DNA from: Roseovarius mucosus
GTDB taxonomy: Bacteria; Pseudomonadota; Alphaproteobacteria; Rhodobacterales; Rhodobacteraceae
DNA: 64,000 nt
Direction of reading: 5' to 3'
Assembly: GCF_002080415.1 (NCBI RefSeq)
Contig: NZ_CP020474.1
Coordinates: 3,113,501 to 3,177,500 of the forward strand
Part shown: positions 1 to 64,000 of the stretch, in pieces
How positions within the stretch are numbered: position 1 is the first letter of the stretch
Layout: every line of letters starts with the position of its first letter
Notes under the pieces: model-generated
Databases searched by the model: none
Seen by the model: the letters and a program-made list of their open reading frames with translations, nothing else
What the model was told of the DNA's origin: nothing
Position numbers and translations under genes: made by a program

Positions 1-176
1 TGCTGACCCTGCGCAATACGCGGGTGGGCAATCTTTTGGGGCTGTGTGCCGTGACGCTGCCCACAGGGGTGCCCAGCTGTGGGCTGATGCTCTGCGGTCA
101 GCCCTATGGCGAAGAGCGGCTGTTGCGGGTGGCGCAGGCCGTTGAGGATATTCTCTGCCCCCGGCGCGAGGACTAA
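1..176 (+). CDS. Amidase signature family protein, C-terminal end only
   Basis: Only the last 58 codons are present; the start lies left of the window. The fragment reads NTRVGNLLGLCAVTLPTGVPSCGLML, split here as NTRVGNLLG then LPTGVPSCG, the typical closing segment of amidase signature (GatA-like) hydrolases, where the conserved N-x-x-G-x-P-turn region lies near the C-terminus. These enzymes hydrolyse amide bonds with a Ser-Ser-Lys triad, which lies outside the visible part. The stop is 4 nt before the next gene, so the two are probably cotranscribed. The substrate cannot be judged. Confidence 0.7.
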   Translation, partial: LTLRNTRVGNLLGLCAVTLPTGVPSCGLMLCGQPYGEERLLRVAQAVEDILCPRRED

Positions 177-180
177 GGCC

Positions 181-801
181 ATGCATCCCAATCCTGCTTT
201 TCGTCAGACACCGAACGAGCGCAATCTGGAATTTGCCCGCGCGCGGGGCTTTGGCATTCTGGCCGTTTGCAGCCCCGAGGGGCCGCTGATGAGCCATATT
301 CCGTTTCTTTTGAATGCCGATGGCACGCGGGCCGAATTTCATCTGGTGCGGTCAAACCCTATTGCGCGGCTTTTGAGTGGGCCGTTGCGCGCGCGGTTGG
401 CGATAGAGGGGCCGCAATCCTATGTCTCGCCCGATTGGTATGGGGTCGAGGATCAGGTGCCCACGTGGAATTACGTGGCTGTGCATCTGGTGGGCGAGGT
501 CACGTTGCAGCCGCAGGAGGGGATGCGCGACCTTTTGGATCGGCAATCGGCGGAGTTCGAGGCGCGGCTTGCGCCCAAGCCGGAATGGCGGGCCGAGAAG
601 ATGACACCCGAGGTGCTGGAGCGGATGATGCGGCAGATCGTGCCCTGTGCAATGCGCGTGGACGAGATCGCAGGCACGTGGAAATTGGGGCAGAACAAGC
701 CCGAGGATGTGCGCCTGCGCGCCGCCGATCATCTGGGGCCGGCGGGGCAGGGGCAAGAGAGTGACTTGTTGGCGGAGTGGATGCGCGCGCCGCCTGCCTG
801 A
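181..801 (+). CDS. PaiB-like FMN-binding (negative transcriptional regulator) family protein
   Basis: This 206-residue protein matches the PaiB / FMN-binding 2 family, a split-barrel flavin fold. Visible family features are FARARGFGIL near the N-terminus, SHIPFLL, the YVSPDWYG loop followed by VPTWNYVAVH, and a closing IAGTWKLGQNKP. The name comes from a Bacillus protein linked to sporulation and protease repression; most members probably act as flavin reductases or oxidases, so a regulatory role is not shown. I chose the ATG at 181, 4 nt after the amidase stop, over an upstream in-frame ATG at 106 that lies inside the amidase gene. Confidence 0.85.
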   Translation: MHPNPAFRQTPNERNLEFARARGFGILAVCSPEGPLMSHIPFLLNADGTRAEFHLVRSNPIARLLSGPLRARLAIEGPQSYVSPDWYGVEDQVPTWNYVAVHLVGEVTLQPQEGMRDLLDRQSAEFEARLAPKPEWRAEKMTPEVLERMMRQIVPCAMRVDEIAGTWKLGQNKPEDVRLRAADHLGPAGQGQESDLLAEWMRAPPA

Positions 802-862
802 GCGGCTTTACAGCGTTGGGGGCTGCGCCTAGGGTCGCGGCGAACATCTAAAGGAGCGCGCC

Positions 863-1465
863 ATGAAACTGATTTCCTCGCCATTGTCCCCCTTTGTGCG
901 CAAGGTCCGCGTGCTCTTGCTGGAATCCGGGTTGGACGATCAGGTTGAGGTGGTCGATGTGACCACCACACCGCTTGAGACCGATCCGCAGGCGGCGGCG
1001 GCCAATCCGCTGGGCAAGATACCGGCGCTGGTGCGGCTGGACGGCCCGGCGATCCATGACAGCCGGGTGATCACCCGCTATCTGGATGCGCGCGCTGATG
1101 GGCGGTTTTATCCCGAGGCGCGGCTCTGGGAGGTGCTGACGCTGGAGGCGATTGCCGAAGGGATCATGGAGGCGGCGCTGGCGATGACCTATGAGGCGCG
1201 GTTCCGGCCCGAAGAGATCCGCTATGCCCCTTGGGTCGAGGGGCAATGGGCCAAGGTTGCACGGGCGCTGGAGGCCGTTGAGGGCCGCTGGATGAGCCAT
1301 CTCGCGGGGCCGCTCGATATGAGCCATATCGCGCTGGGCTGTGCGCTGGGATATCTTGATTTCCGCCATGATGCGCGCGGCTGGCGGGTTGGGCATCCGG
1401 CGCTGGAGGCGTGGTATGCCAAGATGGCCGCGCGCGACAGCATGATGCGAACAGCCCCCGCATAA
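863..1465 (+). CDS. Glutathione S-transferase family protein
   Basis: A 200-residue protein with an N-terminal thioredoxin-like GST domain (SSPLSPFVRKVRV at residues 4-16, NPLGKIPAL around 50, and the glutathione gamma-glutamyl contact DSRVITRYLD), followed by an all-helical C-terminal domain. It resembles the YibF-type bacterial GSTs with a serine near the N-terminus rather than a catalytic cysteine. A good ribosome binding site, AAAGGAG, lies 8-12 nt before the ATG. The substrate is unknown; GSTs of this type are cytosolic and conjugate or reduce small electrophiles. Confidence 0.88.
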   Translation: MKLISSPLSPFVRKVRVLLLESGLDDQVEVVDVTTTPLETDPQAAAANPLGKIPALVRLDGPAIHDSRVITRYLDARADGRFYPEARLWEVLTLEAIAEGIMEAALAMTYEARFRPEEIRYAPWVEGQWAKVARALEAVEGRWMSHLAGPLDMSHIALGCALGYLDFRHDARGWRVGHPALEAWYAKMAARDSMMRTAPA

Positions 1466-1687
1466 GCCCCGCCAACAGGCGAGAGAGGGGGGCCATTGCG
1501 CTGTCTGATTTCGCGATAGAAGCCGGTCAAGCGCGACAGATGCGCGCTCTGACCAAATCTTGGGGTAATGCAGGCTGGACGGCCCCCCAAAGCCCCGCTA
1601 AATAGCCGCACAGACTGGCCATGGGAATCCCGTGGCCTAACATCGTATGAGGCCGATTGCGGCTCTGATATATAGGGAGTAATTCTC

Positions 1688-2248
1688 GTGTCCCACGCAG
1701 AAGATCACGAAGGCACCCGGAGGGATTTCCTCTATTATGCGACCGCAGGCGTCGGTGCCGTGACCGCAGGTGCGGCCATCTGGCCGCTCATCAACCAGAT
1801 GAACCCTTCGGCGGATGTGCAGGCGCTGTCCTCGATCCGCGTCGATGTTTCGGGCGTTGAGCCCGGCACGCAGATCAGCGTCAAATTCTTGGGCAAGCCG
1901 GTTTTCATCCGTCGCCGCACGGAAAAAGAGATTGAAGCTGCCCGTGCCGTTGAGCTGGCGGAACTGCCGGACCAGAATGCACAGAACCGTAATGACCTCG
2001 CGCTTGATGCGTCGGACCAGAACCGCACGCTGGATGAGGCGGGCGAATGGCTCGTGATGATCGGCGTGTGCACCCATCTGGGTTGCGTGCCGATTGGCGA
2101 CGGATCGGGCGATTTTGGCGGCTGGTTCTGCCCTTGCCACGGGTCGCATTACGACACGGCTGGCCGTATCCGCAAAGGTCCGGCGCCTGAGAACCTGTGG
2201 ATTCCCGTCGCCACATTCCTCGACGAAACCACGATCCAACTGGGATAA
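1688..2248 (+). CDS. petA: Ubiquinol-cytochrome c reductase, Rieske iron-sulfur subunit
   Basis: This 186-residue subunit carries the [2Fe-2S] cluster that takes the first electron from ubiquinol in the cytochrome bc1 complex. The N-terminus has a twin-arginine signal (R11, R12 in RRDFLYY) followed by the single membrane anchor, so it should be exported folded by Tat. Cluster motifs are C128-T-H-L-G-C133 and C148-P-C-H-G-S, giving two Cys and two His ligands plus the stabilising disulfide. The start is GTG, with GGGAG about 8 nt upstream. It is first in petABC, 12 nt before petB. Confidence 0.98.
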
Positions 2249-2260
2249 GGAAACGCGCAA

Positions 2261-3583
2261 ATGTCCGGAATTCCGCACGATCACTACGAGCCCAAGACGA
2301 GCGGCGAGAAATGGCTGCATTCGCGCCTGCCCATCGTCGGCTTGCTCTATGACACCATCATGATCCCCACGCCCAAGAACCTGAACTGGATGTGGATTTG
2401 GGGGATCGTTCTGACCTTCTGTCTGGTGCTGCAAATCGTTACCGGCATCATTCTGGTGATGCATTACACGCCGCATGTCGATCTGGCCTTTGCCAGCGTT
2501 GAGCATATCATGCGCAACGTGAATGGCGGCCACTTCATCCGCTATCTGCACATGAACGGCGCGTCGCTGTTCTTTGTTGCGGTTTATCTGCATATTTTCC
2601 GCGGCCTCTACTATGGGTCCTACAAGGCCCCGCGTGAGGTGACATGGATCATCGGCATGCTCATCTATCTGATGATGATGGGTACGGCGTTCATGGGTTA
2701 CGTGCTGCCTTGGGGCCAGATGTCGTTCTGGGGGGCCACGGTGATCACCGGTCTCTTTGGTGCGATCCCGTTCATCGGCGACTCGATCCAAACCTGGCTT
2801 TTGGGTGGGCCGGCGGTGGACAATGCCACGCTGAACCGCTTCTTCTCGCTGCATTATCTGCTGCCGTTCGTTATTGCCGCACTGGTTGCGCTGCATATCT
2901 GGGCGTTCCACACCACCGGCAACAACAACCCAACCGGGGTTGATGTGCGCCGCACGTCCAAGGATGAGGCCGCTCGCGATACTGTGCCGTTCTGGCCCTA
3001 TTTCGTGATCAAGGACCTGTTCGCGCTTGCCGTGATCATGGTGGTGTTCTTTGCGGTTGTCGGCTTTATGCCCAACTACCTTGGCCACCCCGACAACTAC
3101 ATCGAAGCGAACCCTCTGGTCACGCCTGCGCATATCGTGCCGGAATGGTACTTCCTGCCGTTCTACGCGATCCTGCGCGCCTTTACCGGCGATGTCTGGG
3201 TGGTGATGTTCGCCAGCTGGATCACCGGTGGCATCATCGACGCCAAGTTCTTTGGTGTGTTGGCGATGTTCGGTGCGATCGCGGTCATGGCTTTGGCCCC
3301 GTGGCTTGATACCTCTTCGGTGCGGTCGGGCCGCTATCGTCCGATGTTCAAGTGGTGGTTCTGGCTTTTGGTGATCGACTTTGTCGTGTTGACCTGGGTT
3401 GGCGCAATGCCCGCCGAGCCGCCCTATTCGACCATCTCGTTGATCGCGTCGGCCTATTGGTTCGCCTATTTCCTGGTGATCCTGCCGCTCTTGGGCGTGA
3501 TCGAGAAACCCGAGGCCCAGCCTGCCACCATCGAGGAAGACTTCGATGCGCATTATGGCAAGGCCCACACGCCCGCCGAATAA
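2261..3583 (+). CDS. petB: Ubiquinol-cytochrome c reductase, cytochrome b
   Basis: Cytochrome b, 440 residues with eight predicted membrane helices, binds two b haems and forms the quinol oxidation and quinone reduction sites. The four axial histidines are visible at H97, H111, H198 and H212, the same numbering as in Rhodobacter. The Qo-site PEWY motif is at 294-297. AAGGAAA precedes the ATG. It sits between petA and petC in the standard operon. Length and motifs are fully normal. Confidence 0.99.
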
Positions 3584-3599
3584 GAAAGGACGGATGACA

Positions 3600-4445
3600 A
3601 TGTTCAAGACAACAGGCATTGCGGCCCTTGTGGCCCTGTCCCTCTCGACTGGCGGCGCATTGGCCGCCGGGGGCGAGGGGCATATCGAGGACGTCGCCTT
3701 TTCCTTTGAAGGTCCGTTCGGCAAGTTTGACCAGAACCAGCTTCAGCGCGGTCTGAAGGTCTATACGCAGGTCTGCGCGGCGTGCCACGGCCTGCAATAT
3801 GTGCCGCTTCGGACCTTGGGGGACGAGGGGGGGCCGCAGCTGCCTCAGGATCAGGTTTTTGCCTATTCCGAGCAGTTCGAGGTGTTCGACCCGGAGCTTG
3901 ACGATTTCCGGCCCGCCACCCCGACCGACCATTTTCCGGCTGTCACCTCTGCCAGTGCGCCGGACCTGAGCCTTATGGCCAAAAAGCGTGCGGGGTTTCA
4001 TGGCCCCTACGGCACCGGTCTGAGCCAGCTTTTCAACGGTATGGGCGGGGCGGAATACATCTACTCGCTGATGGTCGGGTATCACGAAGCGCCGGAATGC
4101 GCGCCGGAGGATTTCACCGGCACGTATAACGCGGCCTTCACCGCCGGTGGCTATCCGGACGAGTGCAAGGATGAGGATGGCCATCACACGGTGCCCGGTA
4201 GCTGGATCGCCATGGGCCAGCCGCTCTGGGGTGACGATGTCGAATATGACGACGGCACCGTTGCCACGCTGGAACAGCAGGCCGAGGATGTTGCGGCCTT
4301 CCTGATGTGGACCGCAGAACCCAAGATGATGGCGCGCAAGCATGCGGGCCTGACCGGGGTGATCTTTCTGACGATCCTGTCGGTATTGCTCTATCTGACC
4401 AACAAGCGGATCTGGGCGCCGATCAAGGGCAAGAAGACAAGCTGA
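3600..4445 (+). CDS. petC: Ubiquinol-cytochrome c reductase, cytochrome c1
   Basis: Cytochrome c1 passes electrons from the Rieske centre to soluble or membrane cytochrome c. From the ATG at 3600 the protein has a Sec signal peptide ending near ALA-A (residues 20-23), the haem motif C59-A-A-C62-H63, a periplasmic domain, and a C-terminal anchor ([14 protein letters not shown]) followed by basic residues. Two in-frame ATGs, 3594 and 3600, follow petB; AAAGGA sits 9 nt before 3600 and only 3 nt before 3594, so I prefer 3600. The start codon is 16 nt after the petB stop. Confidence 0.97.
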
Positions 4446-4471
4446 GTGAGTCGACCCATTTTATGAACTGC

Positions 4472-4505
4472 AAAGCCCCGCAAGGTCGTCTTGCGGGGCT
4501 TTTGC
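4472..4505 (+). terminator. Rho-independent terminator after petABC
   Basis: A 13-bp stem (AAAGCCCCGCAAG at 4472-4484 pairing with CTTGCGGGGCTTT) with a 5-nt loop is followed by a T-run. It lies 26 nt after the petC stop and should end the petABC transcript. Confidence 0.93.
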
Positions 4506-4593
4506 GTGACGTAGGGTCATAAATTTCTCAAACGTGGTCAAATAGCGCAGGGGGTAGGGTGACGCAACGTTTGCAAACGCTGGTCAATCCTCT

Positions 4594-5670
4594 ATGAGTT
4601 TGGCAATCGGTACCAAAAAAAACAGGCACATGCTCGATCAACCCCACCCCGCCCCGCTGCCACCCGAAACACGTGCTGGCAGGGAATGGGCGCAACTCCT
4701 TGCGAAATACCGCGAGCCGAGTTCGCCCCGTGCTGCATTCGAACTGGCCGTGACCGTTGGTCCGTTCCTCGCACTTTGGGGGCTGGCTTGGTGGGCTTTG
4801 TCGCTGAGTTATGTGCTGAGTGTCGTGCTGGCGCTTTGTGCCGCGCCGTTCCTCTTGCGCCTCTTTGCGATCCAGCATGATTGCGGCCACGGGGCCTTTT
4901 TCAAGAGCCGGTCGATGAATGACTGGCTTGGCCGGGTGCTTGGGGTTGTGACGCTTACGCCCTATGACGTGTGGCGGCATTCGCATTCGATCCACCACAG
5001 TTCCTCGGGCAATCTGGGGCGGCGGGGGATTGGCGATATCGACACGCTGACGGTTGCGGAATATGCTGCGCTGACGCCGTTTCAGCGCCTGAAATACCGG
5101 GTTTACCGCAACCCGCTGGTTCTGTTCGGGCTGGGGCCGGGGTATATCTTTTTGCTGGAAAACCGTCTGCCGCTCGGTTTCATGGGCAAAGCGCGCTATT
5201 GGGTTAGCGCAATGGCCACCAATGCCGCTTTGTTGCTGGTGCTGGGTTTGGTGGGCTGGTTCGGTGGGCTGATGCCGATCCTCTTGATCTTTTTGCCCTC
5301 GACCGTTCTGGCGGCGACGGCGGGGGTGTGGCTGTTCTACGTGCAGCATCAATTCGAGACCACCCATTGGGAGGCCGAGGAAAACTGGCAATTGCATGAT
5401 GCCGCCCTTGAGGGCAGTTCGCATTACGTGTTGCCCGGCTGGCTGCAATGGCTGAGCGCCAATATTGGGATTCACCACGTGCATCACGTCAACAGCCGTA
5501 TCCCGTTTTATCGGCTGCCTGAGGCGTTGCGCGATCACGCGCAATTGGCGGAAATCAACCGGATGACCATCCGCGAGAGCCTCGCCAATGCGCGGCTCCA
5601 CCTTTGGGATGAACAGGGACGCCGGTTGTTGTCTTTTGCCGAGGCACAGGCGGTGATCGAGCGCGCTTGA
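4594..5670 (+). CDS. Membrane fatty-acid desaturase (acyl-lipid type)
   Basis: An integral-membrane diiron desaturase that should introduce a double bond into acyl chains using O2. The three histidine boxes are H95-D-C-G-H99, H129-S-H-S-I-H-H135 and H294-H-V-H-H298, spaced as in the delta-12/omega-3-type (DesA-like) family. Hydrophobic stretches at about 52-92 and 205-250 give the paired helices. The length of 358 residues is typical. An alternative start is the ATG at 4630 (MLDQPHP); neither start has a clear ribosome binding site. The gene is alone downstream of the petABC terminator and faces an alkane hydroxylase gene. Position and lipid specificity cannot be read from the sequence. Confidence 0.92.
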   Translation: MSLAIGTKKNRHMLDQPHPAPLPPETRAGREWAQLLAKYREPSSPRAAFELAVTVGPFLALWGLAWWALSLSYVLSVVLALCAAPFLLRLFAIQHDCGHGAFFKSRSMNDWLGRVLGVVTLTPYDVWRHSHSIHHSSSGNLGRRGIGDIDTLTVAEYAALTPFQRLKYRVYRNPLVLFGLGPGYIFLLENRLPLGFMGKARYWVSAMATNAALLLVLGLVGWFGGLMPILLIFLPSTVLAATAGVWLFYVQHQFETTHWEAEENWQLHDAALEGSSHYVLPGWLQWLSANIGIHHVHHVNSRIPFYRLPEALRDHAQLAEINRMTIRESLANARLHLWDEQGRRLLSFAEAQAVIERA

Positions 5671-5757
5671 CCTGACCGGTGCGTTGCCTCTCTGACGTGC
5701 AGGAGGGGCCGCCAAGCGCATCCATGCAGTTCTTTCTCAGAGGGCTGCACGATCCTT

Positions 5758-5778
5758 GTCAAACTCCATCAGTTTGAC
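5758..5778. repeat. Perfect 8-bp inverted repeat between convergent genes
   Basis: GTCAAACT, a 5-nt loop, then AGTTTGAC lie between the 3' ends of the desaturase and alkB-like genes. It may act as a weak terminator hairpin, though no clear T-run follows on either strand. The rest of 5671-5845 shows nothing convincing. Confidence 0.5.
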
Positions 5779-5845
5779 CCTTTGGATACCGCTTACTTCA
5801 GTGTCGATACGCCGCGCGCGGCCTTTGGCCCCGGCCGATGTACGT

Positions 5846-6985
5846 CTAGCGCGGCATCGGGGTGCTGGCGCGATTATAGGGTCGCCAATTGGTGATCTCG
5901 GGGTAATACATCTCGCGCCAGCGGCGCACGCGGGGGTTCATCACCCGCCGCCAAATGGGCGGAACCATGGCGGCCATGGTCATCACCGGATAGCCATAGG
6001 GCAATTGCGGCGCGTCCGCCTCGGTATAGTTCTGCAAGAGCGGAAAGCGGCGATCGGGTTTGTAGTGATGATCGGAATGGCGTTGCAGGTTGATCAACAG
6101 CCAATTTGACGCCTTGTGTGCCGCGTTCCAGCTATGGCGCGGTTGAACATGCTCGTATTTGCCGCCACCGAGATGTTTGCGGGTGAGGCCGTAATGTTCG
6201 ATGTAGTTTACAAGCTCTAGCTGCCAAATCGCGACAAAGGCTTGCCAGAAAAACAGGCCAAGCCCAATCCAGCCGCCGATCAGAACGGCAAGCAGGGCCA
6301 TGAAGCCTTGGAGTGCCCAGTATTTGAAAAACGGGTTCTTGAGGTCGTGCCAAGGCAAGTTGCGGCGGGCGAGCATCTCGGCCTCGGCCTTGAAGGCTGA
6401 CTGCCAGCTTTGCCGCAGCACGCGCGGGAAAAAGCGGTGAAACCCCTCGTTATAGCGGGCTGTGACGGGATCGCGGGGGGTGCCGACGTAGCGGTGGTGC
6501 ACCAAAAGATGCTCTGACCGGAAATGCGAATAAAGCACCATGGCGAGCAGAACATCGCCAAGAAATCGCTCGCTCCGGTTTTTCTGGTGCATGAGTTCAT
6601 GGCTATAGTTGATGCCCACAGTACCGGTGATCACCCCCACCCCGAAGAACAGAAGGATGGTTTCCAGCGGGCTGAGATGCGCGTCGCCCGGGCCTGTGAC
6701 ATACCAGATCAACCAATAGAGCAGGCCAAATTGGAACGGTGCCCAGATCAGGGTGATCGCGCGATACCAGGTCAGTTGATCGTCGCGCGTCTCAAGATCG
6801 GCATTCTCGGTATAGAGCCCGAGAAAGGCGTCGAGGATCGAGAAAAAATACCATGTGGTCAGAGGCAACAAAAGCACGGTCCAGCCGCCTTGCAATGCGC
6901 CCAAGACGGCCACAGGGAGCAAGATAAGCGACATCCAGAAGGGCAGGGCGCGGTGCAGTTGGGCAACCTTGTCGGCGGGTATCAT
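5846..6985 (-). CDS. alkB: Alkane 1-monooxygenase (AlkB family)
   Basis: A 379-residue integral-membrane non-haem diiron hydroxylase. Family histidine motifs are all present: H129-E-L-M-H133, E-H159-L-L-V-H163-H164, N-Y-I-E-H264-Y-G (the AlkB signature NYxEHYG) and L-Q-R-H303-S-D-H306-H307. About six hydrophobic helices surround them. AlkB enzymes hydroxylate the terminal carbon of medium-chain alkanes with electrons from rubredoxin and rubredoxin reductase; no rubredoxin gene is adjacent, so electrons must come from elsewhere. It is a single-gene unit starting 30 nt from the convergent mutY stop region, with a desaturase tail to tail on the other side. Confidence 0.94.
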   Translation of the reverse strand: MIPADKVAQLHRALPFWMSLILLPVAVLGALQGGWTVLLLPLTTWYFFSILDAFLGLYTENADLETRDDQLTWYRAITLIWAPFQFGLLYWLIWYVTGPGDAHLSPLETILLFFGVGVITGTVGINYSHELMHQKNRSERFLGDVLLAMVLYSHFRSEHLLVHHRYVGTPRDPVTARYNEGFHRFFPRVLRQSWQSAFKAEAEMLARRNLPWHDLKNPFFKYWALQGFMALLAVLIGGWIGLGLFFWQAFVAIWQLELVNYIEHYGLTRKHLGGGKYEHVQPRHSWNAAHKASNWLLINLQRHSDHHYKPDRRFPLLQNYTEADAPQLPYGYPVMTMAAMVPPIWRRVMNPRVRRWREMYYPEITNWRPYNRASTPMPR

Positions 6986-7015
6986 GGAACGGTCCTGAGA
7001 AGTTTCGCGCTTGCG

Positions 7016-8077
7016 TTATGGGGTATAGTTTAGCGCAGCCCGCGCGAGGTCAAAGACCTTTCGCATGAGGGTTGGCAGCTCTGTGGGGCGAAACGCTGCG
7101 TCAGATAGGAACATGCCACGTTCGGGGGGCACGCCATCGGGCACAAAGGCCACGTGGACGGTGAGGCGGAGGTGGAAATGAGTGAAAGTGTGGCGCGCTT
7201 CGGCCTCTAGCTGTTGCCAGTCGGCGGCGATGGGCGGTGTGTGGAGCGGAGATTCGCCCCAGTCGCTGCCGGGCCAGCCCAGCATGCCGCCCAAGAGGCC
7301 GCTATCGGGGCGGCGTTCCAAGAGCCATGCGCCATCGGCGCGACGGGCGACATAGGCGTGACCATGGCGCACCGGCTTGGGCGTTTTGGGCAGTTTGCGG
7401 GGGAGATGTTGGGCGGTGCCTGCGGCGCGGGCCGCACAGGGCGCACGCCACGGGCAAAGACCGCAGGCGGGGGATTTGGGCGTGCAAATGGTGGCGCCAA
7501 GATCCATCACCGCCTGAGCATAATCGCCGGGCCGCAAGCGGGGGGTAAGGCGCGCTGCCGCCTCGGTCAACGCGCGCTTGGCGGTGGGGAGGGGGGTATG
7601 GATATCATAGAGCCGGGCCATCACCCGTTCGACATTGCCGTCTACCACGACATGCGGTTGATCGTGGGCAATCGCTGCAATGGCGGCGGCGGTATAAGGC
7701 CCGATGCCGGGCAGGGCGCGCAGGCCGTCAAGCGTGTCGGGAAACCGCCCGCCATGATCGCGCACCACAACGCGCGCGCATTTCAGAAGGTTTCTGGCGC
7801 GGGCGTAATAGCCCAGTCCGGCCCATTCCCCCATGACCTGCGCATCCTCGGCCGCGGCAAGATCGGCGACGGTGGGCCAAAGCGTGGTGAAGCGCAGGAA
7901 ATAGGATTTGACCGCCGCGACGGTGGTCTGTTGGAGCATCACCTCGCTCAGCCAGATACGGTAGGGATCGGGATGGGCACCAGCCGCGCGGGCTGCGGGG
8001 CTGATCCGCCAAGGCAGGTCGCGGGCATGGGTATCATACCACGCAAGCAGGCTTTCGGCCTCGGCGAAATAACGCAT
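7016..8077 (-). CDS. mutY: A/G-specific adenine DNA glycosylase MutY
   Basis: MutY removes adenine mispaired with 8-oxoguanine. The 353-residue protein has the helix-hairpin-helix (LPGIGPYTA, residues 122-130), catalytic E45 in SEVMLQQT and D146 in VVDGNV, the [4Fe-4S] ligands C198-x6-C205-x2-C208-x5-C214, and a C-terminal NUDIX-like domain (from about residue 235) that reads 8-oxoG. Every key residue is present. It is divergent from the DUF721 gene, with 82 nt between the two starts. Confidence 0.97.
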   Translation of the reverse strand: MRYFAEAESLLAWYDTHARDLPWRISPAARAAGAHPDPYRIWLSEVMLQQTTVAAVKSYFLRFTTLWPTVADLAAAEDAQVMGEWAGLGYYARARNLLKCARVVVRDHGGRFPDTLDGLRALPGIGPYTAAAIAAIAHDQPHVVVDGNVERVMARLYDIHTPLPTAKRALTEAAARLTPRLRPGDYAQAVMDLGATICTPKSPACGLCPWRAPCAARAAGTAQHLPRKLPKTPKPVRHGHAYVARRADGAWLLERRPDSGLLGGMLGWPGSDWGESPLHTPPIAADWQQLEAEARHTFTHFHLRLTVHVAFVPDGVPPERGMFLSDAAFRPTELPTLMRKVFDLARAALNYTP

Positions 8078-8159
8078 AGTTTACCCCCTTGCCGCGCAAT
8101 CGGCTCTGGTATCCCCTGTCACATGCCATAGATTAGCGCCAGTGAGGAGAGCGCCAACC

Positions 8160-8669
8160 ATGACCAGCCGCAAGGCCGCGACATACGGGTTCAAACGCAC
8201 CTCGGCGTTGTTGCAGACCAGCATACGCCGCGCCTCCGAGAGCCGTGGATTTGCGCAATCGCGGCTATTGACGCATTGGGCCGAAGTGGTGGGCGACGAC
8301 ATCGCCGCCATCGCGCGGCCCGTCGAAGTGTCCTATGCGCGGCAGGGTATGGGGGCGACGCTCACGTTGCTCACGACCGGCGCGCAGGCCCCGATGCTGG
8401 AGATGCAGAAGGAAAAGCTGCGCGAGCGGGTCAATGCCGTCTATGGCTACAATGCCATCGCGCGTATCCGCATCACTCAGACCGCGCCCGTGGGCTTTGC
8501 AGAGGGGCAGGTGGAGTTCACCCATCGGCCCAAAGTGGCGGCCCCGCCCGTCGTGGCACCCGAGACGCTGCAAACCGCCACGAGCCTTGCCGCACCTGTG
8601 ACCGACGATGGATTGCGGGCGGCGCTGGAAAGGCTGGCGCGCAACGTGTTAACAAAGTCACAACACTGA
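8160..8669 (+). CDS. DUF721 / DciA-like protein
   Basis: A 169-residue protein whose N-terminal half (to about residue 95) is a DUF721 domain: LLTHWAEVVGDDIAAIARPVEVSY, split here as LLTHWAEVVGD and IAAIARPVEV, then LEMQKEKLRERVNAVYGYNAI. DUF721 proteins include DciA, the ancestral loader of the replicative helicase DnaB in bacteria lacking DnaC. The C-terminal half is low-complexity and proline/alanine-rich. I set the start at the ATG at 8160, which has GAGGAG 9 nt upstream; an upstream GTG at 8142 is less likely. The mutY-DUF721-dsbA grouping is common in alphaproteobacteria. Whether this copy loads DnaB is inferred from the family. Confidence 0.85.
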   Translation: MTSRKAATYGFKRTSALLQTSIRRASESRGFAQSRLLTHWAEVVGDDIAAIARPVEVSYARQGMGATLTLLTTGAQAPMLEMQKEKLRERVNAVYGYNAIARIRITQTAPVGFAEGQVEFTHRPKVAAPPVVAPETLQTATSLAAPVTDDGLRAALERLARNVLTKSQH

Positions 8670-8696
8670 CTGACCCATCAGACCAAGGATAATGAT

Positions 8697-9305
8697 ATGA
8701 AACACTTGATCGCAACCGGGGCGCTGGCCCTTGCCATGCTTACCGGACCCGCCGTGGCGCAAGAGGCGGCCCCGGATACATCGCAAATCGTCGAAATGAC
8801 GATGGGGCCAGAGGATGCCAAGGTGACGATCATCGAATACGCGTCCTTTACCTGTCCGCATTGTGCCAATTTTCACAAGGGGCCGCTCAAGCAGTTGAAG
8901 GCTGAGTATATCGACACGGACAAGGTGCATTTCATCTATCGCGATGTCTATTTTGACCGGTTCGGCCTATGGGCGTCGATGGTGGCGCGCTGTGGCGGGC
9001 CCGAGAAATTCTTTGGCATCTCGGACATGATTTATGAGCAGCAGGGGGAATGGACCCAAGGCGAGCCTGCCGCGATTGCCGACAACCTGCGGCGGATCGG
9101 CAAGGTTGCGGGGCTGGAGCCGGATGCGGTTGAGGCCTGTCTCAATGACACCGAAAAGGCCAAGGCGCTGGTCGCGTGGTATCAAGAGAACGCCGAGGCC
9201 CATGGCGTCGAGTCGACGCCGACGCTGGTGATCAACGAGCAGAAATATGCCAACATGGCCTATGACGATCTCAAGGCGATCATCGAGGAAAAGCTGTCGG
9301 AGTGA
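8697..9305 (+). CDS. DsbA-family periplasmic thiol:disulfide oxidoreductase
   Basis: A 202-residue exported protein with a signal peptide ending near AVAQ-EA (residues 19-23) and a thioredoxin fold split by a helical insertion. The active site is C53-P-H-C56, the classic DsbA dithiol, and the cis-proline loop is STPTLVI near residue 178. It probably introduces or shuffles disulfides in periplasmic proteins. It starts 27 nt after the DUF721 gene and is probably cotranscribed with it. Which paralogue it is (DsbA, or a ScsC-like isomerase) cannot be settled here. Confidence 0.92.
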   Translation: MKHLIATGALALAMLTGPAVAQEAAPDTSQIVEMTMGPEDAKVTIIEYASFTCPHCANFHKGPLKQLKAEYIDTDKVHFIYRDVYFDRFGLWASMVARCGGPEKFFGISDMIYEQQGEWTQGEPAAIADNLRRIGKVAGLEPDAVEACLNDTEKAKALVAWYQENAEAHGVESTPTLVINEQKYANMAYDDLKAIIEEKLSE

Positions 9306-9321
9306 TCCACCAAGCGGGGTT

Positions 9322-9350
9322 GGGTCGGGATTGCGTATCCCGGCCCGTTT
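9322..9350 (+). terminator. Terminator hairpin after dsbA-like gene
   Basis: A 10-bp stem (GGGTCGGGAT pairing with ATCCCGGCCC, one G-U) with a 5-nt loop is followed by GTTTA. It lies 16 nt after the stop codon. Confidence 0.75.
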
Positions 9351-9382
9351 ATCCCTCTGGACAGTTTCGCACGGCAGTGGCA

Positions 9383-9398
9383 GAATTTGATCAAATTC
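9383..9398. promoter_or_regulatory. Perfect 16-bp palindrome, likely operator
   Basis: GAATTTGATCAAATTC is a perfect palindrome centred about 30 nt before the aminotransferase start codon. The surroundings are GC-rich, so an AT-rich symmetrical site of this length is a good candidate for a dimeric repressor or activator site controlling that gene. Confidence 0.6.
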
Positions 9399-9420
9399 CC
9401 TCTACCTGCCGGAGCACCCC

Positions 9421-10770
9421 ATGAAAGACGACAATTTCCTGCGTGAGATGAACGCGCGCCATCTGTGGCACCCGATGGGGCATCCCGGTGAGCAGCAGGC
9501 CAATGCGCCGAAAATCATCAAAAGTGCCGCAGGTGTGCGGATCACCGATATCGACGGGCATGATCCGGTGGATGCGGTGGGGGGCCTGTGGTGCGTCAAC
9601 CTTGGCTATTCCAACGATGTGGTGAAGCAGGCGATTTCCGATCAGCTTTGGCAATTGCCTTATTATTCTGCCTTTGCCGGCAGCACCAACCCTGCGGCCA
9701 TCGAAGCCTCTTATGCGGTGCAGGAGTTCTTTGCCGAGGATGGGATGACGCGCGTCTTTTTCACCTCGGGCGGGTCGGACAGCGTGGACACGGCGCTGCG
9801 CATGGCGCGGCAATATCATCGCCTGCGGGGCGAGCCGACGCGCACCAAGTTCCTGAGCCTGAAAAAGGGCTATCACGGCACCCATTGGGGTGGTGCGTCG
9901 GTCAATGGCAACAACCGGTTCCGGATCACCTATGAGCCGCTGTTGCCGGGCTGTTTTCATCTGCCCAGCCCCTATACCTATCGCAACCCGTTCGATGAGA
10001 TGGATGGGGCCAAACTGGCGGAAAAGATTGCTGCCACCATGGTGGATGAGATCGAGTTTCAGGACCCCAGCACGATTGCCGCCTTTATCATGGAGCCTAT
10101 TCAAGGGGCTGGCGGTGTGATCGTGCCGGATGCGTCCTTTATGAAGCATATGCGCGATATCTGCGACCGCTACGGCATTCTGATGATCTCGGACGAGGTG
10201 ATCACCGGATTTGGGCGCACGGGGGATTGGACCGGAGCCCGGCATTGGGGCGTCAAGCCCGACATGATGACCATCGCCAAGGGCATCACCAGCGGCTATT
10301 TCCCTGTGGGCGGCGTGGTTCTGGGCGACAAGGTCGCCGAGGTGTTTGAAAAGGCGGGGCCAGAGGGCAGCATCTGGACCGGCTACACCTATTCGGCGCA
10401 TCCCGTGGGGGCGGCGGCGGTGGTGGCCTGCCTGTCAGAAACGCTGCGGCTGGATACCAAGAGCAATGCCGCTGTGCGCGGCACGCAGCTTTATGAAGGG
10501 GTCAAGAAGCTGGCCGAAAAATACGACATCATCGGTGATGTGCGTGGCGGTCATGGCTTGATGATGGGAATCGAGCTGGTCAGCGACCGCGCGAAAAAGA
10601 CGCCCATGGATGCCGCGACCATGAAGCGGGTGCATCAGGCGACGTATGAGGCGGGGGCGATGGTGCGTCTGGGGGCGCATAATATCCTGATGTCGCCGCC
10701 TCTGGTGATTTCCGAGGCTGAGGTGAACGTGATCCTGTCGGCGCTTGATGCCGGGTTTGCGGCAGCCTGA
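9421..10770 (+). CDS. Class III PLP-dependent aminotransferase (omega-amino acid:pyruvate type)
   Basis: A 449-residue fold-type I aminotransferase. The PLP-binding lysine is K287 in MTIAKGITSGYFPVGG; SGGSDSVDTALRMAR binds the cofactor phosphate, and SDEVITGFGRTG contains the aspartate that pairs with the pyridine nitrogen. The sequence looks like omega-amino acid, beta-alanine or taurine:pyruvate transaminases, abundant in roseobacters, but the amino donor cannot be assigned from motifs. The gene stands alone, with a palindromic operator-like site upstream and a shared hairpin downstream. Confidence 0.9.
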   Translation: MKDDNFLREMNARHLWHPMGHPGEQQANAPKIIKSAAGVRITDIDGHDPVDAVGGLWCVNLGYSNDVVKQAISDQLWQLPYYSAFAGSTNPAAIEASYAVQEFFAEDGMTRVFFTSGGSDSVDTALRMARQYHRLRGEPTRTKFLSLKKGYHGTHWGGASVNGNNRFRITYEPLLPGCFHLPSPYTYRNPFDEMDGAKLAEKIAATMVDEIEFQDPSTIAAFIMEPIQGAGGVIVPDASFMKHMRDICDRYGILMISDEVITGFGRTGDWTGARHWGVKPDMMTIAKGITSGYFPVGGVVLGDKVAEVFEKAGPEGSIWTGYTYSAHPVGAAAVVACLSETLRLDTKSNAAVRGTQLYEGVKKLAEKYDIIGDVRGGHGLMMGIELVSDRAKKTPMDAATMKRVHQATYEAGAMVRLGAHNILMSPPLVISEAEVNVILSALDAGFAAA

Positions 10771-10785
10771 GCAGGCCATTCTACC

Positions 10786-10824
10786 TCTGAAAAAGCACGC
10801 AAGCGCCTGTTATGGCGCTTGCGT
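10786..10824 (-). terminator. Terminator of the minus-strand coiled-coil gene
   Basis: A perfect 11-bp stem (ACGCAAGCGCC / GGCGCTTGCGT, loop TGTTAT) lies between convergent genes. Read on the minus strand it is followed by GCTTTTTC, a normal U-tract. The hairpin could also stop plus-strand transcripts from the aminotransferase gene. Confidence 0.85.
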
Positions 10825-10853
10825 GGCGGCAGTTGAAAAGGCTGGGCAGACAG

Positions 10854-11138
10854 TTAGCCAAACCGACCCCATGCTGATTTCATGGCTTTGGACATGTTGT
10901 CCCAAGCCTCGTCTGCGCCGGTCTTGAAATCTTTCCACGCTTCGATGCTGGCGGCCTCAATCTTGTCATACTGGGCTGCCATGTCGGCGCGTTTCTCGCG
11001 CAGCTCTTTGATCTGCTCCTGATATTTGATCTGCATGTCGGCAGACGCCTCGCGCGACTGGGCTTGCAGCTTGTCGATTTCGGCTTTCCATTGATCGAGT
11101 TGGGCTTGCAGCTTGTTCTGGTATGTTTCTTTGTCCAT
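10854..11138 (-). CDS. Small coiled-coil protein of unknown function
   Basis: A 94-residue, highly charged, almost wholly helical protein. Heptad-like spacing runs from about residue 5 to 60 (KLQAQLDQWKAEIDKLQAQ, then IKELREKRADM) and the tail is Trp-rich (EAWKDFKTGADEAWDNMSKAMKSAWGRFG, of which AWKDFKTGADEAW is the core). No signal peptide is visible. The pattern resembles small sll1863-type stress-responsive proteins, but that is only a similarity of style. GGAGGA precedes the start. It has its own terminator. Confidence 0.75.
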   Translation of the reverse strand: MDKETYQNKLQAQLDQWKAEIDKLQAQSREASADMQIKYQEQIKELREKRADMAAQYDKIEAASIEAWKDFKTGADEAWDNMSKAMKSAWGRFG

Positions 11139-11207
11139 AACGGGTCCTCCTTGAGGGAAAATCGTCGTGTCGTTCTGACGTCTACCTATGCATGATCTCT
11201 ATGAATC

Positions 11208-11237
11208 CAAAGGGGCCAGCGGATGTCCGCTGGCCCC
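11208..11237 (-). terminator. Terminator of the uspA-symporter operon
   Basis: A perfect 12-bp inverted repeat (GGGGCCAGCGGA / TCCGCTGGCCCC) with a 2-nt centre lies 25 nt beyond the symporter stop codon. On the minus strand it is followed by TTTGG. Confidence 0.8.
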
Positions 11238-11262
11238 CATGATTGTCAAATCGGGTGAAAAG

Positions 11263-12801
11263 TTACTCGAACTTCTTGATTTCGCCTGATTTGAGCCGGC
11301 TGAGGTAGCTGTCCAACTCGCGTTTGACGATGGGCATCAGGATGTAGAGCCCGATGATATTGACCACTGCCATGGCAAAGATCGCCGCATCCGAGAAGTC
11401 GATCACCGGGCCAAGATTGGCGGCGGCACCGATCACCACGAAGATGCAGAAGATCACCTTGAACACCAGTTCCTTGGTCTCGCCTTCGCCAAAGAGATAG
11501 GTCCAGGCCTTGAGGCCGTAATAGGACCAGCTGATCATGGTGGAAAAGGCAAAGAGCACGACGGCGATTGCCAGAACATAAGGAAACCAACTGATCGCAC
11601 TGCCAAAGGCCGCCGAGGTGAGGCCCACGCCCGAAGTGCCGCCGACGGTTTGGATCGCGGTGCCCGCTTCGTTGAGCAGGTAATTGCCATCCGGTCCTGC
11701 AACAAGCTGCCCGGTGATGATGATCACAAGAGCGGTCATGGTGCAGATCACCACGGTGTCGATGAAAGGCTCAAGCAGCGATACGAACCCTTCGGTGATT
11801 GGTTCCTTGGTGCGCACCGCCGAATGGGCGATGGCCGCCGAACCAACACCAGCCTCGTTCGAGAAGGCGGCGCGTTTGAAGCCCTGAATGAGCGCGCCGA
11901 CCATGCCGCCCGCGACGCCAAGCCCGGTAAAGGCCCCTTCGAAAATCTGGCCAAACGCCCAGCCGATCTGATCCGCGTTCATCACGATGATGATAAGCGC
12001 TGTGCCGACATAGAGGATACCCATGAACGGCACGACCTTTTCGGTGACCCGCGCGATGGATTTCAGGCCGCCCACGATCACCGCAAAGACCACACCGGCA
12101 AAAATCACGCCGGTGATCCAGCCCGGATATGCGCCGACGATGCCCGCAATCTGCTGATGCGCCTGATTGGCCTGAAACATATTGCCGCCGCCAAGCGCGC
12201 CAAGGATACAAAAGATCGAGAAGAGCACGGCGAGGATTTTGCCACCCGGCACGCCGCGTTCGGCAAAGCCCTTGGTCAGGTAATACATCGGGCCGCCGGA
12301 AACGCGCCCGTCGGGGTATTCGTTGCGGTATTTCACGCCCAAGGTGCATTCGGTAAACTTAGACGCCATGCCCATGAGGCCCGCAAGGATCATCCAGAAG
12401 GTGGCACCGGGGCCACCGATGCTGACCGCAACGGCGACGCCTGCGATATTGCCAAGGCCGACAGTGCCCGAGAGGGCCGTCGCGAGCGCCTGAAAATGGC
12501 TGACCTCACCGGCATCGTTGGGGTCGGAGTAGTCGCCTTTGACCAATGCAATGGAATGGCCGATCGCGCGAAACTGGATAAAGCCGAAATAGAGCGTGAA
12601 CACGGTGGCACCAATCACCAACCAAGCCACGATCCACGGAAAGGAGGTGCCCGGAAAGTTGGAAAAGATCAGATTGACGAACCAGCCGGTTGAACTTGCG
12701 AAGATCTGATTGACCTTTTCATCAACGGATTGTGCATGGGCGGGCATGGCAAGCAATGCCGCCCCGACCGCAGCCGCCGCAGGAAATGCGTATCGTTTCA
12801 T
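11263..12801 (-). CDS. Sodium:alanine symporter (AGCS family)
   Basis: A 512-residue transporter with an N-terminal signal-like stretch and about ten membrane helices. AGCS hallmarks include GTVGLGNIAGVAVAVSIGGPGA (read as GTVGLGNIAGVA and SIGGPGATFWM), SNEAGVGSAAIAHSA and the WSYYGLKAWTYLFGE region near the C-terminus. It imports alanine or glycine with Na+. In-frame ATGs occur at 12810 and 12801; AGGG lies 9 nt before 12801 and abuts 12810, so I chose 12801. It follows uspA with a 27-nt gap, so the two form an operon. Confidence 0.93.
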   Translation of the reverse strand: MKRYAFPAAAAVGAALLAMPAHAQSVDEKVNQIFASSTGWFVNLIFSNFPGTSFPWIVAWLVIGATVFTLYFGFIQFRAIGHSIALVKGDYSDPNDAGEVSHFQALATALSGTVGLGNIAGVAVAVSIGGPGATFWMILAGLMGMASKFTECTLGVKYRNEYPDGRVSGGPMYYLTKGFAERGVPGGKILAVLFSIFCILGALGGGNMFQANQAHQQIAGIVGAYPGWITGVIFAGVVFAVIVGGLKSIARVTEKVVPFMGILYVGTALIIIVMNADQIGWAFGQIFEGAFTGLGVAGGMVGALIQGFKRAAFSNEAGVGSAAIAHSAVRTKEPITEGFVSLLEPFIDTVVICTMTALVIIITGQLVAGPDGNYLLNEAGTAIQTVGGTSGVGLTSAAFGSAISWFPYVLAIAVVLFAFSTMISWSYYGLKAWTYLFGEGETKELVFKVIFCIFVVIGAAANLGPVIDFSDAAIFAMAVVNIIGLYILMPIVKRELDSYLSRLKSGEIKKFE

Positions 12802-12828
12802 TTTTATCATCCCTGTTGTTTCTATATT

Positions 12829-13263
12829 TTATGGAACAATGGTGCAGGGCACCGGCGCTGTCTGAACGAGCGCACCGGCGACTGATCCGAACACCCGCGC
12901 GCCAATCGCCGACTGGCCATCACGCCCGATCACGATTTGAACGGCGTTCACCTCTTTGGCGATACGGCAGAGCAGATCGGCGGTATTGCCGTAGCGGATC
13001 ATGGTCTCAACCGGCATCCCGCTGTCCTGCAATTCGGCCACGACGGTGGAAGTGATCGCCTTTTCGGCGCGTTCCATTTCTTCGCGGCGGCGTTTGTGGC
13101 GCTCTTCCAATTCGCTTGCGGTCAGGAAGGAATAGGGCGACCATTCAAGCACATGCGCCAGAACGATGGTGCCGCCCTGAGCGCGTGCGCGGTCTACCGC
13201 GAATTCCAAGGCGCGTCGCGATGACACGCTGCCGTCGTAGCCGACGACGAACTTTCCAGACAT
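12829..13263 (-). CDS. Universal stress protein (UspA family)
   Basis: A 144-residue single Usp domain. It starts VVGYDGSVSSRRALEFA and ends with the family nucleotide-binding segment VIGRDGQSAIGARVFGSVAGALVQ (G-x2-G-x9-G-S type, here IGRDGQSAIGARVFGSVAG), suggesting an ATP-binding member. GAGGGAG precedes the ATG. It is the first gene of a two-gene operon with the sodium:alanine symporter. Small Usp proteins next to transporters often regulate them, which is an inference here. Confidence 0.92.
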   Translation of the reverse strand: MSGKFVVGYDGSVSSRRALEFAVDRARAQGGTIVLAHVLEWSPYSFLTASELEERHKRRREEMERAEKAITSTVVAELQDSGMPVETMIRYGNTADLLCRIAKEVNAVQIVIGRDGQSAIGARVFGSVAGALVQTAPVPCTIVP

Positions 13264-13493
13264 GACAGGATCTCCCTCGTTGTTGTTGCTTGTCCGGGCA
13301 TCCTGACGGCGCCCGGTAGGTTACTCTACCAGAGGTTACGTCTGCGGTTTTCCCGGATTTCCCGGTTTTGCAGGCCGAACGCTGTAAATTTCGGCAAAAT
13401 TCGGGATGTCCTGCAAGAATCTTCGGCTTTGATGCAGAGTTGCGTGCGTGGCGTATCGCCGCGCGCCGCTCTGTCACGGTGACGTCTGTCCCA

Positions 13494-13522
13494 TTGAATC
13501 CGGCGGGGGATTTGCGCATAGA
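13494..13522 (+). promoter_or_regulatory. Predicted sigma-70-type promoter of the DUF442-lpxK-like operon
   Basis: TTGAAT, a 17-nt spacer and CATAGA lie 27 nt before the likely start codon at 13549. The rest of 13264-13548, between divergent units, holds no gene I can support. Confidence 0.5.
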
Positions 13523-13548
13523 TGGGCCAAACCCTGCTGGAGAGCCTC

Positions 13549-13968
13549 ATGGACTTGCGCCTGATTACCCAAGATTTCACTGTGTCCCCGCAGATCGAGG
13601 TGGCGGATGTGGCCGCTCTCGTCGATGCCGGATATCGCTCGATCCTGTGCAACCGACCGGATGGCGAGGATTATGGGCAGCCTGCGTTTGATGCCGTTGC
13701 GGCGGCGGCAGAAGCGGCGGGGCTGGCGGTGCGGTGGGTGCCCATCCATTCTGGGCAGATGACGCAGGCTGCGCTGGACGAGTTTCGCGTGGCGCTAGAG
13801 GAAATGCCCAAGCCGATCCTTGCCTATTGCCGCTCTGGCACGCGCTGCACGATGCTGTGGAGCATCACGCGGTTCGAAGACTTGGGTGCGGACGAGATCC
13901 TGCGCGCGACCGCGAAGGCGGGCTATGACATGTCCGGTCTTGTGGCGCAGCTTGAACGCCGACAATGA
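13549..13968 (+). CDS. TIGR01244 / DUF442 family protein (phosphatase- or sulfurtransferase-like)
   Basis: A 139-residue protein of the DUF442 (beta-lactamase-hydrolase-like N-terminal) family, which has a tyrosine-phosphatase-like fold. The family opening ITQDFTVSPQI and NRPDGED are visible, and the P-loop AYCRSGTRCTMLW keeps the C-x5-R catalytic signature. Members are found near sulfide-oxidising and blh genes, but the substrate is unknown. The ATG at 13549 starts the family domain; an in-frame ATG at 13522 overlaps the predicted -10 element. Its stop overlaps the next start (ATGA), so it leads the operon. Confidence 0.85.
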   Translation: MDLRLITQDFTVSPQIEVADVAALVDAGYRSILCNRPDGEDYGQPAFDAVAAAAEAAGLAVRWVPIHSGQMTQAALDEFRVALEEMPKPILAYCRSGTRCTMLWSITRFEDLGADEILRATAKAGYDMSGLVAQLERRQ

Positions 13969-14684
13969 CCGATTGGGCCGCCATCGGCCATGACGGAGCG
14001 TGCGCGCGCGCCTTTGTGATGCAGGGCGCGCGGATCGTCGAGCAGGCCGCAGCCCCGGATGAAGCAGCTGCGCGGGCGCAGCTCCTGTCGATGCCGCAGC
14101 GGGTGTTTCGCATCGGTGAGGGGCAGGGGGATCACTTGCCCACGCAGGTATTGCCCCAAGGTGGGCGGGGTCTGGCCCCGCTGGTTCAGGACACCCCGCC
14201 CGATGTGATCGACGCTTGGGTGCGCCTTTTGCTGATCGGTCTTTTGCAGGCGCGGGCGCAATGGGATGGGGTGGCTTGGGTGGTCGGGCGCGACCTGAGC
14301 CATTGGGTGCATCTGAGCGCGGGCGAGGCGGTGAGTTGCCAGAGCTTTGTGACGCCCCGGCTGGTGCGTCTTTTGGGCGGTGCGGTGCTGCCCTCTGCTG
14401 AGGCCATGGCTGATACGCTCAGCCGTCCGGAACGATTGGCGGCGCATCTGCGGGGGGCGGAGGTGCGCGGGGATTCGGCCGCGATCACCGGGCATCTGTT
14501 GGCGGCGGAATTGGCTGCGGCGCGGCCCTATTGGCTAGGGCAAAGCGTGGTGCTGATTGCGGATGGATCACAAGCAGAGGGCCTTGCCGGAGCGCTGCGA
14601 GAGCATGGGGCGCCGGTCGAGCATGTCGCGCCTGAAAGTCTGATTGCATCGGCCTTGGCGGCGCTTGCCGGGGTGCTGGCGTGA
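13965..14684 (+). CDS. Degenerate 2-keto-3-deoxygalactonokinase (DgoK)-like protein
   Basis: A 239-residue protein alignable by eye to DgoK, which phosphorylates 2-keto-3-deoxy sugar acids. The C-terminal part is recognisable (ITGHLLAAELAAARPYWLGQSV, i.e. ITGHLLAAELAAARPYWLG, where DgoK has SGLLIGAEV). Key motifs have changed: the N-terminal phosphate-binding DWGSTNLR reads GHDGACAR (residues 8-15), PGTHSKW reads GRDLSHW (108-114), and the MRGEETQ region is missing, making it about 50 residues short. It overlaps both neighbours by 4 nt and is intact, so it looks like a maintained non-canonical homologue rather than a decaying pseudogene. Kinase activity is doubtful. Confidence 0.7.
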   Translation: MTDWAAIGHDGACARAFVMQGARIVEQAAAPDEAAARAQLLSMPQRVFRIGEGQGDHLPTQVLPQGGRGLAPLVQDTPPDVIDAWVRLLLIGLLQARAQWDGVAWVVGRDLSHWVHLSAGEAVSCQSFVTPRLVRLLGGAVLPSAEAMADTLSRPERLAAHLRGAEVRGDSAAITGHLLAAELAAARPYWLGQSVVLIADGSQAEGLAGALREHGAPVEHVAPESLIASALAALAGVLA

Positions 14685-15901
14685 GCCGGTCGCTTAGCCT
14701 ATCGGCCTATTTGGCCTATGCGCGCCGCGCCGGGCGCGCGGGCCCTGTGCCGGATCAGGTGCGCCCGCCCGGGCCCTTGATTTGGGCGCATGCGGTCGAT
14801 GCGGCGCGCGCGGACACGCTGGTGCATCTTGCGGAGCGGTTGGCGGCGCAGCGGCGCGGCTTGCATCTTTTGTTGACCACATCAAGCACGACCCCGGCCC
14901 GGACCGACATGGCGGCATCGGTCATCTGGCAGACAGTGCCCGAGGATAACCTGCCCGCCGCTGAGGCATTTTTGGCCCATTGGCGGCCTGATATCTGTGT
15001 GTGGACGGGCGGCGATTTGCGGCCTGCGCTGCTGATCTGTGCCTCGCGGATGGCGACCCCGCTTTATCTGGTTGATGCCGACGAGGAAAATCTGGACCGG
15101 GCAAGCTGGCGTTGGTTTCCCGACATGCCGCGCGCGGTGCTGGGGCTATTTACGGAAATCCTGACGCGGACCGAAGCGGCGGCACGGCTGGTGCGCCGCT
15201 TTGGGGCACCCGAACGGATCGTGACCGTCACGGGCGCGTTCCAAGAAGGGGCGATGACGCTGCCGTTTAATGCCGCCGAGCGCGAAGAGATGGCGGGCCT
15301 TTTGCGCAGTCGCCCGATCTGGTTGGCCTCGCGCATCCACCGCGATGAATTGGCAACCGTGCTGGAAACCCACCGTGAAGTCAGCCGTCTGGCGCATCGC
15401 AGCGTGCTGATCCTTGTGCCGGACGATTTGCAGGACTGCGCCGAGATGCGCGCCACGCTGGAGGCGCAGGGTTGGCGGGTGGCGGTCTGGTCCGAGGGCG
15501 AGATCCCAAGCGAGACAACGCAGGTGATTCTGGCCGATACGCGGGGCGAGATGGGGCTGTGGTATCGTCTGGCCCCGGTGACGTTCATGGGCTCGTCGCT
15601 GGTGTCTGGACAACATGGGCGCGATCCCAATGAGCCCGCCGCGCATGGCTCGGCAATCCTTTATGGCCCCAATGTGGGCCGCTATCTCAATCGCTATTCG
15701 CGCTATGCCGAGGCGGGGGCGGCGCGGATTGTGCGCGACAGCCCGACGCTGACAGCGGCGGTGCAGCGGTTGATTGCGCCGGATCAGGCGGCGGTGATGG
15801 CGCATGCGGCGTGGGATGTGGCCTCGCGTGGGGCGGCTGTGACTGACCGTATTCAAGATATGCTGCTGGATCGGCTGGACAGGCTGGACGCCGCGCGATG
15901 A
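14681..15901 (+). CDS. WaaA (Kdo transferase)-like protein lacking catalytic motifs
   Basis: This 406-residue GT-B protein is homologous to 3-deoxy-manno-octulosonate transferase. The donor-binding half is well kept: DTRGEMGLWYRLAPVTFMG at 286-304 matches the family GDTxGELGLWYRLAPVAFVG, and NEPAAHGSAILYGPN follows. The acceptor/catalytic half is altered: the SVGE motif with the catalytic Glu reads HAVDAAR (37-43), ESELWPN reads TGGDLRP (109-115), and PRHPER reads PDDLQD (247-252). So it is probably not a normal WaaA. It starts with GTG in a 4-nt overlap with the DgoK-like gene and overlaps the LpxK-like gene by 4 nt. Confidence 0.78.
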   Translation: MSRSLSLSAYLAYARRAGRAGPVPDQVRPPGPLIWAHAVDAARADTLVHLAERLAAQRRGLHLLLTTSSTTPARTDMAASVIWQTVPEDNLPAAEAFLAHWRPDICVWTGGDLRPALLICASRMATPLYLVDADEENLDRASWRWFPDMPRAVLGLFTEILTRTEAAARLVRRFGAPERIVTVTGAFQEGAMTLPFNAAEREEMAGLLRSRPIWLASRIHRDELATVLETHREVSRLAHRSVLILVPDDLQDCAEMRATLEAQGWRVAVWSEGEIPSETTQVILADTRGEMGLWYRLAPVTFMGSSLVSGQHGRDPNEPAAHGSAILYGPNVGRYLNRYSRYAEAGAARIVRDSPTLTAAVQRLIAPDQAAVMAHAAWDVASRGAAVTDRIQDMLLDRLDRLDAAR

Positions 15902-16884
15902 GCCTGCCCGCCTATTGGTTCACGCCACCGGATCGGCCCGGTTTGCGCGCGCGGCTTTTGACCCCTTGGGCGCTCTGGCGTGCGCGGCGCGCGGGGGCAG
16001 ATCAGGTTGGCTGGCGTGCGCCGGTGCCGGTGATCTCGGTCGATATGTTGGCGGCGGGGAGCGTGGGCAATTTGCCTGCGGTGCTGGCGGTGATCGGGCA
16101 GGTGCAGAGGCTTGGGTTTGCGCCCGTGATCCTTGCGCGCGGGGCGGCGGGGCCGGTTCGGATTGATCCGCGCCGCCATTGTGCGGAGGAGGTTGGGGGC
16201 GCTGCGCTGCTTGCGGCCGATTTTGCGCCGACTTGGGTTGCGCCCGACTGGGCTGAGGGCGCGCGGGCGGCCTTGGCGGAGGGGTCTGCCGATTGTTTCG
16301 TGATGATGGGCGGGCTGCGCGATCCCGCGTTGATCAAGGACCTGTCCATTGGGGTGGTCGATGCCGTGCGCGGCTTTGGCAATGGGCGGTGTCGTCCGGC
16401 TGGGCCACTTGCCGAGCCGTTGGAGGCTGGGTTGGCGCGGGTTCACCTGATGCTGAAGGTGGGGTCGCATGCCGCGCAGGCGCGGTTTGCAGCGCTATGG
16501 GGCGCGCGGATTTCATCGCCGGTGATGGCGGGCGAATTGCAACCGCTGGAAACGGGCATGGATTGGGCGGGCGCGCGGGTCTTGGCCTTTGCGGGGGGCG
16601 AAGATCCGGCGCTTTTCTTTGCCATGTTGCGGGGGCTTGGGGCAGAGCCTGTGCGCTTTGAGGCGTTGGCCACCAAGGAAGCCTATGGTCCGGGCCTATT
16701 GGCGCGGTTGGAGCGAGAGGCGTCTTTGCGCCGCGCCCAGCTGGTGACGACAGAAGAGGATGCCGTGCGGTTACCACTGGCGTTCCGGCGCAAGGTGATC
16801 AGCCTGCCGATGCGCTTGCAGGTGCCAGACCTTGCGCCGTTGGATGCGGCCCTGACGCAGGCGGGGCTACGTCAGGACAAATGA
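15898..16884 (+). CDS. LpxK (tetraacyldisaccharide 4'-kinase)-like protein lacking the P-loop
   Basis: A 328-residue LpxK homologue. It is collinear with the family from PAYWFTPPD to TTEEDAVRLP and keeps VVDAVRGFGNGRCRPAGPLAEP, here seen as GFGNGR and PAGPLAEP (159-174). However, Walker A GGTGKTP reads GSVGNLP (54-60), without the Lys and Thr, SRGYGG reads ARGAAG, and the DDGFQN catalytic aspartate motif reads MGGLRD (137-142). LpxK normally phosphorylates the lipid A disaccharide at the inner membrane; this copy should not bind ATP in the usual way. The frame is intact and it ends 4 nt before a convergent gene. Confidence 0.78.
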   Translation: MSLPAYWFTPPDRPGLRARLLTPWALWRARRAGADQVGWRAPVPVISVDMLAAGSVGNLPAVLAVIGQVQRLGFAPVILARGAAGPVRIDPRRHCAEEVGGAALLAADFAPTWVAPDWAEGARAALAEGSADCFVMMGGLRDPALIKDLSIGVVDAVRGFGNGRCRPAGPLAEPLEAGLARVHLMLKVGSHAAQARFAALWGARISSPVMAGELQPLETGMDWAGARVLAFAGGEDPALFFAMLRGLGAEPVRFEALATKEAYGPGLLARLEREASLRRAQLVTTEEDAVRLPLAFRRKVISLPMRLQVPDLAPLDAALTQAGLRQDK

Positions 16885-16888
16885 TCCG

Positions 16889-18202
16889 TCAGTTGAGGGT
16901 GCTGTCCAATCCAACAGGCTGACCCACCACGACAAAGGTCAGCGTTTCCGGATCGAGCAATTCGCGCGCGACACGGTTGATATCGTCGAGCGCGACGGCA
17001 TTCACCTTGTCATTGCGCGTTACGATGTAATCGGTCGGCAACCCCTCCATCTGCATGCCGACGGCGATGTCGGCGATGGGTCCATTCCCCTCGAACTGCA
17101 AAGGGTAGGCGCCGGTCAGATAGGTTTTGGCGTTTTCCAGCTCTTCAGGTGTGACACCCTCTGTGTGGATACGGTCCCATTCGTCACGAATGACAGTGAT
17201 CGCCTCGGCGACGCGGTCGTTGGCAGAGGCGACAGACCCCATCCAGAGTTGGGCCGCGTCCTTGTCCGCGAGATAGGAATAGACGCCATAGGTCAGGCCG
17301 CGCTTTTCACGAACCTCGCTCATCAACCGACTTTCAAAGCCGCCACCGCCAAGGATGTGGTTGAGGATATAGGCGGCAAAGAAATCGGGATCGTCGCGGT
17401 CGATGCCAGGTTGGGCAAAGGCCACAATGGATTGCGGTGTCGCAAAATCAGTGACCTTCACACCGCCCGGCAGATTAGGCGCGACATTGCCCGGCAGCGG
17501 TGCGCCGCTTTCGGGCAGGTCGCCAAGCAGGCTATCGAGAAGGGCGGCAAGCTCTGCCTCGGTGATGTCGCCCACGGCAGAGACATAAAGCCTGTCACGG
17601 GCCAGAGCGCCCTGATGTGCGGCCAAAATATCGTCGCGGGTAAGGGCCGTGACACTCTCGATGGTGCCGTCAAGCGATGAGCCATAGGGATGATCGCCGA
17701 ACACGAGGCTGTCAAACGCTTGTCCGACGATATCGCGCGGATCGGTTTGCGACGCGTTGATGATCGACAGGATCTGGGCGCGCACACGCTCGATGGCGTC
17801 GGGATCAAAGCGCGGCTCTACGAGGCTTGAGCGCAGGAGATCGACCGCTTGATCGCGGTTTTCGGTCAGAAACCGGGCTGAGACGCTGACGCGGTCGTCA
17901 TTGACGGAATAGCGGAAATCTGCGGCGAGGGATTCAGAGGCGCGCGCAAAGCCCTGCGCGTCCATCTCGGCGGCGCCTTCCTCAAGCAGGCCGACCATAA
18001 GATTGGTCACGCCGCGCTTGCCCTCCGGATCAAGAGAGCCGCCGCCGCGAAAGCGCAATTCAAGCGCCACGAAGGGGATCGAGTGATCCTCGACCAGCCA
18101 AGCCTCAAGCCCGCCGGGCGTTGTGATTTCCCTGACCTCGATTTCAGCGCGCGCGGGCAGCGCAGCCAGCAAAAGAACGAAACTCAGAACGAAACGGATC
18201 AT
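16889..18202 (-). CDS. M16 peptidase-like protein, non-catalytic partner
   Basis: A 437-residue M16-fold protein with a signal peptide (FVLSFVLLLAALPARA). The zinc motif HxxEH is absent: the equivalent segment reads TNLMVGLLEEG. The C-terminal half keeps the substrate-contact motif REKRGLTYGVYSYL. This is the usual pattern of the inactive partner in two-gene M16 peptidase pairs. The start overlaps the stop of the active paralogue by 4 nt (ATGA), implying translational coupling and a heterodimer in the periplasm. Confidence 0.93.
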   Translation of the reverse strand: MIRFVLSFVLLLAALPARAEIEVREITTPGGLEAWLVEDHSIPFVALELRFRGGGSLDPEGKRGVTNLMVGLLEEGAAEMDAQGFARASESLAADFRYSVNDDRVSVSARFLTENRDQAVDLLRSSLVEPRFDPDAIERVRAQILSIINASQTDPRDIVGQAFDSLVFGDHPYGSSLDGTIESVTALTRDDILAAHQGALARDRLYVSAVGDITEAELAALLDSLLGDLPESGAPLPGNVAPNLPGGVKVTDFATPQSIVAFAQPGIDRDDPDFFAAYILNHILGGGGFESRLMSEVREKRGLTYGVYSYLADKDAAQLWMGSVASANDRVAEAITVIRDEWDRIHTEGVTPEELENAKTYLTGAYPLQFEGNGPIADIAVGMQMEGLPTDYIVTRNDKVNAVALDDINRVARELLDPETLTFVVVGQPVGLDSTLN

Positions 18203-19539
18203 TGCGTGACCTCCGGTGCCATAAGCCAGCCTGTGACAGATTGCGTGCGATCCAGCACGTCGCGTGCGGCCTGCAAGATGTCTTCTTCGGTTGTGGCCTG
18301 AAGGATCGCGGGCCACGCTTGCACATCGGCCACGGTCAGCCCCTGTGTCAGCGCCTGACCATAGCGATTGGCCAAGCCGCCGGCATCGTCACGGGCATAG
18401 GTTTCCGAGGCGCGGAATTGCGTCTTGATACGCTCAAGCTGTTCGGCATCCACGCCTGTTTCCAGGAATGTCAGAAGCGCCTCGTCCATCGCCGCCTCGG
18501 CCTGTTCCAGTGTGACACCGGGGGCGGGCACGACAAAGAGGTCAAAGGTGGTGTCATCCAGCGACAGGCCCGAATAAGACGCGCCAACCTGCACCGCTGT
18601 CTGGTTCTGGAATTGCAGTTTCTCGGCCAGAAGGGATGTTTGACCGCCACCCAGAATATCGGCCAGCAGGGTCAGCGCTGCGGCCTTTTCCTGTGCGCCG
18701 CTGTCACGCTCGGGGGCGAGATAGGAGCGGGTCACATAGGGTTGCGACACGCGCGCGTCGCGCAACGTGATCCGCCGCTCGGCAAGTTGCGGCGGCTCTT
18801 GCGGGCGGGCGCGCTCGGGCAGGGCAGGGTTGGCAGGGATGGGGCCGTAATAGGTGTCGGCCAGAGCGCGCACCGCGTCAGGCGTGACATCACCCGCGAT
18901 GATCAGGATGGCGTTATTGGGGGCGTAGAATGTTCGATAGAACTCTAGCGCCGCGTCAAGATCGAGGGCCTCCATCTCGTGCCGCCAGCCGATGATCGGC
19001 ACACCGTAACGGTGATTGAGATATTGCGTCGCGTTCTTTTGCTCACGGAACAGCGCGCCGGGGCTGTTTTCGACCCGTTGATTGCGTTCTTCGATGATCA
19101 CATCGCGCTCGGTCAGGATATCGGCCTCGTCGAGCTGCAGATTGGTCATACGGTCCGATTCCATCCGCATGACCAGCTCAAGCCGGTCGGCGGCGATACG
19201 CTGGAAATAGGCGGTGTAATCATAGCTGGTAAAGGCATTGTCCGAGCCGCCATTGCGCGCCACGGTGGCGGAAAATTCGCCTGGTTCCATGGTCTTGGTG
19301 CCCTTGAAGAGCAAATGTTCAAGAAAATGTGCAACGCCCGAGACGCCCGGCGTTTCGTCGGCAGACCCGGCGCGATACCACAGCATTTGCGTGACAACTG
19401 GCGCGCGGTGATCCTCGATCACCACCACATCAAGCCCGTTGTCGAGCGTGAAATGCGTCACCTGATCGGTGGTCGAGGCTGATACTGGGGCCGCGAGCGG
19501 TAAGAGGGCCAGCGTCAGCCCGGCAAGGAAATGTCGCAT
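18199..19539 (-). CDS. M16 family zinc metallopeptidase, catalytic subunit
   Basis: A 446-residue exported M16 peptidase with a signal peptide ending near VSAS (18-22). The inverted zinc motif H71-F-L-E-H75 and the distal glutamate in IIEERNQR (E150/E151) are present, and GDVTPDAV begins the second half. The enzymes are clam-shell proteases that degrade small peptides; this one probably works with the HxxEH-less partner encoded immediately downstream. It is preceded by the DUF3035 lipoprotein and follows lspA in a long minus-strand run. Confidence 0.95.
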   Translation of the reverse strand: MRHFLAGLTLALLPLAAPVSASTTDQVTHFTLDNGLDVVVIEDHRAPVVTQMLWYRAGSADETPGVSGVAHFLEHLLFKGTKTMEPGEFSATVARNGGSDNAFTSYDYTAYFQRIAADRLELVMRMESDRMTNLQLDEADILTERDVIIEERNQRVENSPGALFREQKNATQYLNHRYGVPIIGWRHEMEALDLDAALEFYRTFYAPNNAILIIAGDVTPDAVRALADTYYGPIPANPALPERARPQEPPQLAERRITLRDARVSQPYVTRSYLAPERDSGAQEKAAALTLLADILGGGQTSLLAEKLQFQNQTAVQVGASYSGLSLDDTTFDLFVVPAPGVTLEQAEAAMDEALLTFLETGVDAEQLERIKTQFRASETYARDDAGGLANRYGQALTQGLTVADVQAWPAILQATTEEDILQAARDVLDRTQSVTGWLMAPEVTQ

Positions 19540-19613
19540 TTACGGTCTCCGGTCTAAGTCGCATTTGATCAAGTAGATACGCCTTGGCCGCGCCGTTTCA
19601 AGCGGTTGGGTGT

Positions 19614-20126
19614 TCACTCTGGCGGGGGCGGGCTTGCCGGGGTGAGAACGCCGCGGTTGCGCAGACGTTGTTCCTCTGAGTAGGCATCCAGCCATTCGCG
19701 GCGGTAGGCCTGAACATAATCGTCGCCGGGCAGGAAGCGCAGCACGTCGACGCGGCCATGCGCCTGACGCAGGGCCTTGTCCTCGGCGGCGAGGGTCTGG
19801 CGGATGGCGGGGGTGGCCCCGTAGCGGTTCGCGTGATTGACGAGCGCGCCATTGCCTGCGACCCCACCTGCCGAATTGCCCCCCAAGGCGGCCAAACCAT
19901 CGGCCAGCGGGTTTTGATCCGTCAGATTGGCACCACCGGGGTTCGGGGCAGGCAGGCTGGCCAAATCCTCGGGTGTTTGCAAGGGCTTGCCGGGAATAAT
20001 GGAAAACTCGTCAGGCCCGTTTCCGGTATGACGAATCTTGCTGAGCGTGACGTCGTCGCGCCCGCCGCACCCGGCCACGAAAGTGGCCACAAGAAGGGTC
20101 AGAACTGTTTTTCGCGGCATCGCCAT
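19614..20126 (-). CDS. DUF3035 lipoprotein (BamF-like)
   Basis: A 170-residue lipoprotein. The signal peptide ends in a lipobox with Cys at VAGC, followed by GGRDDVTL. The middle has GPDEFSIIPGKPLQTPEDLASLPAPNPGG, of which PDEFSIIPGKPL and P.DLASLP are family hallmarks of DUF3035, an alphaproteobacterial family linked to the outer-membrane BAM complex as BamF. The ATG at 20126 has GGAG 7 nt upstream. It follows lspA, whose product processes lipoproteins, in the same transcription unit. The BAM role is inferred from the family name only. Confidence 0.82.
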   Translation of the reverse strand: MAMPRKTVLTLLVATFVAGCGGRDDVTLSKIRHTGNGPDEFSIIPGKPLQTPEDLASLPAPNPGGANLTDQNPLADGLAALGGNSAGGVAGNGALVNHANRYGATPAIRQTLAAEDKALRQAHGRVDVLRFLPGDDYVQAYRREWLDAYSEEQRLRNRGVLTPASPPPPE

Positions 20127-20177
20127 CGCCACTCTCCTGCAAGGTCATGGGAGCCTTATCGCATTCAAAGCCCGAGG

Positions 20178-20648
20178 TCACGAGGGCTTTTTGCCAGACG
20201 GCAGCAGAACCATACCAAAGGCCCCGACGAAAACCGCAATGTCGGCCACGTTGAACGCATAAGGATTGGTAAAGCCGCAGCAAGACATATTAAGGAAATC
20301 CGCCACCGCGCCATAGATCAGCCGGTCGATCACATTACCGAGAGCGCCGCCCACCAGCAGCCCCGCCGCCAAGCGGTGCCAGCGGCCCAAGGGTTCGGTA
20401 TGCACCCACCAGAGCACTGCGCCTGCGATGACCAGCGCCACCGCGATCAGCACCCAGCGTGTGACCGGATCATCACCGGCGAGAATCCCGAAATTGATGC
20501 CGTAGTTCCACGCCATGCGGAGGTTGATAAACGGCGGCCACAGGTCAATCGCCCCGAGACTGCGCAGGTCCATCGCATGTACCACAAGATATTTCGTGGC
20601 CTGATCCAGCAGGAAGATCCAGAATGCTGTCCAGAAAACAATCCGCAT
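20178..20648 (-). CDS. lspA: Lipoprotein signal peptidase (signal peptidase II)
   Basis: LspA cleaves signal peptides of prolipoproteins in the inner membrane. The 156-residue protein has four membrane helices and the two catalytic aspartates: D117 in GALGNVIDRLIYGAVADF (read GNVIDRL...AVADF) and D136 in FNVADIAV. I chose the ATG at 20648, 7 nt after the purH stop, because the family N-terminus begins here. It lies between purH and the DUF3035 lipoprotein gene. Confidence 0.95.
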   Translation of the reverse strand: MRIVFWTAFWIFLLDQATKYLVVHAMDLRSLGAIDLWPPFINLRMAWNYGINFGILAGDDPVTRWVLIAVALVIAGAVLWWVHTEPLGRWHRLAAGLLVGGALGNVIDRLIYGAVADFLNMSCCGFTNPYAFNVADIAVFVGAFGMVLLPSGKKPS

Positions 20649-20655
20649 CGGCGCG

Positions 20656-22245
20656 TCAGTGCCGGAAATGGCGCATGCCGGTGAAGACCATCGCCAACCC
20701 CGCCGCATCTGCCGCTGCAATCACCTCGTCGTCGCGCATCGAGCCGCCGGGCTGAATGATCGCGGTGGCACCCGCCTCTGCGGCAGTCATCAGGCCATCT
20801 GCAAAGGGAAAGAACGCATCCGAGGCCACGACGCTGCCTTGGGTCAGGGGGGCCGCCAGACCAAGGGTTTCGGCCATGTCCACCGCCTTGCGCGCAGCGA
20901 TACGGCAGCTATCGACCCGGCTCATCTGGCCTGCGCCCACGCCCACGGTGGCCCCATCCTTGACGTAGACAATGGCGTTGGATTTGACGTGTTTCGCCAC
21001 TTTCCACGCAAAGAGCAGATCCGCCAATTCGCGCGGTTCGGGCGCGCGTTTGGTCACGACCTTGAGGTCGCTTGCGGCGATATGGCCGGTATCCTTGTCC
21101 TGTACCAGATAGCCGCCGGAGACCTGCTTGATCATCCGCCCCGCCGTGGCGGGATCAGCCAGCCCGTCTGTCAAAAGGAGGCGCAGGTTTTTCTTCTTGG
21201 CGAAAATACTCATGGCACCGGCGTCGGCACCGGGGGCAATCACCACCTCGGTGAAAATTTCTGCAATCTCTTCTGCGGTGACGGCATCCAGCGGCTGATT
21301 GAGCGCGATGATGCCGCCAAAGGCCGAGGTGCGATCGCAATCAAAGGCGTGTTTATAGGCCTCAAGCAGGGTCGCGCCACGCGCCACGCCGCAGGGGTTG
21401 GCGTGTTTGATAATGGCGCAGGCAGGGCCATCGGCCGGGGCGAATTCGCTCACCAGTTCAAAGGCCGCGTCTGTGTCGTTGATGTTGTTATAGCTCAGTT
21501 CCTTGCCCTGCACCTGCCGGGCGGTGGCCACGCCAGGCCGGTCCGAGCCATCGGTGTAAAAGGCTGCTGCCTGATGCGGGTTCTCGCCATAGCGCAGGGT
21601 TTGTGCCAGCGTGCCAGCAAAGGCACGGCGGCGCGGCGCGGCATCTTCGATGGCCCCGGCCAGCCATGTGCTGACCGCCGCGTCATAGGCGGCGGTGCGG
21701 GCATAGGCGATTTGCGCCAGTCGTTGACGGAAGGCACGTGTGGTCTGGCCGTTATGCGCGTCCAGCTCTGCCAGAAGCGGCGCGTAATCGGCCACATCCA
21801 CGACCACGGTGACAAAGCCGTGGTTCTTGGACGCGGCGCGGATCATCGCCGGGCCGCCGATGTCGATATTCTCGACGCAGTCTTCATAGTCGCCACCGCG
21901 GGCGACGGTTTCCTCGAACGGGTAGAGGTTGACGACCAAAAGGTCGATCGCACCAATGCCATGCGCCTGCATCGCCGCCTGATGCTCGGGATTGTCGCGC
22001 AGCGCCAAAAGGCCGCCATGCACCATCGGGTGCAGGGTTTTCACGCGCCCGTCCATCATTTCAGGAAAGCCCGTAACCTCGGCCACGTCACGCACCGCAA
22101 GACCGGCCTCGCGCAGCGCCTTGGCGGTGCCGCCGGTGGACAAGAGCTCGACTCCGCGCGCGGCCAGCGCTTGGCCAAGCTCGAGAAGCCCGGTCTTGTC
22201 AGAAACGGAAAGAAGGGCGCGGGTGATGGGCGCGTGATCGGTCAT
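20656..22245 (-). CDS. purH: Bifunctional AICAR formyltransferase/IMP cyclohydrolase
   Basis: PurH performs the last two steps of IMP synthesis. The 529-residue protein has the N-terminal MGS-like cyclohydrolase domain ([28 protein letters not shown]) and the C-terminal transformylase domain, with the catalytic KHANPCGVA segment and [10 protein letters not shown]. Length and motifs are normal. It follows the heparinase-like gene by 24 nt and precedes lspA by 7 nt, a standard alphaproteobacterial arrangement. Confidence 0.98.
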
Positions 22246-22269
22246 ATCGGGCGGTCCTGCCTTGTCGGT

Positions 22270-24024
22270 TCACTCATCGGCCACGGGATCAAGCGCCTCC
22301 TCCTCGACATCGCGGATGCCGACCGGGGTATCTTGCGCCTTGGCCAGTGACCATCTCAGATGGGTCGCATAGTCCATCGCGCGACCGGATAAAACGATCT
22401 GTTTGGTCGCACGCGGTTTGAGGCGCGTTTTTTCAAGATACACACTCGGTTGCAAGGACAAAGCGGCGCGCGCGTCGCTGCGGAACACCCAAATTTCGCC
22501 GCTGCGCAGCGCCAGAGAGATGGCGGCCCCCCCCATATCGACCGAGGCATCTACATCCGGGTGCAAATGAAAGCGGATATCATAGGCAATGCCCTTCATG
22601 CGGGTCTCGTCTAGGGCGCGGTCAAAGCGGCGTTTGTCCGTCTCTTCGATGGCGAGCAGCATATCCTCACCCACCAGCGCGCGCCCGTCCAAGGTAAGGT
22701 CGAGTTGGCGCACATGGGTAAGGCCATGACCGCGCAGATAGCCGTCCTGCGCCCCTTCAAAGCGCAGCCCGTCGGGGGCCTTGGTCAGGTTGACCGGCAC
22801 ATGGCGCGGCGCTTCGCTCAGCCAGTCGGGGTGGCGTTTGTCATTGCTCAATCGCGCGCTGGAGCCATTGGCCAGCACCAGCGTCGAATGCGAGGGCGTG
22901 GCCCGGCCTGCCCGTCGCCATTCTGGCCCAAAACTATGGCCTGAGCCGCAATTGACGATCAGCGGGCGTCGGCCCGAGGTCAGTTCCAACGCAAGGGTCG
23001 AGGCATGCGCCCCCGAGGACGCCGCGCCGGTGGGTGGCGGGGCCGCGTCGATGATCACGCTGGTGCGGCCCGCGCCAAGCCGCGCAAAGCCCATGGCGAA
23101 CCCGTCCGTGCGCCGGGTCTTGACCCCGCTGGTGGCAAGCGCGCTGTCAAGCCGCCCTTCCAGCCCGCGCCCGCCGCCGTGAAATCGGGCCAGCCCGCCA
23201 TCGGCATGGCGCAGGCTGCGCAGGGTTGGGGCAATCCGCTCGATCGCGCGCCAATGCGCCTCGCCTGCGGTCTTGCCGGATTCGCTGAGCGCCATGGCGG
23301 CCCATGTGAGCAGGGTAAAGACCTCTAGCAGCTCTTCTGGGTTGCGGGTGGGCACGCCGCCCTGCGCGTCGATCTGCGTCTCGCATTCTCGCGCCAGCGC
23401 CGTCAGCGCCGGATCGAGATGCGGGTGCATCCCCTCAAGCGACAATCCGGCATAGATCAACCCGGTCAGCGCCTCGAACCGAGGCAGACCGGGGCGGGCG
23501 GCCTGCCAGCGGCGGGCAAGAAAGGCGGTCTGCTGCGCCAAAGAGCGGTAAAAGGGGCCAGACGCCTGTGACGGCTGGCCGCTGAGCACGAAAAGCGCCT
23601 GACTGATCCAGCGAATCAGGCGGCGGCCAGTCAGATCCGGGGTCCAGCCCGGTCCGGTGCCGTTGCCGTAAAGGTCGATCCAAGCCCAGAGCCATTCTTG
23701 CGCGCGCGCCCGTGCCGCCGCATCGCCCGCCGCCGCCAGATCGTCGAGCCAGCCAAAGCCGTGCAGTTGCGCGGCAAAACCCGCGTCGGGCGGGTCAAGT
23801 TTCCAGATGAGCGTATCCGGGGCCTCTATGAGGTGCCCCGCAAAGACGAAATTTCCTGCGCACAGCTGACGGCCCCGCGCGAGATAGCCGATGCTGCGCG
23901 GTTCCGGCTGCGACAGAAAGGCGGTGGCAGGGCGGCTGAGCGCGGCGCGGCGTGCCGCCAGCCGGTTCAGCAGGCGCGACCAGCGCTCTGGCCAGCGTTC
24001 TGGCAAGGGATCGGATGTGGACAT
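22270..24024 (-). CDS. Heparinase II/III family protein
   Basis: A 584-residue protein with the heparinase II/III alpha-toroid plus beta-sandwich layout. Visible signatures are LIWKLDPPDAGFAAQLHGFGWLDDL (here LIWKLDPP...HGFGWLDDL), a helical toroid to about residue 290, and the C-terminal catalytic-type segment VNCGSGHSFGPEWRRAGRATPSHSTLVL, seen as NCGSGHSFG and TPSHSTL. The family cleaves uronic-acid polysaccharides by beta-elimination; the copy between rsmB and purH is common in alphaproteobacteria and may act on a cell-envelope or exopolysaccharide. No signal peptide is evident. Confidence 0.88.
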   Translation of the reverse strand: MSTSDPLPERWPERWSRLLNRLAARRAALSRPATAFLSQPEPRSIGYLARGRQLCAGNFVFAGHLIEAPDTLIWKLDPPDAGFAAQLHGFGWLDDLAAAGDAAARARAQEWLWAWIDLYGNGTGPGWTPDLTGRRLIRWISQALFVLSGQPSQASGPFYRSLAQQTAFLARRWQAARPGLPRFEALTGLIYAGLSLEGMHPHLDPALTALARECETQIDAQGGVPTRNPEELLEVFTLLTWAAMALSESGKTAGEAHWRAIERIAPTLRSLRHADGGLARFHGGGRGLEGRLDSALATSGVKTRRTDGFAMGFARLGAGRTSVIIDAAPPPTGAASSGAHASTLALELTSGRRPLIVNCGSGHSFGPEWRRAGRATPSHSTLVLANGSSARLSNDKRHPDWLSEAPRHVPVNLTKAPDGLRFEGAQDGYLRGHGLTHVRQLDLTLDGRALVGEDMLLAIEETDKRRFDRALDETRMKGIAYDIRFHLHPDVDASVDMGGAAISLALRSGEIWVFRSDARAALSLQPSVYLEKTRLKPRATKQIVLSGRAMDYATHLRWSLAKAQDTPVGIRDVEEEALDPVADE

Positions 24025-24119
24025 ATGCCGTGCCTCTGGACGCTTCTCGCGGCGTTGATGAGCACACTATAGCGGTGGGGGGGAATCAAGTCACCGTTTC
24101 TTTGTTGGCTTTTCTGGCC

Positions 24120-25388
24120 TTAAAACCGGAGGCAGGCGATATAGAATCCATCCATTCCACCCAAGTCTGCCCAGTAATCGGGCCGCAGACGCAGCCCGCC
24201 TTCTTCGGTGATCCACGCGGGATCAATCCCCGGCTGCGCAAGGGCCGCGCGGTCTACTGTGAGGCCGGGATGACGCGCCAGCGCTTCCTCTACCTGACAT
24301 TCGCCCTCGTCTGGCAAAAGCGAACAGGTGCAAAAGACAAGCCGCCCGCCGGGTTTCAGGAGGGTCAGCGCATGATCCAGCATCTCAGCCTGAAGGGTGA
24401 TGAGCGCGCCAAAGTCTGAGCCGTCCTTGGCATGGGGCAGGTCGGGATGCCGCCGAATGGTGCCTGTCGCCGAACAGGGCGCGTCGAGCAGAATTGCGTC
24501 ATAGGGTCCCCCCTGATGGGCGCGGGCATCCTCGACACGGCAGGTGGCCTCAAGCCCGGTGCGCGCAAGGTTTTCGGCGACACGTGCCATGCGGCGCTCT
24601 GACAGGTCCAGCGCTGTCACCTCGGCCCCTGCCGCGGCCAGTTGCAGCGTCTTGCCCCCCGGTGCGGCGCAGAGATCCAGCACTGTTTCGCCGGGCTGCG
24701 GGGCCAGAACCTGCACCGGCAAAGCGGCGGCAGCGTCCTGCACCCACCATGCGCCCTCGGCATAGCCGGGCAGGGCCGAGACCTGCCCCGGATCGCTGCG
24801 TCGCAGGGAACCCGTAGGCAAAAGCGTGGCACCCAGACGGTCTGCCCAGCCTTGCGGATCGGATTTCACGGTGATGTCGAGCGCTGCCCCGGCGAAATGT
24901 GCGCGTTCCATCGCTGTGACGGCCCCCTTGCCCCAAGCCTCGACCAATGGGCCACGCAGCCAATCGGGCAGGCCGGGCTGGCGCAGGTCGTTCCAACTGC
25001 GCGGGGCCTCTTCGGCCACTTTGCGCAGCACGGCGTTGACCAGCCCCTTGAGATTGGCATGACGCGGGCTCTGGCCGATAATGTCTACAGCGTCATTGAC
25101 CACGCCATGCGACTCGCCGCCCTGTGCCAGCTCTACGGTTGCCAGACGCAGCACGTTCTGCACGGGCAGGGGCGGCCCCTTGCGCAGGTGGCGCGACAAG
25201 AGGCGGTCGGCGCGCGCCAGCCCGCGCAATGTTTCGGAGGCCAGCCGTTGCGCGCGAGCGCGGTCGGCGGGGGCAAGTGGATCAAGCGCGCCGCCCGCGA
25301 TGAGATCGGACATAAGCCGCCCCTCGCCCAACACGCGGTCGAGCAGATGCGCCGCGGCGGAGCGGGCGGTGAGCTTGGGCTTTTTCAT
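24120..25388 (-). CDS. rsmB: 16S rRNA (cytosine-C5)-methyltransferase, RsmB/NOP family
   Basis: A 422-residue protein with an N-terminal NusB-like RNA-binding domain (AAAHLLDRVLGEGRLM through VNAVLRKVAEEAP) and a Rossmann methyltransferase domain. The SAM motif is LDLCAAPGGKTLQLA, motif IV is DAPCSATG and motif VI is FCTCSLLPDEGE, carrying the two cysteines used by m5C rRNA methyltransferases. The product methylates C967 of 16S rRNA in E. coli. It is the first gene of the long minus-strand run ending with the M16 genes. Confidence 0.94.
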   Translation of the reverse strand: MKKPKLTARSAAAHLLDRVLGEGRLMSDLIAGGALDPLAPADRARAQRLASETLRGLARADRLLSRHLRKGPPLPVQNVLRLATVELAQGGESHGVVNDAVDIIGQSPRHANLKGLVNAVLRKVAEEAPRSWNDLRQPGLPDWLRGPLVEAWGKGAVTAMERAHFAGAALDITVKSDPQGWADRLGATLLPTGSLRRSDPGQVSALPGYAEGAWWVQDAAAALPVQVLAPQPGETVLDLCAAPGGKTLQLAAAGAEVTALDLSERRMARVAENLARTGLEATCRVEDARAHQGGPYDAILLDAPCSATGTIRRHPDLPHAKDGSDFGALITLQAEMLDHALTLLKPGGRLVFCTCSLLPDEGECQVEEALARHPGLTVDRAALAQPGIDPAWITEEGGLRLRPDYWADLGGMDGFYIACLRF

Positions 25389-25399
25389 GGGCCATGTCC

Positions 25400-25428
25400 T
25401 TGGCGAAGGGTTGGCTGTGCGATATATC
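25400..25428 (+). promoter_or_regulatory. Predicted promoter for the SdhAF4-like gene
   Basis: TTGGCG, a 17-nt spacer and TATATC lie about 30 nt before the ATG at 25458, in the 69-nt gap between divergent genes. Confidence 0.5.
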
Positions 25429-25457
25429 AGTGGGGTCTTGCCAAGGAAAGCCCGTCG

Positions 25458-25649
25458 ATGACCGATGATACACAGACGCCGTCCCGTGATTTGCCCCCCG
25501 CAGCACAGCGCGCGCTTGCCGAAGCCGAGGCGCGGCGCAAAGCGGCCGAAGCACTGGACCTGCCGCGCGAATTGGGCGGCCGGCGTGAAGGTTTGGAACC
25601 CGTGCGCTACGGCGATTGGGAGAAGAAGGGCCTTGCCATCGACTTTTGA
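25458..25649 (+). CDS. DUF1674 protein, succinate dehydrogenase assembly factor 4-like
   Basis: A 63-residue protein too small to stand out by length. It ends in the DUF1674 signature REGLEPVRYGDWEKKGLAIDF, read here as EPVRYGDWEKKG and IDF at the very C-terminus. The eukaryotic relative SDHAF4 (Sdh8) binds the flavinated SdhA subunit before assembly of complex II. AAGGAAAG lies 7 nt before the ATG and a promoter-like pair is upstream. The N-terminal half is charged and likely disordered. Confidence 0.85.
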   Translation: MTDDTQTPSRDLPPAAQRALAEAEARRKAAEALDLPRELGGRREGLEPVRYGDWEKKGLAIDF

Positions 25650-25667
25650 GGGGGCTGGCGCGCGGCG

Positions 25668-26021
25668 TTATCTCAGGCTGAGATCGGCAAACTGTCCAGC
25701 GCCCTGATCCGAGATGAAGCGCAGCGTGTTTCCCTGCACCCGCACGGCCTGACAGTTGGGGCCAAGATCCATGCTGCCCCAATAAAGATCACGGCAGAAG
25801 TAATCTCCGTTCCAGCGCCATGCGCCGGTCACATCGCGACCAAAGGCACGGCCTTTGATCTGGCCATCTGAGGTCACGTTCAAGGTGATGCCGAACCGCG
25901 TTAGATCACGGCCCTCGATCAGAGAAACGAAGCGGTCGCGTTTTGTCACCGGGGCAAAGCCCTCTGCCATGGCAGGGGCGGCAAGGCCGAGGATCAAAAG
26001 AACAGCAAGGACAACGCGCAT
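25668..26021 (-). CDS. Small exported protein of unknown function next to dapB
   Basis: A 117-residue protein with a clear signal peptide (VVLAVLLILGLAAPAMA). The mature part has paired cysteines in DYFCRDLYW and GPNCQAVRV that could form a disulfide, and ends GAGQFADLSLR. Proteins like this are sometimes labelled dihydrodipicolinate reductase in Rhodobacteraceae because dapB is adjacent, but it has no Rossmann fold and is far too short; that name should not be used. The function is unknown; the location is periplasmic. Confidence 0.78.
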   Translation of the reverse strand: MRVVLAVLLILGLAAPAMAEGFAPVTKRDRFVSLIEGRDLTRFGITLNVTSDGQIKGRAFGRDVTGAWRWNGDYFCRDLYWGSMDLGPNCQAVRVQGNTLRFISDQGAGQFADLSLR

Positions 26022-26079
26022 CGGGACACCATAGACAAGTTGGTTTCTAAGGTGGCTACGCAGGAGTGCCGGGATCGGA

Positions 26080-26898
26080 TCAGTTATCGCCGAGGCCCAG
26101 AACGTCGATCATGTCATAGTTGCCCGGTTTGCGCCCCAGCCCCCAGAGTGCGGCCTTGAGCGCGCCACGCGCAAATATCGCGCGATCGGTGGCGATGTGG
26201 CGCAGGACGATCCGCTCGCCCGCCGCTGCAAAGATCACGTCATGCTCGCCCACGATGTCGCCGCCGCGAATGGCGGAAAATCCGATATGCCCGCGCGTGC
26301 GTTTGCCGGTGATGCCGTCGCGGGCGCGGTCGCTGGCCCGCTCGAGCGCCACCCCGCGCCCCTCTGCCGCCGCTTCGCCCAGCATGAGCGCCGTGCCCGA
26401 GGGTGCATCGACCTTTTGATTGTGATGCGCCTCGACGATCTCGATATCGAAATCCTCGTCCAAGGCCGCTGCCACGCGCTTGGTCAGTTGGGTAAGCAGG
26501 TTGACACCAAGGCTCATGTTGCCCGCGCGAATGATGACCGCATGGCGCGCGGCGGCGTCCAGCTTCGTCAAGTGCTCTGCCTCAAACCCGGTTGTGCCGA
26601 TCACGTGCACGACCCGCGCCTGAGCTGCCAGAATGGCGAATTCCAGCGTGGCGGCAGGCGCGGTAAAGTCGATCACCGCATGGGCGCGCGCGATTGCCTC
26701 GAGCGGGTCATCGGTCACTGTGACACCGATCTCGGCCCCGCCCATGGCGCGGCCCACATCCTGCCCGATCCAATCGTGTCCGGGTCGCTCCAACGCGCCG
26801 ATCAGCTGCGCGCGGGGGCTCTCAGCCAGCGTGCGGATCAGCATCTGGCCCATACGGCCCGAGGCCCCTGTGATCACGATGCCCGGCAGGTCGGTCAT
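26080..26898 (-). CDS. dapB: 4-hydroxy-tetrahydrodipicolinate reductase
   Basis: DapB reduces the dihydrodipicolinate-type intermediate in lysine and diaminopimelate synthesis. The 272-residue protein begins with the dinucleotide motif [10 protein letters not shown] (11-20) and has the catalytic segment [16 protein letters not shown] with H158, H159 and K162. I chose the ATG at 26898, with GGAGCC upstream, because longer upstream reading frames extend far outside family length. It diverges from rbfA across 162 nt. Confidence 0.97.
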
Positions 26899-27060
26899 TG
26901 GTGGCTCCTTGGTGGTGATTGCGGGCCTGCATAGCGCGCCGGGCTTGAAGCGGCAAGGGCGCGGGTGACGGCACGGTCTGGGCAGGAGTATTTCAGCCAA
27001 GAAGAAGCTGGGCGGATTTCTATGCTTGGAAATGCTGGTCCAAGCGATTAGATGCGGGGC

Positions 27061-27456
27061 ATGGCAAAGAACAAGTTTCATGATGGGCCCGGCCCTTCGC
27101 AACGGCAGCTTCGCGTGGGCGAGTTGATCCGCAGGACGCTTTCCGAGGTGCTGATGCGCGGCGACATCCACGATCCCGACCTCAACCGTATTTCGGTGAC
27201 GGTGGGCGAGGTGCGCACCTCGTCGGATCTGAAGATCGCGACGGCCTATGTGATGCCGTTGGGGGGCGAGGGGCAAGACGATCTGATCGCGCTCCTTGCG
27301 CGCAACAAGAACGAGTTGCGGCGCATGATCGGCAAGAAGGTGGGGCTGAAATACGCGCCCGATCTGCGGTTTCGCCTGGACGAGACCTTTGACCAGATGG
27401 ATGAGACGCGACGCCTCTTTGATCAAGATACGGTGCGTCGGGATGTGGAAGGCTAG
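27061..27456 (+). CDS. rbfA: 30S ribosome-binding factor A
   Basis: RbfA helps mature the 30S subunit, binding near helix 1 of 16S rRNA. The 131-residue KH-like protein shows [15 protein letters not shown] near the N-terminus, [23 protein letters not shown] (seen as [15 protein letters not shown]) and the C-terminal [15 protein letters not shown] typical of the family. An ATG at 27052 is also in frame; neither has a clear ribosome binding site. Its last 14 nt overlap the next gene. Confidence 0.95.
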
Positions 27457-28201
27457 GCTCGGTCTTTTGCTTGTGGCGGTGTTCGGCTCTGGCGCGGGGC
27501 AGGCCGCAGAGTGCCGTGCCGAACGGTTCGAGGGCGAAAGCTATACCGTTTGCGCAGTGGACATGGTGCGCGATGACCTTCGGCTTTTTCTAAACAGCGC
27601 CGAGACCGGCACGCCGCTGGGCAGCTTTGGGGCAATTGAAGGCAAGCTGAAGGCCGAGGGCAAAACGCTGGTCTTTGCGATGAATGCAGGGATGTATCAT
27701 GCAGATCGCAGCCCGGTGGGGCTGTATGTGGAGGCGGGCCAAGAGATGCGCGGCCTTGTCACCCGCGATGGCCCCGGCAATTTCGGGCTGTTGCCCAATG
27801 GGGTGTTTTGCATCCGTGAGGGCCGCGCCGATGTGATCGAGACCCTGCGGTTTGCGCGCGAGCGTCCGCACTGTCGTGATGCCAGCCAATCGGGTCCGAT
27901 GCTGGTGATTGATGGCGCGCTGCATCCGCGGTTTCTGGTGGAAAGCGACAGCCGCTATATCCGCAACGGGGTAGGCACGTCGGAAGACGGGCGGCGGGCC
28001 TGGTTCGTGATCTCTGACCGGGCGGTGAATTTTCACACATTCGGGCGATTTTTTCGCGATCACCTGAGAGTGCGCCAAGCGCTTTATTTCGATGGCAAGG
28101 TATCGCGTTTGTTCGCGCCGGGGTTGGGGCGCTCTGACATCGGCTTTCCTCTGGGGCCGATGGTGGGCGCGGTGATTGACGCGGATGCTGCGGTGGATTA
28201 G
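27443..28201 (+). CDS. Phosphodiester glycosidase family protein (DUF2233, NAGPA-like)
   Basis: A 252-residue exported protein with a signal peptide ([16 protein letters not shown]). It matches the DUF2233/NAGPA fold: [22 protein letters not shown] (read [17 protein letters not shown]), the [11 protein letters not shown] segment, [11 protein letters not shown], and [19 protein letters not shown]. The eukaryotic relative is the uncovering enzyme that removes GlcNAc from mannose-6-phosphate. Here it is probably periplasmic and acts on a glycan phosphodiester. The start overlaps rbfA by 14 nt, so it is placed in the rbfA-truB unit although its role seems unrelated. Confidence 0.85.
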
Positions 28202-28237
28202 GCGCTGCTGGCTTAGGCAACAGGCAAAGGGCCGGGC

Positions 28238-29143
28238 ATGGCACGCAAACGCAAAGGGCGCGAGATTTCGGGGTGGCTGGTGGTGGACAAGCCCGCTGGC
28301 ATGACCTCGACCGCCGTGGTCAACAAGGTGAAATGGGCGTTGCAGGCGCAAAAGGCGGGCCACGCCGGCACGCTCGACCCTGAGGCGACGGGGGTTCTGG
28401 CCGTAGCGCTTGGCGAGGCGACCAAGACGGTGCCCTATATCACCGACGCGCTCAAGGCCTATACGTTTTGCGTGCGATTGGGGCAGGCGACCAACACCGA
28501 TGACACCGAGGGCGAGGTGATCGCCGAGAGCGACCGCCGTCCCACGGATGAGGACATCAAGGCGCTGCTTGGTAGCTTTGTCGGGGATGTGATGCAGGTG
28601 CCGCCGAAATATTCCGCCGTCAAGATTGACGGGCAACGCGCCTATAAGCTGGCACGTGAGGGCGAAGAGTTCGAAGTGGCAGCGCGGCCTCTGTGGGTTG
28701 AGGAATTGCTGCTCGTGGACCGGCCTGATGCGGATCATGCGGTGTTGGAAATGACCTGTGGAAAGGGCGGTTATGTGCGCTCGGTCGCACGGGATCTGGG
28801 CGAGAAGCTGGGTTGTTTCGGCCATGTGGCGTGGTTGCGGCGCGTTTGGTCGGGCCCGTTCGAGGCCGAAAATGGGTTGAGCATCGAGGACATCGACAAG
28901 CTTGCGCACACTCCGGAGTTGGAGGCGCATGTACGCCCGCTTGAAGAGGGGCTCGCGGATGTGCCCATGGTTACGGCCACGCCCGAGGGCGCAGCGCGCC
29001 TGCGCAATGGCAACCCCGGCATGGTGATCGCGCAGGGCATTGAATATGGCGACGAATGCTGGGCCGCGATTGACGGCAAGGCTGTGGCTGTCGGGCGCTA
29101 CAAGGCGGGGGAACTGCATCCTAGCCGGGTGTTTAATCAATGA
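28238..29143 (+). CDS. truB: tRNA pseudouridine(55) synthase
   Basis: TruB makes pseudouridine 55 in the T-arm of tRNA. The 301-residue protein has the opening [13 protein letters not shown], the catalytic motif [14 protein letters not shown] with D47, and [19 protein letters not shown], read as [16 protein letters not shown]. The C-terminus (residues 240-301) is PUA-like. The neighbouring rbfA is the usual partner in translation-factor operons. Its stop overlaps the next start (ATGA). Confidence 0.97.
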
Positions 29144-29715
29144 GTGGGGCTGCCCCCGATCATCTGCATGATCCGGGCGGCAAGGTGCGCTTGCGCCTGC
29201 CTGACGGGGTGGTCGGCGGGGCGGAATACTCGGCCTGCGGGCGGTATCGGCAGGTTTTGAGCCGCGATTGGACGGCTGACGGGGTGGCCCCGCGACGGGT
29301 GCTATTCGTGGGGATGAACCCGTCAGTCGCAAGCGCCGAGGTCTCTGATCCGACCTGTCATCGAGAAGTGATGTTCGCCAAGGATTGGGGATACTCGTTT
29401 TATTTCAAGGGCAACATGCTGGATTGGCGGGCGACCTCGCCCAAAGACCTGCCACGTGATCCCAATGAGGCGTGCAGCGCCGCGAATATCCCGGCACTGG
29501 TGGCAATGGCGGAGCAATGCGAAGTGGTTGTGCTGGCGTTTGGGAAACTTCACGCGCGGTATCAAGGGGTTGTGCGGCAGGCCGTGTGCGAGATTGCCGC
29601 GACGGGCAAGCCGCTGATGTGTCTTGGGTTGAACAAGGACGGATCGGCCAAACATCCGCTTTACCTGCGCAAGGATACACGGCTCAGGCCATTTCCTATG
29701 CCTGTGGTCGGGTGA
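29140..29715 (+). CDS. DUF1643 domain protein
   Basis: A 191-residue protein of the DUF1643 family. Visible signatures are [20 protein letters not shown], the N-M-L-D-W-R-A-T segment, and [12 protein letters not shown] followed by [16 protein letters not shown], seen as [15 protein letters not shown]. Two conserved histidines and asparagines suggest an enzymatic fold, but no reaction is known. It is translationally coupled to truB by a 4-nt overlap and ends next to a convergent gene with no spacing. Confidence 0.85.
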
Positions 29716-30348
29716 TCAGACCATCACGCGACACATCGCCTTGAGGGTGGTTGCATGGGCGGCTGAGGCGGAGAGGGCTGGTGCGGCCAATTCCTGCGCG
29801 GCTGCCAATACGCCGTCGCGCGGGACCACGCGGTCGAAAAAGCCCCAGCCGAGCGCCTCTTCCGTGCTGAGCCGCGCCCCGGCCAAAAGGATCATCCGGG
29901 CGCGTGCCGGACCGATCAGGGCGGCAAGGCGGGCCGGGTCGCTGGGTTGCGGCAGAAATCCAAGCTTCATCACCGGATAGAATGCGCCCGCGCCTTCGGC
30001 GGCGATGCGGATGTCACAGGCGAGCGCCATGCCCATGGCCCCGCCTGCGACCGTACCGTTGAGTGCGGCGATGCTGAGGCCGGGCAGGGCCGCGATAGCG
30101 CCTGAGAGGCGTTCCCAAACCGGGCTGGTGGCAAGGCCGCTATGCACGGCCTCAAGATCGGCCCCGGCGGAAAACACCCGGCCTGCGCCGGTCAGGATGA
30201 ATACGCGGGCCGCTTGCGCGGCTTCGGCGATTTCGGCCAAATCGGTCAGCATCGCTTCGGTCAGGGCATTGGCCTTGTCCGGGCGGTTGAGGGTGGCAAT
30301 CCAAAGCCCGCCGTCGCGTTCGAGCGTGACCAGAGGGGCCGCGGTCAT
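29716..30348 (-). CDS. Enoyl-CoA hydratase/isomerase family protein (short)
   Basis: A 210-residue crotonase-fold protein. The oxyanion-hole segments are visible as RVFSAGADLEAV and ALNGTVAGGAMGMALACD. At 210 residues it lacks about 50 residues of the usual C-terminal trimerisation helices, so activity and oligomer state may differ. The typical catalytic glutamates are not clearly placed. Its start overlaps the stop of the SDR gene by 4 nt, so the two are cotranscribed and may act on related substrates. Confidence 0.85.
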   Translation of the reverse strand: MTAAPLVTLERDGGLWIATLNRPDKANALTEAMLTDLAEIAEAAQAARVFILTGAGRVFSAGADLEAVHSGLATSPVWERLSGAIAALPGLSIAALNGTVAGGAMGMALACDIRIAAEGAGAFYPVMKLGFLPQPSDPARLAALIGPARARMILLAGARLSTEEALGWGFFDRVVPRDGVLAAAQELAAPALSASAAHATTLKAMCRVMV

Positions 30349-31094
30349 ATCAGCCCGACCCGGCGGCGGATGGCCTCGTCACGCAAGGAAATCTCTTGTC
30401 CTGCAAACTCAGCGGCATCAGGGCTGCACATCCACAAAAGGGCACGGGCGGGCCAGTCGGCGGGGATATGTATGGACCAGTCCAATTGACTGACGGGATT
30501 CACGCCGCTGGCCTTGATCTCGCGCTGCATGTCGGTGGCGACGGTGCCGGGCGAGAGACCCATGATGCGCACACCGGCGGATGCGGCCTCAAGATCCGCG
30601 CAGCGGGTGAGCATCGCGGCCCCGGCCTTGGAGGTGCAATAGGCGCTCCATCCCTCGAGTGGGCTATGGGCTGCCCCTGAGCTGACGGTCAGGATGCTGC
30701 CCGAGCCGCGCGTGATCATGCCGGGCAGGGCCGCGCGCATGCCGTTGAACACGCCCTTGAGGTTGATGTCGATGGCGCGCGCCCATGCTTCTGGATCGGC
30801 CTCTGACAGGCTGGTGATCGGCTCGATCACGCCTGCATTGTTGATGAGCACATCCAACTGACCAAAGGCCGTGTGGCAGGCGGCGACGGCGGCCTCCATT
30901 TCCCAGTAGCGGCTGACATCGCAGGGGATGGCGATGGCCGAAGGGCCAATTTCGCCGGCCAGTTCGGCAATCGCCTCGGCGTTGCGCGCGACCAGTGCCA
31001 CCTGCGCGCCCGCAGCGGCAAAAACCCGCGCAGCGGCGGCACCGATCCCTTTGCTGGCGCCGGTGATGAGAACGCATTTGCCTTGCATATCCAT
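30345..31094 (-). CDS. Short-chain dehydrogenase/reductase (SDR)
   Basis: A 249-residue classical SDR. The cofactor motif is TGASKGIG (11-18), NNAG is at 85-88, and the catalytic set is S138/S139, Y152 and K156 (YCTSK). Lacking an acidic residue right after strand 2 (VARNAE), it may use NADPH. AGGGGA precedes the chosen ATG at 31094; an in-frame ATG at 31109 is also possible. It pairs with the short enoyl-CoA hydratase-like gene. The substrate is unknown. Confidence 0.92.
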   Translation of the reverse strand: MDMQGKCVLITGASKGIGAAAARVFAAAGAQVALVARNAEAIAELAGEIGPSAIAIPCDVSRYWEMEAAVAACHTAFGQLDVLINNAGVIEPITSLSEADPEAWARAIDINLKGVFNGMRAALPGMITRGSGSILTVSSGAAHSPLEGWSAYCTSKAGAAMLTRCADLEAASAGVRIMGLSPGTVATDMQREIKASGVNPVSQLDWSIHIPADWPARALLWMCSPDAAEFAGQEISLRDEAIRRRVGLI

Positions 31095-31224
31095 AGTATT
31101 CCCCTTCATCAGTGCCCCCGTCCTAACGCCGGGGTGGGCCAAGTTCCAGTCAGATCATCCCTTGACCATGTTGCCGGGACAACCGAAGTTGTCGGTAACT
31201 CCGATTTTCAAAAAGGTGCTCTCG

Positions 31225-32745
31225 ATGTCCTATATGCGCACGCTTGCCGCTTCTACCTCTGTTCTTTGCCTGTCGGCGACAGCTGGATTTGCTGATCTAA
31301 CCGCCGCCGAGGTCTGGCAGGATTGGCAGAGCTATCTGGAAAGCAATGGCTATACCGTGACGGCCCAGACCGCGCAGGCGGGCGACACGCTGACGATCCG
31401 CGATCTGGCGATGCGGTTGGCCGTCCCCGAAGAGGGCGGCACGGTCGAGCTGCGCATGGGAGAGATGCAACTGGTCGAGCAAGGCGACGGATCGGTGGCC
31501 GTGATCCTGCCCGAGGTCATGCCGATTGCGATGGACCTCAAGGACGAGACCGGCGAGCAGGTGGCGATCACGATGCAGGTTGCGCAAAAAGGCATGGAAA
31601 TGGTCGTGACGGGGGACCCAAGCGCCATGACCTATGACTATGCGGCGCAAGAGGTGGCGATGACGCTGAACGATATTGTCACGAGCGAGAACACAGTTGA
31701 AATTGGTTTGGCCGAAATTCGCATGACCGATATGGAAGGTCAGCATCAGAGCGCGCTTGATGGTGGCATGCGCGCCGTCACACAAGAGCTGACGGCTGGT
31801 CCGGTGGTCTATGAGATTGATTTCACCGACACCGAGGAAGGTGGGCGCGCCGAAATTCAAGGCACGATGGCGCGGCTGAGCATGACCGGGGATGGCGATA
31901 TGGTCGATGGCGTTGACACCACCGACATGGCGGCGGCCTTGCGCGCCGGGTTTCGGGTGGACAGCCTAATCGACTATGAAGAGGGGAACACGGCCTACAC
32001 GCTGACCAGTGAGGACGGGGTTGTCGAGGGAACGCAAAGTTCGCAAGGCGGTCAGCTGCGCGTGGGTATGGGGCCGGACGGCTTGCTCTATGGCGGCGAG
32101 GGGCGCGACGTGCGCATGGCCTTGGAGGGCAGCGCGATGCCATTTCCGGTGACGGCCGAAATGGCGCGGATGGGGTTCAACCTATTGATGCCTGTGTCCA
32201 AGAGCGACGAAACGCAAGATTTCGCCTTGGGGCTGGAATTCGGCGGGTTTACCATGGCCGACTCGCTTTGGGCGATGTTCGATCCGGCTGCGCAGCTGCC
32301 GCGCGATCCCGCGACGATCAATGTCGACCTGTCGGGTAAGGGCCGGCTCTTTTTCGATCTGCTGGACCCGGAACAGATGACCAAGCTTGAGGAAAGCGAC
32401 GAGGTGCCAGGCGAGGTTGAAAGCCTTGTTCTGAATGACCTGACGGTGGAGCTTGCGGGTGCCAAGCTGACCGGGGCAGGGGCGTTTACCTTTGATCAGT
32501 CGGACTTGACCAGCTTTGACGGGGTGCCCGCACCGGAAGGCGCGATTGATCTGCGTCTGGTCGGGGGCAATGGTCTGCTGGATACGCTGATCGGCATGGG
32601 TTTTGTGGCCGAGGATCAGGCGATGATGGTGCGGATGATGGCCGGCATGTTTGCGCGCACGGGGGCGGGCGAGGATGAGCTGACCTCGCGCATCGAAGTG
32701 ACCGAGGACGGGCAGGTTCTGGCCAACGGTCAGCGTCTGAAATAA
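31225..32745 (+). CDS. DUF2125 domain protein, exported
   Basis: A 506-residue protein with a signal peptide (LAASTSVLCLSATAGFA) and a long beta-rich acidic body. Features such as LTAAEVWQDWQSYLESNGYTV, read as AAEVWQDWQSYLESNGY, match the alphaproteobacterial DUF2125 family. It probably lies in the periplasm, possibly in the AsmA-like/YdgA group of envelope proteins. AAAGG lies 8 nt before the ATG at 31225; upstream in-frame starts overlap the divergent SDR leader. It has its own terminator. Confidence 0.85.
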   Translation: MSYMRTLAASTSVLCLSATAGFADLTAAEVWQDWQSYLESNGYTVTAQTAQAGDTLTIRDLAMRLAVPEEGGTVELRMGEMQLVEQGDGSVAVILPEVMPIAMDLKDETGEQVAITMQVAQKGMEMVVTGDPSAMTYDYAAQEVAMTLNDIVTSENTVEIGLAEIRMTDMEGQHQSALDGGMRAVTQELTAGPVVYEIDFTDTEEGGRAEIQGTMARLSMTGDGDMVDGVDTTDMAAALRAGFRVDSLIDYEEGNTAYTLTSEDGVVEGTQSSQGGQLRVGMGPDGLLYGGEGRDVRMALEGSAMPFPVTAEMARMGFNLLMPVSKSDETQDFALGLEFGGFTMADSLWAMFDPAAQLPRDPATINVDLSGKGRLFFDLLDPEQMTKLEESDEVPGEVESLVLNDLTVELAGAKLTGAGAFTFDQSDLTSFDGVPAPEGAIDLRLVGGNGLLDTLIGMGFVAEDQAMMVRMMAGMFARTGAGEDELTSRIEVTEDGQVLANGQRLK

Positions 32746-32766
32746 CGCGAAAATTATCGCACAGAG

Positions 32767-32796
32767 GGGCCACGGGCGCAGGCGCGTGGCCCTTTT
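32767..32796 (+). terminator. Terminator after DUF2125 gene
   Basis: GGGCCACG pairs with CGTGGCCC across a 10-nt loop and is followed by TTTT, 22 nt after the stop codon. Confidence 0.85.
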
Positions 32797-32862
32797 GCTT
32801 GGGCGCGGGCTTGCGCGTGGGGGGGCGGCGGTCTACCTCAGGGCGGCAACAAGGAGATGTCC

Positions 32863-34209
32863 ATGGCGAAAGCGCTCGATGAATTGACCCACGCGCTGAT
32901 TGATGCGGCGCTGAAGGCGGGGGCAGAGTCTGCGGATGCGATAGCCCTGCGCGGGCAGTCGATCACAATCGACATGCGCGGTGGCACGCTGGAGCAGGCA
33001 GAGCGGGCCGAGGGCGTGGACATCGGTTTGCGGGTCTTGATCGGGGGCCGGCAGGCGACGGTTTCAGCCTCGGATACCGGGGCCATGACGATTGCGGCCT
33101 TGGCCGAACGGGCGGTGGCGATGGCACGGGAAGCCCCGGTTGATCCCTATGCCGGGCTGGCCGATGCGGGGCAGCTGGCGAAAGATTGGGATGTGGCGGC
33201 GCTGGAGCTGTGTGATCCGGCACCCGAGCCTGCGCCCGATGCCTTGGCACGGATGGCACAGGAGGCAGAGGCGGCGGCCTTGGCGGTTGATGGTGTGACG
33301 CAGGTGCAATCCGCGACGGCAGGTTACAGCCACCGCGCGGTGCATATTGCGGCAAGCAACGGGTTTTCGGGTGGCTATGCCCGCAGCGATACCGGCCTGT
33401 CTTGCGTGGCGATAGCGGGGACAGGCACCGGTATGGAGCGCGATTATGATGGCGATAGCCGAATTTTCGCCAGCGATTTACGGGATGCGGCGGAGATCGG
33501 GCAAAGGGCCGGTCTGCGCGCGGTGGAGCGTCTGGGCGCGCGCCGTCCGCGCACCGGGGCCTATCCGGTGCTGTTTGACGAGCGTGTTTCTGGCACGTTG
33601 ATCGGGCATCTCTTGGCTGCGGCGAATGGCGCGTCGGTGGCGCGGGGGTCGTCTTGGCTGCGGGGGCGGTTGGGCGAGCAGGTGCTGCCCAAGGCGCTTT
33701 CGGTGATGGAAGACCCGCACCGTACGCGCGTGAGCGGGTCGCGCCCCTTTGATGCCGAGGGGTTGCCGACCGCCAAGCGGGCGATTGTGCAGGACGGCAT
33801 GCTGATGGGCTGGACGCTTGATCTGGCCAATGCGCGCAAGCTGGGGATGCAGAGCACCGCCAATGCCACGCGCGGCACATCCTCTGCGCCCTCGCCGGGG
33901 ACGTGGAATATCGCGCTCACGCAGGGCGCGCAGAGCCGCGATGATCTGATCCGCGAGATGGGAACGGGCCTGTTGGTCACGTCGATGATCGGCTCGACGA
34001 TCAATCCCAACACCGGCGATTATTCGCGGGGGGCGGCGGGGTTTTGGGTGGAGAATGGCGAGATTGCCTATTCGGTCAATGAATGCACGATCGCGGGCAG
34101 TCTGCCAGAGATGTTGCGCCGCCTGATTCCGGCCAATGACGCGCGCACGCATTTGGGGCGGGTTGTGCCATCGCTGTTGATCGAGGGCCTGACGCTTGCC
34201 GGGGAATGA
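32863..34209 (+). CDS. TldD/PmbA family metalloprotease subunit (PmbA/TldE-like)
   Basis: A 448-residue protein of the TldD/TldE family, which degrades unfolded peptides and matures modified peptides such as microcin B17. The central GAYPVLFDERVSGTLIGHLL, read as YPVLFDERVSGTLIGHL, and C-terminal TSMIGSTINPNTGDYSRGAAGFWVENGEI (seen as GSTINPNTGDYSRGA) are the PmbA signatures. The HExxxH zinc motif of TldD is absent, so this is the TldE/PmbA-type partner. AAGGAG lies 6 nt before the ATG at 32863. A 14-nt overlap joins it to the next gene. Confidence 0.92.
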   Translation: MAKALDELTHALIDAALKAGAESADAIALRGQSITIDMRGGTLEQAERAEGVDIGLRVLIGGRQATVSASDTGAMTIAALAERAVAMAREAPVDPYAGLADAGQLAKDWDVAALELCDPAPEPAPDALARMAQEAEAAALAVDGVTQVQSATAGYSHRAVHIAASNGFSGGYARSDTGLSCVAIAGTGTGMERDYDGDSRIFASDLRDAAEIGQRAGLRAVERLGARRPRTGAYPVLFDERVSGTLIGHLLAAANGASVARGSSWLRGRLGEQVLPKALSVMEDPHRTRVSGSRPFDAEGLPTAKRAIVQDGMLMGWTLDLANARKLGMQSTANATRGTSSAPSPGTWNIALTQGAQSRDDLIREMGTGLLVTSMIGSTINPNTGDYSRGAAGFWVENGEIAYSVNECTIAGSLPEMLRRLIPANDARTHLGRVVPSLLIEGLTLAGE

Positions 34210-34975
34210 CCTCGCACTCTTGATCGAGGCTGCGCGTGAGGCGGGCCGGATTGCGACCGCCTATGTCGGTGGGCCATTAGAGGTGCAGGACAAGGCCGGG
34301 GGGGCAGGCCCGGTGACGGCGGCGGATCTCGCAGTCAATGCGATGCTGGCGGAGCAATTGCGCAGCGCACGGCCGGGCTATGGTTGGTTGTCGGAAGAGA
34401 GCGAGGATACAACCGCACGATTGGCGGCGGATCGGGTGTTCATTGTCGATCCCATCGACGGCACACGCAGTTTCATCGAAGGCAATCACAATTGGGCGCA
34501 TTCGCTCGCTGTGGCGCAGGGCGGTGTGGTGGTGGCCGCCGCGATCTATCTGCCGATGCGCGACAAACTCTATGCCGCGGCTGCGGGTGAGGGGGCCACG
34601 TTGAATGGTCTGCCGATCCGGGCCACGGGTCGGGCCGATCTGGTGGGGGCGTCTATCTTGGCCTCCAAGCCGAATTATGCGCCCGAGCATTGGCGTGATG
34701 GCCACGTGCCCGAGGTGGCGCGCGCCTTTCGCCCGTCTTTGGCCTATCGCCTCAGCCTTGTGGCGGAGGGGCGCTATGATGCGATGATGACGCTGCGCCC
34801 GTCCTGGGAATGGGATATCGCGGCGGGCGATCTGATTTTGCGCGAGGCAGGCGCGATGACCTCTGACCGCCGCGCCGCACCGCTGCGGTTCAACAATCCG
34901 GTGCCGATGGTGGATGGTGTTTTGGCCGCGAACCCGGTGCTGCACGGAGCTTTGCACGCCGCATTGGCGGGGTGA
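34196..34975 (+). CDS. Inositol monophosphatase family protein (CysQ-like)
   Basis: A 259-residue Mg2+-dependent phosphatase of the IMPase/FBPase fold. Motifs are EESEDT (first metal site), DPIDGTRSF (the D-P-I/L-D-G-T core) and WEWDIAAGDLIL (third metal Asp). The type resembles CysQ 3'(2'),5'-bisphosphate nucleotidases, which recycle PAP from sulfate assimilation. No ATG or GTG fits; TTG at 34196, inside pmbA, has GAGGG upstream and is the likely start. Coupled to the PmbA-like gene. Confidence 0.9.
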   Translation: MPGNDLALLIEAAREAGRIATAYVGGPLEVQDKAGGAGPVTAADLAVNAMLAEQLRSARPGYGWLSEESEDTTARLAADRVFIVDPIDGTRSFIEGNHNWAHSLAVAQGGVVVAAAIYLPMRDKLYAAAAGEGATLNGLPIRATGRADLVGASILASKPNYAPEHWRDGHVPEVARAFRPSLAYRLSLVAEGRYDAMMTLRPSWEWDIAAGDLILREAGAMTSDRRAAPLRFNNPVPMVDGVLAANPVLHGALHAALAG

Positions 34976-35042
34976 TGCCCCTTGCACCCAGCGGCGATCC
35001 ACGTCTAATGCGCAGGCGACAGGATCAAAAAACAGGCACATC

Positions 35043-35963
35043 ATGCCCCGCTCCGACAATCTGACCGGCGCCCTCTTGATGATGGGTTCTATGGCGGCGT
35101 TTACGCTGAACGACGCCATGATCAAGGCGTTGGCCGGGCAGGTGCCGCTGTTTCAGGTGATGTTCCTGCGCGGATTGGTGACGACGATCCTGGTCGCGTT
35201 GATTGCCTGGAAGATGGGCGCGCTCAAGCGGCATTTGCCGCGCGAGGACTGGGGGCCGGTGTTCTGGCGCATGGTGGGCGAGATCGGATCGGCCTATTTC
35301 TTTGTCACAGCGCTTTATCACATGCCGCTGGCCAATATCAGCGCGATCATGCAGGCCCTGCCACTGACGCTGACGCTGGCTGCCGCGCTCTTTTTCCGCG
35401 AGCCGGTGGGTTGGCGGCGGATGGCCGCGATCATGGCGGGGTTCATCGGCGTCATGCTGATCGTGCGGCCGGGAACCGAAGGGTTCAACATCTATTCGGT
35501 TTATGGATTGGCGGCGGTGGCCTTTGTCACGCTGCGCGATCTGGCAACGCGGCGGTTATCGCGTGATGTGCCCTCTATGCTGGTGACGCTGTTCAATTCG
35601 TTCTTCATCATGGCCTTTTTCGGTCTGGGAAGCCTGACCGGAGACTGGGTGGCGTTGGATGGTCGGGCCGCGCTTTTGATTTGCGGTGCCGCCGTGATGA
35701 TCATTGGCGGCTATCTGTTTTCGATCATGGTGATGCGCGTGGGCGAGATCAGTTTTGTGGCCCCGTTCCGCTATACCAGCCTGATCTGGGCGCTGATCCT
35801 CGGTTGGCTGGCCTTTGGAGACTGGCCGCAGACCTTGACCTTGGTCGGGGCCGGAATCGTGGTGGCGAGTGGTCTTTTTACCCTCTACCGCGAGGCGCAG
35901 ATCAGCCGACGGGCCAAGGCGGATTTGAAAAGACAGCTTTCACTTGGTCCTCGTCCACGTTGA
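35043..35963 (+). CDS. DMT-superfamily (EamA) transporter
   Basis: A 306-residue protein with about ten membrane helices in two EamA repeats (residues 8-135 and 150-290). The repeat ends AALFFREPVGWRRMAAIMAGFIGVMLIVRPG, read as FFREPVGWRRMAA, and LGWLAFGDWPQTLTLVGAGIVVASGL, read as GWLAFGDWPQ, are standard for the family. EamA exporters move amino acids, nucleotides or other metabolites; the substrate is unknown. Its last 62 nt overlap the 3' end of a convergent glycosyltransferase gene. Confidence 0.9.
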   Translation: MPRSDNLTGALLMMGSMAAFTLNDAMIKALAGQVPLFQVMFLRGLVTTILVALIAWKMGALKRHLPREDWGPVFWRMVGEIGSAYFFVTALYHMPLANISAIMQALPLTLTLAAALFFREPVGWRRMAAIMAGFIGVMLIVRPGTEGFNIYSVYGLAAVAFVTLRDLATRRLSRDVPSMLVTLFNSFFIMAFFGLGSLTGDWVALDGRAALLICGAAVMIIGGYLFSIMVMRVGEISFVAPFRYTSLIWALILGWLAFGDWPQTLTLVGAGIVVASGLFTLYREAQISRRAKADLKRQLSLGPRPR

Positions 35964-36720
35964 ACTGAGACTTGAAGAACGCCGCTTCGCGTGCGTCGAT
36001 CGGATGCATCGGGCCGGTCTGGTATTTAGCATGCGAGTCGTTGTCGCTATGTTTGGCCCGCAAATACATATGCGGGCCGGGCTGGATCAGCGTGGGCATG
36101 TCAAAATGCAGCTTGTGATGGCCGAAGTTCATAACGGTCAGCGGATCACCGGGGCGAAACAATACCGCAAGGCCACAGGCCCAAAAGGGCGCCTGAAGCT
36201 CTTCGGCGATGATCCCGCGGTCTGAGAGGGTGACGGAATAGCCCCGGTTATAGTCAATGGCCAAATGCCGCCAGCTCTTGCGCATGGTGCGGGTGTGTTT
36301 CTCGAACCAGCGCAGGCTGCGCACAAAGCTAAGGCCGACCGCGTCGTCATCATCCAGGCGGAATTGCATGGAAAGGTCTGTATCCTCGCCCAGTTCTTCC
36401 TTGATTGCCAGTTGCATGGCAAGGCGATGTTTCATCGGCTCGCTCTGGATGATTTTGATCTGCGGCACCGGGGCGGTCAGGTCATGCAGCCGGTCCAGGT
36501 AGGGTTTCGGCATGTTCTGCCCGATCATCACCAGGAAGGTGAAATCGGGGTTCTGTTGGGCGGCAATCGAGGGCAAGGTGAGGCATTCGAAATGGCGAAA
36601 GCGCAGCTCCATCCGGGCGGGGGCATAGAGATAGGCCTCGCGCTCTTTGACAGTGTCATGCATCCGTTTGAAGCCGCCCAAGGCGGGATAGGAAAACCGG
36701 CAGATTCCGATCACGCGCAT
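35902..36720 (-). CDS. Putative glycosyltransferase (Rhamno_transf family), copy 2
   Basis: A 272-residue protein starting VIGICRFSYPALGGF, with the metal-binding motif QFRLDDDDAVGLSF near residue 120. This fits the bacterial putative rhamnosyltransferase family (Pfam Rhamno_transf), a GT-A-like group. No signal peptide or membrane segment, so cytosolic. It is a clear paralogue of the gene just upstream (same N-terminus, same DDDD motif, similar NNN-H spacing) from a tandem duplication. The 3' end overlaps the DMT transporter gene by 62 nt on the opposite strand. Sugar donor and acceptor unknown. Confidence 0.8.
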   Translation of the reverse strand: MRVIGICRFSYPALGGFKRMHDTVKEREAYLYAPARMELRFRHFECLTLPSIAAQQNPDFTFLVMIGQNMPKPYLDRLHDLTAPVPQIKIIQSEPMKHRLAMQLAIKEELGEDTDLSMQFRLDDDDAVGLSFVRSLRWFEKHTRTMRKSWRHLAIDYNRGYSVTLSDRGIIAEELQAPFWACGLAVLFRPGDPLTVMNFGHHKLHFDMPTLIQPGPHMYLRAKHSDNDSHAKYQTGPMHPIDAREAAFFKSQFNVDEDQVKAVFSNPPWPVG

Positions 36721-36735
36721 GCCCTGTCCTGACCT

Positions 36736-37554
36736 CTAGCGAAAGCTGGCGCGGACGTTGTCCGCATCAATATGAAATTGTGCGCGAAAGAGTGCTTCGC
36801 CCTCGGCATCCAACAGCGACAGTTTGGGCATTCTGACCTCTTCTTTCTGGCGCGAATCGTTATACCCGTTGTGCCCGCGCACGAACATCGGTTCCTCTGG
36901 CCAAGAAAGCGTGGGCACATTCTGCCAGAGGCGGGCGTGGGAATAGTTCATGATCGTATGACGCACACCGGGGCGCACCGAAAGGGCAAGGGCCGGTGTC
37001 CACATATGCTGAAACGTGGCCGAGGCCAGAATCCCATCCGGCGTGGGCGTTGCGACAAATCCATTGACGAAATCAATCGCGACGTGGCGATTGCTGCGCA
37101 AAAGCCCACGTGCGTTGGTGGCCAGTTTGCGCAGCCGTTCGACAAAATGCACAGAAACCGCATCGTCATCATCCATGCGGAATTGCAGCGATGGCAAATC
37201 GCTGTCGATAAGGGCCTCGTTGATGACCTCTCGCATCACGTCGCGGTGGCGCCCCGGGGCACGGACGATGACGCGCGCCTGTGGCAGGCCGCTGAGATTG
37301 TCCATCAGGCGGGCGTGGTCCTGGCGCGGCATATTGGGGCCGATGACCACCATTAGGGTGAATTCCGGATCGCTCTGTGCGCGCAGGGGCGGCAGGGTGA
37401 ATTGCTCAAACAGGCGAAAGCGTTCCTGCATCCGTTCGGGGGCGTAAAGATAGGCCTCACGCTCGACGGTTTCAGTATGTTCGACCTGAAATCCGCCAAG
37501 GGCTGGATAGGAAAACCGGCACAGGCCGATCACCTGCGAATTTGCATTTTCCAT
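36736..37554 (-). CDS. Putative glycosyltransferase (Rhamno_transf family), copy 1
   Basis: A 272-residue paralogue of the adjacent downstream gene. It shares VIGLCRFSYPALGGFQ at the N-terminus, EREAYLYAPERM, FTLMVVIGPNMPR and QFRMDDDDAV (DDDD is the likely metal site). AGGGCAGG is just before the ATG at 37554. The stop is 15 nt before copy 2, so they form a two-gene operon. Both lack a lectin or membrane domain. A role in modifying surface polysaccharide is plausible but not shown. Confidence 0.8.
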   Translation of the reverse strand: MENANSQVIGLCRFSYPALGGFQVEHTETVEREAYLYAPERMQERFRLFEQFTLPPLRAQSDPEFTLMVVIGPNMPRQDHARLMDNLSGLPQARVIVRAPGRHRDVMREVINEALIDSDLPSLQFRMDDDDAVSVHFVERLRKLATNARGLLRSNRHVAIDFVNGFVATPTPDGILASATFQHMWTPALALSVRPGVRHTIMNYSHARLWQNVPTLSWPEEPMFVRGHNGYNDSRQKEEVRMPKLSLLDAEGEALFRAQFHIDADNVRASFR

Positions 37555-37626
37555 CCTGCCCTGCATGCTTTAGACTGCCGCTATCGACTGTGGCATTGGC
37601 CTGCTGTGAACGCAAGTCCGGACCTG

Positions 37627-37655
37627 TTGACAACCCCCGCGACTCCCCCTATACG
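37627..37655 (+). promoter_or_regulatory. rpsLp: Predicted sigma-70 promoter of the str operon
   Basis: TTGACA, a 17-nt spacer and TATACG form a near-consensus promoter, the best in the window. The start of transcription would be near 37662, giving an rpsL leader of about 220 nt. The remainder of 37555-37883 holds no supported gene. Confidence 0.82.
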
Positions 37656-37714
37656 CGCCCCATCCATGGCTGAGGGGGTCGCCCCGTCGCCTGTATCAGA
37701 ACTGTAGTGGTCAA

Positions 37715-37738
37715 GATCCGGGCGAATGCGCCCCGATC
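37715..37738 (+). promoter_or_regulatory. Hairpin in the rpsL leader
   Basis: GATCCGGGCG and CGCCCCGATC pair in 9 of 10 positions around an AATG loop, about 50 nt into the predicted leader RNA. It may take part in autoregulation of the str operon. Confidence 0.5.
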
Positions 37739-37883
37739 CTCTGGAAACCCACCGCGTCGGACCCGATTGATAGGGTGCGATTGCGGTCTTTGCGTATTGC
37801 GGACGCGTGATTCGCTTTTGATTAACCGCATGGGGCTGGTCCTTGTGCAGACACATGTGTTGAGAGACGGGGAAATAACCGGA

Positions 37884-38255
37884 ATGCCAACGATCCAACA
37901 GCTGATCCGCAAGCCGCGGCAGCCGAAAGTCAGAACCACCAAGTCACAGCATCTTCAGGGCTGCCCGCAAAAGCGTGGCGTCTGTACGCGCGTCTATACG
38001 ACGACGCCGAAGAAGCCGAACTCGGCCATGCGTAAGGTTGCCAAGGTGCGCCTGACCAATGGCTTTGAGGTCATCAGCTATATTCCCGGCGAGAGCCACA
38101 ACCTTCAGGAGCACTCTGTGGTTCTGATCCGTGGCGGCCGTGTAAAAGACCTTCCCGGTGTGCGTTACCACATCCTGCGCGGCGTTCTCGATACGCAAGG
38201 CGTCAAGGATCGTAAGCAGCGCCGTTCGAAATATGGCGCGAAGCGTCCGAAGTAA
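37884..38255 (+). CDS. rpsL: 30S ribosomal protein S12
   Basis: S12 (uS12), 123 residues, sits at the decoding centre. The streptomycin-site motifs [17 protein letters not shown] and [12 protein letters not shown] are intact, with lysines in the PKKPNSA and VKDLPG loops as in sensitive strains. GGGGA lies upstream of the ATG at 37884. First gene of rpsL-rpsG-fusA-tuf. Confidence 0.99.
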
Positions 38256-38267
38256 GAGGAATCACAG

Positions 38268-38738
38268 ATGTCTCGTCGTCACGCCGCAGAAAAACGCGAA
38301 GTCCTGCCTGATGCCAAGTATGGTGATCGGGTTCTGACCAAGTTCATGAACAACCTGATGATCGACGGTAAGAAATCCGTCGCCGAAACGATCGTCTACA
38401 ACGCGCTCGAGCGCGTCGAAGGCAAGATCAAGCGCGCCCCCGTGGAAGTGTTCCACGAAGCGCTCGACAACATCAAGCCGTCGGTCGAAGTGCGCTCGCG
38501 CCGCGTCGGTGGTGCCACCTATCAGGTGCCCGTCGAAGTGCGCCCCGAGCGTCGTGAAGCACTGGCGATCCGCTGGCTGATCAACGCGTCGCGCTCGCGC
38601 AACGAGAACACGATGGAAGAGCGTCTGGCAGGCGAACTGCTTGATGCAGTCCAGAGCCGCGGTTCGGCCGTGAAAAAGCGCGAAGACACCCACAAGATGG
38701 CAGACGCAAACAAAGCGTTCAGCCACTACCGCTGGTAA
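38268..38738 (+). CDS. rpsG: 30S ribosomal protein S7
   Basis: S7 (uS7), 156 residues, nucleates assembly of the 30S head. Typical [20 protein letters not shown] start and the C-terminal [20 protein letters not shown], read here as [15 protein letters not shown]. It follows rpsL by 12 nt, too short a gap for the long S7-binding regulatory site of the E. coli str operon. Confidence 0.99.
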
Positions 38739-38758
38739 ACCTCAGAGGCATTTGAATC

Positions 38759-40882
38759 ATGGCACGCGACTATCCCCTCCAGCGTTACCGGAATTTCGGG
38801 ATCATGGCCCACATCGATGCGGGCAAGACCACGACCACCGAGCGCATTCTGTTCTACACCGGCAAGTCCCACAAAATCGGCGAAGTCCACGACGGCGCCG
38901 CAACGATGGACTGGATGGAGCAGGAGCAGGAACGCGGTATCACCATTACTTCGGCTGCGACCACGACCTTCTGGCAGCGTCAGGAAGACCCGGGCGCAGA
39001 GGGTGCGTCGGATACCAAGTACCGCTTCAACATCATCGACACCCCCGGCCACGTCGACTTTACCATTGAAGTCGAGCGTTCGCTGGCGGTTCTCGATGGC
39101 GCGATCTGTCTTTTGGACGGGAACGCCGGTGTCGAGCCGCAGACCGAAACCGTGTGGCGTCAGGCTGACCGCTACAAGGTGCCGCGTCTCGTGTTCGTCA
39201 ACAAGATGGACAAGATCGGCGCTGACTTCTTCAACTGCGTCAAGATGATCAAGGACCGCACCGGGGCTATCCCCGCGCCTGTGGCTCTGCCGATCGGTGC
39301 CGAAGATCAACTCGAAGGCATCATCGACCTGATCAAGATGGAAGAATGGGTCTGGAAGGGCGAAGATCTGGGCGCGTCCTGGGTTCGCCAGCCGATCCGT
39401 GACGACCTCAAGGATATGGCCGACGAATGGCGCGCCAACCTGATCGAAGTCGCCGTCGAAATGGACGACGACGCGATGGAAGGGTATCTCGAAGGCAAAG
39501 AGCCCGATGAGGCAACGCTGCGTTCGCTGATCCGCAAGGGCACGCTGTCTCTCAGCTTTGTTCCCGTTCTGGTTGGCTCTGCCTTCAAGAACAAGGGCGT
39601 GCAGCCGCTTCTGAATGCCGTGATCGACTTCTTGCCGTCGCCGCTCGACGTTCCTCCGTATATGGGCTTTAGCCCGGATGACGAGACCGAGACCCGTAAC
39701 ATCGCGCGCCATGCCGATGATGCAGAGCCGTTCTCGGCACTCGCGTTCAAGATCATGAACGACCCGTTCGTGGGATCGCTGACCTTTACCCGGATTTACT
39801 CGGGTCAAATGAAAAAAGGTGACGCGATGCTCAATTCGACCAAGGGCAAGAAAGAGCGCGTTGGCCGGATGATGATGATGCATGCCATCAACCGCGAAGA
39901 GATCGAAGAGGCGTTTGCAGGCGATATTATCGCTCTGGCCGGTCTGAAAGAGACCACCACGGGTGACACGCTCTGCGATCCGACCAAGCCGGTTGTTCTG
40001 GAAACCATGACCTTCCCCGATCCGGTTATCGAGATCGCGGTTGAACCCAAGACCAAAGGCGACCAAGAGAAAATGTCGGCGGGTCTGGCCCGTCTGGCGG
40101 CAGAAGACCCCTCCTTCCGCGTCGAGACCGATATTGAATCCGGTCAGACGATCATGAAGGGTATGGGCGAACTGCATCTCGACATTCTGGTTGACCGTCT
40201 GCGTCGCGAGTTCAAGGTTGAGGCCAATATCGGTGCGCCGCAAGTGGCTTACCGTGAGACCATCAGCCATATGGTCGAGCATACCTACACCCACAAGAAA
40301 CAGTCGGGTGGTTCGGGTCAGTTCGCCGAGGTCAAGCTGGTCATCACGCCGACAGAACCGGGCGAAGGCTTCAGCTTTGAAAGCAAGATCGTTGGCGGTG
40401 CCGTGCCCAAGGAATATATCCCGGGTGTCGAAAAGGGTATCCGTTCGGTGATGGACAGCGGCCCGCTCGCTGGCTTTCCGGTGATCGACTTCAAGGTCGC
40501 GCTGATCGACGGCAAGTATCACGACGTGGACTCTTCGGTCATGGCGTTCGAGATTGCTGGCCGGATGGGCATGCGCGAAGGTCTCAAGAAGGCCGGTGCC
40601 AAGCTGCTCGAGCCGGTTATGAAGGTCGAAGTCGTGACGCCCGAGGAATATACCGGCAACGTCATCGGCGATCTTACGTCGCGGCGTGGGCAGGTTTCGG
40701 GTCAGGAGCAGCGCGGCAACGCGATTGCGATCAATGCAAACGTGCCGCTGGCCAATATGTTCGGCTATATCAACACGCTGCGCTCGATGTCTTCGGGACG
40801 CGCCCAGTTCACCATGCAATTCTCGCATTATGAGCCGGTTCCGCACAACATCTCTGAAGAGATCCAGAAGAAATACGCATAA
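38759..40882 (+). CDS. fusA: Elongation factor G
   Basis: EF-G, 707 residues, is the translocation GTPase. Visible are the P-loop [13 protein letters not shown], switch [19 protein letters not shown], domain [14 protein letters not shown] and the C-terminal domain V. It is slightly longer than the 692-704 usual range because of a short insert in the G' region. It lies 20 nt after rpsG. Confidence 0.99.
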
Positions 40883-40886
40883 CGGC

Positions 40887-40938
40887 GGTGGGCAATTTGC
40901 CCACCCTACCACCCCTGTAGGGTGCGCCATCGCGCACC
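40887..40938. repeat. Two palindromic repeats, back to back, between fusA and tuf
   Basis: GGTGGGC-AATTT-GCCCACC followed by CTAC (40887-40909) faces GTAG followed by GGTGCGC-CATC-GCGCACC (40917-40938). The second half, reverse-complemented, has the same layout as the first: palindrome then CTAC. These look like two members of one short intergenic palindromic family. Related units follow rplW and rplP. They may also slow or end transcription before tuf. Confidence 0.75.
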
Positions 40939-40966
40939 GCATTCGAACCAAGAAGGAGCCAGAACA

Positions 40967-42142
40967 ATGGCAAAGGAAAAGTTTGCACGTAACAAGCCGC
41001 ATGTGAACATCGGCACGATTGGTCACGTTGACCACGGCAAGACGACGTTGACGGCGGCGATCACCAAGTATTTCGGCGAGTTCCGGGCCTATGACCAGAT
41101 TGACGGGGCGCCTGAAGAGAAGGCGCGCGGGATCACGATCTCGACCGCGCATGTGGAGTATGAGACCGAGGCGCGTCACTATGCGCATGTCGACTGCCCC
41201 GGCCACGCCGACTATGTGAAGAACATGATCACCGGTGCCGCCCAGATGGATGGCGCGATCCTGGTTGTGAACGCGGCTGACGGCCCGATGCCGCAGACGC
41301 GCGAGCACATCCTGCTTGGTCGTCAGGTGGGCATCCCCTTCATGGTCGTCTACATGAACAAGGTCGATCAGGTGGATGACGAAGAGCTGCTCGAGCTGGT
41401 CGAGATGGAGATCCGCGAGCTGCTGACCTCCTACGACTATCCCGGCGACGATATTCCGATCGTGCGCGGCTCGGCGCTGCATGCGATGAACGGCACCCAG
41501 CCGGAGATCGGCGAGGACTCGATCCGCGCGCTGATGGAAGCGGTCGACAGCTATATCCCGACGCCCGCACGCGCCGTGGATCAGCCGTTCCTGATGCCGA
41601 TCGAAGACGTGTTCTCGATCTCGGGCCGTGGCACGGTTGTGACCGGTCGGATCGAGCGTGGCGTGATCAACGTTGGCGACAGCATCGAGATCGTGGGCAT
41701 CCGCGACACCAAGACCACCACTTGCACGGGCGTCGAGATGTTCCGCAAGCTCTTGGATCGTGGGGAAGCGGGCGACAACATCGGCGCACTCTTGCGCGGT
41801 GTGGACCGTGAGGGTGTCGAGCGCGGCCAGGTGCTGTGCAAGCCCGGTTCGGTCAAGCCGCACACCAAGTTCGAGGCCGAGGCCTATATCCTGACCAAGG
41901 AAGAGGGTGGCCGTCATACGCCGTTCTTTGCCAACTACCGCCCGCAGTTCTACTTCCGCACCACGGACGTGACCGGCACGGTGATGCTGCCCGAGGGCAC
42001 CGAAATGGTGATGCCGGGCGACAACCTGAAGTTCACGGTTGAGCTGATCGCGCCCATCGCCATGGAAGACGGCCTGCGCTTCGCCATCCGCGAAGGCGGC
42101 CGCACCGTCGGCGCCGGCGTCGTGTCGAAGATCATCGAGTAA
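40967..42142 (+). CDS. tuf: Elongation factor Tu
   Basis: EF-Tu, 391 residues, delivers aminoacyl-t[16 protein letters not shown] (P-loop), [21 protein letters not shown] (read [11 protein letters not shown]), NKVDQVDD and the C-terminal [16 protein letters not shown] are all present. The start at 40967 has AAGGAG upstream. It lies 84 nt after fusA, with a palindromic repeat pair in the gap; many alphaproteobacteria carry a second tuf elsewhere. Confidence 0.99.
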
Positions 42143-42161
42143 CAACCTTTAAGGGTTCGAC

Positions 42162-42190
42162 GAGGGAGGCCGGATGGTCCGGCCTTCCTC
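42162..42190 (+). promoter_or_regulatory. 13-bp hairpin between tuf and rpsJ
   Basis: GAGGGAGGCCGGA (42162-42174) pairs with TCCGGCCTTCCTC (42178-42190), with one G-U, around a TGG loop. It lies 34 nt before rpsJ and has no U-tract, so it is more like an attenuator, a processing site or a protein-binding leader than a plain terminator. Confidence 0.6.
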
Positions 42191-42224
42191 CTATCAACTC
42201 CAATGCCGCGAAAGGCTAAGACAA

Positions 42225-42533
42225 ATGCAAAGCCAAAATATTCGCATTCGGCTCAAGGCGTTTGATTACCGTGTGCTGGATGCCAGCACGCAGGAAATCG
42301 TCAATACCGCCAAACGGACCGGTGCCCAGGTGCGTGGGCCGATCCCGCTGCCGAACAAGATCGAGAAATTCACGGTTCTGCGTAGTCCGCACGTGAACAA
42401 GAAATCCCGCGACCAGTTCGAGATCCGGACGCATAAGCGTCTCTTGGACATCGTCGATCCCACGCCGCAGACGGTGGACGCGCTGATGAAGCTCGACCTC
42501 GCCGCTGGCGTGGACGTGCAGATTTCGGTTTAA
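42225..42533 (+). CDS. rpsJ: 30S ribosomal protein S10
   Basis: S10 (uS10, NusE), 102 residues; also part of the NusB-NusE antitermination complex. [14 protein letters not shown] near the start and [26 protein letters not shown] near the end, read as [19 protein letters not shown], are standard. AAAGG precedes the ATG at 42225. First gene of the S10 group here. Confidence 0.99.
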
Positions 42534-42545
42534 GGAGAGCAAGAG

Positions 42546-43388
42546 ATGTTGCGCTCTGGTGTGATCGCGAAAAAAGTCGGCATGACCCGGCTTTTCCTCG
42601 AAGACGGCAAACAGGTTCCTGTGACCGTTCTTCAATTGGACAAACTTCAGGTGGTGGCACAGCGCACCCCTGAGAAAGACGGCTACACGGCCGTGCAACT
42701 CGGTGCTGGAACCGCCAAGGCCAAGCGGACGACGCAGGCCATGCGTGGCCACTTCGCCGCAGCCAAAGTTGAACCCAAGCGCAAGATCGCGGAATTTCGC
42801 GTAGCGCCTGAGGCCCTGATCAATGTGGGCGAGGAAATCACTGCTGACCATTACTTTGAAGGTCAGTTCGTGGATGTCTCGGGCACCTCGATCGGTAAAG
42901 GCTTTGCCGGTGCGATGAAGCGTCACAACTTTGGCGGTCTGCGGGCTAGCCACGGTGTGTCGATCAGCCACCGTTCGCACGGCTCGACGGGTCAGTGTCA
43001 GGACCCGGGCAAGGTGTTCAAGGGCAAGAAAATGGCCGGGCATATGGGGGCTGTGCGTGTCACCACGCAGAACCTTCAGGTCGTCAAGACCGACGCCGAC
43101 CGTGGCCTTATCATGATCAAGGGCGCTGTTCCGGGGTCCAAAGGTGGTTGGGTGACGATCAAGGATGCGGTGAAAAAGCCGTTCCCCGAGAACGCCATTC
43201 TGCCCGCTGCTCTGCGCTCTGCTGCTGAAGAGGCTGCCAAAGCTGCTGAGGCTGCGGCCGCTGCTGCTGCGGCTGAAGCAGAAGCTGAAGCCAAGCGTCT
43301 GGCCGAAGAGGCCGCCGCCGCTGAGGAGGCTGCACTGAAAGAGGCTGAGGCCAGCATTCAGGCTGAGAAGAAGGAAGGCGAAGAATGA
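42546..43388 (+). CDS. rplC: 50S ribosomal protein L3 with long Ala/Glu-rich tail
   Basis: L3 (uL3) of 280 residues against about 210 in E. coli. Residues 1-215 are a normal L3 ([20 protein letters not shown], read as [16 protein letters not shown], around 136-152, including the glutamine methylated by PrmB in E. coli). Residues 216-280 form an Ala/Glu/Lys-rich helical tail ([20 protein letters not shown] and on to KKEGEE). The tail is coded by varied Ala codons in frame with the stop, so it is real protein, not a frameshift. Its 4-nt stop overlap couples it to rplD. Confidence 0.97.
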
Positions 43389-44002
43389 AACTCGACGTGA
43401 TCAAACTGGACGGCGGGACGGCCGGCTCGGTCGATCTGGGCGAAGACATCTTCGGCCTGGAGCCGCGCGCAGACATCCTGCACCGCGTCGTTCGTTGGCA
43501 GCGCAACAAGGCGCAGGCCGGCACGCACAAGGTCAAGACCCGTTCGGAAACCAGCTATTCCACCAAGAAGATCTATCGCCAAAAGGGCACCGGCGGCGCA
43601 CGCCACGGTGACAAGAACGCGCCGATCTTCCGCCATGGTGGTATCTACAAGGGTCCGACCCCGCGTAGCCACGCCCATGACCTGCCCAAGAAGGTTCGCG
43701 CGCTTGGTCTCAAGCACGCTCTCTCGGCCAAGGCCAAGGCAGGCGCGCTTGTCATCCTTGACGAGGCATCTTCGAACGGCAAGACGGGGGAATTGGCCAA
43801 GCAGGTCAAGAACCTTGGCTGGAAGCGCGTGCTGGTGATCGACGGCGCACAGGTGAATGCAGAATTCGCCCGTGCCGCAGCCAATATCGAGGGTCTCGAT
43901 GTGCTGCCGTCGATGGGCGCAAACGTCTATGACATCCTCAAGCGTGACACGCTCGTGATCACCAAAGCGGGTGTCGAAGCACTGGAGGCTCGTCTGAAAT
44001 GA
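43385..44002 (+). CDS. rplD: 50S ribosomal protein L4
   Basis: L4 (uL4), 205 residues, lines the exit tunnel. The tunnel loop includes [23 protein letters not shown], read as [15 protein letters not shown], and the C-terminal domain has [16 protein letters not shown]. In E. coli L4 represses the S10 operon. It overlaps rplC and rplW by 4 nt each. Confidence 0.98.
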
Positions 44003-44295
44003 GCGCGAAACCTGAACATTACGATGTGATCCGCAAGCCGATCATCACCGAAAAGGCCACTATGGTCTCGGAAAATGGGGCTGTGGTGTTCGAAGTCCAT
44101 ATGGATGCCAACAAGCCTGCCATCAAGGAGGCCGTTGAGGCACTCTTTGGGGTAAAGGTGACGGCTGTGAACACCACGATCACCAAGGGCAAGCAAAAGC
44201 GCTTCCGGGGTCAGCTTGGCCGTCGGAATGACGTCAAGAAAGCCTATGTGACGCTTGCCGAAGGCAACACGATCGACGTGACCACGGGTCTCTGA
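43999..44295 (+). CDS. rplW: 50S ribosomal protein L23
   Basis: L23 (uL23), 98 residues, sits at the exit-tunnel mouth and docks trigger factor and [19 protein letters not shown] and [16 protein letters not shown] are typical. It is the last gene before the first break in the S10 order: a palindromic repeat and terminator-like hairpin follow, then a methyltransferase gene before rplB. Confidence 0.98.
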
Positions 44296-44296
44296 T

Positions 44297-44322
44297 CGTG
44301 GTGGGGTAACACCCACGCTACG
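44297..44322. repeat. Palindromic repeat after rplW
   Basis: GTGGGG-TAAC-ACCCAC (short stem GTGGG/CCCAC) followed by GCTACG directly after the rplW stop. The layout, a small palindrome and then CTACG, matches the repeats between fusA and tuf and after rplP. Confidence 0.6.
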
Positions 44323-44334
44323 CATTAATATGTG

Positions 44335-44369
44335 AACCCCGGCTGCTGAGAGGTGGCCGGGGTTTCGCT
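44335..44369 (+). terminator. Terminator-like hairpin after rplW
   Basis: AACCCCGGC pairs with GCCGGGGTT across 12 nt and is followed by TCGCTTTTC. It should end or reduce transcription of the rpsJ-rplW group. Confidence 0.75.
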
Positions 44370-44486
44370 TTTCACGGTCTTGTATGACCCTTGTGATCGC
44401 TTTTCGCTTGTCGAAAAGGGGCGACTTTCCTCTGGAATGCTGGCATTTATCTGCAAGTTGGCGGCGTTGCAGAGAGTAGGATCGAC

Positions 44487-45245
44487 ATGCAGCTTGAAAT
44501 AGACATTGCCGCCGAGGCAATGGAGGACCGGATCGCGTCACTTGACCTTACCTGCTTTGATCGCGGCGATTATGTAAACCTGATCTTGCAGCGTTCTGAG
44601 GTGATGTTTGATCGGCCCAAATCGGGGCGGATCATCAAAGCCTGGCAGGAGGGCGACGATGCCCCGATCCAAGCCGTGGTGGATGAGATGGGCGACACGA
44701 TAGCGCGTCGTGCGGCAGGCGTTATTCACGCCGAATACAAGTTAATCAAGAGCCTCCTAAAGGATCTCAATCCCAAGCGGATCGCGGATATTGGCTGTGG
44801 CTATGGGTTTTTCGATCTCTTTGCGGCGCAGGATCTGGGGTGCAAGGTGCTCTTGATCGACTTAGAGGAGAACACGCATCGTCATTTCGGGTTCAACACC
44901 GAAGGTGCCGCCTATTCCTCGCTGAGCCGCGCCAAAGGGTTGCTCAAGGCGAACGGGATCAAGGCTGACAGAATTGAAACGCTCAATCCAATGACAAAGC
45001 CCGCTGAGACGGCCCAGTCCGTCGATCTGGTTGTCAGCTTTCTCTCCTGCGGGTTCCACTATCCTGTGGATATGTATCTGCCATTTCTCGACAAGGTTTT
45101 GCGTCCCGGTGGGGCTGCGATATTCGATCTGCGCCGGAGCACGGCGAAGGTGCAGGCCGAAAAGCTGGAGACGTTCGGCACACTGACAGATCTCGACTCG
45201 CCCCCGAAAACACGCCGTGTCATGCTGCACAAGGCTGATGCGTAA
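44487..45245 (+). CDS. Class I SAM-dependent methyltransferase inserted in the S10 cluster
   Basis: A 252-residue protein with a Rossmann SAM-binding domain: motif I ADIGCGYGFFDLFA (100-113), an acidic LLIDLEENT at the end of strand 2, and VLRPGGAAIFDLR as the post-IV region. Before it lies a 90-residue helical segment with no recognised domain. It lacks the NPPY/DPPY motif of N-methyltransferases such as PrmB, so a glutamine target is unlikely. It sits between rplW and rplB with terminator-type hairpins on the left and a promoter on the right, so it is likely its own unit. The target is unknown; ribosomal protein, rRNA and sugar O-methylation are all open. Confidence 0.8.
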   Translation: MQLEIDIAAEAMEDRIASLDLTCFDRGDYVNLILQRSEVMFDRPKSGRIIKAWQEGDDAPIQAVVDEMGDTIARRAAGVIHAEYKLIKSLLKDLNPKRIADIGCGYGFFDLFAAQDLGCKVLLIDLEENTHRHFGFNTEGAAYSSLSRAKGLLKANGIKADRIETLNPMTKPAETAQSVDLVVSFLSCGFHYPVDMYLPFLDKVLRPGGAAIFDLRRSTAKVQAEKLETFGTLTDLDSPPKTRRVMLHKADA

Positions 45246-45330
45246 AATGCCAGAGGCACTGGACGAGGTGATGATCGGTCTGGGCCTTTGAACACTGGTG
45301 GTTTCCGCCTGTAAATCTTGGGCAAACCCC

Positions 45331-45359
45331 TTGACCGCGCATGTGGCCTCCCTTATCAG
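45331..45359 (+). promoter_or_regulatory. Predicted sigma-70 promoter restarting transcription before rplB
   Basis: TTGACC, a 17-nt spacer and TATCAG lie 157 nt before rplB. Transcription would begin about 45366, just before the UUCG hairpin. Confidence 0.72.
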
Positions 45360-45371
45360 ACCCCATCCGCA

Positions 45372-45395
45372 AGGCCCCGGATTCGTCCGGGGCTT
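45372..45395 (+). promoter_or_regulatory. Leader hairpin with UUCG tetraloop before rplB
   Basis: A 10-bp stem (core GCCCCGGA / TCCGGGGC) closes a TTCG tetraloop right at the predicted 5' end of the rplB transcript. There is no U-tract. It may stabilise the mRNA or bind a ribosomal protein. Confidence 0.65.
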
Positions 45396-45515
45396 CGCTG
45401 TTGTCCGCAAGGGCAACTCTAACCGGGGACCTACGGGGCCTCATACCTTGGCCACCCTCGGGGGGCTATAACATAGGCGGGTTTACCTGCCGTAAGCAAA
45501 CGGAAGACAGAAAGC

Positions 45516-46358
45516 ATGGCACTCAAGTCGTATAAGCCGACGACGCCGGGCCAGCGTGGGCTGGTGCTGATCGACCGTTCGGAGCTGTGGAAAGGACGTC
45601 CGGTCAAATCTCTCACTGAGGGTTTGACCAAGAATGGCGGCCGGAACAATACCGGACGGATCACGATGCGTCGCAAAGGCGGCGGGGCGAAACGCCTCTA
45701 TCGTATCGTCGATTTCAAGCGGACGAAATTTGATATCTCGGCAACCGTGGAACGGATCGAATATGACCCGAACCGGACCGCATTTATCGCGCTGATCAAA
45801 TATGAAGATGGCGAGCAAGCCTATATCTTGGCGCCGCAGCGTCTGGCGATTGGTGACAAGGTCATCGCGTCGGCCAAGGCCGACATCAAGCCGGGCAATG
45901 CGATGCCGTTCTCGGGCATGCCCATCGGCACGATCATTCACAACATCGAGCTTAAGGCCGGCAAGGGCGGGCAGATTGCACGCGCCGCTGGCACCTATGC
46001 GCAATTCGTGGGCCGCGACGGTGGCTATGCTCAGATCCGTCTGAGCTCGGGCGAGCTGCGTCTGGTGCGCCAGGAATGCATGGCCACTGTTGGGGCCGTC
46101 AGCAACCCCGATAACTCGAACCAGAATTACGGCAAAGCGGGCCGTATGCGCCACAAGGGCATCCGCCCGTCTGTGCGTGGTGTGGTTATGAACCCGATCG
46201 ACCACCCCCATGGTGGTGGTGAGGGCCGGACCTCGGGTGGTCGTCACCCGGTTACGCCTTGGGGCAAGCCCACCAAAGGCGCGCGCACCCGCAACAAGAA
46301 CAAGGCGTCGCAGGATCTCATCGTGCGCTCGCGTCACGCCAAGAAGAAGGGCCGCTAA
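45516..46358 (+). CDS. rplB: 50S ribosomal protein L2
   Basis: L2 (uL2), 280 residues, near the peptidyl transferase centre. [14 protein letters not shown] at the start and [29 protein letters not shown], read as [14 protein letters not shown], include the essential histidine. It restarts the S10 group after the methyltransferase insertion, with its own promoter and leader. Confidence 0.99.
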
Positions 46359-46361
46359 CAC

Positions 46362-46640
46362 ATGGCACGTTCTGTATGGAAAGGCCCCTTTGTCGATGCC
46401 TATGTCTTGAAAAAGGCCGAGGCAGCGCGCGAGTCGGGGCGTAATGAAGTTATCAAGATCTGGTCGCGTCGTTCGACGATCCTGCCGCAATTCGTGGGTC
46501 TCACGTTTGGCGTCTACAACGGCCACAAGCATATCCCTGTCAACGTCAGCGAAGACATGATCGGTCAGAAGTTCGGTGAATATTCACCGACCCGGACCTA
46601 TTACGGTCATGCCGCAGACAAAAAAGCGAAGCGGAAGTAA
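46362..46640 (+). CDS. rpsS: 30S ribosomal protein S19
   Basis: S19 (uS19), 92 residues. [24 protein letters not shown]-type segment and [19 protein letters not shown] ending ([20 protein letters not shown]) are typical. It follows rplB by 3 nt. Confidence 0.99.
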
Positions 46641-46643
46641 GTC

Positions 46644-47024
46644 ATGGGCAAGGAAAAGAACCCCCGCCGCGTGGCAGACAACGAAGCAATGGCCAAGTTG
46701 CGCATGCTTCGTACCAGCCCGCAGAAGCTGAACCTCGTTGCCGCGATGATCCGTGGCAAAAAGGTCGACAAGGCGCTGACCGATCTCACTTTCTCGAACA
46801 AGCGCATCGCGCAGGACGTCAAGAAGTGTCTTCAGTCCGCAATTGCCAATGCTGAGAACAACCACAATCTCGATGTGGATGGTCTGATCGTGGCAGAGGC
46901 CTATGTCGGCAAGAACCTTGTGATGAAGCGCGGCCGTCCGCGTGCCCGTGGTCGCTTTGGCGCGCTGAAAAAGCCGTTTTCGGAGCTGACGATCAAGGTT
47001 CGTGAAATTGAGGAGCAAGCCTAA
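46644..47024 (+). CDS. rplV: 50S ribosomal protein L22
   Basis: L22 (uL22), 126 residues, contributes the tunnel-constriction loop. [20 protein letters not shown] and the C-terminal loop [20 protein letters not shown], read as [11 protein letters not shown], are clear. Its stop shares one base with the rpsC start. Confidence 0.99.
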
Positions 47025-47731
47025 TGGGTAACAAAGTCAATCCGATTGGCATGCGCCTTCAGGTGAACCGTACCTGGGATAGCCGCTGGTATGCCGACAC
47101 CAAGGACTATGGCAATCTGCTGCTCGAAGATCTTGCGATGCGCAAGTTCATCGGCGAAGAGTGCAAACAGGCCGGGATCAGCCGTGTGATCATCGAACGT
47201 CCGCACAAGAAGTGCCGCGTCACGATCCACACCGCACGTCCGGGCGTGATCATCGGCAAGAAAGGCGCCGATATCGAGGGTCTGCGCAAGAAGCTGGCGG
47301 CAATGACCGCGAGCGAATTGCACCTCAATATCGTCGAAGTGCGCAAGCCCGAGCTGGATGCGGCCCTTGTGGGCGAGAGTATCGCACAGCAGCTTGAGCG
47401 TCGTGTGTCCTTCCGTCGCGCCATGAAGCGCGCCGTGCAGAACGCAATGCGCATGGGTGCTCTTGGTATCCGGGTCAACGTTTCGGGTCGTCTTGGCGGT
47501 GCCGAGATTGCGCGGACCGAATGGTATCGCGAGGGCCGCGTGCCGCTGCACACGCTGCGTGCGGACATCGACTATGCTCCCGTCGAGGCCACCACGGCCT
47601 ATGGGATCATTGGTATCAAGGTCTGGATCTTCAAGGGTGAAATCATGGAGCACGATCCCGGTGCCCGTGACCGCAAGGCCCAGGAACTCCAGGATGGTCC
47701 CGCGCCCCGTGGCGCCGGCGGCCGCCGTTAA
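47024..47731 (+). CDS. rpsC: 30S ribosomal protein S3
   Basis: S3 (uS3), 235 residues, forms the mRNA entry site. It starts [21 protein letters not shown], read as [14 protein letters not shown], with the KH motif [13 protein letters not shown]. It overlaps rplV by 1 nt (TAATG). Confidence 0.99.
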
Positions 47732-47744
47732 GGAGGAATGAAAG

Positions 47745-48158
47745 ATGCTTCAACCAAAGCGCACTAAATTCCGCAAGCAGTTCAAGGGCCGGATCAAAGG
47801 CGAAGCCAAAGGCGGCTCTGATCTGAACTTTGGCACTTTCGGTCTCAAGGCCACCCAGCCCGAGCGTATCACCGCCCGTCAGATCGAGGCAGCTCGTCGT
47901 GCCATGACGCGCCACATGAAACGTCAGGGCCGTGTCTGGATCCGGATTTTCCCGGATGTACCGGTCTCGTCCAAGCCCACCGAGGTTCGGATGGGTAAAG
48001 GTAAGGGTTCGGTCGATTACTGGGCCTGCAAGGTCAAGCCGGGCCGGGTCATGTTCGAGATCGACGGTGTGAGCGAAGAGATCGCATTTGAAGCGCTGCG
48101 TCTGGCGGCGATGAAATTGCCGATCAAAACCCGCGTCGTGGTCCGCGAAGACTGGTAA
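47745..48158 (+). CDS. rplP: 50S ribosomal protein L16
   Basis: L16 (uL16), 137 residues, contacts tRNA near the peptidyl transferase centre. It starts [12 protein letters not shown] and has [14 protein letters not shown]. The RMGKGKG loop is intact with R82; the equivalent arginine in E. coli (R81) is hydroxylated by the 2-oxoglutarate oxygenase YcfD/RoxA. A different-family 2OG oxygenase gene lies 100 nt downstream. It is the last gene before the second break in the S10 order. Confidence 0.99.
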
Positions 48159-48163
48159 GATCA

Positions 48164-48185
48164 GCGGGTTCACACCCGCCCTACG
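48164..48185. repeat. Palindromic repeat after rplP
   Basis: GCGGGT-TCAC-ACCCGC followed by CCTACG, 5 nt after the rplP stop. The same layout (palindrome then CTACG) follows rplW and occurs twice between fusA and tuf. Confidence 0.7.
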
Positions 48186-48190
48186 GATTG

Positions 48191-48221
48191 CCCCCGTGCG
48201 AGAGATCGCGCGGGGGTTTTT
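48191..48221 (+). terminator. Rho-independent terminator after rplP
   Basis: A 10-bp stem (CCCCCGTGCG / CGCGCGGGGG with one G-U) and an AGAGAT loop are followed by TTTTT. This is a strong terminator inside what is a continuous operon in most bacteria. Confidence 0.9.
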
Positions 48222-48258
48222 CTTTGCCACTTGCTTGGCACCACGCTAAGAGCGAGCC

Positions 48259-48879
48259 ATGCCCAATATCGATTCCCTCTTCGTGACCCGCCTCTATCGT
48301 GCCGCCCTGAGCGAGCACGGACCTGCCATTGATGCCAAGGAATTGGAGGCGTCCTGCTATTCCATCGCCGAGGATGACGAGGCGGGGCAGGAGTGGTGCG
48401 ACGAGAATGGCTATCCCGGCTATACCTCTTATGCCTCGCTCAGCGACCTGCCGTGGCGGTTCCCGATCTTTGCCGATCTGGTCAAGGTGCTGGATGCCCA
48501 TGTGGCGGCCTTCGCCCAGGATCTGGAGTTCGATCTCGACGGCAAGGAATTGAAGCTAGAGGACATATGGATCAACATCCTGCCCGAAGGCGGGATGCAC
48601 GCAAGCCATATCCATCCGCATTCAGTGATTTCCGGCACAACCTATGTGGCGATGCCTGACGGCGCCAGCGCGCTCAAGCTGGAAGACCCAAGGTCTGCCC
48701 GGATGATGGCGGCCCCTGTCCGCCGCAAGGACGCGAGACAGGAATTGCGCACCTTTATCTACGCCAAGCCGGTGGTAGGGGATGTGCTGTTGTGGGAATC
48801 ATGGCTGCGTCATGAGGTTCCGATGAACATGTCGGAAGACGACCGGATCAGCGTCAGCTTCAATTATTCTTGGAATTGA
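48259..48879 (+). CDS. TIGR02466-type putative 2-oxoglutarate/Fe(II) oxygenase
   Basis: A 206-residue protein matching the TIGR02466 (2OG-FeII_Oxy_5) family. The metal-binding region is MHASHIHPHSVISGTTYVAM with H114, H117, H119 and H121, the distal histidine is H185 in SWLRHEVPMN, and R196 in DDRISVSFNY sits 11 residues later, where the 2OG carboxylate binds. LEDIWINILPEGG is also typical. The substrate is unknown. It lies between rplP and cspA in the ribosomal block, with a terminator before it, so it probably has its own weak promoter. The genomic position suggests a translation-related target. Confidence 0.85.
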   Translation: MPNIDSLFVTRLYRAALSEHGPAIDAKELEASCYSIAEDDEAGQEWCDENGYPGYTSYASLSDLPWRFPIFADLVKVLDAHVAAFAQDLEFDLDGKELKLEDIWINILPEGGMHASHIHPHSVISGTTYVAMPDGASALKLEDPRSARMMAAPVRRKDARQELRTFIYAKPVVGDVLLWESWLRHEVPMNMSEDDRISVSFNYSWN

Positions 48880-49088
48880 GGGTGCAAAAACACCCGTTTT
48901 CCGCCGAATCTAAGGTCTTTTGGGATTTCCCCTTGTAAAACGCGGCAAACTCCCCCATGTGCAGGGTGCTAACGTTATTCTATTTCGATCATCTGCTCCT
49001 CTAAACCGGCTGTCAGTATCTCGATCCAGACCGACCACGCCGCGACTGCCGCATTCCCGCGGGCAGCACTACCAGAGGAGACATCACG

Positions 49089-49295
49089 ATGGCCAACGGC
49101 ACCGTGAAATGGTTCAATTCCACCAAAGGCTTCGGCTTTATCGCGCCCGACAATGGCGGCAAGGACGTTTTCGTCCACATCAGCGCTGTTGAGCGCGCAG
49201 GCCTGACCGGCCTCGCCGACAATCAGAAAGTGACCTTCGACATCGAATCCGGCCGTGACGGCCGTGAGAGCGCGTCGAACCTCCAGCTCGCATAA
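49089..49295 (+). CDS. cspA: Cold-shock protein, CspA family
   Basis: A 68-residue cold-shock domain protein that binds single-stranded RNA. RNP1 is KGFGFI and RNP2 is VFVHIS, both intact, with the opening [21 protein letters not shown] precedes the ATG by 6-8 nt. The preceding 209-nt gap (48880-49088) is likely a long cold-shock-type leader; I see no clear gene in it, and a TTGTAA/CATGTG pair with 17-nt spacing near 48932-48960 is only a weak promoter candidate. Confidence 0.96.
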
Positions 49296-49313
49296 GCGAT
49301 CTGATCTGATGGG

Positions 49314-49347
49314 AACGGCCTCGGGGAAACCCGGGGCCGTTTCTATT
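49314..49347 (+). terminator. Terminator after cspA
   Basis: A 12-bp stem (AACGGCCTCGGG / CCCGGGGCCGTT, one G-U) with a GAAA loop is followed by TCTATTT, 18 nt after the cspA stop. Confidence 0.85.
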
Positions 49348-49461
49348 TGGTGTGGGATAATTCAAGAGGCTGTATCGCCAAATAGCACGTGAGACTTGAC
49401 GCGACTCATCAAGGGTTGTGAGGTGCTGAAGTTGTAAAAGTTAGTGTTCAAAGGAAGAACG

Positions 49462-50040
49462 GTGAAGCGTTCCACCACTTACGAGCTTGATCCGGGGCCG
49501 AAGCGCATTCTTTGGATCATCATATGGGCATGTGTGATCAATTTCGTGATCCATCTTTTCCCAATCTCATTGCTGAGCCTGTTTGATATTTATCCGTCTG
49601 ATTTTGCGCAGGAGATCGCATTAGACCATACCGGGCAGCTTCAAGAAAAACTGAATAGGGCAAATGCTACCGTTGAAATGCTGATTGGCCTTGTCCTCCA
49701 GATGACGCTTGCAGCGTTGATGGTGGCTTGGGTTATGATCCGTGAGGTGTTTCGCGGTCTTGCTCGCGGACGGCAGGCCGTTGTTTTGAAACTGGATTGC
49801 TATGTGCTGCTCCTAGGTTTGAATGGTTTTTCATGGGGCCTCCTTATGGTTCTGATCCTAAAAGGTTTCGCCGCCTTTGAGGGATCGCGGTTGGGGAGTG
49901 CGCCACAGTTTACATTGTTTGCTGTCGCGGGCTTGGTCCTTTTATCTCTGATATTGGCCTTCGCATTTCTTGTAGATCCGGCGAAGGCGCAAGCCAATTT
50001 GTCAAATATGAGGGCGACGAGACGGGCGAATGGATGGTAA
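49462..50040 (+). CDS. Orphan four-helix membrane protein
   Basis: I do not recognise this 192-residue protein. It has four hydrophobic segments: about 14-36 (ILWIIIWACVINFVIHLF), 70-95 (LIGLVLQMTLAALMVAW), 108-135 and 148-172, with a charged loop between the first two and a short basic tail. The GTG at 49462 has AAAGGAAG 4 nt upstream; a GTG at 49444 is also in frame. The sequence is visibly richer in A+T than the flanking ribosomal genes (runs such as TTTTTC and ATAATT), suggesting later acquisition. It lies before the promoter of the rpmC group. Confidence 0.7.
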   Translation: MKRSTTYELDPGPKRILWIIIWACVINFVIHLFPISLLSLFDIYPSDFAQEIALDHTGQLQEKLNRANATVEMLIGLVLQMTLAALMVAWVMIREVFRGLARGRQAVVLKLDCYVLLLGLNGFSWGLLMVLILKGFAAFEGSRLGSAPQFTLFAVAGLVLLSLILAFAFLVDPAKAQANLSNMRATRRANGW

Positions 50041-50119
50041 ATGAAGCGAGAGTGTGGGCATAATAACGGTGACAAAGGGAAGGTCTGGTTCTTTATAACC
50101 AAGGATGTCCAAACTCCCC

Positions 50120-50148
50120 TTGCCCTCTGCTACCGCCTCCCGTATAGA
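50120..50148 (+). promoter_or_regulatory. Predicted sigma-70 promoter restarting transcription before rpmC
   Basis: TTGCCC, a 17-nt spacer and TATAGA lie 122 nt before rpmC. Transcription would begin near 50155. Confidence 0.7.
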
Positions 50149-50164
50149 GCTCCAATCCGCTTGC

Positions 50165-50247
50165 CCGGCCAGTCCGGGGATTCGGGTATTTGCAATTCAT
50201 CCACCGGGTTTCGAGTTACCCTGAGCAAACCGTCAGGGGCTGGCCGG
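50165..50247 (+). promoter_or_regulatory. Long-range stem in the rpmC leader
   Basis: CCGGCCAG (50165-50172) is the exact reverse complement of CTGGCCGG (50240-50247), and GTTTTG follows. The pair would close a 67-nt loop over most of the leader and could act as an attenuator or autoregulatory structure before rpmC. Confidence 0.45.
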
Positions 50248-50269
50248 TGTTTTGAGAAAGGAAAAGGCG

Positions 50270-50470
50270 ATGAACGCCAAGGAACTGCGTGACAAGACCC
50301 CGGATCAGCTCCGGGAAGAACTCACCAACCTGAAGAAGCAGCAGTTCAATCTGCGTTTTCGGGCGGCTACCGGCCAGTTGGAAAATCCCGCTCAGATGCG
50401 TATTGCCCGCCGCGACGCCGCGCGCGTGCTGACCATTCTGAACGAAAAAGCCAACGCGGCAGCAGAGTAA
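50270..50470 (+). CDS. rpmC: 50S ribosomal protein L29
   Basis: L29 (uL29), 66 residues. [32 protein letters not shown], read as [17 protein letters not shown], is the family core. AAGGAAAAGG lies before the ATG. First gene of the third ribosomal group, with its own promoter. Confidence 0.98.
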
Positions 50471-50482
50471 GGAGCCCGAGAT

Positions 50483-50713
50483 ATGCCCAAACGTATTCTT
50501 CAAGGGGTTGTGACCTCTGACGCAAACGCCCAGACCGTAACCGTATCGGTCGAGCGTCGTTTCAAGCACCCCGTGCTTCAGAAAACAATTCGTAAGTCCA
50601 AGAAATACCGGGCTCACGATGAGAACAACACGTTCAAAGTGGGCGATGCCGTTCGGATTATCGAATGCGCGCCCAAGTCCAAGACGAAACGCTGGGAGGT
50701 GCTGGAGGCATAA
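50483..50713 (+). CDS. rpsQ: 30S ribosomal protein S17
   Basis: S17 (uS17), 76 residues. [21 protein letters not shown] and [18 protein letters not shown] are typical. It follows rpmC by 12 nt and precedes rplN by 79 nt, an unusually wide gap for this operon. Confidence 0.98.
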
Positions 50714-50792
50714 GCCTTTAGCGCCTTTTGGCATTAATCGAAACCCTGGGGACAAGGCAGTGCATCGCCCCCCATAGGTCGGGAGAAACCAA

Positions 50793-51161
50793 ATGATCCA
50801 GATGCAGACCAACCTGGATGTTGCTGACAACTCCGGCGCTCGCCGAGTTCAGTGCATCAAGGTTCTGGGTGGTTCCAAGCGTCGATACGCATCCGTGGGC
50901 GACATCATTGTCGTCTCGGTCAAGGAAGCCATCCCGCGCGGTCGCGTGAAGAAGGGCGACGTCCGTAAGGCCGTCGTCGTGCGCACCGCCAAGGAAGTCC
51001 GTCGTGAAGATGGCACCGCCATTCGCTTTGACCGCAACGCCGCCGTGATCCTGAACAACGCAGGTGAGCCGGTTGGTACCCGTATTTTCGGGCCGGTCGT
51101 TCGCGAGCTGCGCGCCAAGAACTTCATGAAAATCATCTCGCTCGCCCCGGAGGTGCTGTAA
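50793..51161 (+). CDS. rplN: 50S ribosomal protein L14
   Basis: L14 (uL14), 122 residues. [20 protein letters not shown] start and [23 protein letters not shown] end, read as [19 protein letters not shown], are standard. It begins the spc part of the cluster. Confidence 0.99.
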
Positions 51162-51162
51162 G

Positions 51163-51474
51163 ATGGCTGCTAAACTGAAAAAAGGTGACACCGTGGTCGT
51201 TCTGTCCGGCAAGGACAAGGGCCAAAAAGGCACGATCACCAATGTTGACCCGAAATCCGGCAAGGCCGTGGTTGAAGGCGTGAACATGGCGATCCGCCAC
51301 ACCCGTCAGAGCCAGACCAGCCAAGGTGGCCGCATCCCCAAGGCGATGCCCATCGACCTGAGCAATCTGGCGATTGTTGACAAGAACGGCAAACCGACCC
51401 GCGTTGGCTTCAAGATCGAAGGCGACAAGAAAGTCCGTTACGCCAAGACCACGGGGGACGTGATCGATGCTTGA
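51163..51474 (+). CDS. rplX: 50S ribosomal protein L24
   Basis: L24 (uL24), 103 residues, with the KOW motif [20 protein letters not shown], read as [16 protein letters not shown]. It starts 1 nt after rplN and overlaps rplE by 8 nt. Confidence 0.98.
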
Positions 51475-52030
51475 TACCGCAACCTATACCCCGCGCCTAA
51501 AAGCCCACTTCCGTGAGGCCATCAAGCCTGCTCTGAAAGAAGAGTTTGGCTACAAGAACGACATGCAGATCCCGCGTCTGGAAAAGATCGTGCTTAACAT
51601 CGGCTGCGGTGCCGAGGCTGTGCGCGACTCGAAAAAGGCGAAGTCGGCTCAGGAAGACCTGACCACGATCGCTGGTCAGCGCGCTGTCGTCACCAAGGCC
51701 CGCAACTCCATCGCCGGTTTCCGCGTTCGCGAAGACATGCCGCTTGGGGCCAAGGTCACGCTGCGTGGCGACCGTATGTATGATTTCCTTGACCGTCTGA
51801 TCACCATTGCGATGCCGCGTATCCGCGACTTCCGCGGGGTTTCGGGCAAGTCGTTCGATGGTCGTGGCAACTATGCCATGGGCATCAAGGAACATATCAT
51901 CTTCCCCGAGATCAACTTCGACAAGGTCGACGAAGTTTGGGGGATGGACATTGTCATCGCAACCACGGCGAAGACCGACGCTGAAGCCAAGGCGCTGTTG
52001 AAGCATTTCAACATGCCCTTCAACAGCTGA
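51467..52030 (+). CDS. rplE: 50S ribosomal protein L5
   Basis: L5 (uL5), 187 residues, binds 5S r[21 protein letters not shown] and the C-terminal [20 protein letters not shown] are typical. The ATG lies 8 nt inside rplX. Confidence 0.98.
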
Positions 52031-52049
52031 GCCGGGGGAGGATAGATCT

Positions 52050-52355
52050 ATGGCTAAGAAATCAATGATCGAGCGCGAGAAGAAGCGCCAGGTGCTGGTT
52101 GACCGTTTCGCCAAGAAGCGCGCCGCTCTGAAAGTGATCATCAATGACCAGAGCAAGCCGATGGAAGAGCGTTTCCGCGCCTCTCTCAAGCTTGCGGAAC
52201 TGCCGCGCAACAGCTCGGCCACACGGCTGCACAACCGGTGCCAGCTTACGGGCCGTCCGCATGCGTATTACCGCAAACTTAAAGTGTCCCGGATCATGCT
52301 GCGCGAGCTCGGCTCGAGCGGGCAGCTGCCCGGCGTCGTGAAATCGAGCTGGTGA
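52050..52355 (+). CDS. rpsN: 30S ribosomal protein S14, long zinc-free form
   Basis: S14 (uS14), 101 residues. It ends [37 protein letters not shown], of which [16 protein letters not shown] is the core. It is the long C-minus form, lacking the paired zinc cysteines. GGGGGAGG precedes the ATG. Confidence 0.98.
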
Positions 52356-52368
52356 GGAGGTCAGAGAT

Positions 52369-52761
52369 ATGAACGATCCTATCGGCGATATGCTCACCCG
52401 TATCCGCAACTCGCAGATGCGTGGCAAGTCCACGGTGTTGACCCCCGCCTCGAAAATGCGCGTGCGCGTTCTCGATGTGTTGGCCTCCGAGGGCTACATT
52501 CGTGGCTATGAGATGACACAGGATGCCAATGGCCATCCTGCCATCGAAATCAGCCTGAAATACTATGAAGGCACGCCTGTCATTCGCGAAATGAAGCGGG
52601 TTTCCAAGCCCGGTCGTCGCGTCTATCTGGGCGTCGATGACATTCCGCAGGTCCGTCAGGGTCTGGGTGTGTCGATTGTCTCCACCTCCAAGGGTGTGAT
52701 GTCGGATGCAGCCGCGCGCGCAGCCAATGTTGGCGGCGAAGTGCTCTGCACTGTCTTCTAA
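52369..52761 (+). CDS. rpsH: 30S ribosomal protein S8
   Basis: S8 (uS8), 130 residues. [18 protein letters not shown] and [31 protein letters not shown], read as [20 protein letters not shown], are typical. In E. coli S8 represses the spc operon by binding near rplE. Confidence 0.98.
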
Positions 52762-52772
52762 GGAGACCAGAC

Positions 52773-53306
52773 ATGTCACGTATCGGCAAGAAACCCGTTC
52801 CCCTGCCCTCCGACGTCACTGTGACGCTGTCGGGACAGAAGATCGAAGTCAAAGGCCCCAAGGCAACCAAGACCTTTACCGCGACGGATGATGTCACCAT
52901 CACCATCGAGGAAAATGCGATCTCGGTAATGCCGCGCGGCAAATCCAAGCGTGCGCGCCAGCAGTGGGGGATGACCCGTACGGTCATCGCCAACATGGTG
53001 CACGGCGCTCGGGATGTCTTCAAGAAAGAGCTGGAAATCCGTGGTGTGGGCTATCGTGCCCAGATGGCGGGCAACGTGCTCAAGCTGAACCTCGGCCTCA
53101 GCCATGATGTCGATTTCCCCATTCCGGACGGTGTAACCGTGACCGCACCCAAGCAGACTGAGCTTGTGGTTGAAGGCACGGACAAGCAGCTCGTTGGTCA
53201 GGTCGCGGCAAATATCCGCGACTGGCGGCGTCCCGAACCCTACAAGGGTAAGGGCATCCGCTACAAAGGCGAGTACATCTTCCAGAAGGAAGGCAAGAAG
53301 AAGTAA
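52773..53306 (+). CDS. rplF: 50S ribosomal protein L6
   Basis: L6 (uL6), 177 residues with two repeats. [16 protein letters not shown] start and the C-terminal [18 protein letters not shown] are clear. It follows rpsH by 11 nt. Confidence 0.98.
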
Positions 53307-53317
53307 GGACGCGACAG

Positions 53318-53677
53318 ATGGCAAACAGCAAAAGAAAACTGTTCCTCAAACGCCGCCTGCGCGTTCGGAACAAACTCCGCAAGGTCAATGCAGGGCGCGT
53401 GCGCCTGAGCGTTTTCCGCTCCAACAAGAACATCAGCGTGCAGCTGATCGACGACGTCAACGGTGTGACGCTCGCGGCGGCCTCGACCCTCGAAAAGGAT
53501 CTGGGCCTGGTGGGCAAGTGCAATGTCGAGGCGGCCACCAAGATTGGCACCGCGATTGCCGAGCGGGCCCAAAAGGCCGGCATCACCGAGGCCTATTTCG
53601 ATCGGGGCGGCTTTCTGTTTCACGGGCGTGTCAAGGCAGTTGCCGACGCCGCGCGTGAAGCTGGCCTGAAGATTTAA
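53318..53677 (+). CDS. rplR: 50S ribosomal protein L18
   Basis: L18 (uL18), 119 residues, binds 5S r[21 protein letters not shown] and [21 protein letters not shown] are typical. It follows rplF by 11 nt. Confidence 0.98.
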
Positions 53678-53689
53678 GGAGACGAGAGA

Positions 53690-54256
53690 ATGGCAAGAGA
53701 AGACAACCGCCGCGACCGTCGCGAACGCGAGGAAGCCCCGGAGTTCGCCGATCGTCTCGTCGCGATCAACCGTGTGTCCAAGACAGTCAAGGGCGGTAAG
53801 CGCTTTGGCTTCGCGGCGCTGGTGGTCGTGGGCGATCAAAAGGGCCGCGTCGGCTTTGGCAAAGGTAAAGCCAAGGAAGTTCCCGAGGCGATCCGCAAGG
53901 CCACCGAAGCTGCCAAGCGCGCAATGATCCGCGTGCCGCTGCGCGAGGGCCGCACCCTGCACCACGACATGGAAGGTCGCCATGGCGCCGGCAAAGTCGT
54001 GATGCGCACAGCTCCGCATGGTACCGGCATCATCGCCGGTGGTCCGATGCGCGCCGTGTTCGAGATGTTGGGCGTTCAGGACGTGGTCGCGAAATCGACC
54101 GGGTCGCAAAACCCCTATAACATGATCCGCGCCACGCTCGATGGTCTCCGCAAAGAGACCAGCCCGCGTATGGTGGCGCAGCGCCGTGGCAAGAAGGTGG
54201 CTGACATCCTGAAAAAGGGTGACGAAGCGCCAGTTGCTGAAGCGGCAGAAGCGTAA
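53690..54256 (+). CDS. rpsE: 30S ribosomal protein S5
   Basis: S5 (uS5), 188 residues, helps accuracy and mRNA unwinding. [25 protein letters not shown], read as [19 protein letters not shown], and [13 protein letters not shown] are standard. The ATG follows GGAGACGAG. Confidence 0.98.
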
Positions 54257-54268
54257 GGAACCGGACAA

Positions 54269-54457
54269 ATGGCAAAAACCATCGTCGTCAAGCAGATCGG
54301 CAGCCCGATCCGCCGCCCTCAAGATCAGCGTCAGACCCTCATCGGTCTGGGCCTCAACAAGATGCACAAGACCCGCGAGCTCGAGGATACCCCCTCGGTG
54401 CGTGGCATGGTCAACAAGCTGCCGCATCTAGTTAAGATCATCGAAGAGCGCGGCTAA
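54269..54457 (+). CDS. rpmD: 50S ribosomal protein L30
   Basis: L30 (uL30), 62 residues. [26 protein letters not shown], read as [18 protein letters not shown], is typical. A strong terminator follows; rplO and secY, its usual downstream partners, are not here. Confidence 0.97.
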
Positions 54458-54492
54458 ATCCGCTCCGGCTGGAGTATCCCAGCCCATCGCAC

Positions 54493-54528
54493 AAAAGCGC
54501 CCCGGTCCAAAAGGATCGGGGCGTTTTG
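54493..54528 (+). terminator. Rho-independent terminator after rpmD
   Basis: An 11-bp stem (CGCCCCGGTCC / GGATCGGGGCG with one G-U) and an AAAA loop, flanked by AAAA and TTTT, closes the ribosomal protein block. Confidence 0.93.
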
Positions 54529-54675
54529 CATTTTGCGCCGCTGTCATCCTTTAGTCGCGTCCGACCAGAATCAGCGCCGGGCTCGGACGTGGGGCGTGAT
54601 AGGTTCAGAGCCGGGGTTGAGCCGAGGGCTTTCGCCTTGGATCACCCATCCGCATCGCTTTGAGGAGGAAGGCCG

Positions 54676-55113
54676 ATGTCTGACCAATGTTCTGGTGGTT
54701 GCGACCACATTCACACCCATACCAAACACGCGCCGATCGACAATCACACCTGCCACTGTTCCGTCTGCAAGAACGTGACAGGTCAAGACACCACGCATGT
54801 GGTGTTTTACAACCATGGTGATGTTGTTGCGGACAATGAGGCGGGGATGAACCGCCAGCCGTTCAATGCTAACAATCCCGATGGTCCGCTCGAGCTTTGT
54901 ACTTGCGGGACGTGTGGCGCGCCCATCATGCTGGATGACAAGCAGCATCGCATCCGGGTGATCGTGCCCAACCTGATGGGCTATGGTGACCAGATCGGTG
55001 CCGCAAGCTATCATGCGTTCTATGATCCGGCCACAGGCACGCCCAAACCTAGCGATGGCCGCCCGGTCTATGCCGCGCTGCGCCCTGATTTTGTCTGGCC
55101 GCAGTCATCCTGA
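54676..55113 (+). CDS. GFA family (glutathione-dependent formaldehyde-activating-like) protein
   Basis: A 145-residue zinc-binding protein of the GFA/CENP-V family. Visible cysteine sets are CHCSVCKNVTGQ near residue 27, where the family glutathione/zinc site lies, and CTCGTCGAPIML near 75. An N-terminal CSGGCDHIHTHT adds possible metal ligands. It was named for activating formaldehyde with glutathione, though activity in most homologues is unproven. GAGGAGG lies before the ATG. It is convergent with a glutathionyl-hydroquinone reductase gene, the only other glutathione-related gene here. Confidence 0.85.
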   Translation: MSDQCSGGCDHIHTHTKHAPIDNHTCHCSVCKNVTGQDTTHVVFYNHGDVVADNEAGMNRQPFNANNPDGPLELCTCGTCGAPIMLDDKQHRIRVIVPNLMGYGDQIGAASYHAFYDPATGTPKPSDGRPVYAALRPDFVWPQSS

Positions 55114-55125
55114 GCCTTTTTGCCT

Positions 55126-55153
55126 TGGTCGGGGCGATGCTCAGCCCCGACCA
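55126..55153. terminator. Hairpin between convergent genes
   Basis: A perfect 10-bp stem (TGGTCGGGGC / GCCCCGACCA) with an 8-nt loop overlaps the reductase stop codon. There is no clear U-tract on either strand, so terminator activity is uncertain. Confidence 0.5.
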
Positions 55154-56115
55154 TGTGGCGCATCAAAATCCAGCACCGGATTGATCGGGATGATCCGTTT
55201 GGGATTAATGGTGTCATGGCTATAGTGATAGTGGCGTGCGATATGCTCGAAATTGACCGTCCCCGCCACGCCCGGCCTTTGGTAAAGGTCGCGCAGATAG
55301 CCCCATAGGTTCGGATAGTCGACGATACGCGCCCGGTTGCATTTGAAATGCAAATGATAGACCGGATCAAACCGGATGAGCGTGGTAAAGAGCCGCCAGT
55401 CGACCTCGGTCGCGTTGTCGCCCATCACGTAGCGGTGTTGGCCAAGACGGCCTTCGAGCCAGTCGAGACTGTCGAAAAGCGGGTGTACGGCGCTTTCATA
55501 GGCCTCTTGGCTGGTGGCAAAACCGGCCTTGTAAACGCCGTTATTCACGGTGTCGTAGATACGCGCGTTCACAGGCTCGATGGCGGCGCGCAGATCTTTT
55601 GGCCAGAAATCGAGTGTGTTGCCGGTGATGTCGTCAAAGGCAGAATTGAACATCCGGATGATTTCGGCGCTCTCGTTCGAGACGATAGTTTCACGCTCTG
55701 TGTCCCACAGGATGGGTACGGTGACACGACCGGAAATGTCGGGGTCGGCCTTGAGGTAGATGTCACGTGCGTAAGGCAGACCATAAAGACGGTCGCCGGT
55801 TGCACCGGGGAAATCGGTGCGAAATTCCCAACCCTCTGACAGCATATCGGGATGCACGATTGAGACGTCGATGTGATCTTCCAACCCTTTGAGCGCGCGA
55901 AAGATCAACGTGCGATGCGCCCAGGGGCAGGCCAGCGAGACATAGAGGTGATAACGCCCGCTCTCCGCCTTGAAGCCGCCGTCGCCCGAGGGGCCAGCCG
56001 TGCCGTCGGCGGTGATCCAGTTGCGGAATTTCGCGGTCGAGCGCACGAATTTTCCGCCCGTTGATTCGGTGTCATACCAAGTGTCTTGCCATTTACCGTT
56101 GACCAGTTGACCCAT
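55141..56115 (-). CDS. Glutathionyl-hydroquinone reductase (Xi-class GST, YqjG/ECM4 type)
   Basis: A 324-residue Xi-class glutathione transferase. The active-site motif LACPWAHRTLIFRALKGLE, read as ACPWAHRTLI, has the catalytic cysteine, and the quinone-site FRTDFPGATGDRLYGLPYARDIYLKADP, seen as ARDIYLKADP, and IVSNESAEIIRMFN follow. These enzymes reduce glutathionyl-hydroquinones, releasing hydroquinone. GAGGAG lies before the ATG at 56115; a longer in-frame extension upstream lacks a ribosome binding site. Confidence 0.95.
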   Translation of the reverse strand: MGQLVNGKWQDTWYDTESTGGKFVRSTAKFRNWITADGTAGPSGDGGFKAESGRYHLYVSLACPWAHRTLIFRALKGLEDHIDVSIVHPDMLSEGWEFRTDFPGATGDRLYGLPYARDIYLKADPDISGRVTVPILWDTERETIVSNESAEIIRMFNSAFDDITGNTLDFWPKDLRAAIEPVNARIYDTVNNGVYKAGFATSQEAYESAVHPLFDSLDWLEGRLGQHRYVMGDNATEVDWRLFTTLIRFDPVYHLHFKCNRARIVDYPNLWGYLRDLYQRPGVAGTVNFEHIARHYHYSHDTINPKRIIPINPVLDFDAPHGRG

Positions 56116-56238
56116 GTGATTACTCCTCTTTGGCATCAATCTAGGGGCATGGGCTGGCCCCAGTAATCCGCAGCACCGCGCAGCGCCCGTGCAGGGCTGC
56201 ACATGTCGCGAACGGGGCCGGGGGCTTCGTTTCTTCGT

Positions 56239-56267
56239 TTGCAGCCTTGGGGCGCTGCGCCTATACA
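56239..56267 (+). promoter_or_regulatory. Predicted sigma-70 promoter of the cob operon
   Basis: TTGCAG, a 17-nt spacer and TATACA are divergent from the GST gene. The leader to 56414 would be about 140 nt and holds small GC hairpins, but I could not recognise a cobalamin riboswitch in it. Confidence 0.65.
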
Positions 56268-56413
56268 CGGCCTATGACGAAGCCCGCAACCGGGCCGGAA
56301 AGGTGTGCACGGATCGGCTGACCCATGTCGGGGGCAGATCGCGCGTCGTCGGGGCCGTTTGGCCCGATCGCCCCTTTTCCCCCTGTTGCGCGACCGAGGA
56401 TAAGGGGACTGCC

Positions 56414-56638
56414 ATGCGACTTGCCACCATTCTGACCGCGCTCTTGAGCGGAACTGCCGCCTATGCCCATCCGGGCCATCTGGCAGAGGTTGCGGGGCAT
56501 GGCCACTGGTTGGGGGCAGCCGCACTTGGGGCCGCGATTGCCATTGGCCTCTGGTCCGGTCTGCGCGCGCGCAAAGAGCGGGCAGAGACGCAAGAGAACG
56601 AAGAAGAGGCCGCCGACGAGGCGCCGCAGGAGGCATGA
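56414..56638 (+). CDS. Small membrane protein heading the cob operon (DUF6732-like)
   Basis: A 74-residue protein: a signal-like segment ending AYAHPGHLAEVAGHGHW, rich in histidine, then one membrane helix (LGAAALGAAIAIGLWSGL) and an acidic tail. Position just before CbiX and the HPGH motif suggest a role around cobalt or metal handling, as for other small proteins in cobalamin operons, but the function is unknown. AAGGGG precedes the ATG at 56414. Confidence 0.7.
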   Translation: MRLATILTALLSGTAAYAHPGHLAEVAGHGHWLGAAALGAAIAIGLWSGLRARKERAETQENEEEAADEAPQEA

Positions 56639-56640
56639 GC

Positions 56641-57903
56641 ATGGTCAAGACGGGTGTGATGATCTGCGGACACGGGTCGCGCAGTCAATCGGCGGTGGAT
56701 GAATTCAGCGTATTGGCGGATAAACTGCCGGGCTATCTGCCGGATGACTGGCTGATGGAATATGGCTATCTCGAATTTGCCAATCCGGTGATCCGTGACG
56801 GTCTTGACCGGTTGCGCGCGGCTGGCTGCGAGCGAATTCTAGCTGTGCCGGGGATGCTCTTTGCGGCGATGCATTCCAAAAACGATATTCCCACCGTGCT
56901 TAATACCTATGCCGCAACGCATGGTATCGAGGTGCGCTATGGTCGCGAATTGGGGGTGGACCCCAAGATGATCGCCGCCGCAGGGGCACGGATACGCGAA
57001 GCGATTGACCGCGCCAATGTGAAATACGGCGAGGTCGGGGTGCATGACACGTGCCTTGTGGTGATTGGGCGCGGCGCGTCTGACCCCGATGCCAATGCCA
57101 ATGTCGCCAAGATTGCGCGCCTTTTGCATGAGGGTATCGGCTTTGGCTGGTGCGAAGTGGGCTATTCCGGTGTCACCTTCCCACTGGTCGAGCCATGCCT
57201 GCAACATGTGGTCAAACTGGGCTACAAGCGTGTTGTGGTGTTCCCCTACTTCCTCTTTTCCGGCATCTTGATAGACCGCATTTATGGCTTTACCGACCGC
57301 GTCGCAGATGAACATCCGGGCATGCAATTTGTCAAAGCAGGGTATTTGGGCGACCATCCCAAGGTGCTGGAAACCTTTGCCGAGCGTGTGACAGAGCAAT
57401 TGAGCGCCGTGCCGCCCCCCAATTGTGGCACCTGTCAGTATCGCACGCAGATCCTCGCCATCGAGGGCGGCGCGGTGCAGCGGATCACGCCCGAACAGCG
57501 CGCCGCCTTGGCCGAGGCACGGGGCACCGGGCATCCGGCCTTTGGCGATGTGCCGCCGCCCACATGCGTCATGTGTAAATATCGCACGCAAATTCTGGGC
57601 TTTGAGGCCGAGGTTGGCGCTGTGCAAGAAAGCCATCACCACCATGTCGAAGGGCAGGGGGCCTCTGCGCCTGGCTCGAACGTGGCGGATTGCACGCTGT
57701 GCGACACCTTCTGCACCGGTCTGTGTCGGTTGGAGGCGCAGGCGAAGCATCACCACCATGACCATGATCACGGGCATCACCACCACCATGATCACGGTCA
57801 TCCCCATGACCACCATGACCATGGTCACGACCATCACCACGCGCCCTATCCCCATGCCCGCCATCCGCATGGGCCCGAAAGCGCGCGGCGGACCAAGGCC
57901 TGA
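56641..57903 (+). CDS. cbiX: Sirohydrochlorin cobaltochelatase, long form with Cys- and His-rich tail
   Basis: A 420-residue CbiX. Two chelatase-type halves cover residues 1-255, with active-site histidines H11 (CGHGSR) and H78 (AAMHSKND); they insert Co2+ into sirohydrochlorin. The extra C-terminal part carries paired cysteines (C262/C265 and C309/C312, each in a CxxC-YRTQIL repeat), a four-cysteine cluster (C351, C354, C358, C362), and a tail with 24 histidines between residues 370 and 410. The Cys set could hold an iron-sulfur cluster and the His tail could store cobalt, as in other long CbiX forms. AGGAGG lies 7 nt before the ATG at 56641. Confidence 0.9.
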   Translation: MVKTGVMICGHGSRSQSAVDEFSVLADKLPGYLPDDWLMEYGYLEFANPVIRDGLDRLRAAGCERILAVPGMLFAAMHSKNDIPTVLNTYAATHGIEVRYGRELGVDPKMIAAAGARIREAIDRANVKYGEVGVHDTCLVVIGRGASDPDANANVAKIARLLHEGIGFGWCEVGYSGVTFPLVEPCLQHVVKLGYKRVVVFPYFLFSGILIDRIYGFTDRVADEHPGMQFVKAGYLGDHPKVLETFAERVTEQLSAVPPPNCGTCQYRTQILAIEGGAVQRITPEQRAALAEARGTGHPAFGDVPPPTCVMCKYRTQILGFEAEVGAVQESHHHHVEGQGASAPGSNVADCTLCDTFCTGLCRLEAQAKHHHHDHDHGHHHHHDHGHPHDHHDHGHDHHHAPYPHARHPHGPESARRTKA

Positions 57904-57974
57904 CTGCCTTTCTTCTTGGTGACAATACTCCCGCCGGAGGCTCCGACACCGGCCGCAATCGCAAAGGGTTGATT

Positions 57975-58613
57975 TTGCGCCCCTACGAAAAGAACCCCTC
58001 GGCCATCTATGAGATGAGCTTTGCCACGGTACGCCAAGAGGCGCGGCTGGATCGGTTTGGCCCAGGGATGGAGAGCCTTGCGATAAGGCTCATTCATGCC
58101 TGTGGAATGGTCGAGGTGGCGGATCGGCTGGCGTTTTCCAGCGGGGCCTATGCCGCGGGCCATGCCGCCTTGCAGGCCGGTGCGCCCGTGTTGTGTGATT
58201 GCGAGATGGTTGGCGCCGGGATCATCCGCCGCTATCTGCCCTGCAACAATGAGGTGATTGTCACGCTGAACGATCCGCGGGTGCCCGGAATCGCGGCGGA
58301 GATCGGCAATACACGTTCAGCAGCGGCAGTTGAGTTGTGGGCAGAGCGGCTAGAGGGGGCCGTGGTCGCGATTGGCAATGCGCCCACGGCGCTTTTCCAC
58401 CTTTTGGAACTGCTCGATAACGGGGCACCGCGTCCGGCGCTGATCCTTGGCTTTCCTGTGGGATTTGTTGGGGCAGCCGAGAGCAAGGCCGAACTGGCAG
58501 ACAATCCGCGCGGCTGCGAATTTGTCGCTTTGCGCGGGCGGCGCGGCGGATCGGCGATGGCAAGTGCAGCGGTCAATGCGCTGTCTGCCGGTTTGCCGGA
58601 GGTGGGCGCATGA
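57975..58613 (+). CDS. cobH: Precorrin-8X/cobalt-precorrin-8 methylmutase
   Basis: CobH/CbiC moves a methyl group from C11 to C12 of the corrin ring. The 212-residue protein has RLIHACGMVEVADRLAFS, EIGNTRSAAAVELW and GNAPTALFHLLELL, all family motifs. Starting at TTG 57975 gives MRPYEKNPSAIYEMSF, the usual N-terminus, with AAAGGG 6 nt upstream; the TTG at 57969 abuts that site. Its stop overlaps cobL by 4 nt. Confidence 0.95.
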   Translation: MRPYEKNPSAIYEMSFATVRQEARLDRFGPGMESLAIRLIHACGMVEVADRLAFSSGAYAAGHAALQAGAPVLCDCEMVGAGIIRRYLPCNNEVIVTLNDPRVPGIAAEIGNTRSAAAVELWAERLEGAVVAIGNAPTALFHLLELLDNGAPRPALILGFPVGFVGAAESKAELADNPRGCEFVALRGRRGGSAMASAAVNALSAGLPEVGA

Positions 58614-59821
58614 CGACCACTGCGGATCCTTGGCTGCATATTGTGGGCATTGGCGAGGATGGGATGGCCGGACTTTTGCCTGCAACCCGCGCCATTCTAG
58701 AGGCCGCAGAGGTGATCGTCGGCGGTGAGCGGCATCACCTTTTGTCCGAGGCTGTGACGGCAGAGCGGATCGCTTGGCCCTCGCCTTTTAACGCGCTGAC
58801 AGGCCTATTGGCGGGATTGCGGGGGCGGCGCGTCGTGGTGCTGGCCACGGGCGACCCGCTCTGGTTCTCGGTGGGCGCGCGCATCGGGCGGTCTTTGCCA
58901 CCCTCCGAGATCGTGTATCACCCGCAGCTTTCGGCCTTTCAACTGGCGGCCGCGCGCATGGGCTGGAGCATGGCGGACCTTGAGACATTGACGGTCCATG
59001 GGCGCCCCGTCGAGCAGATGATCGCGTTTATTCAACCTGATGCCCGGCTTTTGATCCTGACCACGGGGGCTGAAACGCCCGCGCAGATTGCGCAGTTTCT
59101 GACTGAGCGGGGGTTTGGACAATCTCGGATGACAGTGCTGGCCAATATGGGCGGGGCTGAAGAGGCGCGGTTTGACGGGCTGGCCGAAAGTTGGGCGCAT
59201 GTGGTGCCGCCCTTTAACACGCTGGCCGTCGACTGTGTGGCAGCCCCCGATGCCGCGCTGATGCCACGGGTGCCGGGGCTGGCGGATGACCTCTTTCAGC
59301 ATGATGGCACGATGACCAAGCGTGAGGTGCGGGCCGCCACGCTGGCCAAGCTGATGCCGATGCGCGGCGCGCTACTGTGGGACATCGGCACCGGCTGTGG
59401 TTCGGTTGCGGTGGAATGGATGCGCGGCGCGCGCTATGCCCGCGCGATCGGGATTGAGCCGCGCGCGGATCGGCGCGCGATGGCGGCGGCGAATGCCTTG
59501 GCACTCGGTGTGCCACGGTTGGAACTGATCGAAGGCCGCGTGCCCGAGGCATTGGACGGTCTCGAGGCACCTGATGCAGTTTTCATCGGTGGCGGGCTGA
59601 CCGAGGCGGTGTTTGACGCCGCTTGGGCCGCGTTGCGCCCCTTGGGGCGGCTGGTGTGCAATGCCGTGACGCTCGAGAGCGAGGCGGTGCTGGTGGCGCT
59701 CTACAAGCGACACGGCGGCGAATTGGTCAAGTTGCAGATCAGCCGGGCCGAACCGGTGGGGGGCTTGACCGGCTGGCGCCCCCTTATGCCGGTCACGCAA
59801 TGGAGCCTGGTGAAGCGATGA
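58610..59821 (+). CDS. cobL: Precorrin-6Y C5,15-methyltransferase (decarboxylating), CbiE-CbiT fusion
   Basis: A 403-residue bifunctional protein. The N-terminal CbiE-type domain (1-200) has VGIGEDGMAGLLPATRAI and the LATGDPLWFSVGA loop; the C-terminal CbiT-type SAM domain (225-403) has DGTMTKREVRAATLAKL (of which MTKREVRAATLAKL is diagnostic) and LWDIGTGCGSVAVEWMR. Together they methylate C5 and C15 and decarboxylate the acetate at C12. It is coupled to cobH by a 4-nt overlap. Confidence 0.96.
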   Translation: MTTTADPWLHIVGIGEDGMAGLLPATRAILEAAEVIVGGERHHLLSEAVTAERIAWPSPFNALTGLLAGLRGRRVVVLATGDPLWFSVGARIGRSLPPSEIVYHPQLSAFQLAAARMGWSMADLETLTVHGRPVEQMIAFIQPDARLLILTTGAETPAQIAQFLTERGFGQSRMTVLANMGGAEEARFDGLAESWAHVVPPFNTLAVDCVAAPDAALMPRVPGLADDLFQHDGTMTKREVRAATLAKLMPMRGALLWDIGTGCGSVAVEWMRGARYARAIGIEPRADRRAMAAANALALGVPRLELIEGRVPEALDGLEAPDAVFIGGGLTEAVFDAAWAALRPLGRLVCNAVTLESEAVLVALYKRHGGELVKLQISRAEPVGGLTGWRPLMPVTQWSLVKR

Positions 59822-59874
59822 ACGGCGGGCGTCGGATTTGAGTAGTTCTGGAACGATGAAAGGTAGGGTCTCGC

Positions 59875-60576
59875 ATGGCCGGTAAGCTTTATGGCGTGGG
59901 CCTTGGGCCGGGGGACCCCGAGTTGATGACGCTACGGGCGCATCGGCTGATCGCTGGCGCGACAGTGGTGGCCTATCCGGCATTGGCGGGCGGCGAGAGT
60001 TTCGCGCGGGCGATTGCCGCGGGCGCAATTGCGCCGGGCGCACGCGAGATCGTGATGGATGTGCCGATGAGTGTCGAGCGCGCCCCGGCGCAGGCGGCAT
60101 ATGATCGGGGAGCCGCGGAAATAGCTGACGCGCTTGACGGGGGCGACAATGTGGTGTGCCTCTGTGAAGGCGACCCCTTCTTTTATGGCTCATTCATGTA
60201 TCTCTTTGCTCGGCTGAGCGGGCGCTACGAGGTCGAAGTCGTTCCCGGTGTCACCTCGATCGCCGCTTGTGCGGCGCGGGCGGGGCGACCATTGGTGGCG
60301 CGCAACGAGCGCTTGACGGTGTTGCCCGGCCCCTTGCCCGAGGCCGAGTTGCGGGCGCGGATCGAAGGGGCCGAGAGTGTCGCCATCATGAAGGTGGGGC
60401 GGCATCTGGCCAAGATCCGGGGGGTGATCGAAGGTTTGGGCCTGACTGCCGAGGCTGTCTATGTCGAACGCGCGAGCCTTGCCGAGGAAATTGTCTGCCC
60501 CTTGGCGCAAGCACCTGAAAAGGCTCCGTATTTTTCAATGATTCTGCTCACGAAAGGGGCCGATCCATGGCTGTGA
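59875..60576 (+). CDS. cobI: Precorrin-2/cobalt-factor II C20-methyltransferase
   Basis: A 233-residue SAM-dependent corrin methyltransferase. Family signatures are GKLYGVGLGPGDPELMTLRA, read as GVGLGPGDPELMTLRA, the LCEGDPFFYGSFMYLFAR loop, and VVPGVTSIAACAARAGRPL. It methylates C20; the motifs do not separate CobI (cobalt-free) from CbiL (cobalt) substrates. GGTAGGG precedes the ATG. It overlaps the next gene by 10 nt. Confidence 0.94.
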   Translation: MAGKLYGVGLGPGDPELMTLRAHRLIAGATVVAYPALAGGESFARAIAAGAIAPGAREIVMDVPMSVERAPAQAAYDRGAAEIADALDGGDNVVCLCEGDPFFYGSFMYLFARLSGRYEVEVVPGVTSIAACAARAGRPLVARNERLTVLPGPLPEAELRARIEGAESVAIMKVGRHLAKIRGVIEGLGLTAEAVYVERASLAEEIVCPLAQAPEKAPYFSMILLTKGADPWL

Positions 60577-62384
60577 GACCTGTTGTTCTGGCGCTGAGCC
60601 GGTCGGGTGAAGCCGTCGCGCACCGTGTAGCCGCGTTGATTGACGGCGATGTGCATGGGCGCGACGGGCGAGTAGACCACGCCGCGGCGTGGTTTCCCAA
60701 TGCGCTGGATCACGCGCGCGATCTATTTGCCGCCGGGGTGCCGGTGGTGGGGGTTTGTGCTAGTGGCATCTTGATCCGGGCGGTGGCGCCGCTCTTGAGC
60801 GACAAACGCGGCGAGCCGCCGGTGGTGTCGGTCAGTGACGACGGGGCGGTTGTGGTGCCGCTCTTGGGCGGGCACCGGGGGGCCAATCGGTTGGCAGCGA
60901 TGATCGCCGAAGGGTTGGGGGCCGTGGCGGCGGTGACGACGGCGGGCGATGTGGCGATGGGCGTGGCGCTCGATGCGCCCCCTCTGGGTTACCGGCTGGC
61001 CAATCCCGGCGACGCCAAGGCGGCGATGGCGGCGATGTTGGCGGGGGAAGGTGTCCGGGTCACTGGAGAGAATATCTTTGATATCAAGGATATGGGCGGT
61101 GCTGTTGAGTTGGTAGTGAGCGAGGCACCGGTTGCGGGAAGCGATAGACGCTTGGTCTATCATCCGCAGCGATACGCACTTGGGCTGGGCTGTGCGCGGG
61201 GCTGTGAGACAGAGGAACTATGGGATCTGGTGTGCAGGACGTTGGAGGAGGCCGGGATTGCGCCGGGGGCTGTGGCCTGTGTGGCCTCGATTGATCTCAA
61301 GGCCGATGAGGCGGCGATGAATGCGGTGGCGCGGCGCTTGGGTGTGCCGTTTCGCCTGTTCTCGGCGGCAGAGTTGGAAGCCTATGCCGGGCAGTTGGCA
61401 AACCCATCCGAGGTGGTCTTTGCCGAGGTCGGATGCCATGGCGTGTCCGAGGGGGCGGCGCTGGCTTGTGGTGGGCAACTGGTTGTAGAAAAACGGAAAA
61501 CTGCCAATGCAACCTGTGCGCTGAGCCGCTCTGAGGCGGTCATTACAGAGATGCCGGGGCGGGCGCGGGGACGGTTGAGCGTGCTGGGTATAGGCCCCGG
61601 TCAGGCAAGCTGGCGGACACCGGAGGTGTCGCGGCTTGTGGCTGAGGCGGATGAGTTGGTGGGCTATGGCCTTTATATCGACCTGCTAGGACCCTTGGCG
61701 GCGGGTAAGAGTCGCAGTGATTTTCCGCTGGGAGGCGAGGAGGCGCGGTGCCGATATGCGTTGGAACAGGCGGGGCAGGGAAAGAGTGTTGCGCTAATTT
61801 GTTCAGGAGATGCAGGTATTTACGCGATGGGGGCGCTGGTTTTCGAGCTGCTTGACCGAGGGCCGGAGGCGCAAGGCGTGAGTGACGCGGCGCGGCGGGT
61901 GGAGGTTGTGTGCTCGCCCGGTGTGTCGGCGCTTCAGGCGGCGGCGGCGCGGGCGGGGGCCCCACTTGGGCATGATTTCTGTACGATTTCGTTAAGTGAC
62001 CTATTAACGCCGCGCGAAGATATCATTCGGCGGTTGAATTCTGCGGCAGAGGGCGATTTTGTGATCGCTTTCTATAATCCGGTATCCAAAACGCGGCGCA
62101 CTTTATTGTCGGAGGCGCGGGATATTTTGCTCAAACACCGCCCGGCGGATACACCTGTGCTGTTGGCAAGCTCGCTGGGGCGACCGGAAGAATCCTTGCG
62201 TTACAGGCGTTTGGCCGATTTGCAGGTGGATGAGGTGGATATGTTAACGGTGGTGCTGGTGGGGTCGTCCAACAGCCGTTTGGCGCAGTTGGGCGAAGGG
62301 CCGCGCATGTTCACGCCGCGCGGCTATGCGCGCAAGATTGATGGTGATCTGGCTGAGGTCAGAACAGGGAAGGCATTGAAATGA
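60567..62384 (+). CDS. CbiG-CobJ (CbiGH) fusion: cobalt-precorrin-5A hydrolase plus C17-methyltransferase
   Basis: A 605-residue fusion. Residues 1 to about 325 match CbiG, which opens the ring in cobalt-containing intermediates (VVGVCASGILIRAVAPLL, GGHRGANRLA, and the C-terminal CVASIDLKADEAAMNAVAR). Residues 335-590 are the CobJ/CbiH methyltransferase (GRLSVLGIGPGQASWRTPEV, read as VLGIGPGQASW; LICSGDAGIYAMGALVFELL; FYNPVSKTRR). CbiG is a marker of the early-cobalt route. Start within cobI, 10-nt overlap; the stop overlaps cobM by 4 nt. Confidence 0.93.
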   Translation: MAVRPVVLALSRSGEAVAHRVAALIDGDVHGRDGRVDHAAAWFPNALDHARDLFAAGVPVVGVCASGILIRAVAPLLSDKRGEPPVVSVSDDGAVVVPLLGGHRGANRLAAMIAEGLGAVAAVTTAGDVAMGVALDAPPLGYRLANPGDAKAAMAAMLAGEGVRVTGENIFDIKDMGGAVELVVSEAPVAGSDRRLVYHPQRYALGLGCARGCETEELWDLVCRTLEEAGIAPGAVACVASIDLKADEAAMNAVARRLGVPFRLFSAAELEAYAGQLANPSEVVFAEVGCHGVSEGAALACGGQLVVEKRKTANATCALSRSEAVITEMPGRARGRLSVLGIGPGQASWRTPEVSRLVAEADELVGYGLYIDLLGPLAAGKSRSDFPLGGEEARCRYALEQAGQGKSVALICSGDAGIYAMGALVFELLDRGPEAQGVSDAARRVEVVCSPGVSALQAAAARAGAPLGHDFCTISLSDLLTPREDIIRRLNSAAEGDFVIAFYNPVSKTRRTLLSEARDILLKHRPADTPVLLASSLGRPEESLRYRRLADLQVDEVDMLTVVLVGSSNSRLAQLGEGPRMFTPRGYARKIDGDLAEVRTGKALK

Positions 62385-63154
62385 CTGTCTATTTCATCGG
62401 CGCAGGGCCGGGTGATCCGGAGCTTTTGACCAAGAAGGCAGAGCGCATCATCGGGCAATGCCCCGTGTGCCTTTACGCCGGGAGCCTTGTGCCAGCTGAG
62501 GTTGTGGCCGGTGCGCCCGAGGGCGCGCTGGTGATGGACACCGCGCCGATGACGCTGGAGGATACCCATGCGGTCATTTTAGACAGCCATACCAAGGGCT
62601 TGGACGTGGCGCGGGTGCATTCAGGCGATCCGTCACTCTATGGTGCGATTGCGGAACAAATTCGTAAACTTCGGGCGGATGGGATTGATTATCAGATCAT
62701 TCCGGGGGTTCCGGCCTATGCGGCGGCGGCGGCGGCACTGGGGCAGGAATTGACCGTGCCGGAAATCGCGCAAAGCATTGTTTTGACGCGGGTTTCCATG
62801 AAGTCCACGTCGATGCCAGAGGGTGAGACGCTGGAGAATTTCGCGCGCACCGGGGCGACGCTGGCGATCCACCTTGGTATCCGTAACCTACGGGAAATAC
62901 ACAGAATTTTGGCACCTTACTATGGTGATGACTGCCCCGTTGTGGTGGCCTATCGCGTGGGGTGGCCGGATCAGATGTTTATCCGGGGTACGCTTGCGGA
63001 TATCCACGCCAAGGTTCGCGCCGAGAAAATCACCCGTACTGCCTTGATTATGGTAGGAAAAGTTCTGGGCGAGATCACGGATTTCAAGGATAGCGCGCTC
63101 TATGATCCGGTCATGCCGCATGTGCTGCGGCCCAAGGTGGCGGCGAAGGCCTAG
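62381..63154 (+). CDS. cobM: Precorrin-4/cobalt-precorrin-4 C11-methyltransferase
   Basis: CobM/CbiF, 257 residues. FIGAGPGDPELLTKKAERII, read as GAGPGDPELLTKKAE, LYAGSLVPAEV, DVARVHSGDPSLYGAIAEQI (read as RVHSGDPSLYGA) and VPAYAAAAAALGQELTVPE (read as PAYAAAAAALGQELT) are typical. It is last in the cob run; the reductase (CobK/CbiJ), CobF/CbiD and the later amidation genes are not in the window. Confidence 0.96.
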   Translation: MTVYFIGAGPGDPELLTKKAERIIGQCPVCLYAGSLVPAEVVAGAPEGALVMDTAPMTLEDTHAVILDSHTKGLDVARVHSGDPSLYGAIAEQIRKLRADGIDYQIIPGVPAYAAAAAALGQELTVPEIAQSIVLTRVSMKSTSMPEGETLENFARTGATLAIHLGIRNLREIHRILAPYYGDDCPVVVAYRVGWPDQMFIRGTLADIHAKVRAEKITRTALIMVGKVLGEITDFKDSALYDPVMPHVLRPKVAAKA

Positions 63155-63195
63155 ACCTTACGATTCGTAAGGTTTGTAAGGGGATTTTGTAAGGT
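63155..63195. promoter_or_regulatory. Perfect palindrome plus TTTGTAAGG iterons after cobM
   Basis: A 19-nt palindrome (ACCTTACGA-T-TCGTAAGGT, 63155-63173) begins at the base after the cobM stop. Its right arm, TTCGTAAGG, is repeated as TTTGTAAGG at 63173-63181 and 63186-63194. A palindrome next to direct repeats looks like a cooperative protein-binding array. Confidence 0.55.
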
Positions 63196-63232
63196 CGGCG
63201 TTTTTCTTCGCGCGGAACAAGGCCGAAGGCCG

Positions 63233-63370
63233 CCGCGCGATCGCCGACCCGCCCCCCGGGGCGGCGATTGGCTGAGGTTTTGGCACCCACGGACTTAGGG
63301 CAGGCTTTGCCGAGATAAACTGCCCCTCACACGCGTCGGATCGCCACCCCGCGGGTCGGCGACCGCGCGG
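63233..63370. repeat. 20-bp inverted repeat flanking about 98 bp
   Basis: CCGCGCGATCGCCGACCCGC (63233-63252) and its reverse complement with one mismatch (63351-63370) flank a segment that codes for nothing I can support. A third copy of the arm, TCGCGCGG at 63208-63215, could pair instead with the left arm. It may be a miniature element or an RNA switch. No target-site duplication is visible. Confidence 0.55.
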
Positions 63371-63390
63371 CTGAAGGAAAGCCGATGCGC

Positions 63391-63456
63391 CCGTGAAATT
63401 TCATTTGATTTTTTCACGGAATCGGCGCAGCGTGAAAATTGAGCGGAAATTTTCAC
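63391..63456. promoter_or_regulatory. Two tandem CGTGAAA inverted repeats, likely operator of the XRE regulator
   Basis: CCGTGAAA (63391-63398) pairs with TTTCACGG (63412-63419), and CGTGAAAATT (63431-63440) with AATTTTCACG (63447-63456). The first arm spacing is 13 nt and the second 6 nt. They are close upstream of the XRE-cupin gene, so autoregulation is likely. Confidence 0.7.
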
Positions 63457-63466
63457 GAGACCCTCC

Positions 63467-64000
63467 ATGCAGCAGACCGAGATCAACGCGATGCGCAGCC
63501 TTGGCGCGGACCTGCGCGCCCTGCGCAAGGCGCGCGGGCTGACGCTGGCGGCACTGGCCGAAATGCTGGGGCGGTCGGTTGGGTGGCTGTCTCAGGTCGA
63601 GCGCGATCTGTCGGAACCGTCGATCAGCGATCTGCGGCAGGTGGCTGAAGTGCTGGGCGTGCCGATGTCGTTGCTGTTCGGCCATGCGAGCGCGCCCGCC
63701 GAGGAACAGGGTTATGTGGTGCGCGCGGGCGCGCGGCGACCGATGGGATCGGGCGAGGAAGGGCTGATCGAGGAACTGCTCTCACCGGACTTGACGGATG
63801 ATTTCGAAGTGATCCATTCGACATTCCGCCCCCGGTCCAAGATGCAGCGCCCGGCGCAGCGCCCGACGCAGGAGGTGGGCTATATCCTGTCGGGGCGGCT
63901 GGACCTGAGTATTGGCGCGCGGAAATTCACCGTTGGCCCCGGCGACAGTTTCCGGTTTCGCGGTGAGCCCTATGGCTGGGCCAATCCCTATGACATCCCT
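63467..64000 (+). CDS. XRE-family regulator with cupin domain (3' end outside window)
   Basis: The first 178 codons are present and the gene runs off the right end. Residues 9-66 are an XRE helix-turn-helix (LGADLRALRKARGLTLAALA, then WLSQVERDLSEPSISDL), and from about 115 a cupin barrel begins (FRPRSKMQRPAQ, EVGYILSGRLDLSIG, FTVGPGDSFRF). Such proteins repress or activate small-metabolite genes (amino acid, polyamine or sulfur compounds) and sense a ligand in the cupin. Tandem CGTGAAA inverted repeats lie just upstream. Confidence 0.9.
   Translation, partial: MQQTEINAMRSLGADLRALRKARGLTLAALAEMLGRSVGWLSQVERDLSEPSISDLRQVAEVLGVPMSLLFGHASAPAEEQGYVVRAGARRPMGSGEEGLIEELLSPDLTDDFEVIHSTFRPRSKMQRPAQRPTQEVGYILSGRLDLSIGARKFTVGPGDSFRFRGEPYGWANPYDIP

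Follow-up and report, generated by a model that had tools for sequence, protein, structure and literature searches.

For Gram-negative bacteria lipid A is as a rule indispensable, and the reason why certain ones tolerate its loss has yet to be settled (PMC10964400). Diderms named as naturally or conditionally free of lipid A include Sphingomonas, Caulobacter in a fur background and Acinetobacter mutants (PMC10964400). By its gene content Roseovarius mucosus resembles them in having an outer membrane made without lipid A genes, and it may differ from them in belonging to a single genus with about five natural losses, in which Lpt genes and an LpxK homologue appear to be kept under selection. 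A probable LpxK pseudokinase in this marine bacterium could reveal how a Gram-negative cell manages with no lipid A. Three enzymes serve as reference for the locus: the lipid A 4'-kinase LpxK (PF02606, TIGR00682; Aquifex 4ehx, 4lkv), in which mutation of K51, T52, D138, D139 or H261 lowers kcat 850- to 8100-fold according to the part of PMC6286764 available, the Kdo transferase WaaA/KdtA (GT30, PF04413; 2xci, 4bfc) and DgoK, 2-dehydro-3-deoxygalactonokinase (PF05035; 3t69, 3r1x).

Homologues of all three are encoded in the window, the whole stretch of 64,000 nucleotides of R. mucosus DNA that was analysed, within one operon of four genes (13522-16884, + strand). Three 4-nt overlaps join the genes and all frames are open, so that the overlaps and clean full-length frames described in a first-pass annotation were borne out by the frame coordinates; its start at 13549 lies in the same frame and is an inner ATG, the DUF442 frame beginning at 13522. 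This first gene (13522-13968, + strand, 148 aa) encodes a DUF442/TIGR01244-type sulfurtransferase-phosphatase-like protein with a CRSGTR loop, which matched PF04273 in a Pfam profile search (110 bits, 8.2e-32) and scored above the TIGR01244 cut-off (136 bits vs 85.85), with dN/dS values of 0.05-0.11 in nine pairs, one further pair being saturated. The leading position proposed for it was found in 5 of the 12 lipid-A-less genomes with a readable waaA2-lpxK locus and not in the others, the locus of the 13th genome, G041, being cut by a contig end. Promoter and terminator scans gave nothing clearly above shuffled sequence, and a plasmid search returned 25 records, all below 60% identity, with an organism count that held no Roseovarius and with records of the genome itself possibly outside the search.

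A loss of catalytic motifs in all three enzyme homologues had been read as one joint event. Such a loss holds for LpxK only, which is specific to the lineage; the changes in the other two are common to groups of orthologues and not peculiar to this genome. The short DgoK-like protein (13965-14684, + strand, 239 aa) contains the quoted motifs GHDGACAR and GRDLSHW, and its PF05035 match (34 bits) covers only residues 161-233, corresponding to profile positions 208-280 of 281. It is thus similar to DgoK in the C-terminal domain and unlike it in size, about 240 aa compared with 295-330 aa for the solved chains, and in having no N-terminal PF05035 match. Across the best 120 of 360 matches the short form proves to be conserved as a family, and joint decay was therefore rejected for this gene; R. 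litorisediminis, taken as the LpxC-positive genome G020, has a member too. Its dN/dS was 0.11-0.24 in 10 pairs and, among the loci compared, it stands beside waaA2-lpxK only in G000, G023, G034, G049 and G058.

The WaaA-like gene (14681-15901, + strand, 406 aa; PF04413, 82 bits) contains the quoted HAVDAAR, TGGDLRP and PDDLQD, and the canonical Glu31, Glu98 and Arg212 positions are occupied by Arg, Gly and Asp respectively. These positions are replaced across most of the family, Glu being found at the Glu31 column in only 6 of 75 paralogues (an alignment of 75 rows, with canonical WaaA taken from 11 of 12 loci). The protein fails the equivalog cut-off (best 198 bits vs 617) and shares with WaaA a predicted GT-B fold (AlphaFold mean pLDDT 89.2; best PDB match 2xci), C-terminal donor-domain similarity and the CMP-ribose-binding Glu276 position. 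This gene and a canonical WaaA encoded elsewhere, both PF04413, coexist in 67 of the 70 LpxC-positive Roseovarius genomes; in lipid-A-less genomes only the paralogue is found and canonical WaaA is gone. Joint decay was rejected here as well, since similarly altered motifs occur in the orthologues of LpxC-positive genomes. The gene is an old GT30 paralogue with motif changes found across most of its family, here called WaaA2, and not canonical WaaA.

The LpxK-like protein (15898-16884, + strand, 328 aa) passes the Pfam LpxK domain cut-off (170 bits vs 27) and fails the NCBIfam equivalog TIGR00682 (85 bits vs cut-off 91.95). The previously quoted GSVGNLP and MGGLRD are present, and alignment to conserved columns confirmed that they replace the Walker A Lys/Thr and the Asp pair of DDG.QN (Walker B), that is, ATP-binding and catalytic positions. 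Further losses had gone unlisted, namely GDEP to GGAA, DHQ to TKE and TEKDA to TEEDA, D99, E100 and H261 having been placed on GDEP and DHQ by motif matching. The protein remains like LpxK in length, in its place after a waaA-like gene, in most non-catalytic conserved columns and in its predicted fold, the six best Foldseek matches all being LpxK (TM 0.66-0.74), and is unlike it in that its ATP, Mg and catalytic residues are replaced; a phmmer search against PDB sequences gave no match. In a comparison with 54 LpxK rows (4 duplicate rows dropped over the LpxK-column, tree and WaaA2 sets; 18 of the 54 LpxK and 75 WaaA2 rows being loci of other genera with LpxC status unchecked), 9 of 24 active-site columns were kept in the window's copy compared with 73 of 98 other conserved columns (permutation p 0.0007). 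Of the five loss lineages, four show LpxK changes mainly at ATP, Mg or catalytic positions and less change elsewhere; the G034 copy keeps 19 of 24 and 88 of 98 columns, and the bias is not significant (p 0.14). Overall, LpxK has the look of a pseudokinase retained for a non-catalytic role, likely in the envelope. A new enzyme, in which the LpxK fold of these lineages took on a different chemistry or substrate, would be in agreement with the retained predicted fold and with the MGGLRD motif and GxVGxLP loop common to R. mucosus and its nearest relatives. Which residues stand at the altered sites varies from one loss lineage to another and even inside a lineage (MGGLRD, IGESYN, SGAAYD, VGGFHD, EDGRGP), suggesting freedom at these sites and not a new active site, and a new enzyme is improbable.

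The main fact missed by the first-pass annotation is that the lipid A pathway genes themselves are absent. No LpxC or LpxB match was found in the R. mucosus genome, E. coli and Caulobacter controls being positive, and a search for canonical waaA or lpxK elsewhere found none, the single PF02606 and the single PF04413 gene both lying within this operon. By this gene criterion R. mucosus appears to be a lipid-A-less diderm, and it is not alone. LpxC is present in 70 of 84 genus genomes and 13 of 84 appear to be without lipid A synthesis, LpxB having been searched genome-wide in the window's genome only and some assemblies being incomplete (G039 65%, G040 73%, G044 86%); among the 72 genomes with a completeness of 90% or more and a contamination of no more than 5%, LpxC is found in 62 and LpxK in all 72. 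G063, 81% complete and without an LpxC match, was rejected as lipid-A-less for its canonical WaaA, lpxA, lpxI and lpxB. Downstream of bamA-ompH-fabZ, lpxA and lpxB were present in all 8 loci with lipid A genes compared with 0 of 11 lipid-A-less loci reaching past fabZ (informative for 11 of the 13 genomes, the G044 and G049 contigs ending too early), and the absence of lpxA, lpxI and lpxB there was rechecked by tblastn. Five forced label changes, i.e. separate losses, were counted on the BamA tree and also on the WaaA2 tree, from which seven long-branch loci of other genera were left out, and each loss has an LpxC-positive neighbour in both; the LpxK tree, which groups rapidly evolving copies together, was set aside for this count.

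LpxK was found in 12 of the 13 lipid-A-less genomes. In one of them (G083) it is intact, and in the other 11 the ATP site is damaged, in some copies more than in others. G083 has no LpxC and its LpxK is still canonical; therefore, LpxK decay follows the loss of lipid A and is not simultaneous with it. Two readings of the altered copies have to be weighed. In the preferred one, held tentatively and with slightly less than even confidence, lpxK would have been retained as a non-catalytic partner for WaaA2, which is translated together with it, in a genome that gives no match to LpxC or LpxB. In its main rival, which is doubtful but must be taken seriously, LpxK is a functionless relic in slow decay whose frame lasts as the last gene of a co-translated operon for which too little time has passed. 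All 75 measured pairs of waaA2 and lpxK genes are neighbours, 72 of them overlapping by 1-14 nt, which speaks for a partnership; against it, translational coupling alone could suffice for their joint retention. The graded series from the intact G083 copy through G034 and G041 to strongly altered copies favours the relic, and both the non-significant G034 bias (p 0.14) and the still canonical G083 copy count against a partner role.

For dN/dS, the simple NG86 method was applied to selected groups, with 48 pairs for LpxK and 11 bootstrapped. In the window's clade dN/dS was 0.20-0.27 for LpxK (10 pairs; bootstrap upper bounds 0.28-0.35 in 4 tested) and 0.04-0.08 for WaaA2 (10 pairs), LpxK thus evolving about four times faster than WaaA2; it also evolves faster than in LpxC-positive relatives (0.05-0.24, 32 pairs). 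In the G008/G039/G042/G047 clade LpxK has an omega of 0.28-0.60 and WaaA2 one of 0.13-0.29; the LpxK N-terminus is shortened in G047 (and G042). No LpxK match was found in G168 and G455, of another genus without LpxC. The faster evolution of LpxK, the values of the latter clade, the shortened N-terminus and the missing LpxK match speak for slow decay and against the partner reading. Signs of a pseudogene (dN/dS near 1, frameshifts, stops) were nonetheless lacking in the window's lpxK, its values being far from 1 in this clade and the frames open, as a check for simple decay had called for, with a weaker signal in the G042 clade. Against slow decay, the 0.20-0.27 range holds in six pairs among four genomes already sharing the altered active site (for the three of the six that were bootstrapped, the upper bounds reach 0.35), the 12 lipid-A-less copies found contain 0 internal stops, a simple neutral simulation gives a probability of about 0.01 for a frame without a stop at 0.3 substitutions per site, and in most lineages the loss is concentrated in the ATP site.

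LPS transport genes are retained as well. LptD is found in 84 of 84 genus genomes, including all 13 lipid-A-less ones, LptF and LptG score above NCBIfam cut-offs in R. mucosus, and two pairs for each of lptF, lptG and lptD within the window's clade give dN/dS values of 0.03-0.11. Several Roseovarius lineages without the tested lipid A genes or canonical WaaA keep WaaA2, an LpxK homologue, LptD and KdsA and, where read, LptF and LptG, and purifying selection continues to act on WaaA2 and the Lpt genes. Such retention, with purifying selection on the lpt genes, would also fit a lipid A pathway of unusual kind, run by WaaA2 and LpxK as active enzymes together with substitutes for LpxC, LpxA and LpxB that escaped recognition. 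That is very improbable, given the missing LpxC and LpxB matches, the missing lpxA, lpxI and lpxB at their usual place, the missing canonical WaaA, and the replacements that LpxK shows at the Walker A Lys/Thr, the two Walker B Asp, the His and the Asp-Glu pair; the fall in kcat of the Aquifex mutants of PMC6286764 cited above also counts against it.

In the partner reading, LpxK of this family would have had two jobs before the loss, as 4'-kinase and as an inner-membrane helper of WaaA2, structural or lipid-presenting, by putative contact with it. Once the kinase substrate was gone, only the second job would have stayed under selection. WaaA2 would in that case belong to a pathway for an envelope lipid or glycan that does not depend on lipid A, and the putative product of this pathway may be the cargo of the retained Lpt bridge. 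An extended version, speculative and rather unlikely, is that WaaA2 makes a second, Lpt-exported surface glycolipid independent of lipid A with LpxK as its non-catalytic lipid-presenting subunit, a backup that would have allowed about five lipid A losses, after which the kinase site was hollowed out and the scaffold kept. Roseovarius in this respect is a natural experiment, with some of these losses in named cultured species, and it singles out LPS-related genes under selection without lipid A, namely lptD/F/G, waaA2 and the LpxK scaffold. The cargo of the Lpt bridge without LPS and a second, non-enzymatic role of LpxK are thereby made directly testable.

A link to Kdo was considered, as KdsA occurs in 83 of the 84 genomes and in each of the 13 lipid-A-less ones. 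In R. mucosus kdsA adjoins a KpsE-like gene, which at 178.8 bits falls short of the TIGR01010 cut-off (437.5), and a gene for an ABC ATPase that matches a polysaccharide exporter best, likewise below cut-off; because of this position beside polysaccharide-export genes, its retention has a simpler reason, which also counts against the partner reading. The available part of PMC6691348 contains nothing on lipids. According to that of PMC4511512, the type strain of R. mucosus is slimy and has two capsule transporters, so that Kdo may be used in a capsule.

The operon lies in a genome of 4,381,426 bases in three contigs (the largest of 4,170,996 bases) and comprises a DUF442 gene (13522-13968; Pfam BLH_phosphatase), a gene for a DgoK-like protein of 239 aa (13965-14684; Pfam DGOK, C-terminal part only), a WaaA-like gene (14681-15901; Pfam Glycos_transf_N) and an LpxK-like gene (15898-16884; Pfam LpxK), overlapping successively by 4 nt. 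The motifs quoted in the first-pass annotation, which held that these enzyme homologues had all lost their catalytic motifs, are present in the window's WaaA-like, DgoK-like and LpxK-like sequences. The search for further WaaA and LpxK genes that it advised found none in the rest of the genome, the single PF04413 and single PF02606 genes both lying within the operon. LpxC and LpxB gave no match in this genome, the E. coli and Caulobacter controls being positive.

Across 84 Roseovarius genomes, LpxC was found in 70, LpxK in 81, LptD in 84 and KdsA in 83, and among the 72 with completeness of 90% or more and contamination of 5% or less, LpxC was found in 62/72 and LpxK in 72/72. Thirteen genomes (G000, G008, G023, G034, G039, G040, G041, G042, G044, G047, G049, G058 and G083) were classed as lipid-A-less, a label called from gene absence and not from chemistry; G063 has no LpxC match but carries canonical WaaA, lpxA, lpxI and lpxB and was set aside. 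LpxK scores 309-347 bits in 69/70 LpxC-positive genomes (none in G072, 72% complete) and 61-261 bits in the lipid-A-less ones, except for G083 (324 bits) and G040 (no match). The lpxA-lpxI-lpxB genes follow bamA-ompH-fabZ in 8/8 comparison loci (G006, G014, G018, G028, G048, G063, G068 and G081), and lpxA and lpxB were found at 0/11 lipid-A-less bamA loci extending beyond fabZ, a count leaving out G044 and G049, whose bamA contigs stop too early; gene order at this locus agrees with a missing lipid A pathway. Among the lipid-A-less loci, that of G083 alone keeps the LpxI gene (locus L096, 5913-6821), with lpxA and lpxB absent there and LpxC and canonical WaaA not found in the genome. Given this LpxI and its still canonical LpxK, G083 looks like a recent loss.

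The window's WaaA-like protein is a paralogue (WaaA2) and not canonical WaaA. Two PF04413 genes occur in 67/70 LpxC-positive genomes (one in G056, three pieces in G059, none in G072), canonical WaaA scoring 174-193 bits and the second gene 56-103 bits, the latter standing directly before lpxK by coordinates in 66/67 and on another contig in G055. The WaaA motif changes are shared across the paralogue family and do not mark a loss peculiar to this genome. Lipid-A-less genomes hold only the paralogue-type gene, which scores 80-94 bits in 11 of them; the G041 copy is truncated where its contig ends and was detected by BLAST, and no PF04413 gene was found in G040 (73% complete). In other genera the paralogue-type gene precedes lpxK in 18/18 loci used. 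When 75 paralogues were compared with 11 canonical WaaA from the genus, with columns assigned via the 2xci alignment by our own matching, the Glu31 column was Glu in 6/75 paralogues, the Glu98 column Gly in 60/75, the Arg212 column Asp in 46/75 and the ribose-binding Glu276 column Glu in 60/75, the roles of these residues being taken from PMC6286764. The predicted WaaA2 model shares the GT-B fold of WaaA.

The lipid-A-less label needs five changes on a BamA tree of 40 rows, five being forced by well-supported branches, and five are forced too on a WaaA2 tree of 68 rows, a gene at a different locus; these changes are read as losses rather than regains. The groups, with their nearest LpxC-positive rows, are G044 (G014), G083 (G035), G041 (G009), the G042 clade of G008, G039, G042 and G047, with G040 too on BamA (G038 and G048), and the window's clade, the R. 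mucosus group of G000, G023, G034, G049 and G058 (G076). Weaker pairings are G083 with G035 (94/94) and G076 with the R. mucosus group (86/72) on the BamA tree, and G041 with G009 (90/17) on the WaaA2 tree. In the wider family, LpxC was found in 389/395 sampled genomes. Of the five others lacking LpxC, two members of a single genus, G168 and G455, gave no LpxK match either, in contrast to Roseovarius. The LpxC-less G266, from another genus, has beside a WaaA2 gene (locus L160) an LpxK that retains Walker A but not the DDGFQN motif, and may represent one more independent case. G194 and G442 have no LpxC match yet a high-scoring LpxK (266-324 bits), so that a gap in the assembly may account for the absence of LpxC there.

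LpxK was compared over 54 copies, 36 from LpxC-positive genomes of the genus and 18 from other-genus loci with LpxC unchecked, giving 122 columns at least 95% conserved, 24 of which belong to the motifs Walker A, GDEP, DDG.QN, DHQ and TEKDA. Of these motif columns, 9/24 are kept in the window's LpxK, versus 73/98 others (permutation p 0.0007). The corresponding counts are 8/24 and 73/98 in G008, 12/24 and 84/98 in G041, 12/24 and 73/98 in G044 (p 0.02), 19/24 and 88/98 in G034 (p 0.14), and 24/24 and 96/98 in G083. In Aquifex LpxK, mutating K51, T52, D138, D139 or H261 lowers kcat 850- to 8100-fold, according to PMC6286764. The predicted model of the window's protein has the LpxK fold (pLDDT 90.3; best matches 4lkv and 4ehx), a resemblance expected of a family-alignment-based model. 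Simple decay, with dN/dS near 1 or frameshifts, does not describe the window's clade, where lpxK frames are open and dN/dS is 0.20-0.27 (10 pairs; bootstrap upper bounds at most 0.35 in the four pairs tested), LpxC-positive groups giving 0.05-0.24 (32 pairs); in a simple neutral simulation about 1% of lpxK copies were stop-free at 0.3 substitutions per site. For waaA2, the window's clade has a dN/dS of 0.04-0.08 and the G042 clade one of 0.13-0.29, with LpxC-positive groups at 0.06-0.24. As the simplest account of the concentrated ATP-site loss, the open frames, the low dN/dS and the shared operon, LpxK would have retained a non-catalytic role when its kinase role ended, with WaaA2 most likely its partner. 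Slow decay of lpxK under translational coupling is a serious rival, though less likely than not, and is strongest in the G042 clade, where lpxK dN/dS is 0.28-0.60 (6 pairs).

The lptF-lptG-lptD-surA-pdxA-ksgA genes are present in the window's genome, and dN/dS of lptF, lptG and lptD is 0.03-0.11 in its clade (two pairs per gene), similar to the 0.05-0.07 of pdxA and ksgA, and 0.11-0.22 in the G008/G042/G047 group. As the lpt genes are kept and selected, Lpt export seems to remain important even in the absence of lipid A. The kdsA gene adjoins polysaccharide-export-type genes, so Kdo may serve a capsule, and KdsA retention is no proof of Kdo use by WaaA2. Outside the window but in its own genome, locus L151 (8093-12715) groups kdsA in one cluster with genes for KpsE-like and phosphomannomutase-like proteins and for an export-type ABC ATPase, and is perhaps a Kdo-containing capsule locus.

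The DgoK-like motif changes, also taken for a loss, are a family trait, since its relatives share the G.DG, HW and YWLGQ features; their identity to it is about 47-62%, and several of the matches listed carry the name Roseovarius. Among the loci read, DUF442 and DgoK adjoin waaA2 only in G000, G023, G034, G049 and G058, and seem to have been added locally to the waaA2-lpxK pair. In the window (8697-13968), a dsbA-like gene stands far from lpxK, with aminotransferase, symporter, USP, DUF442 and DgoK genes between; in many relatives it adjoins lpxK or stands one gene off. The window's waaA2-lpxK pair is on the strand of the dsbA-like gene, the opposite arrangement being seen in relatives with that gene near lpxK. 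Directly downstream of lpxK, on the other strand, are two neighbouring M16-family peptidase genes (16889-19539).
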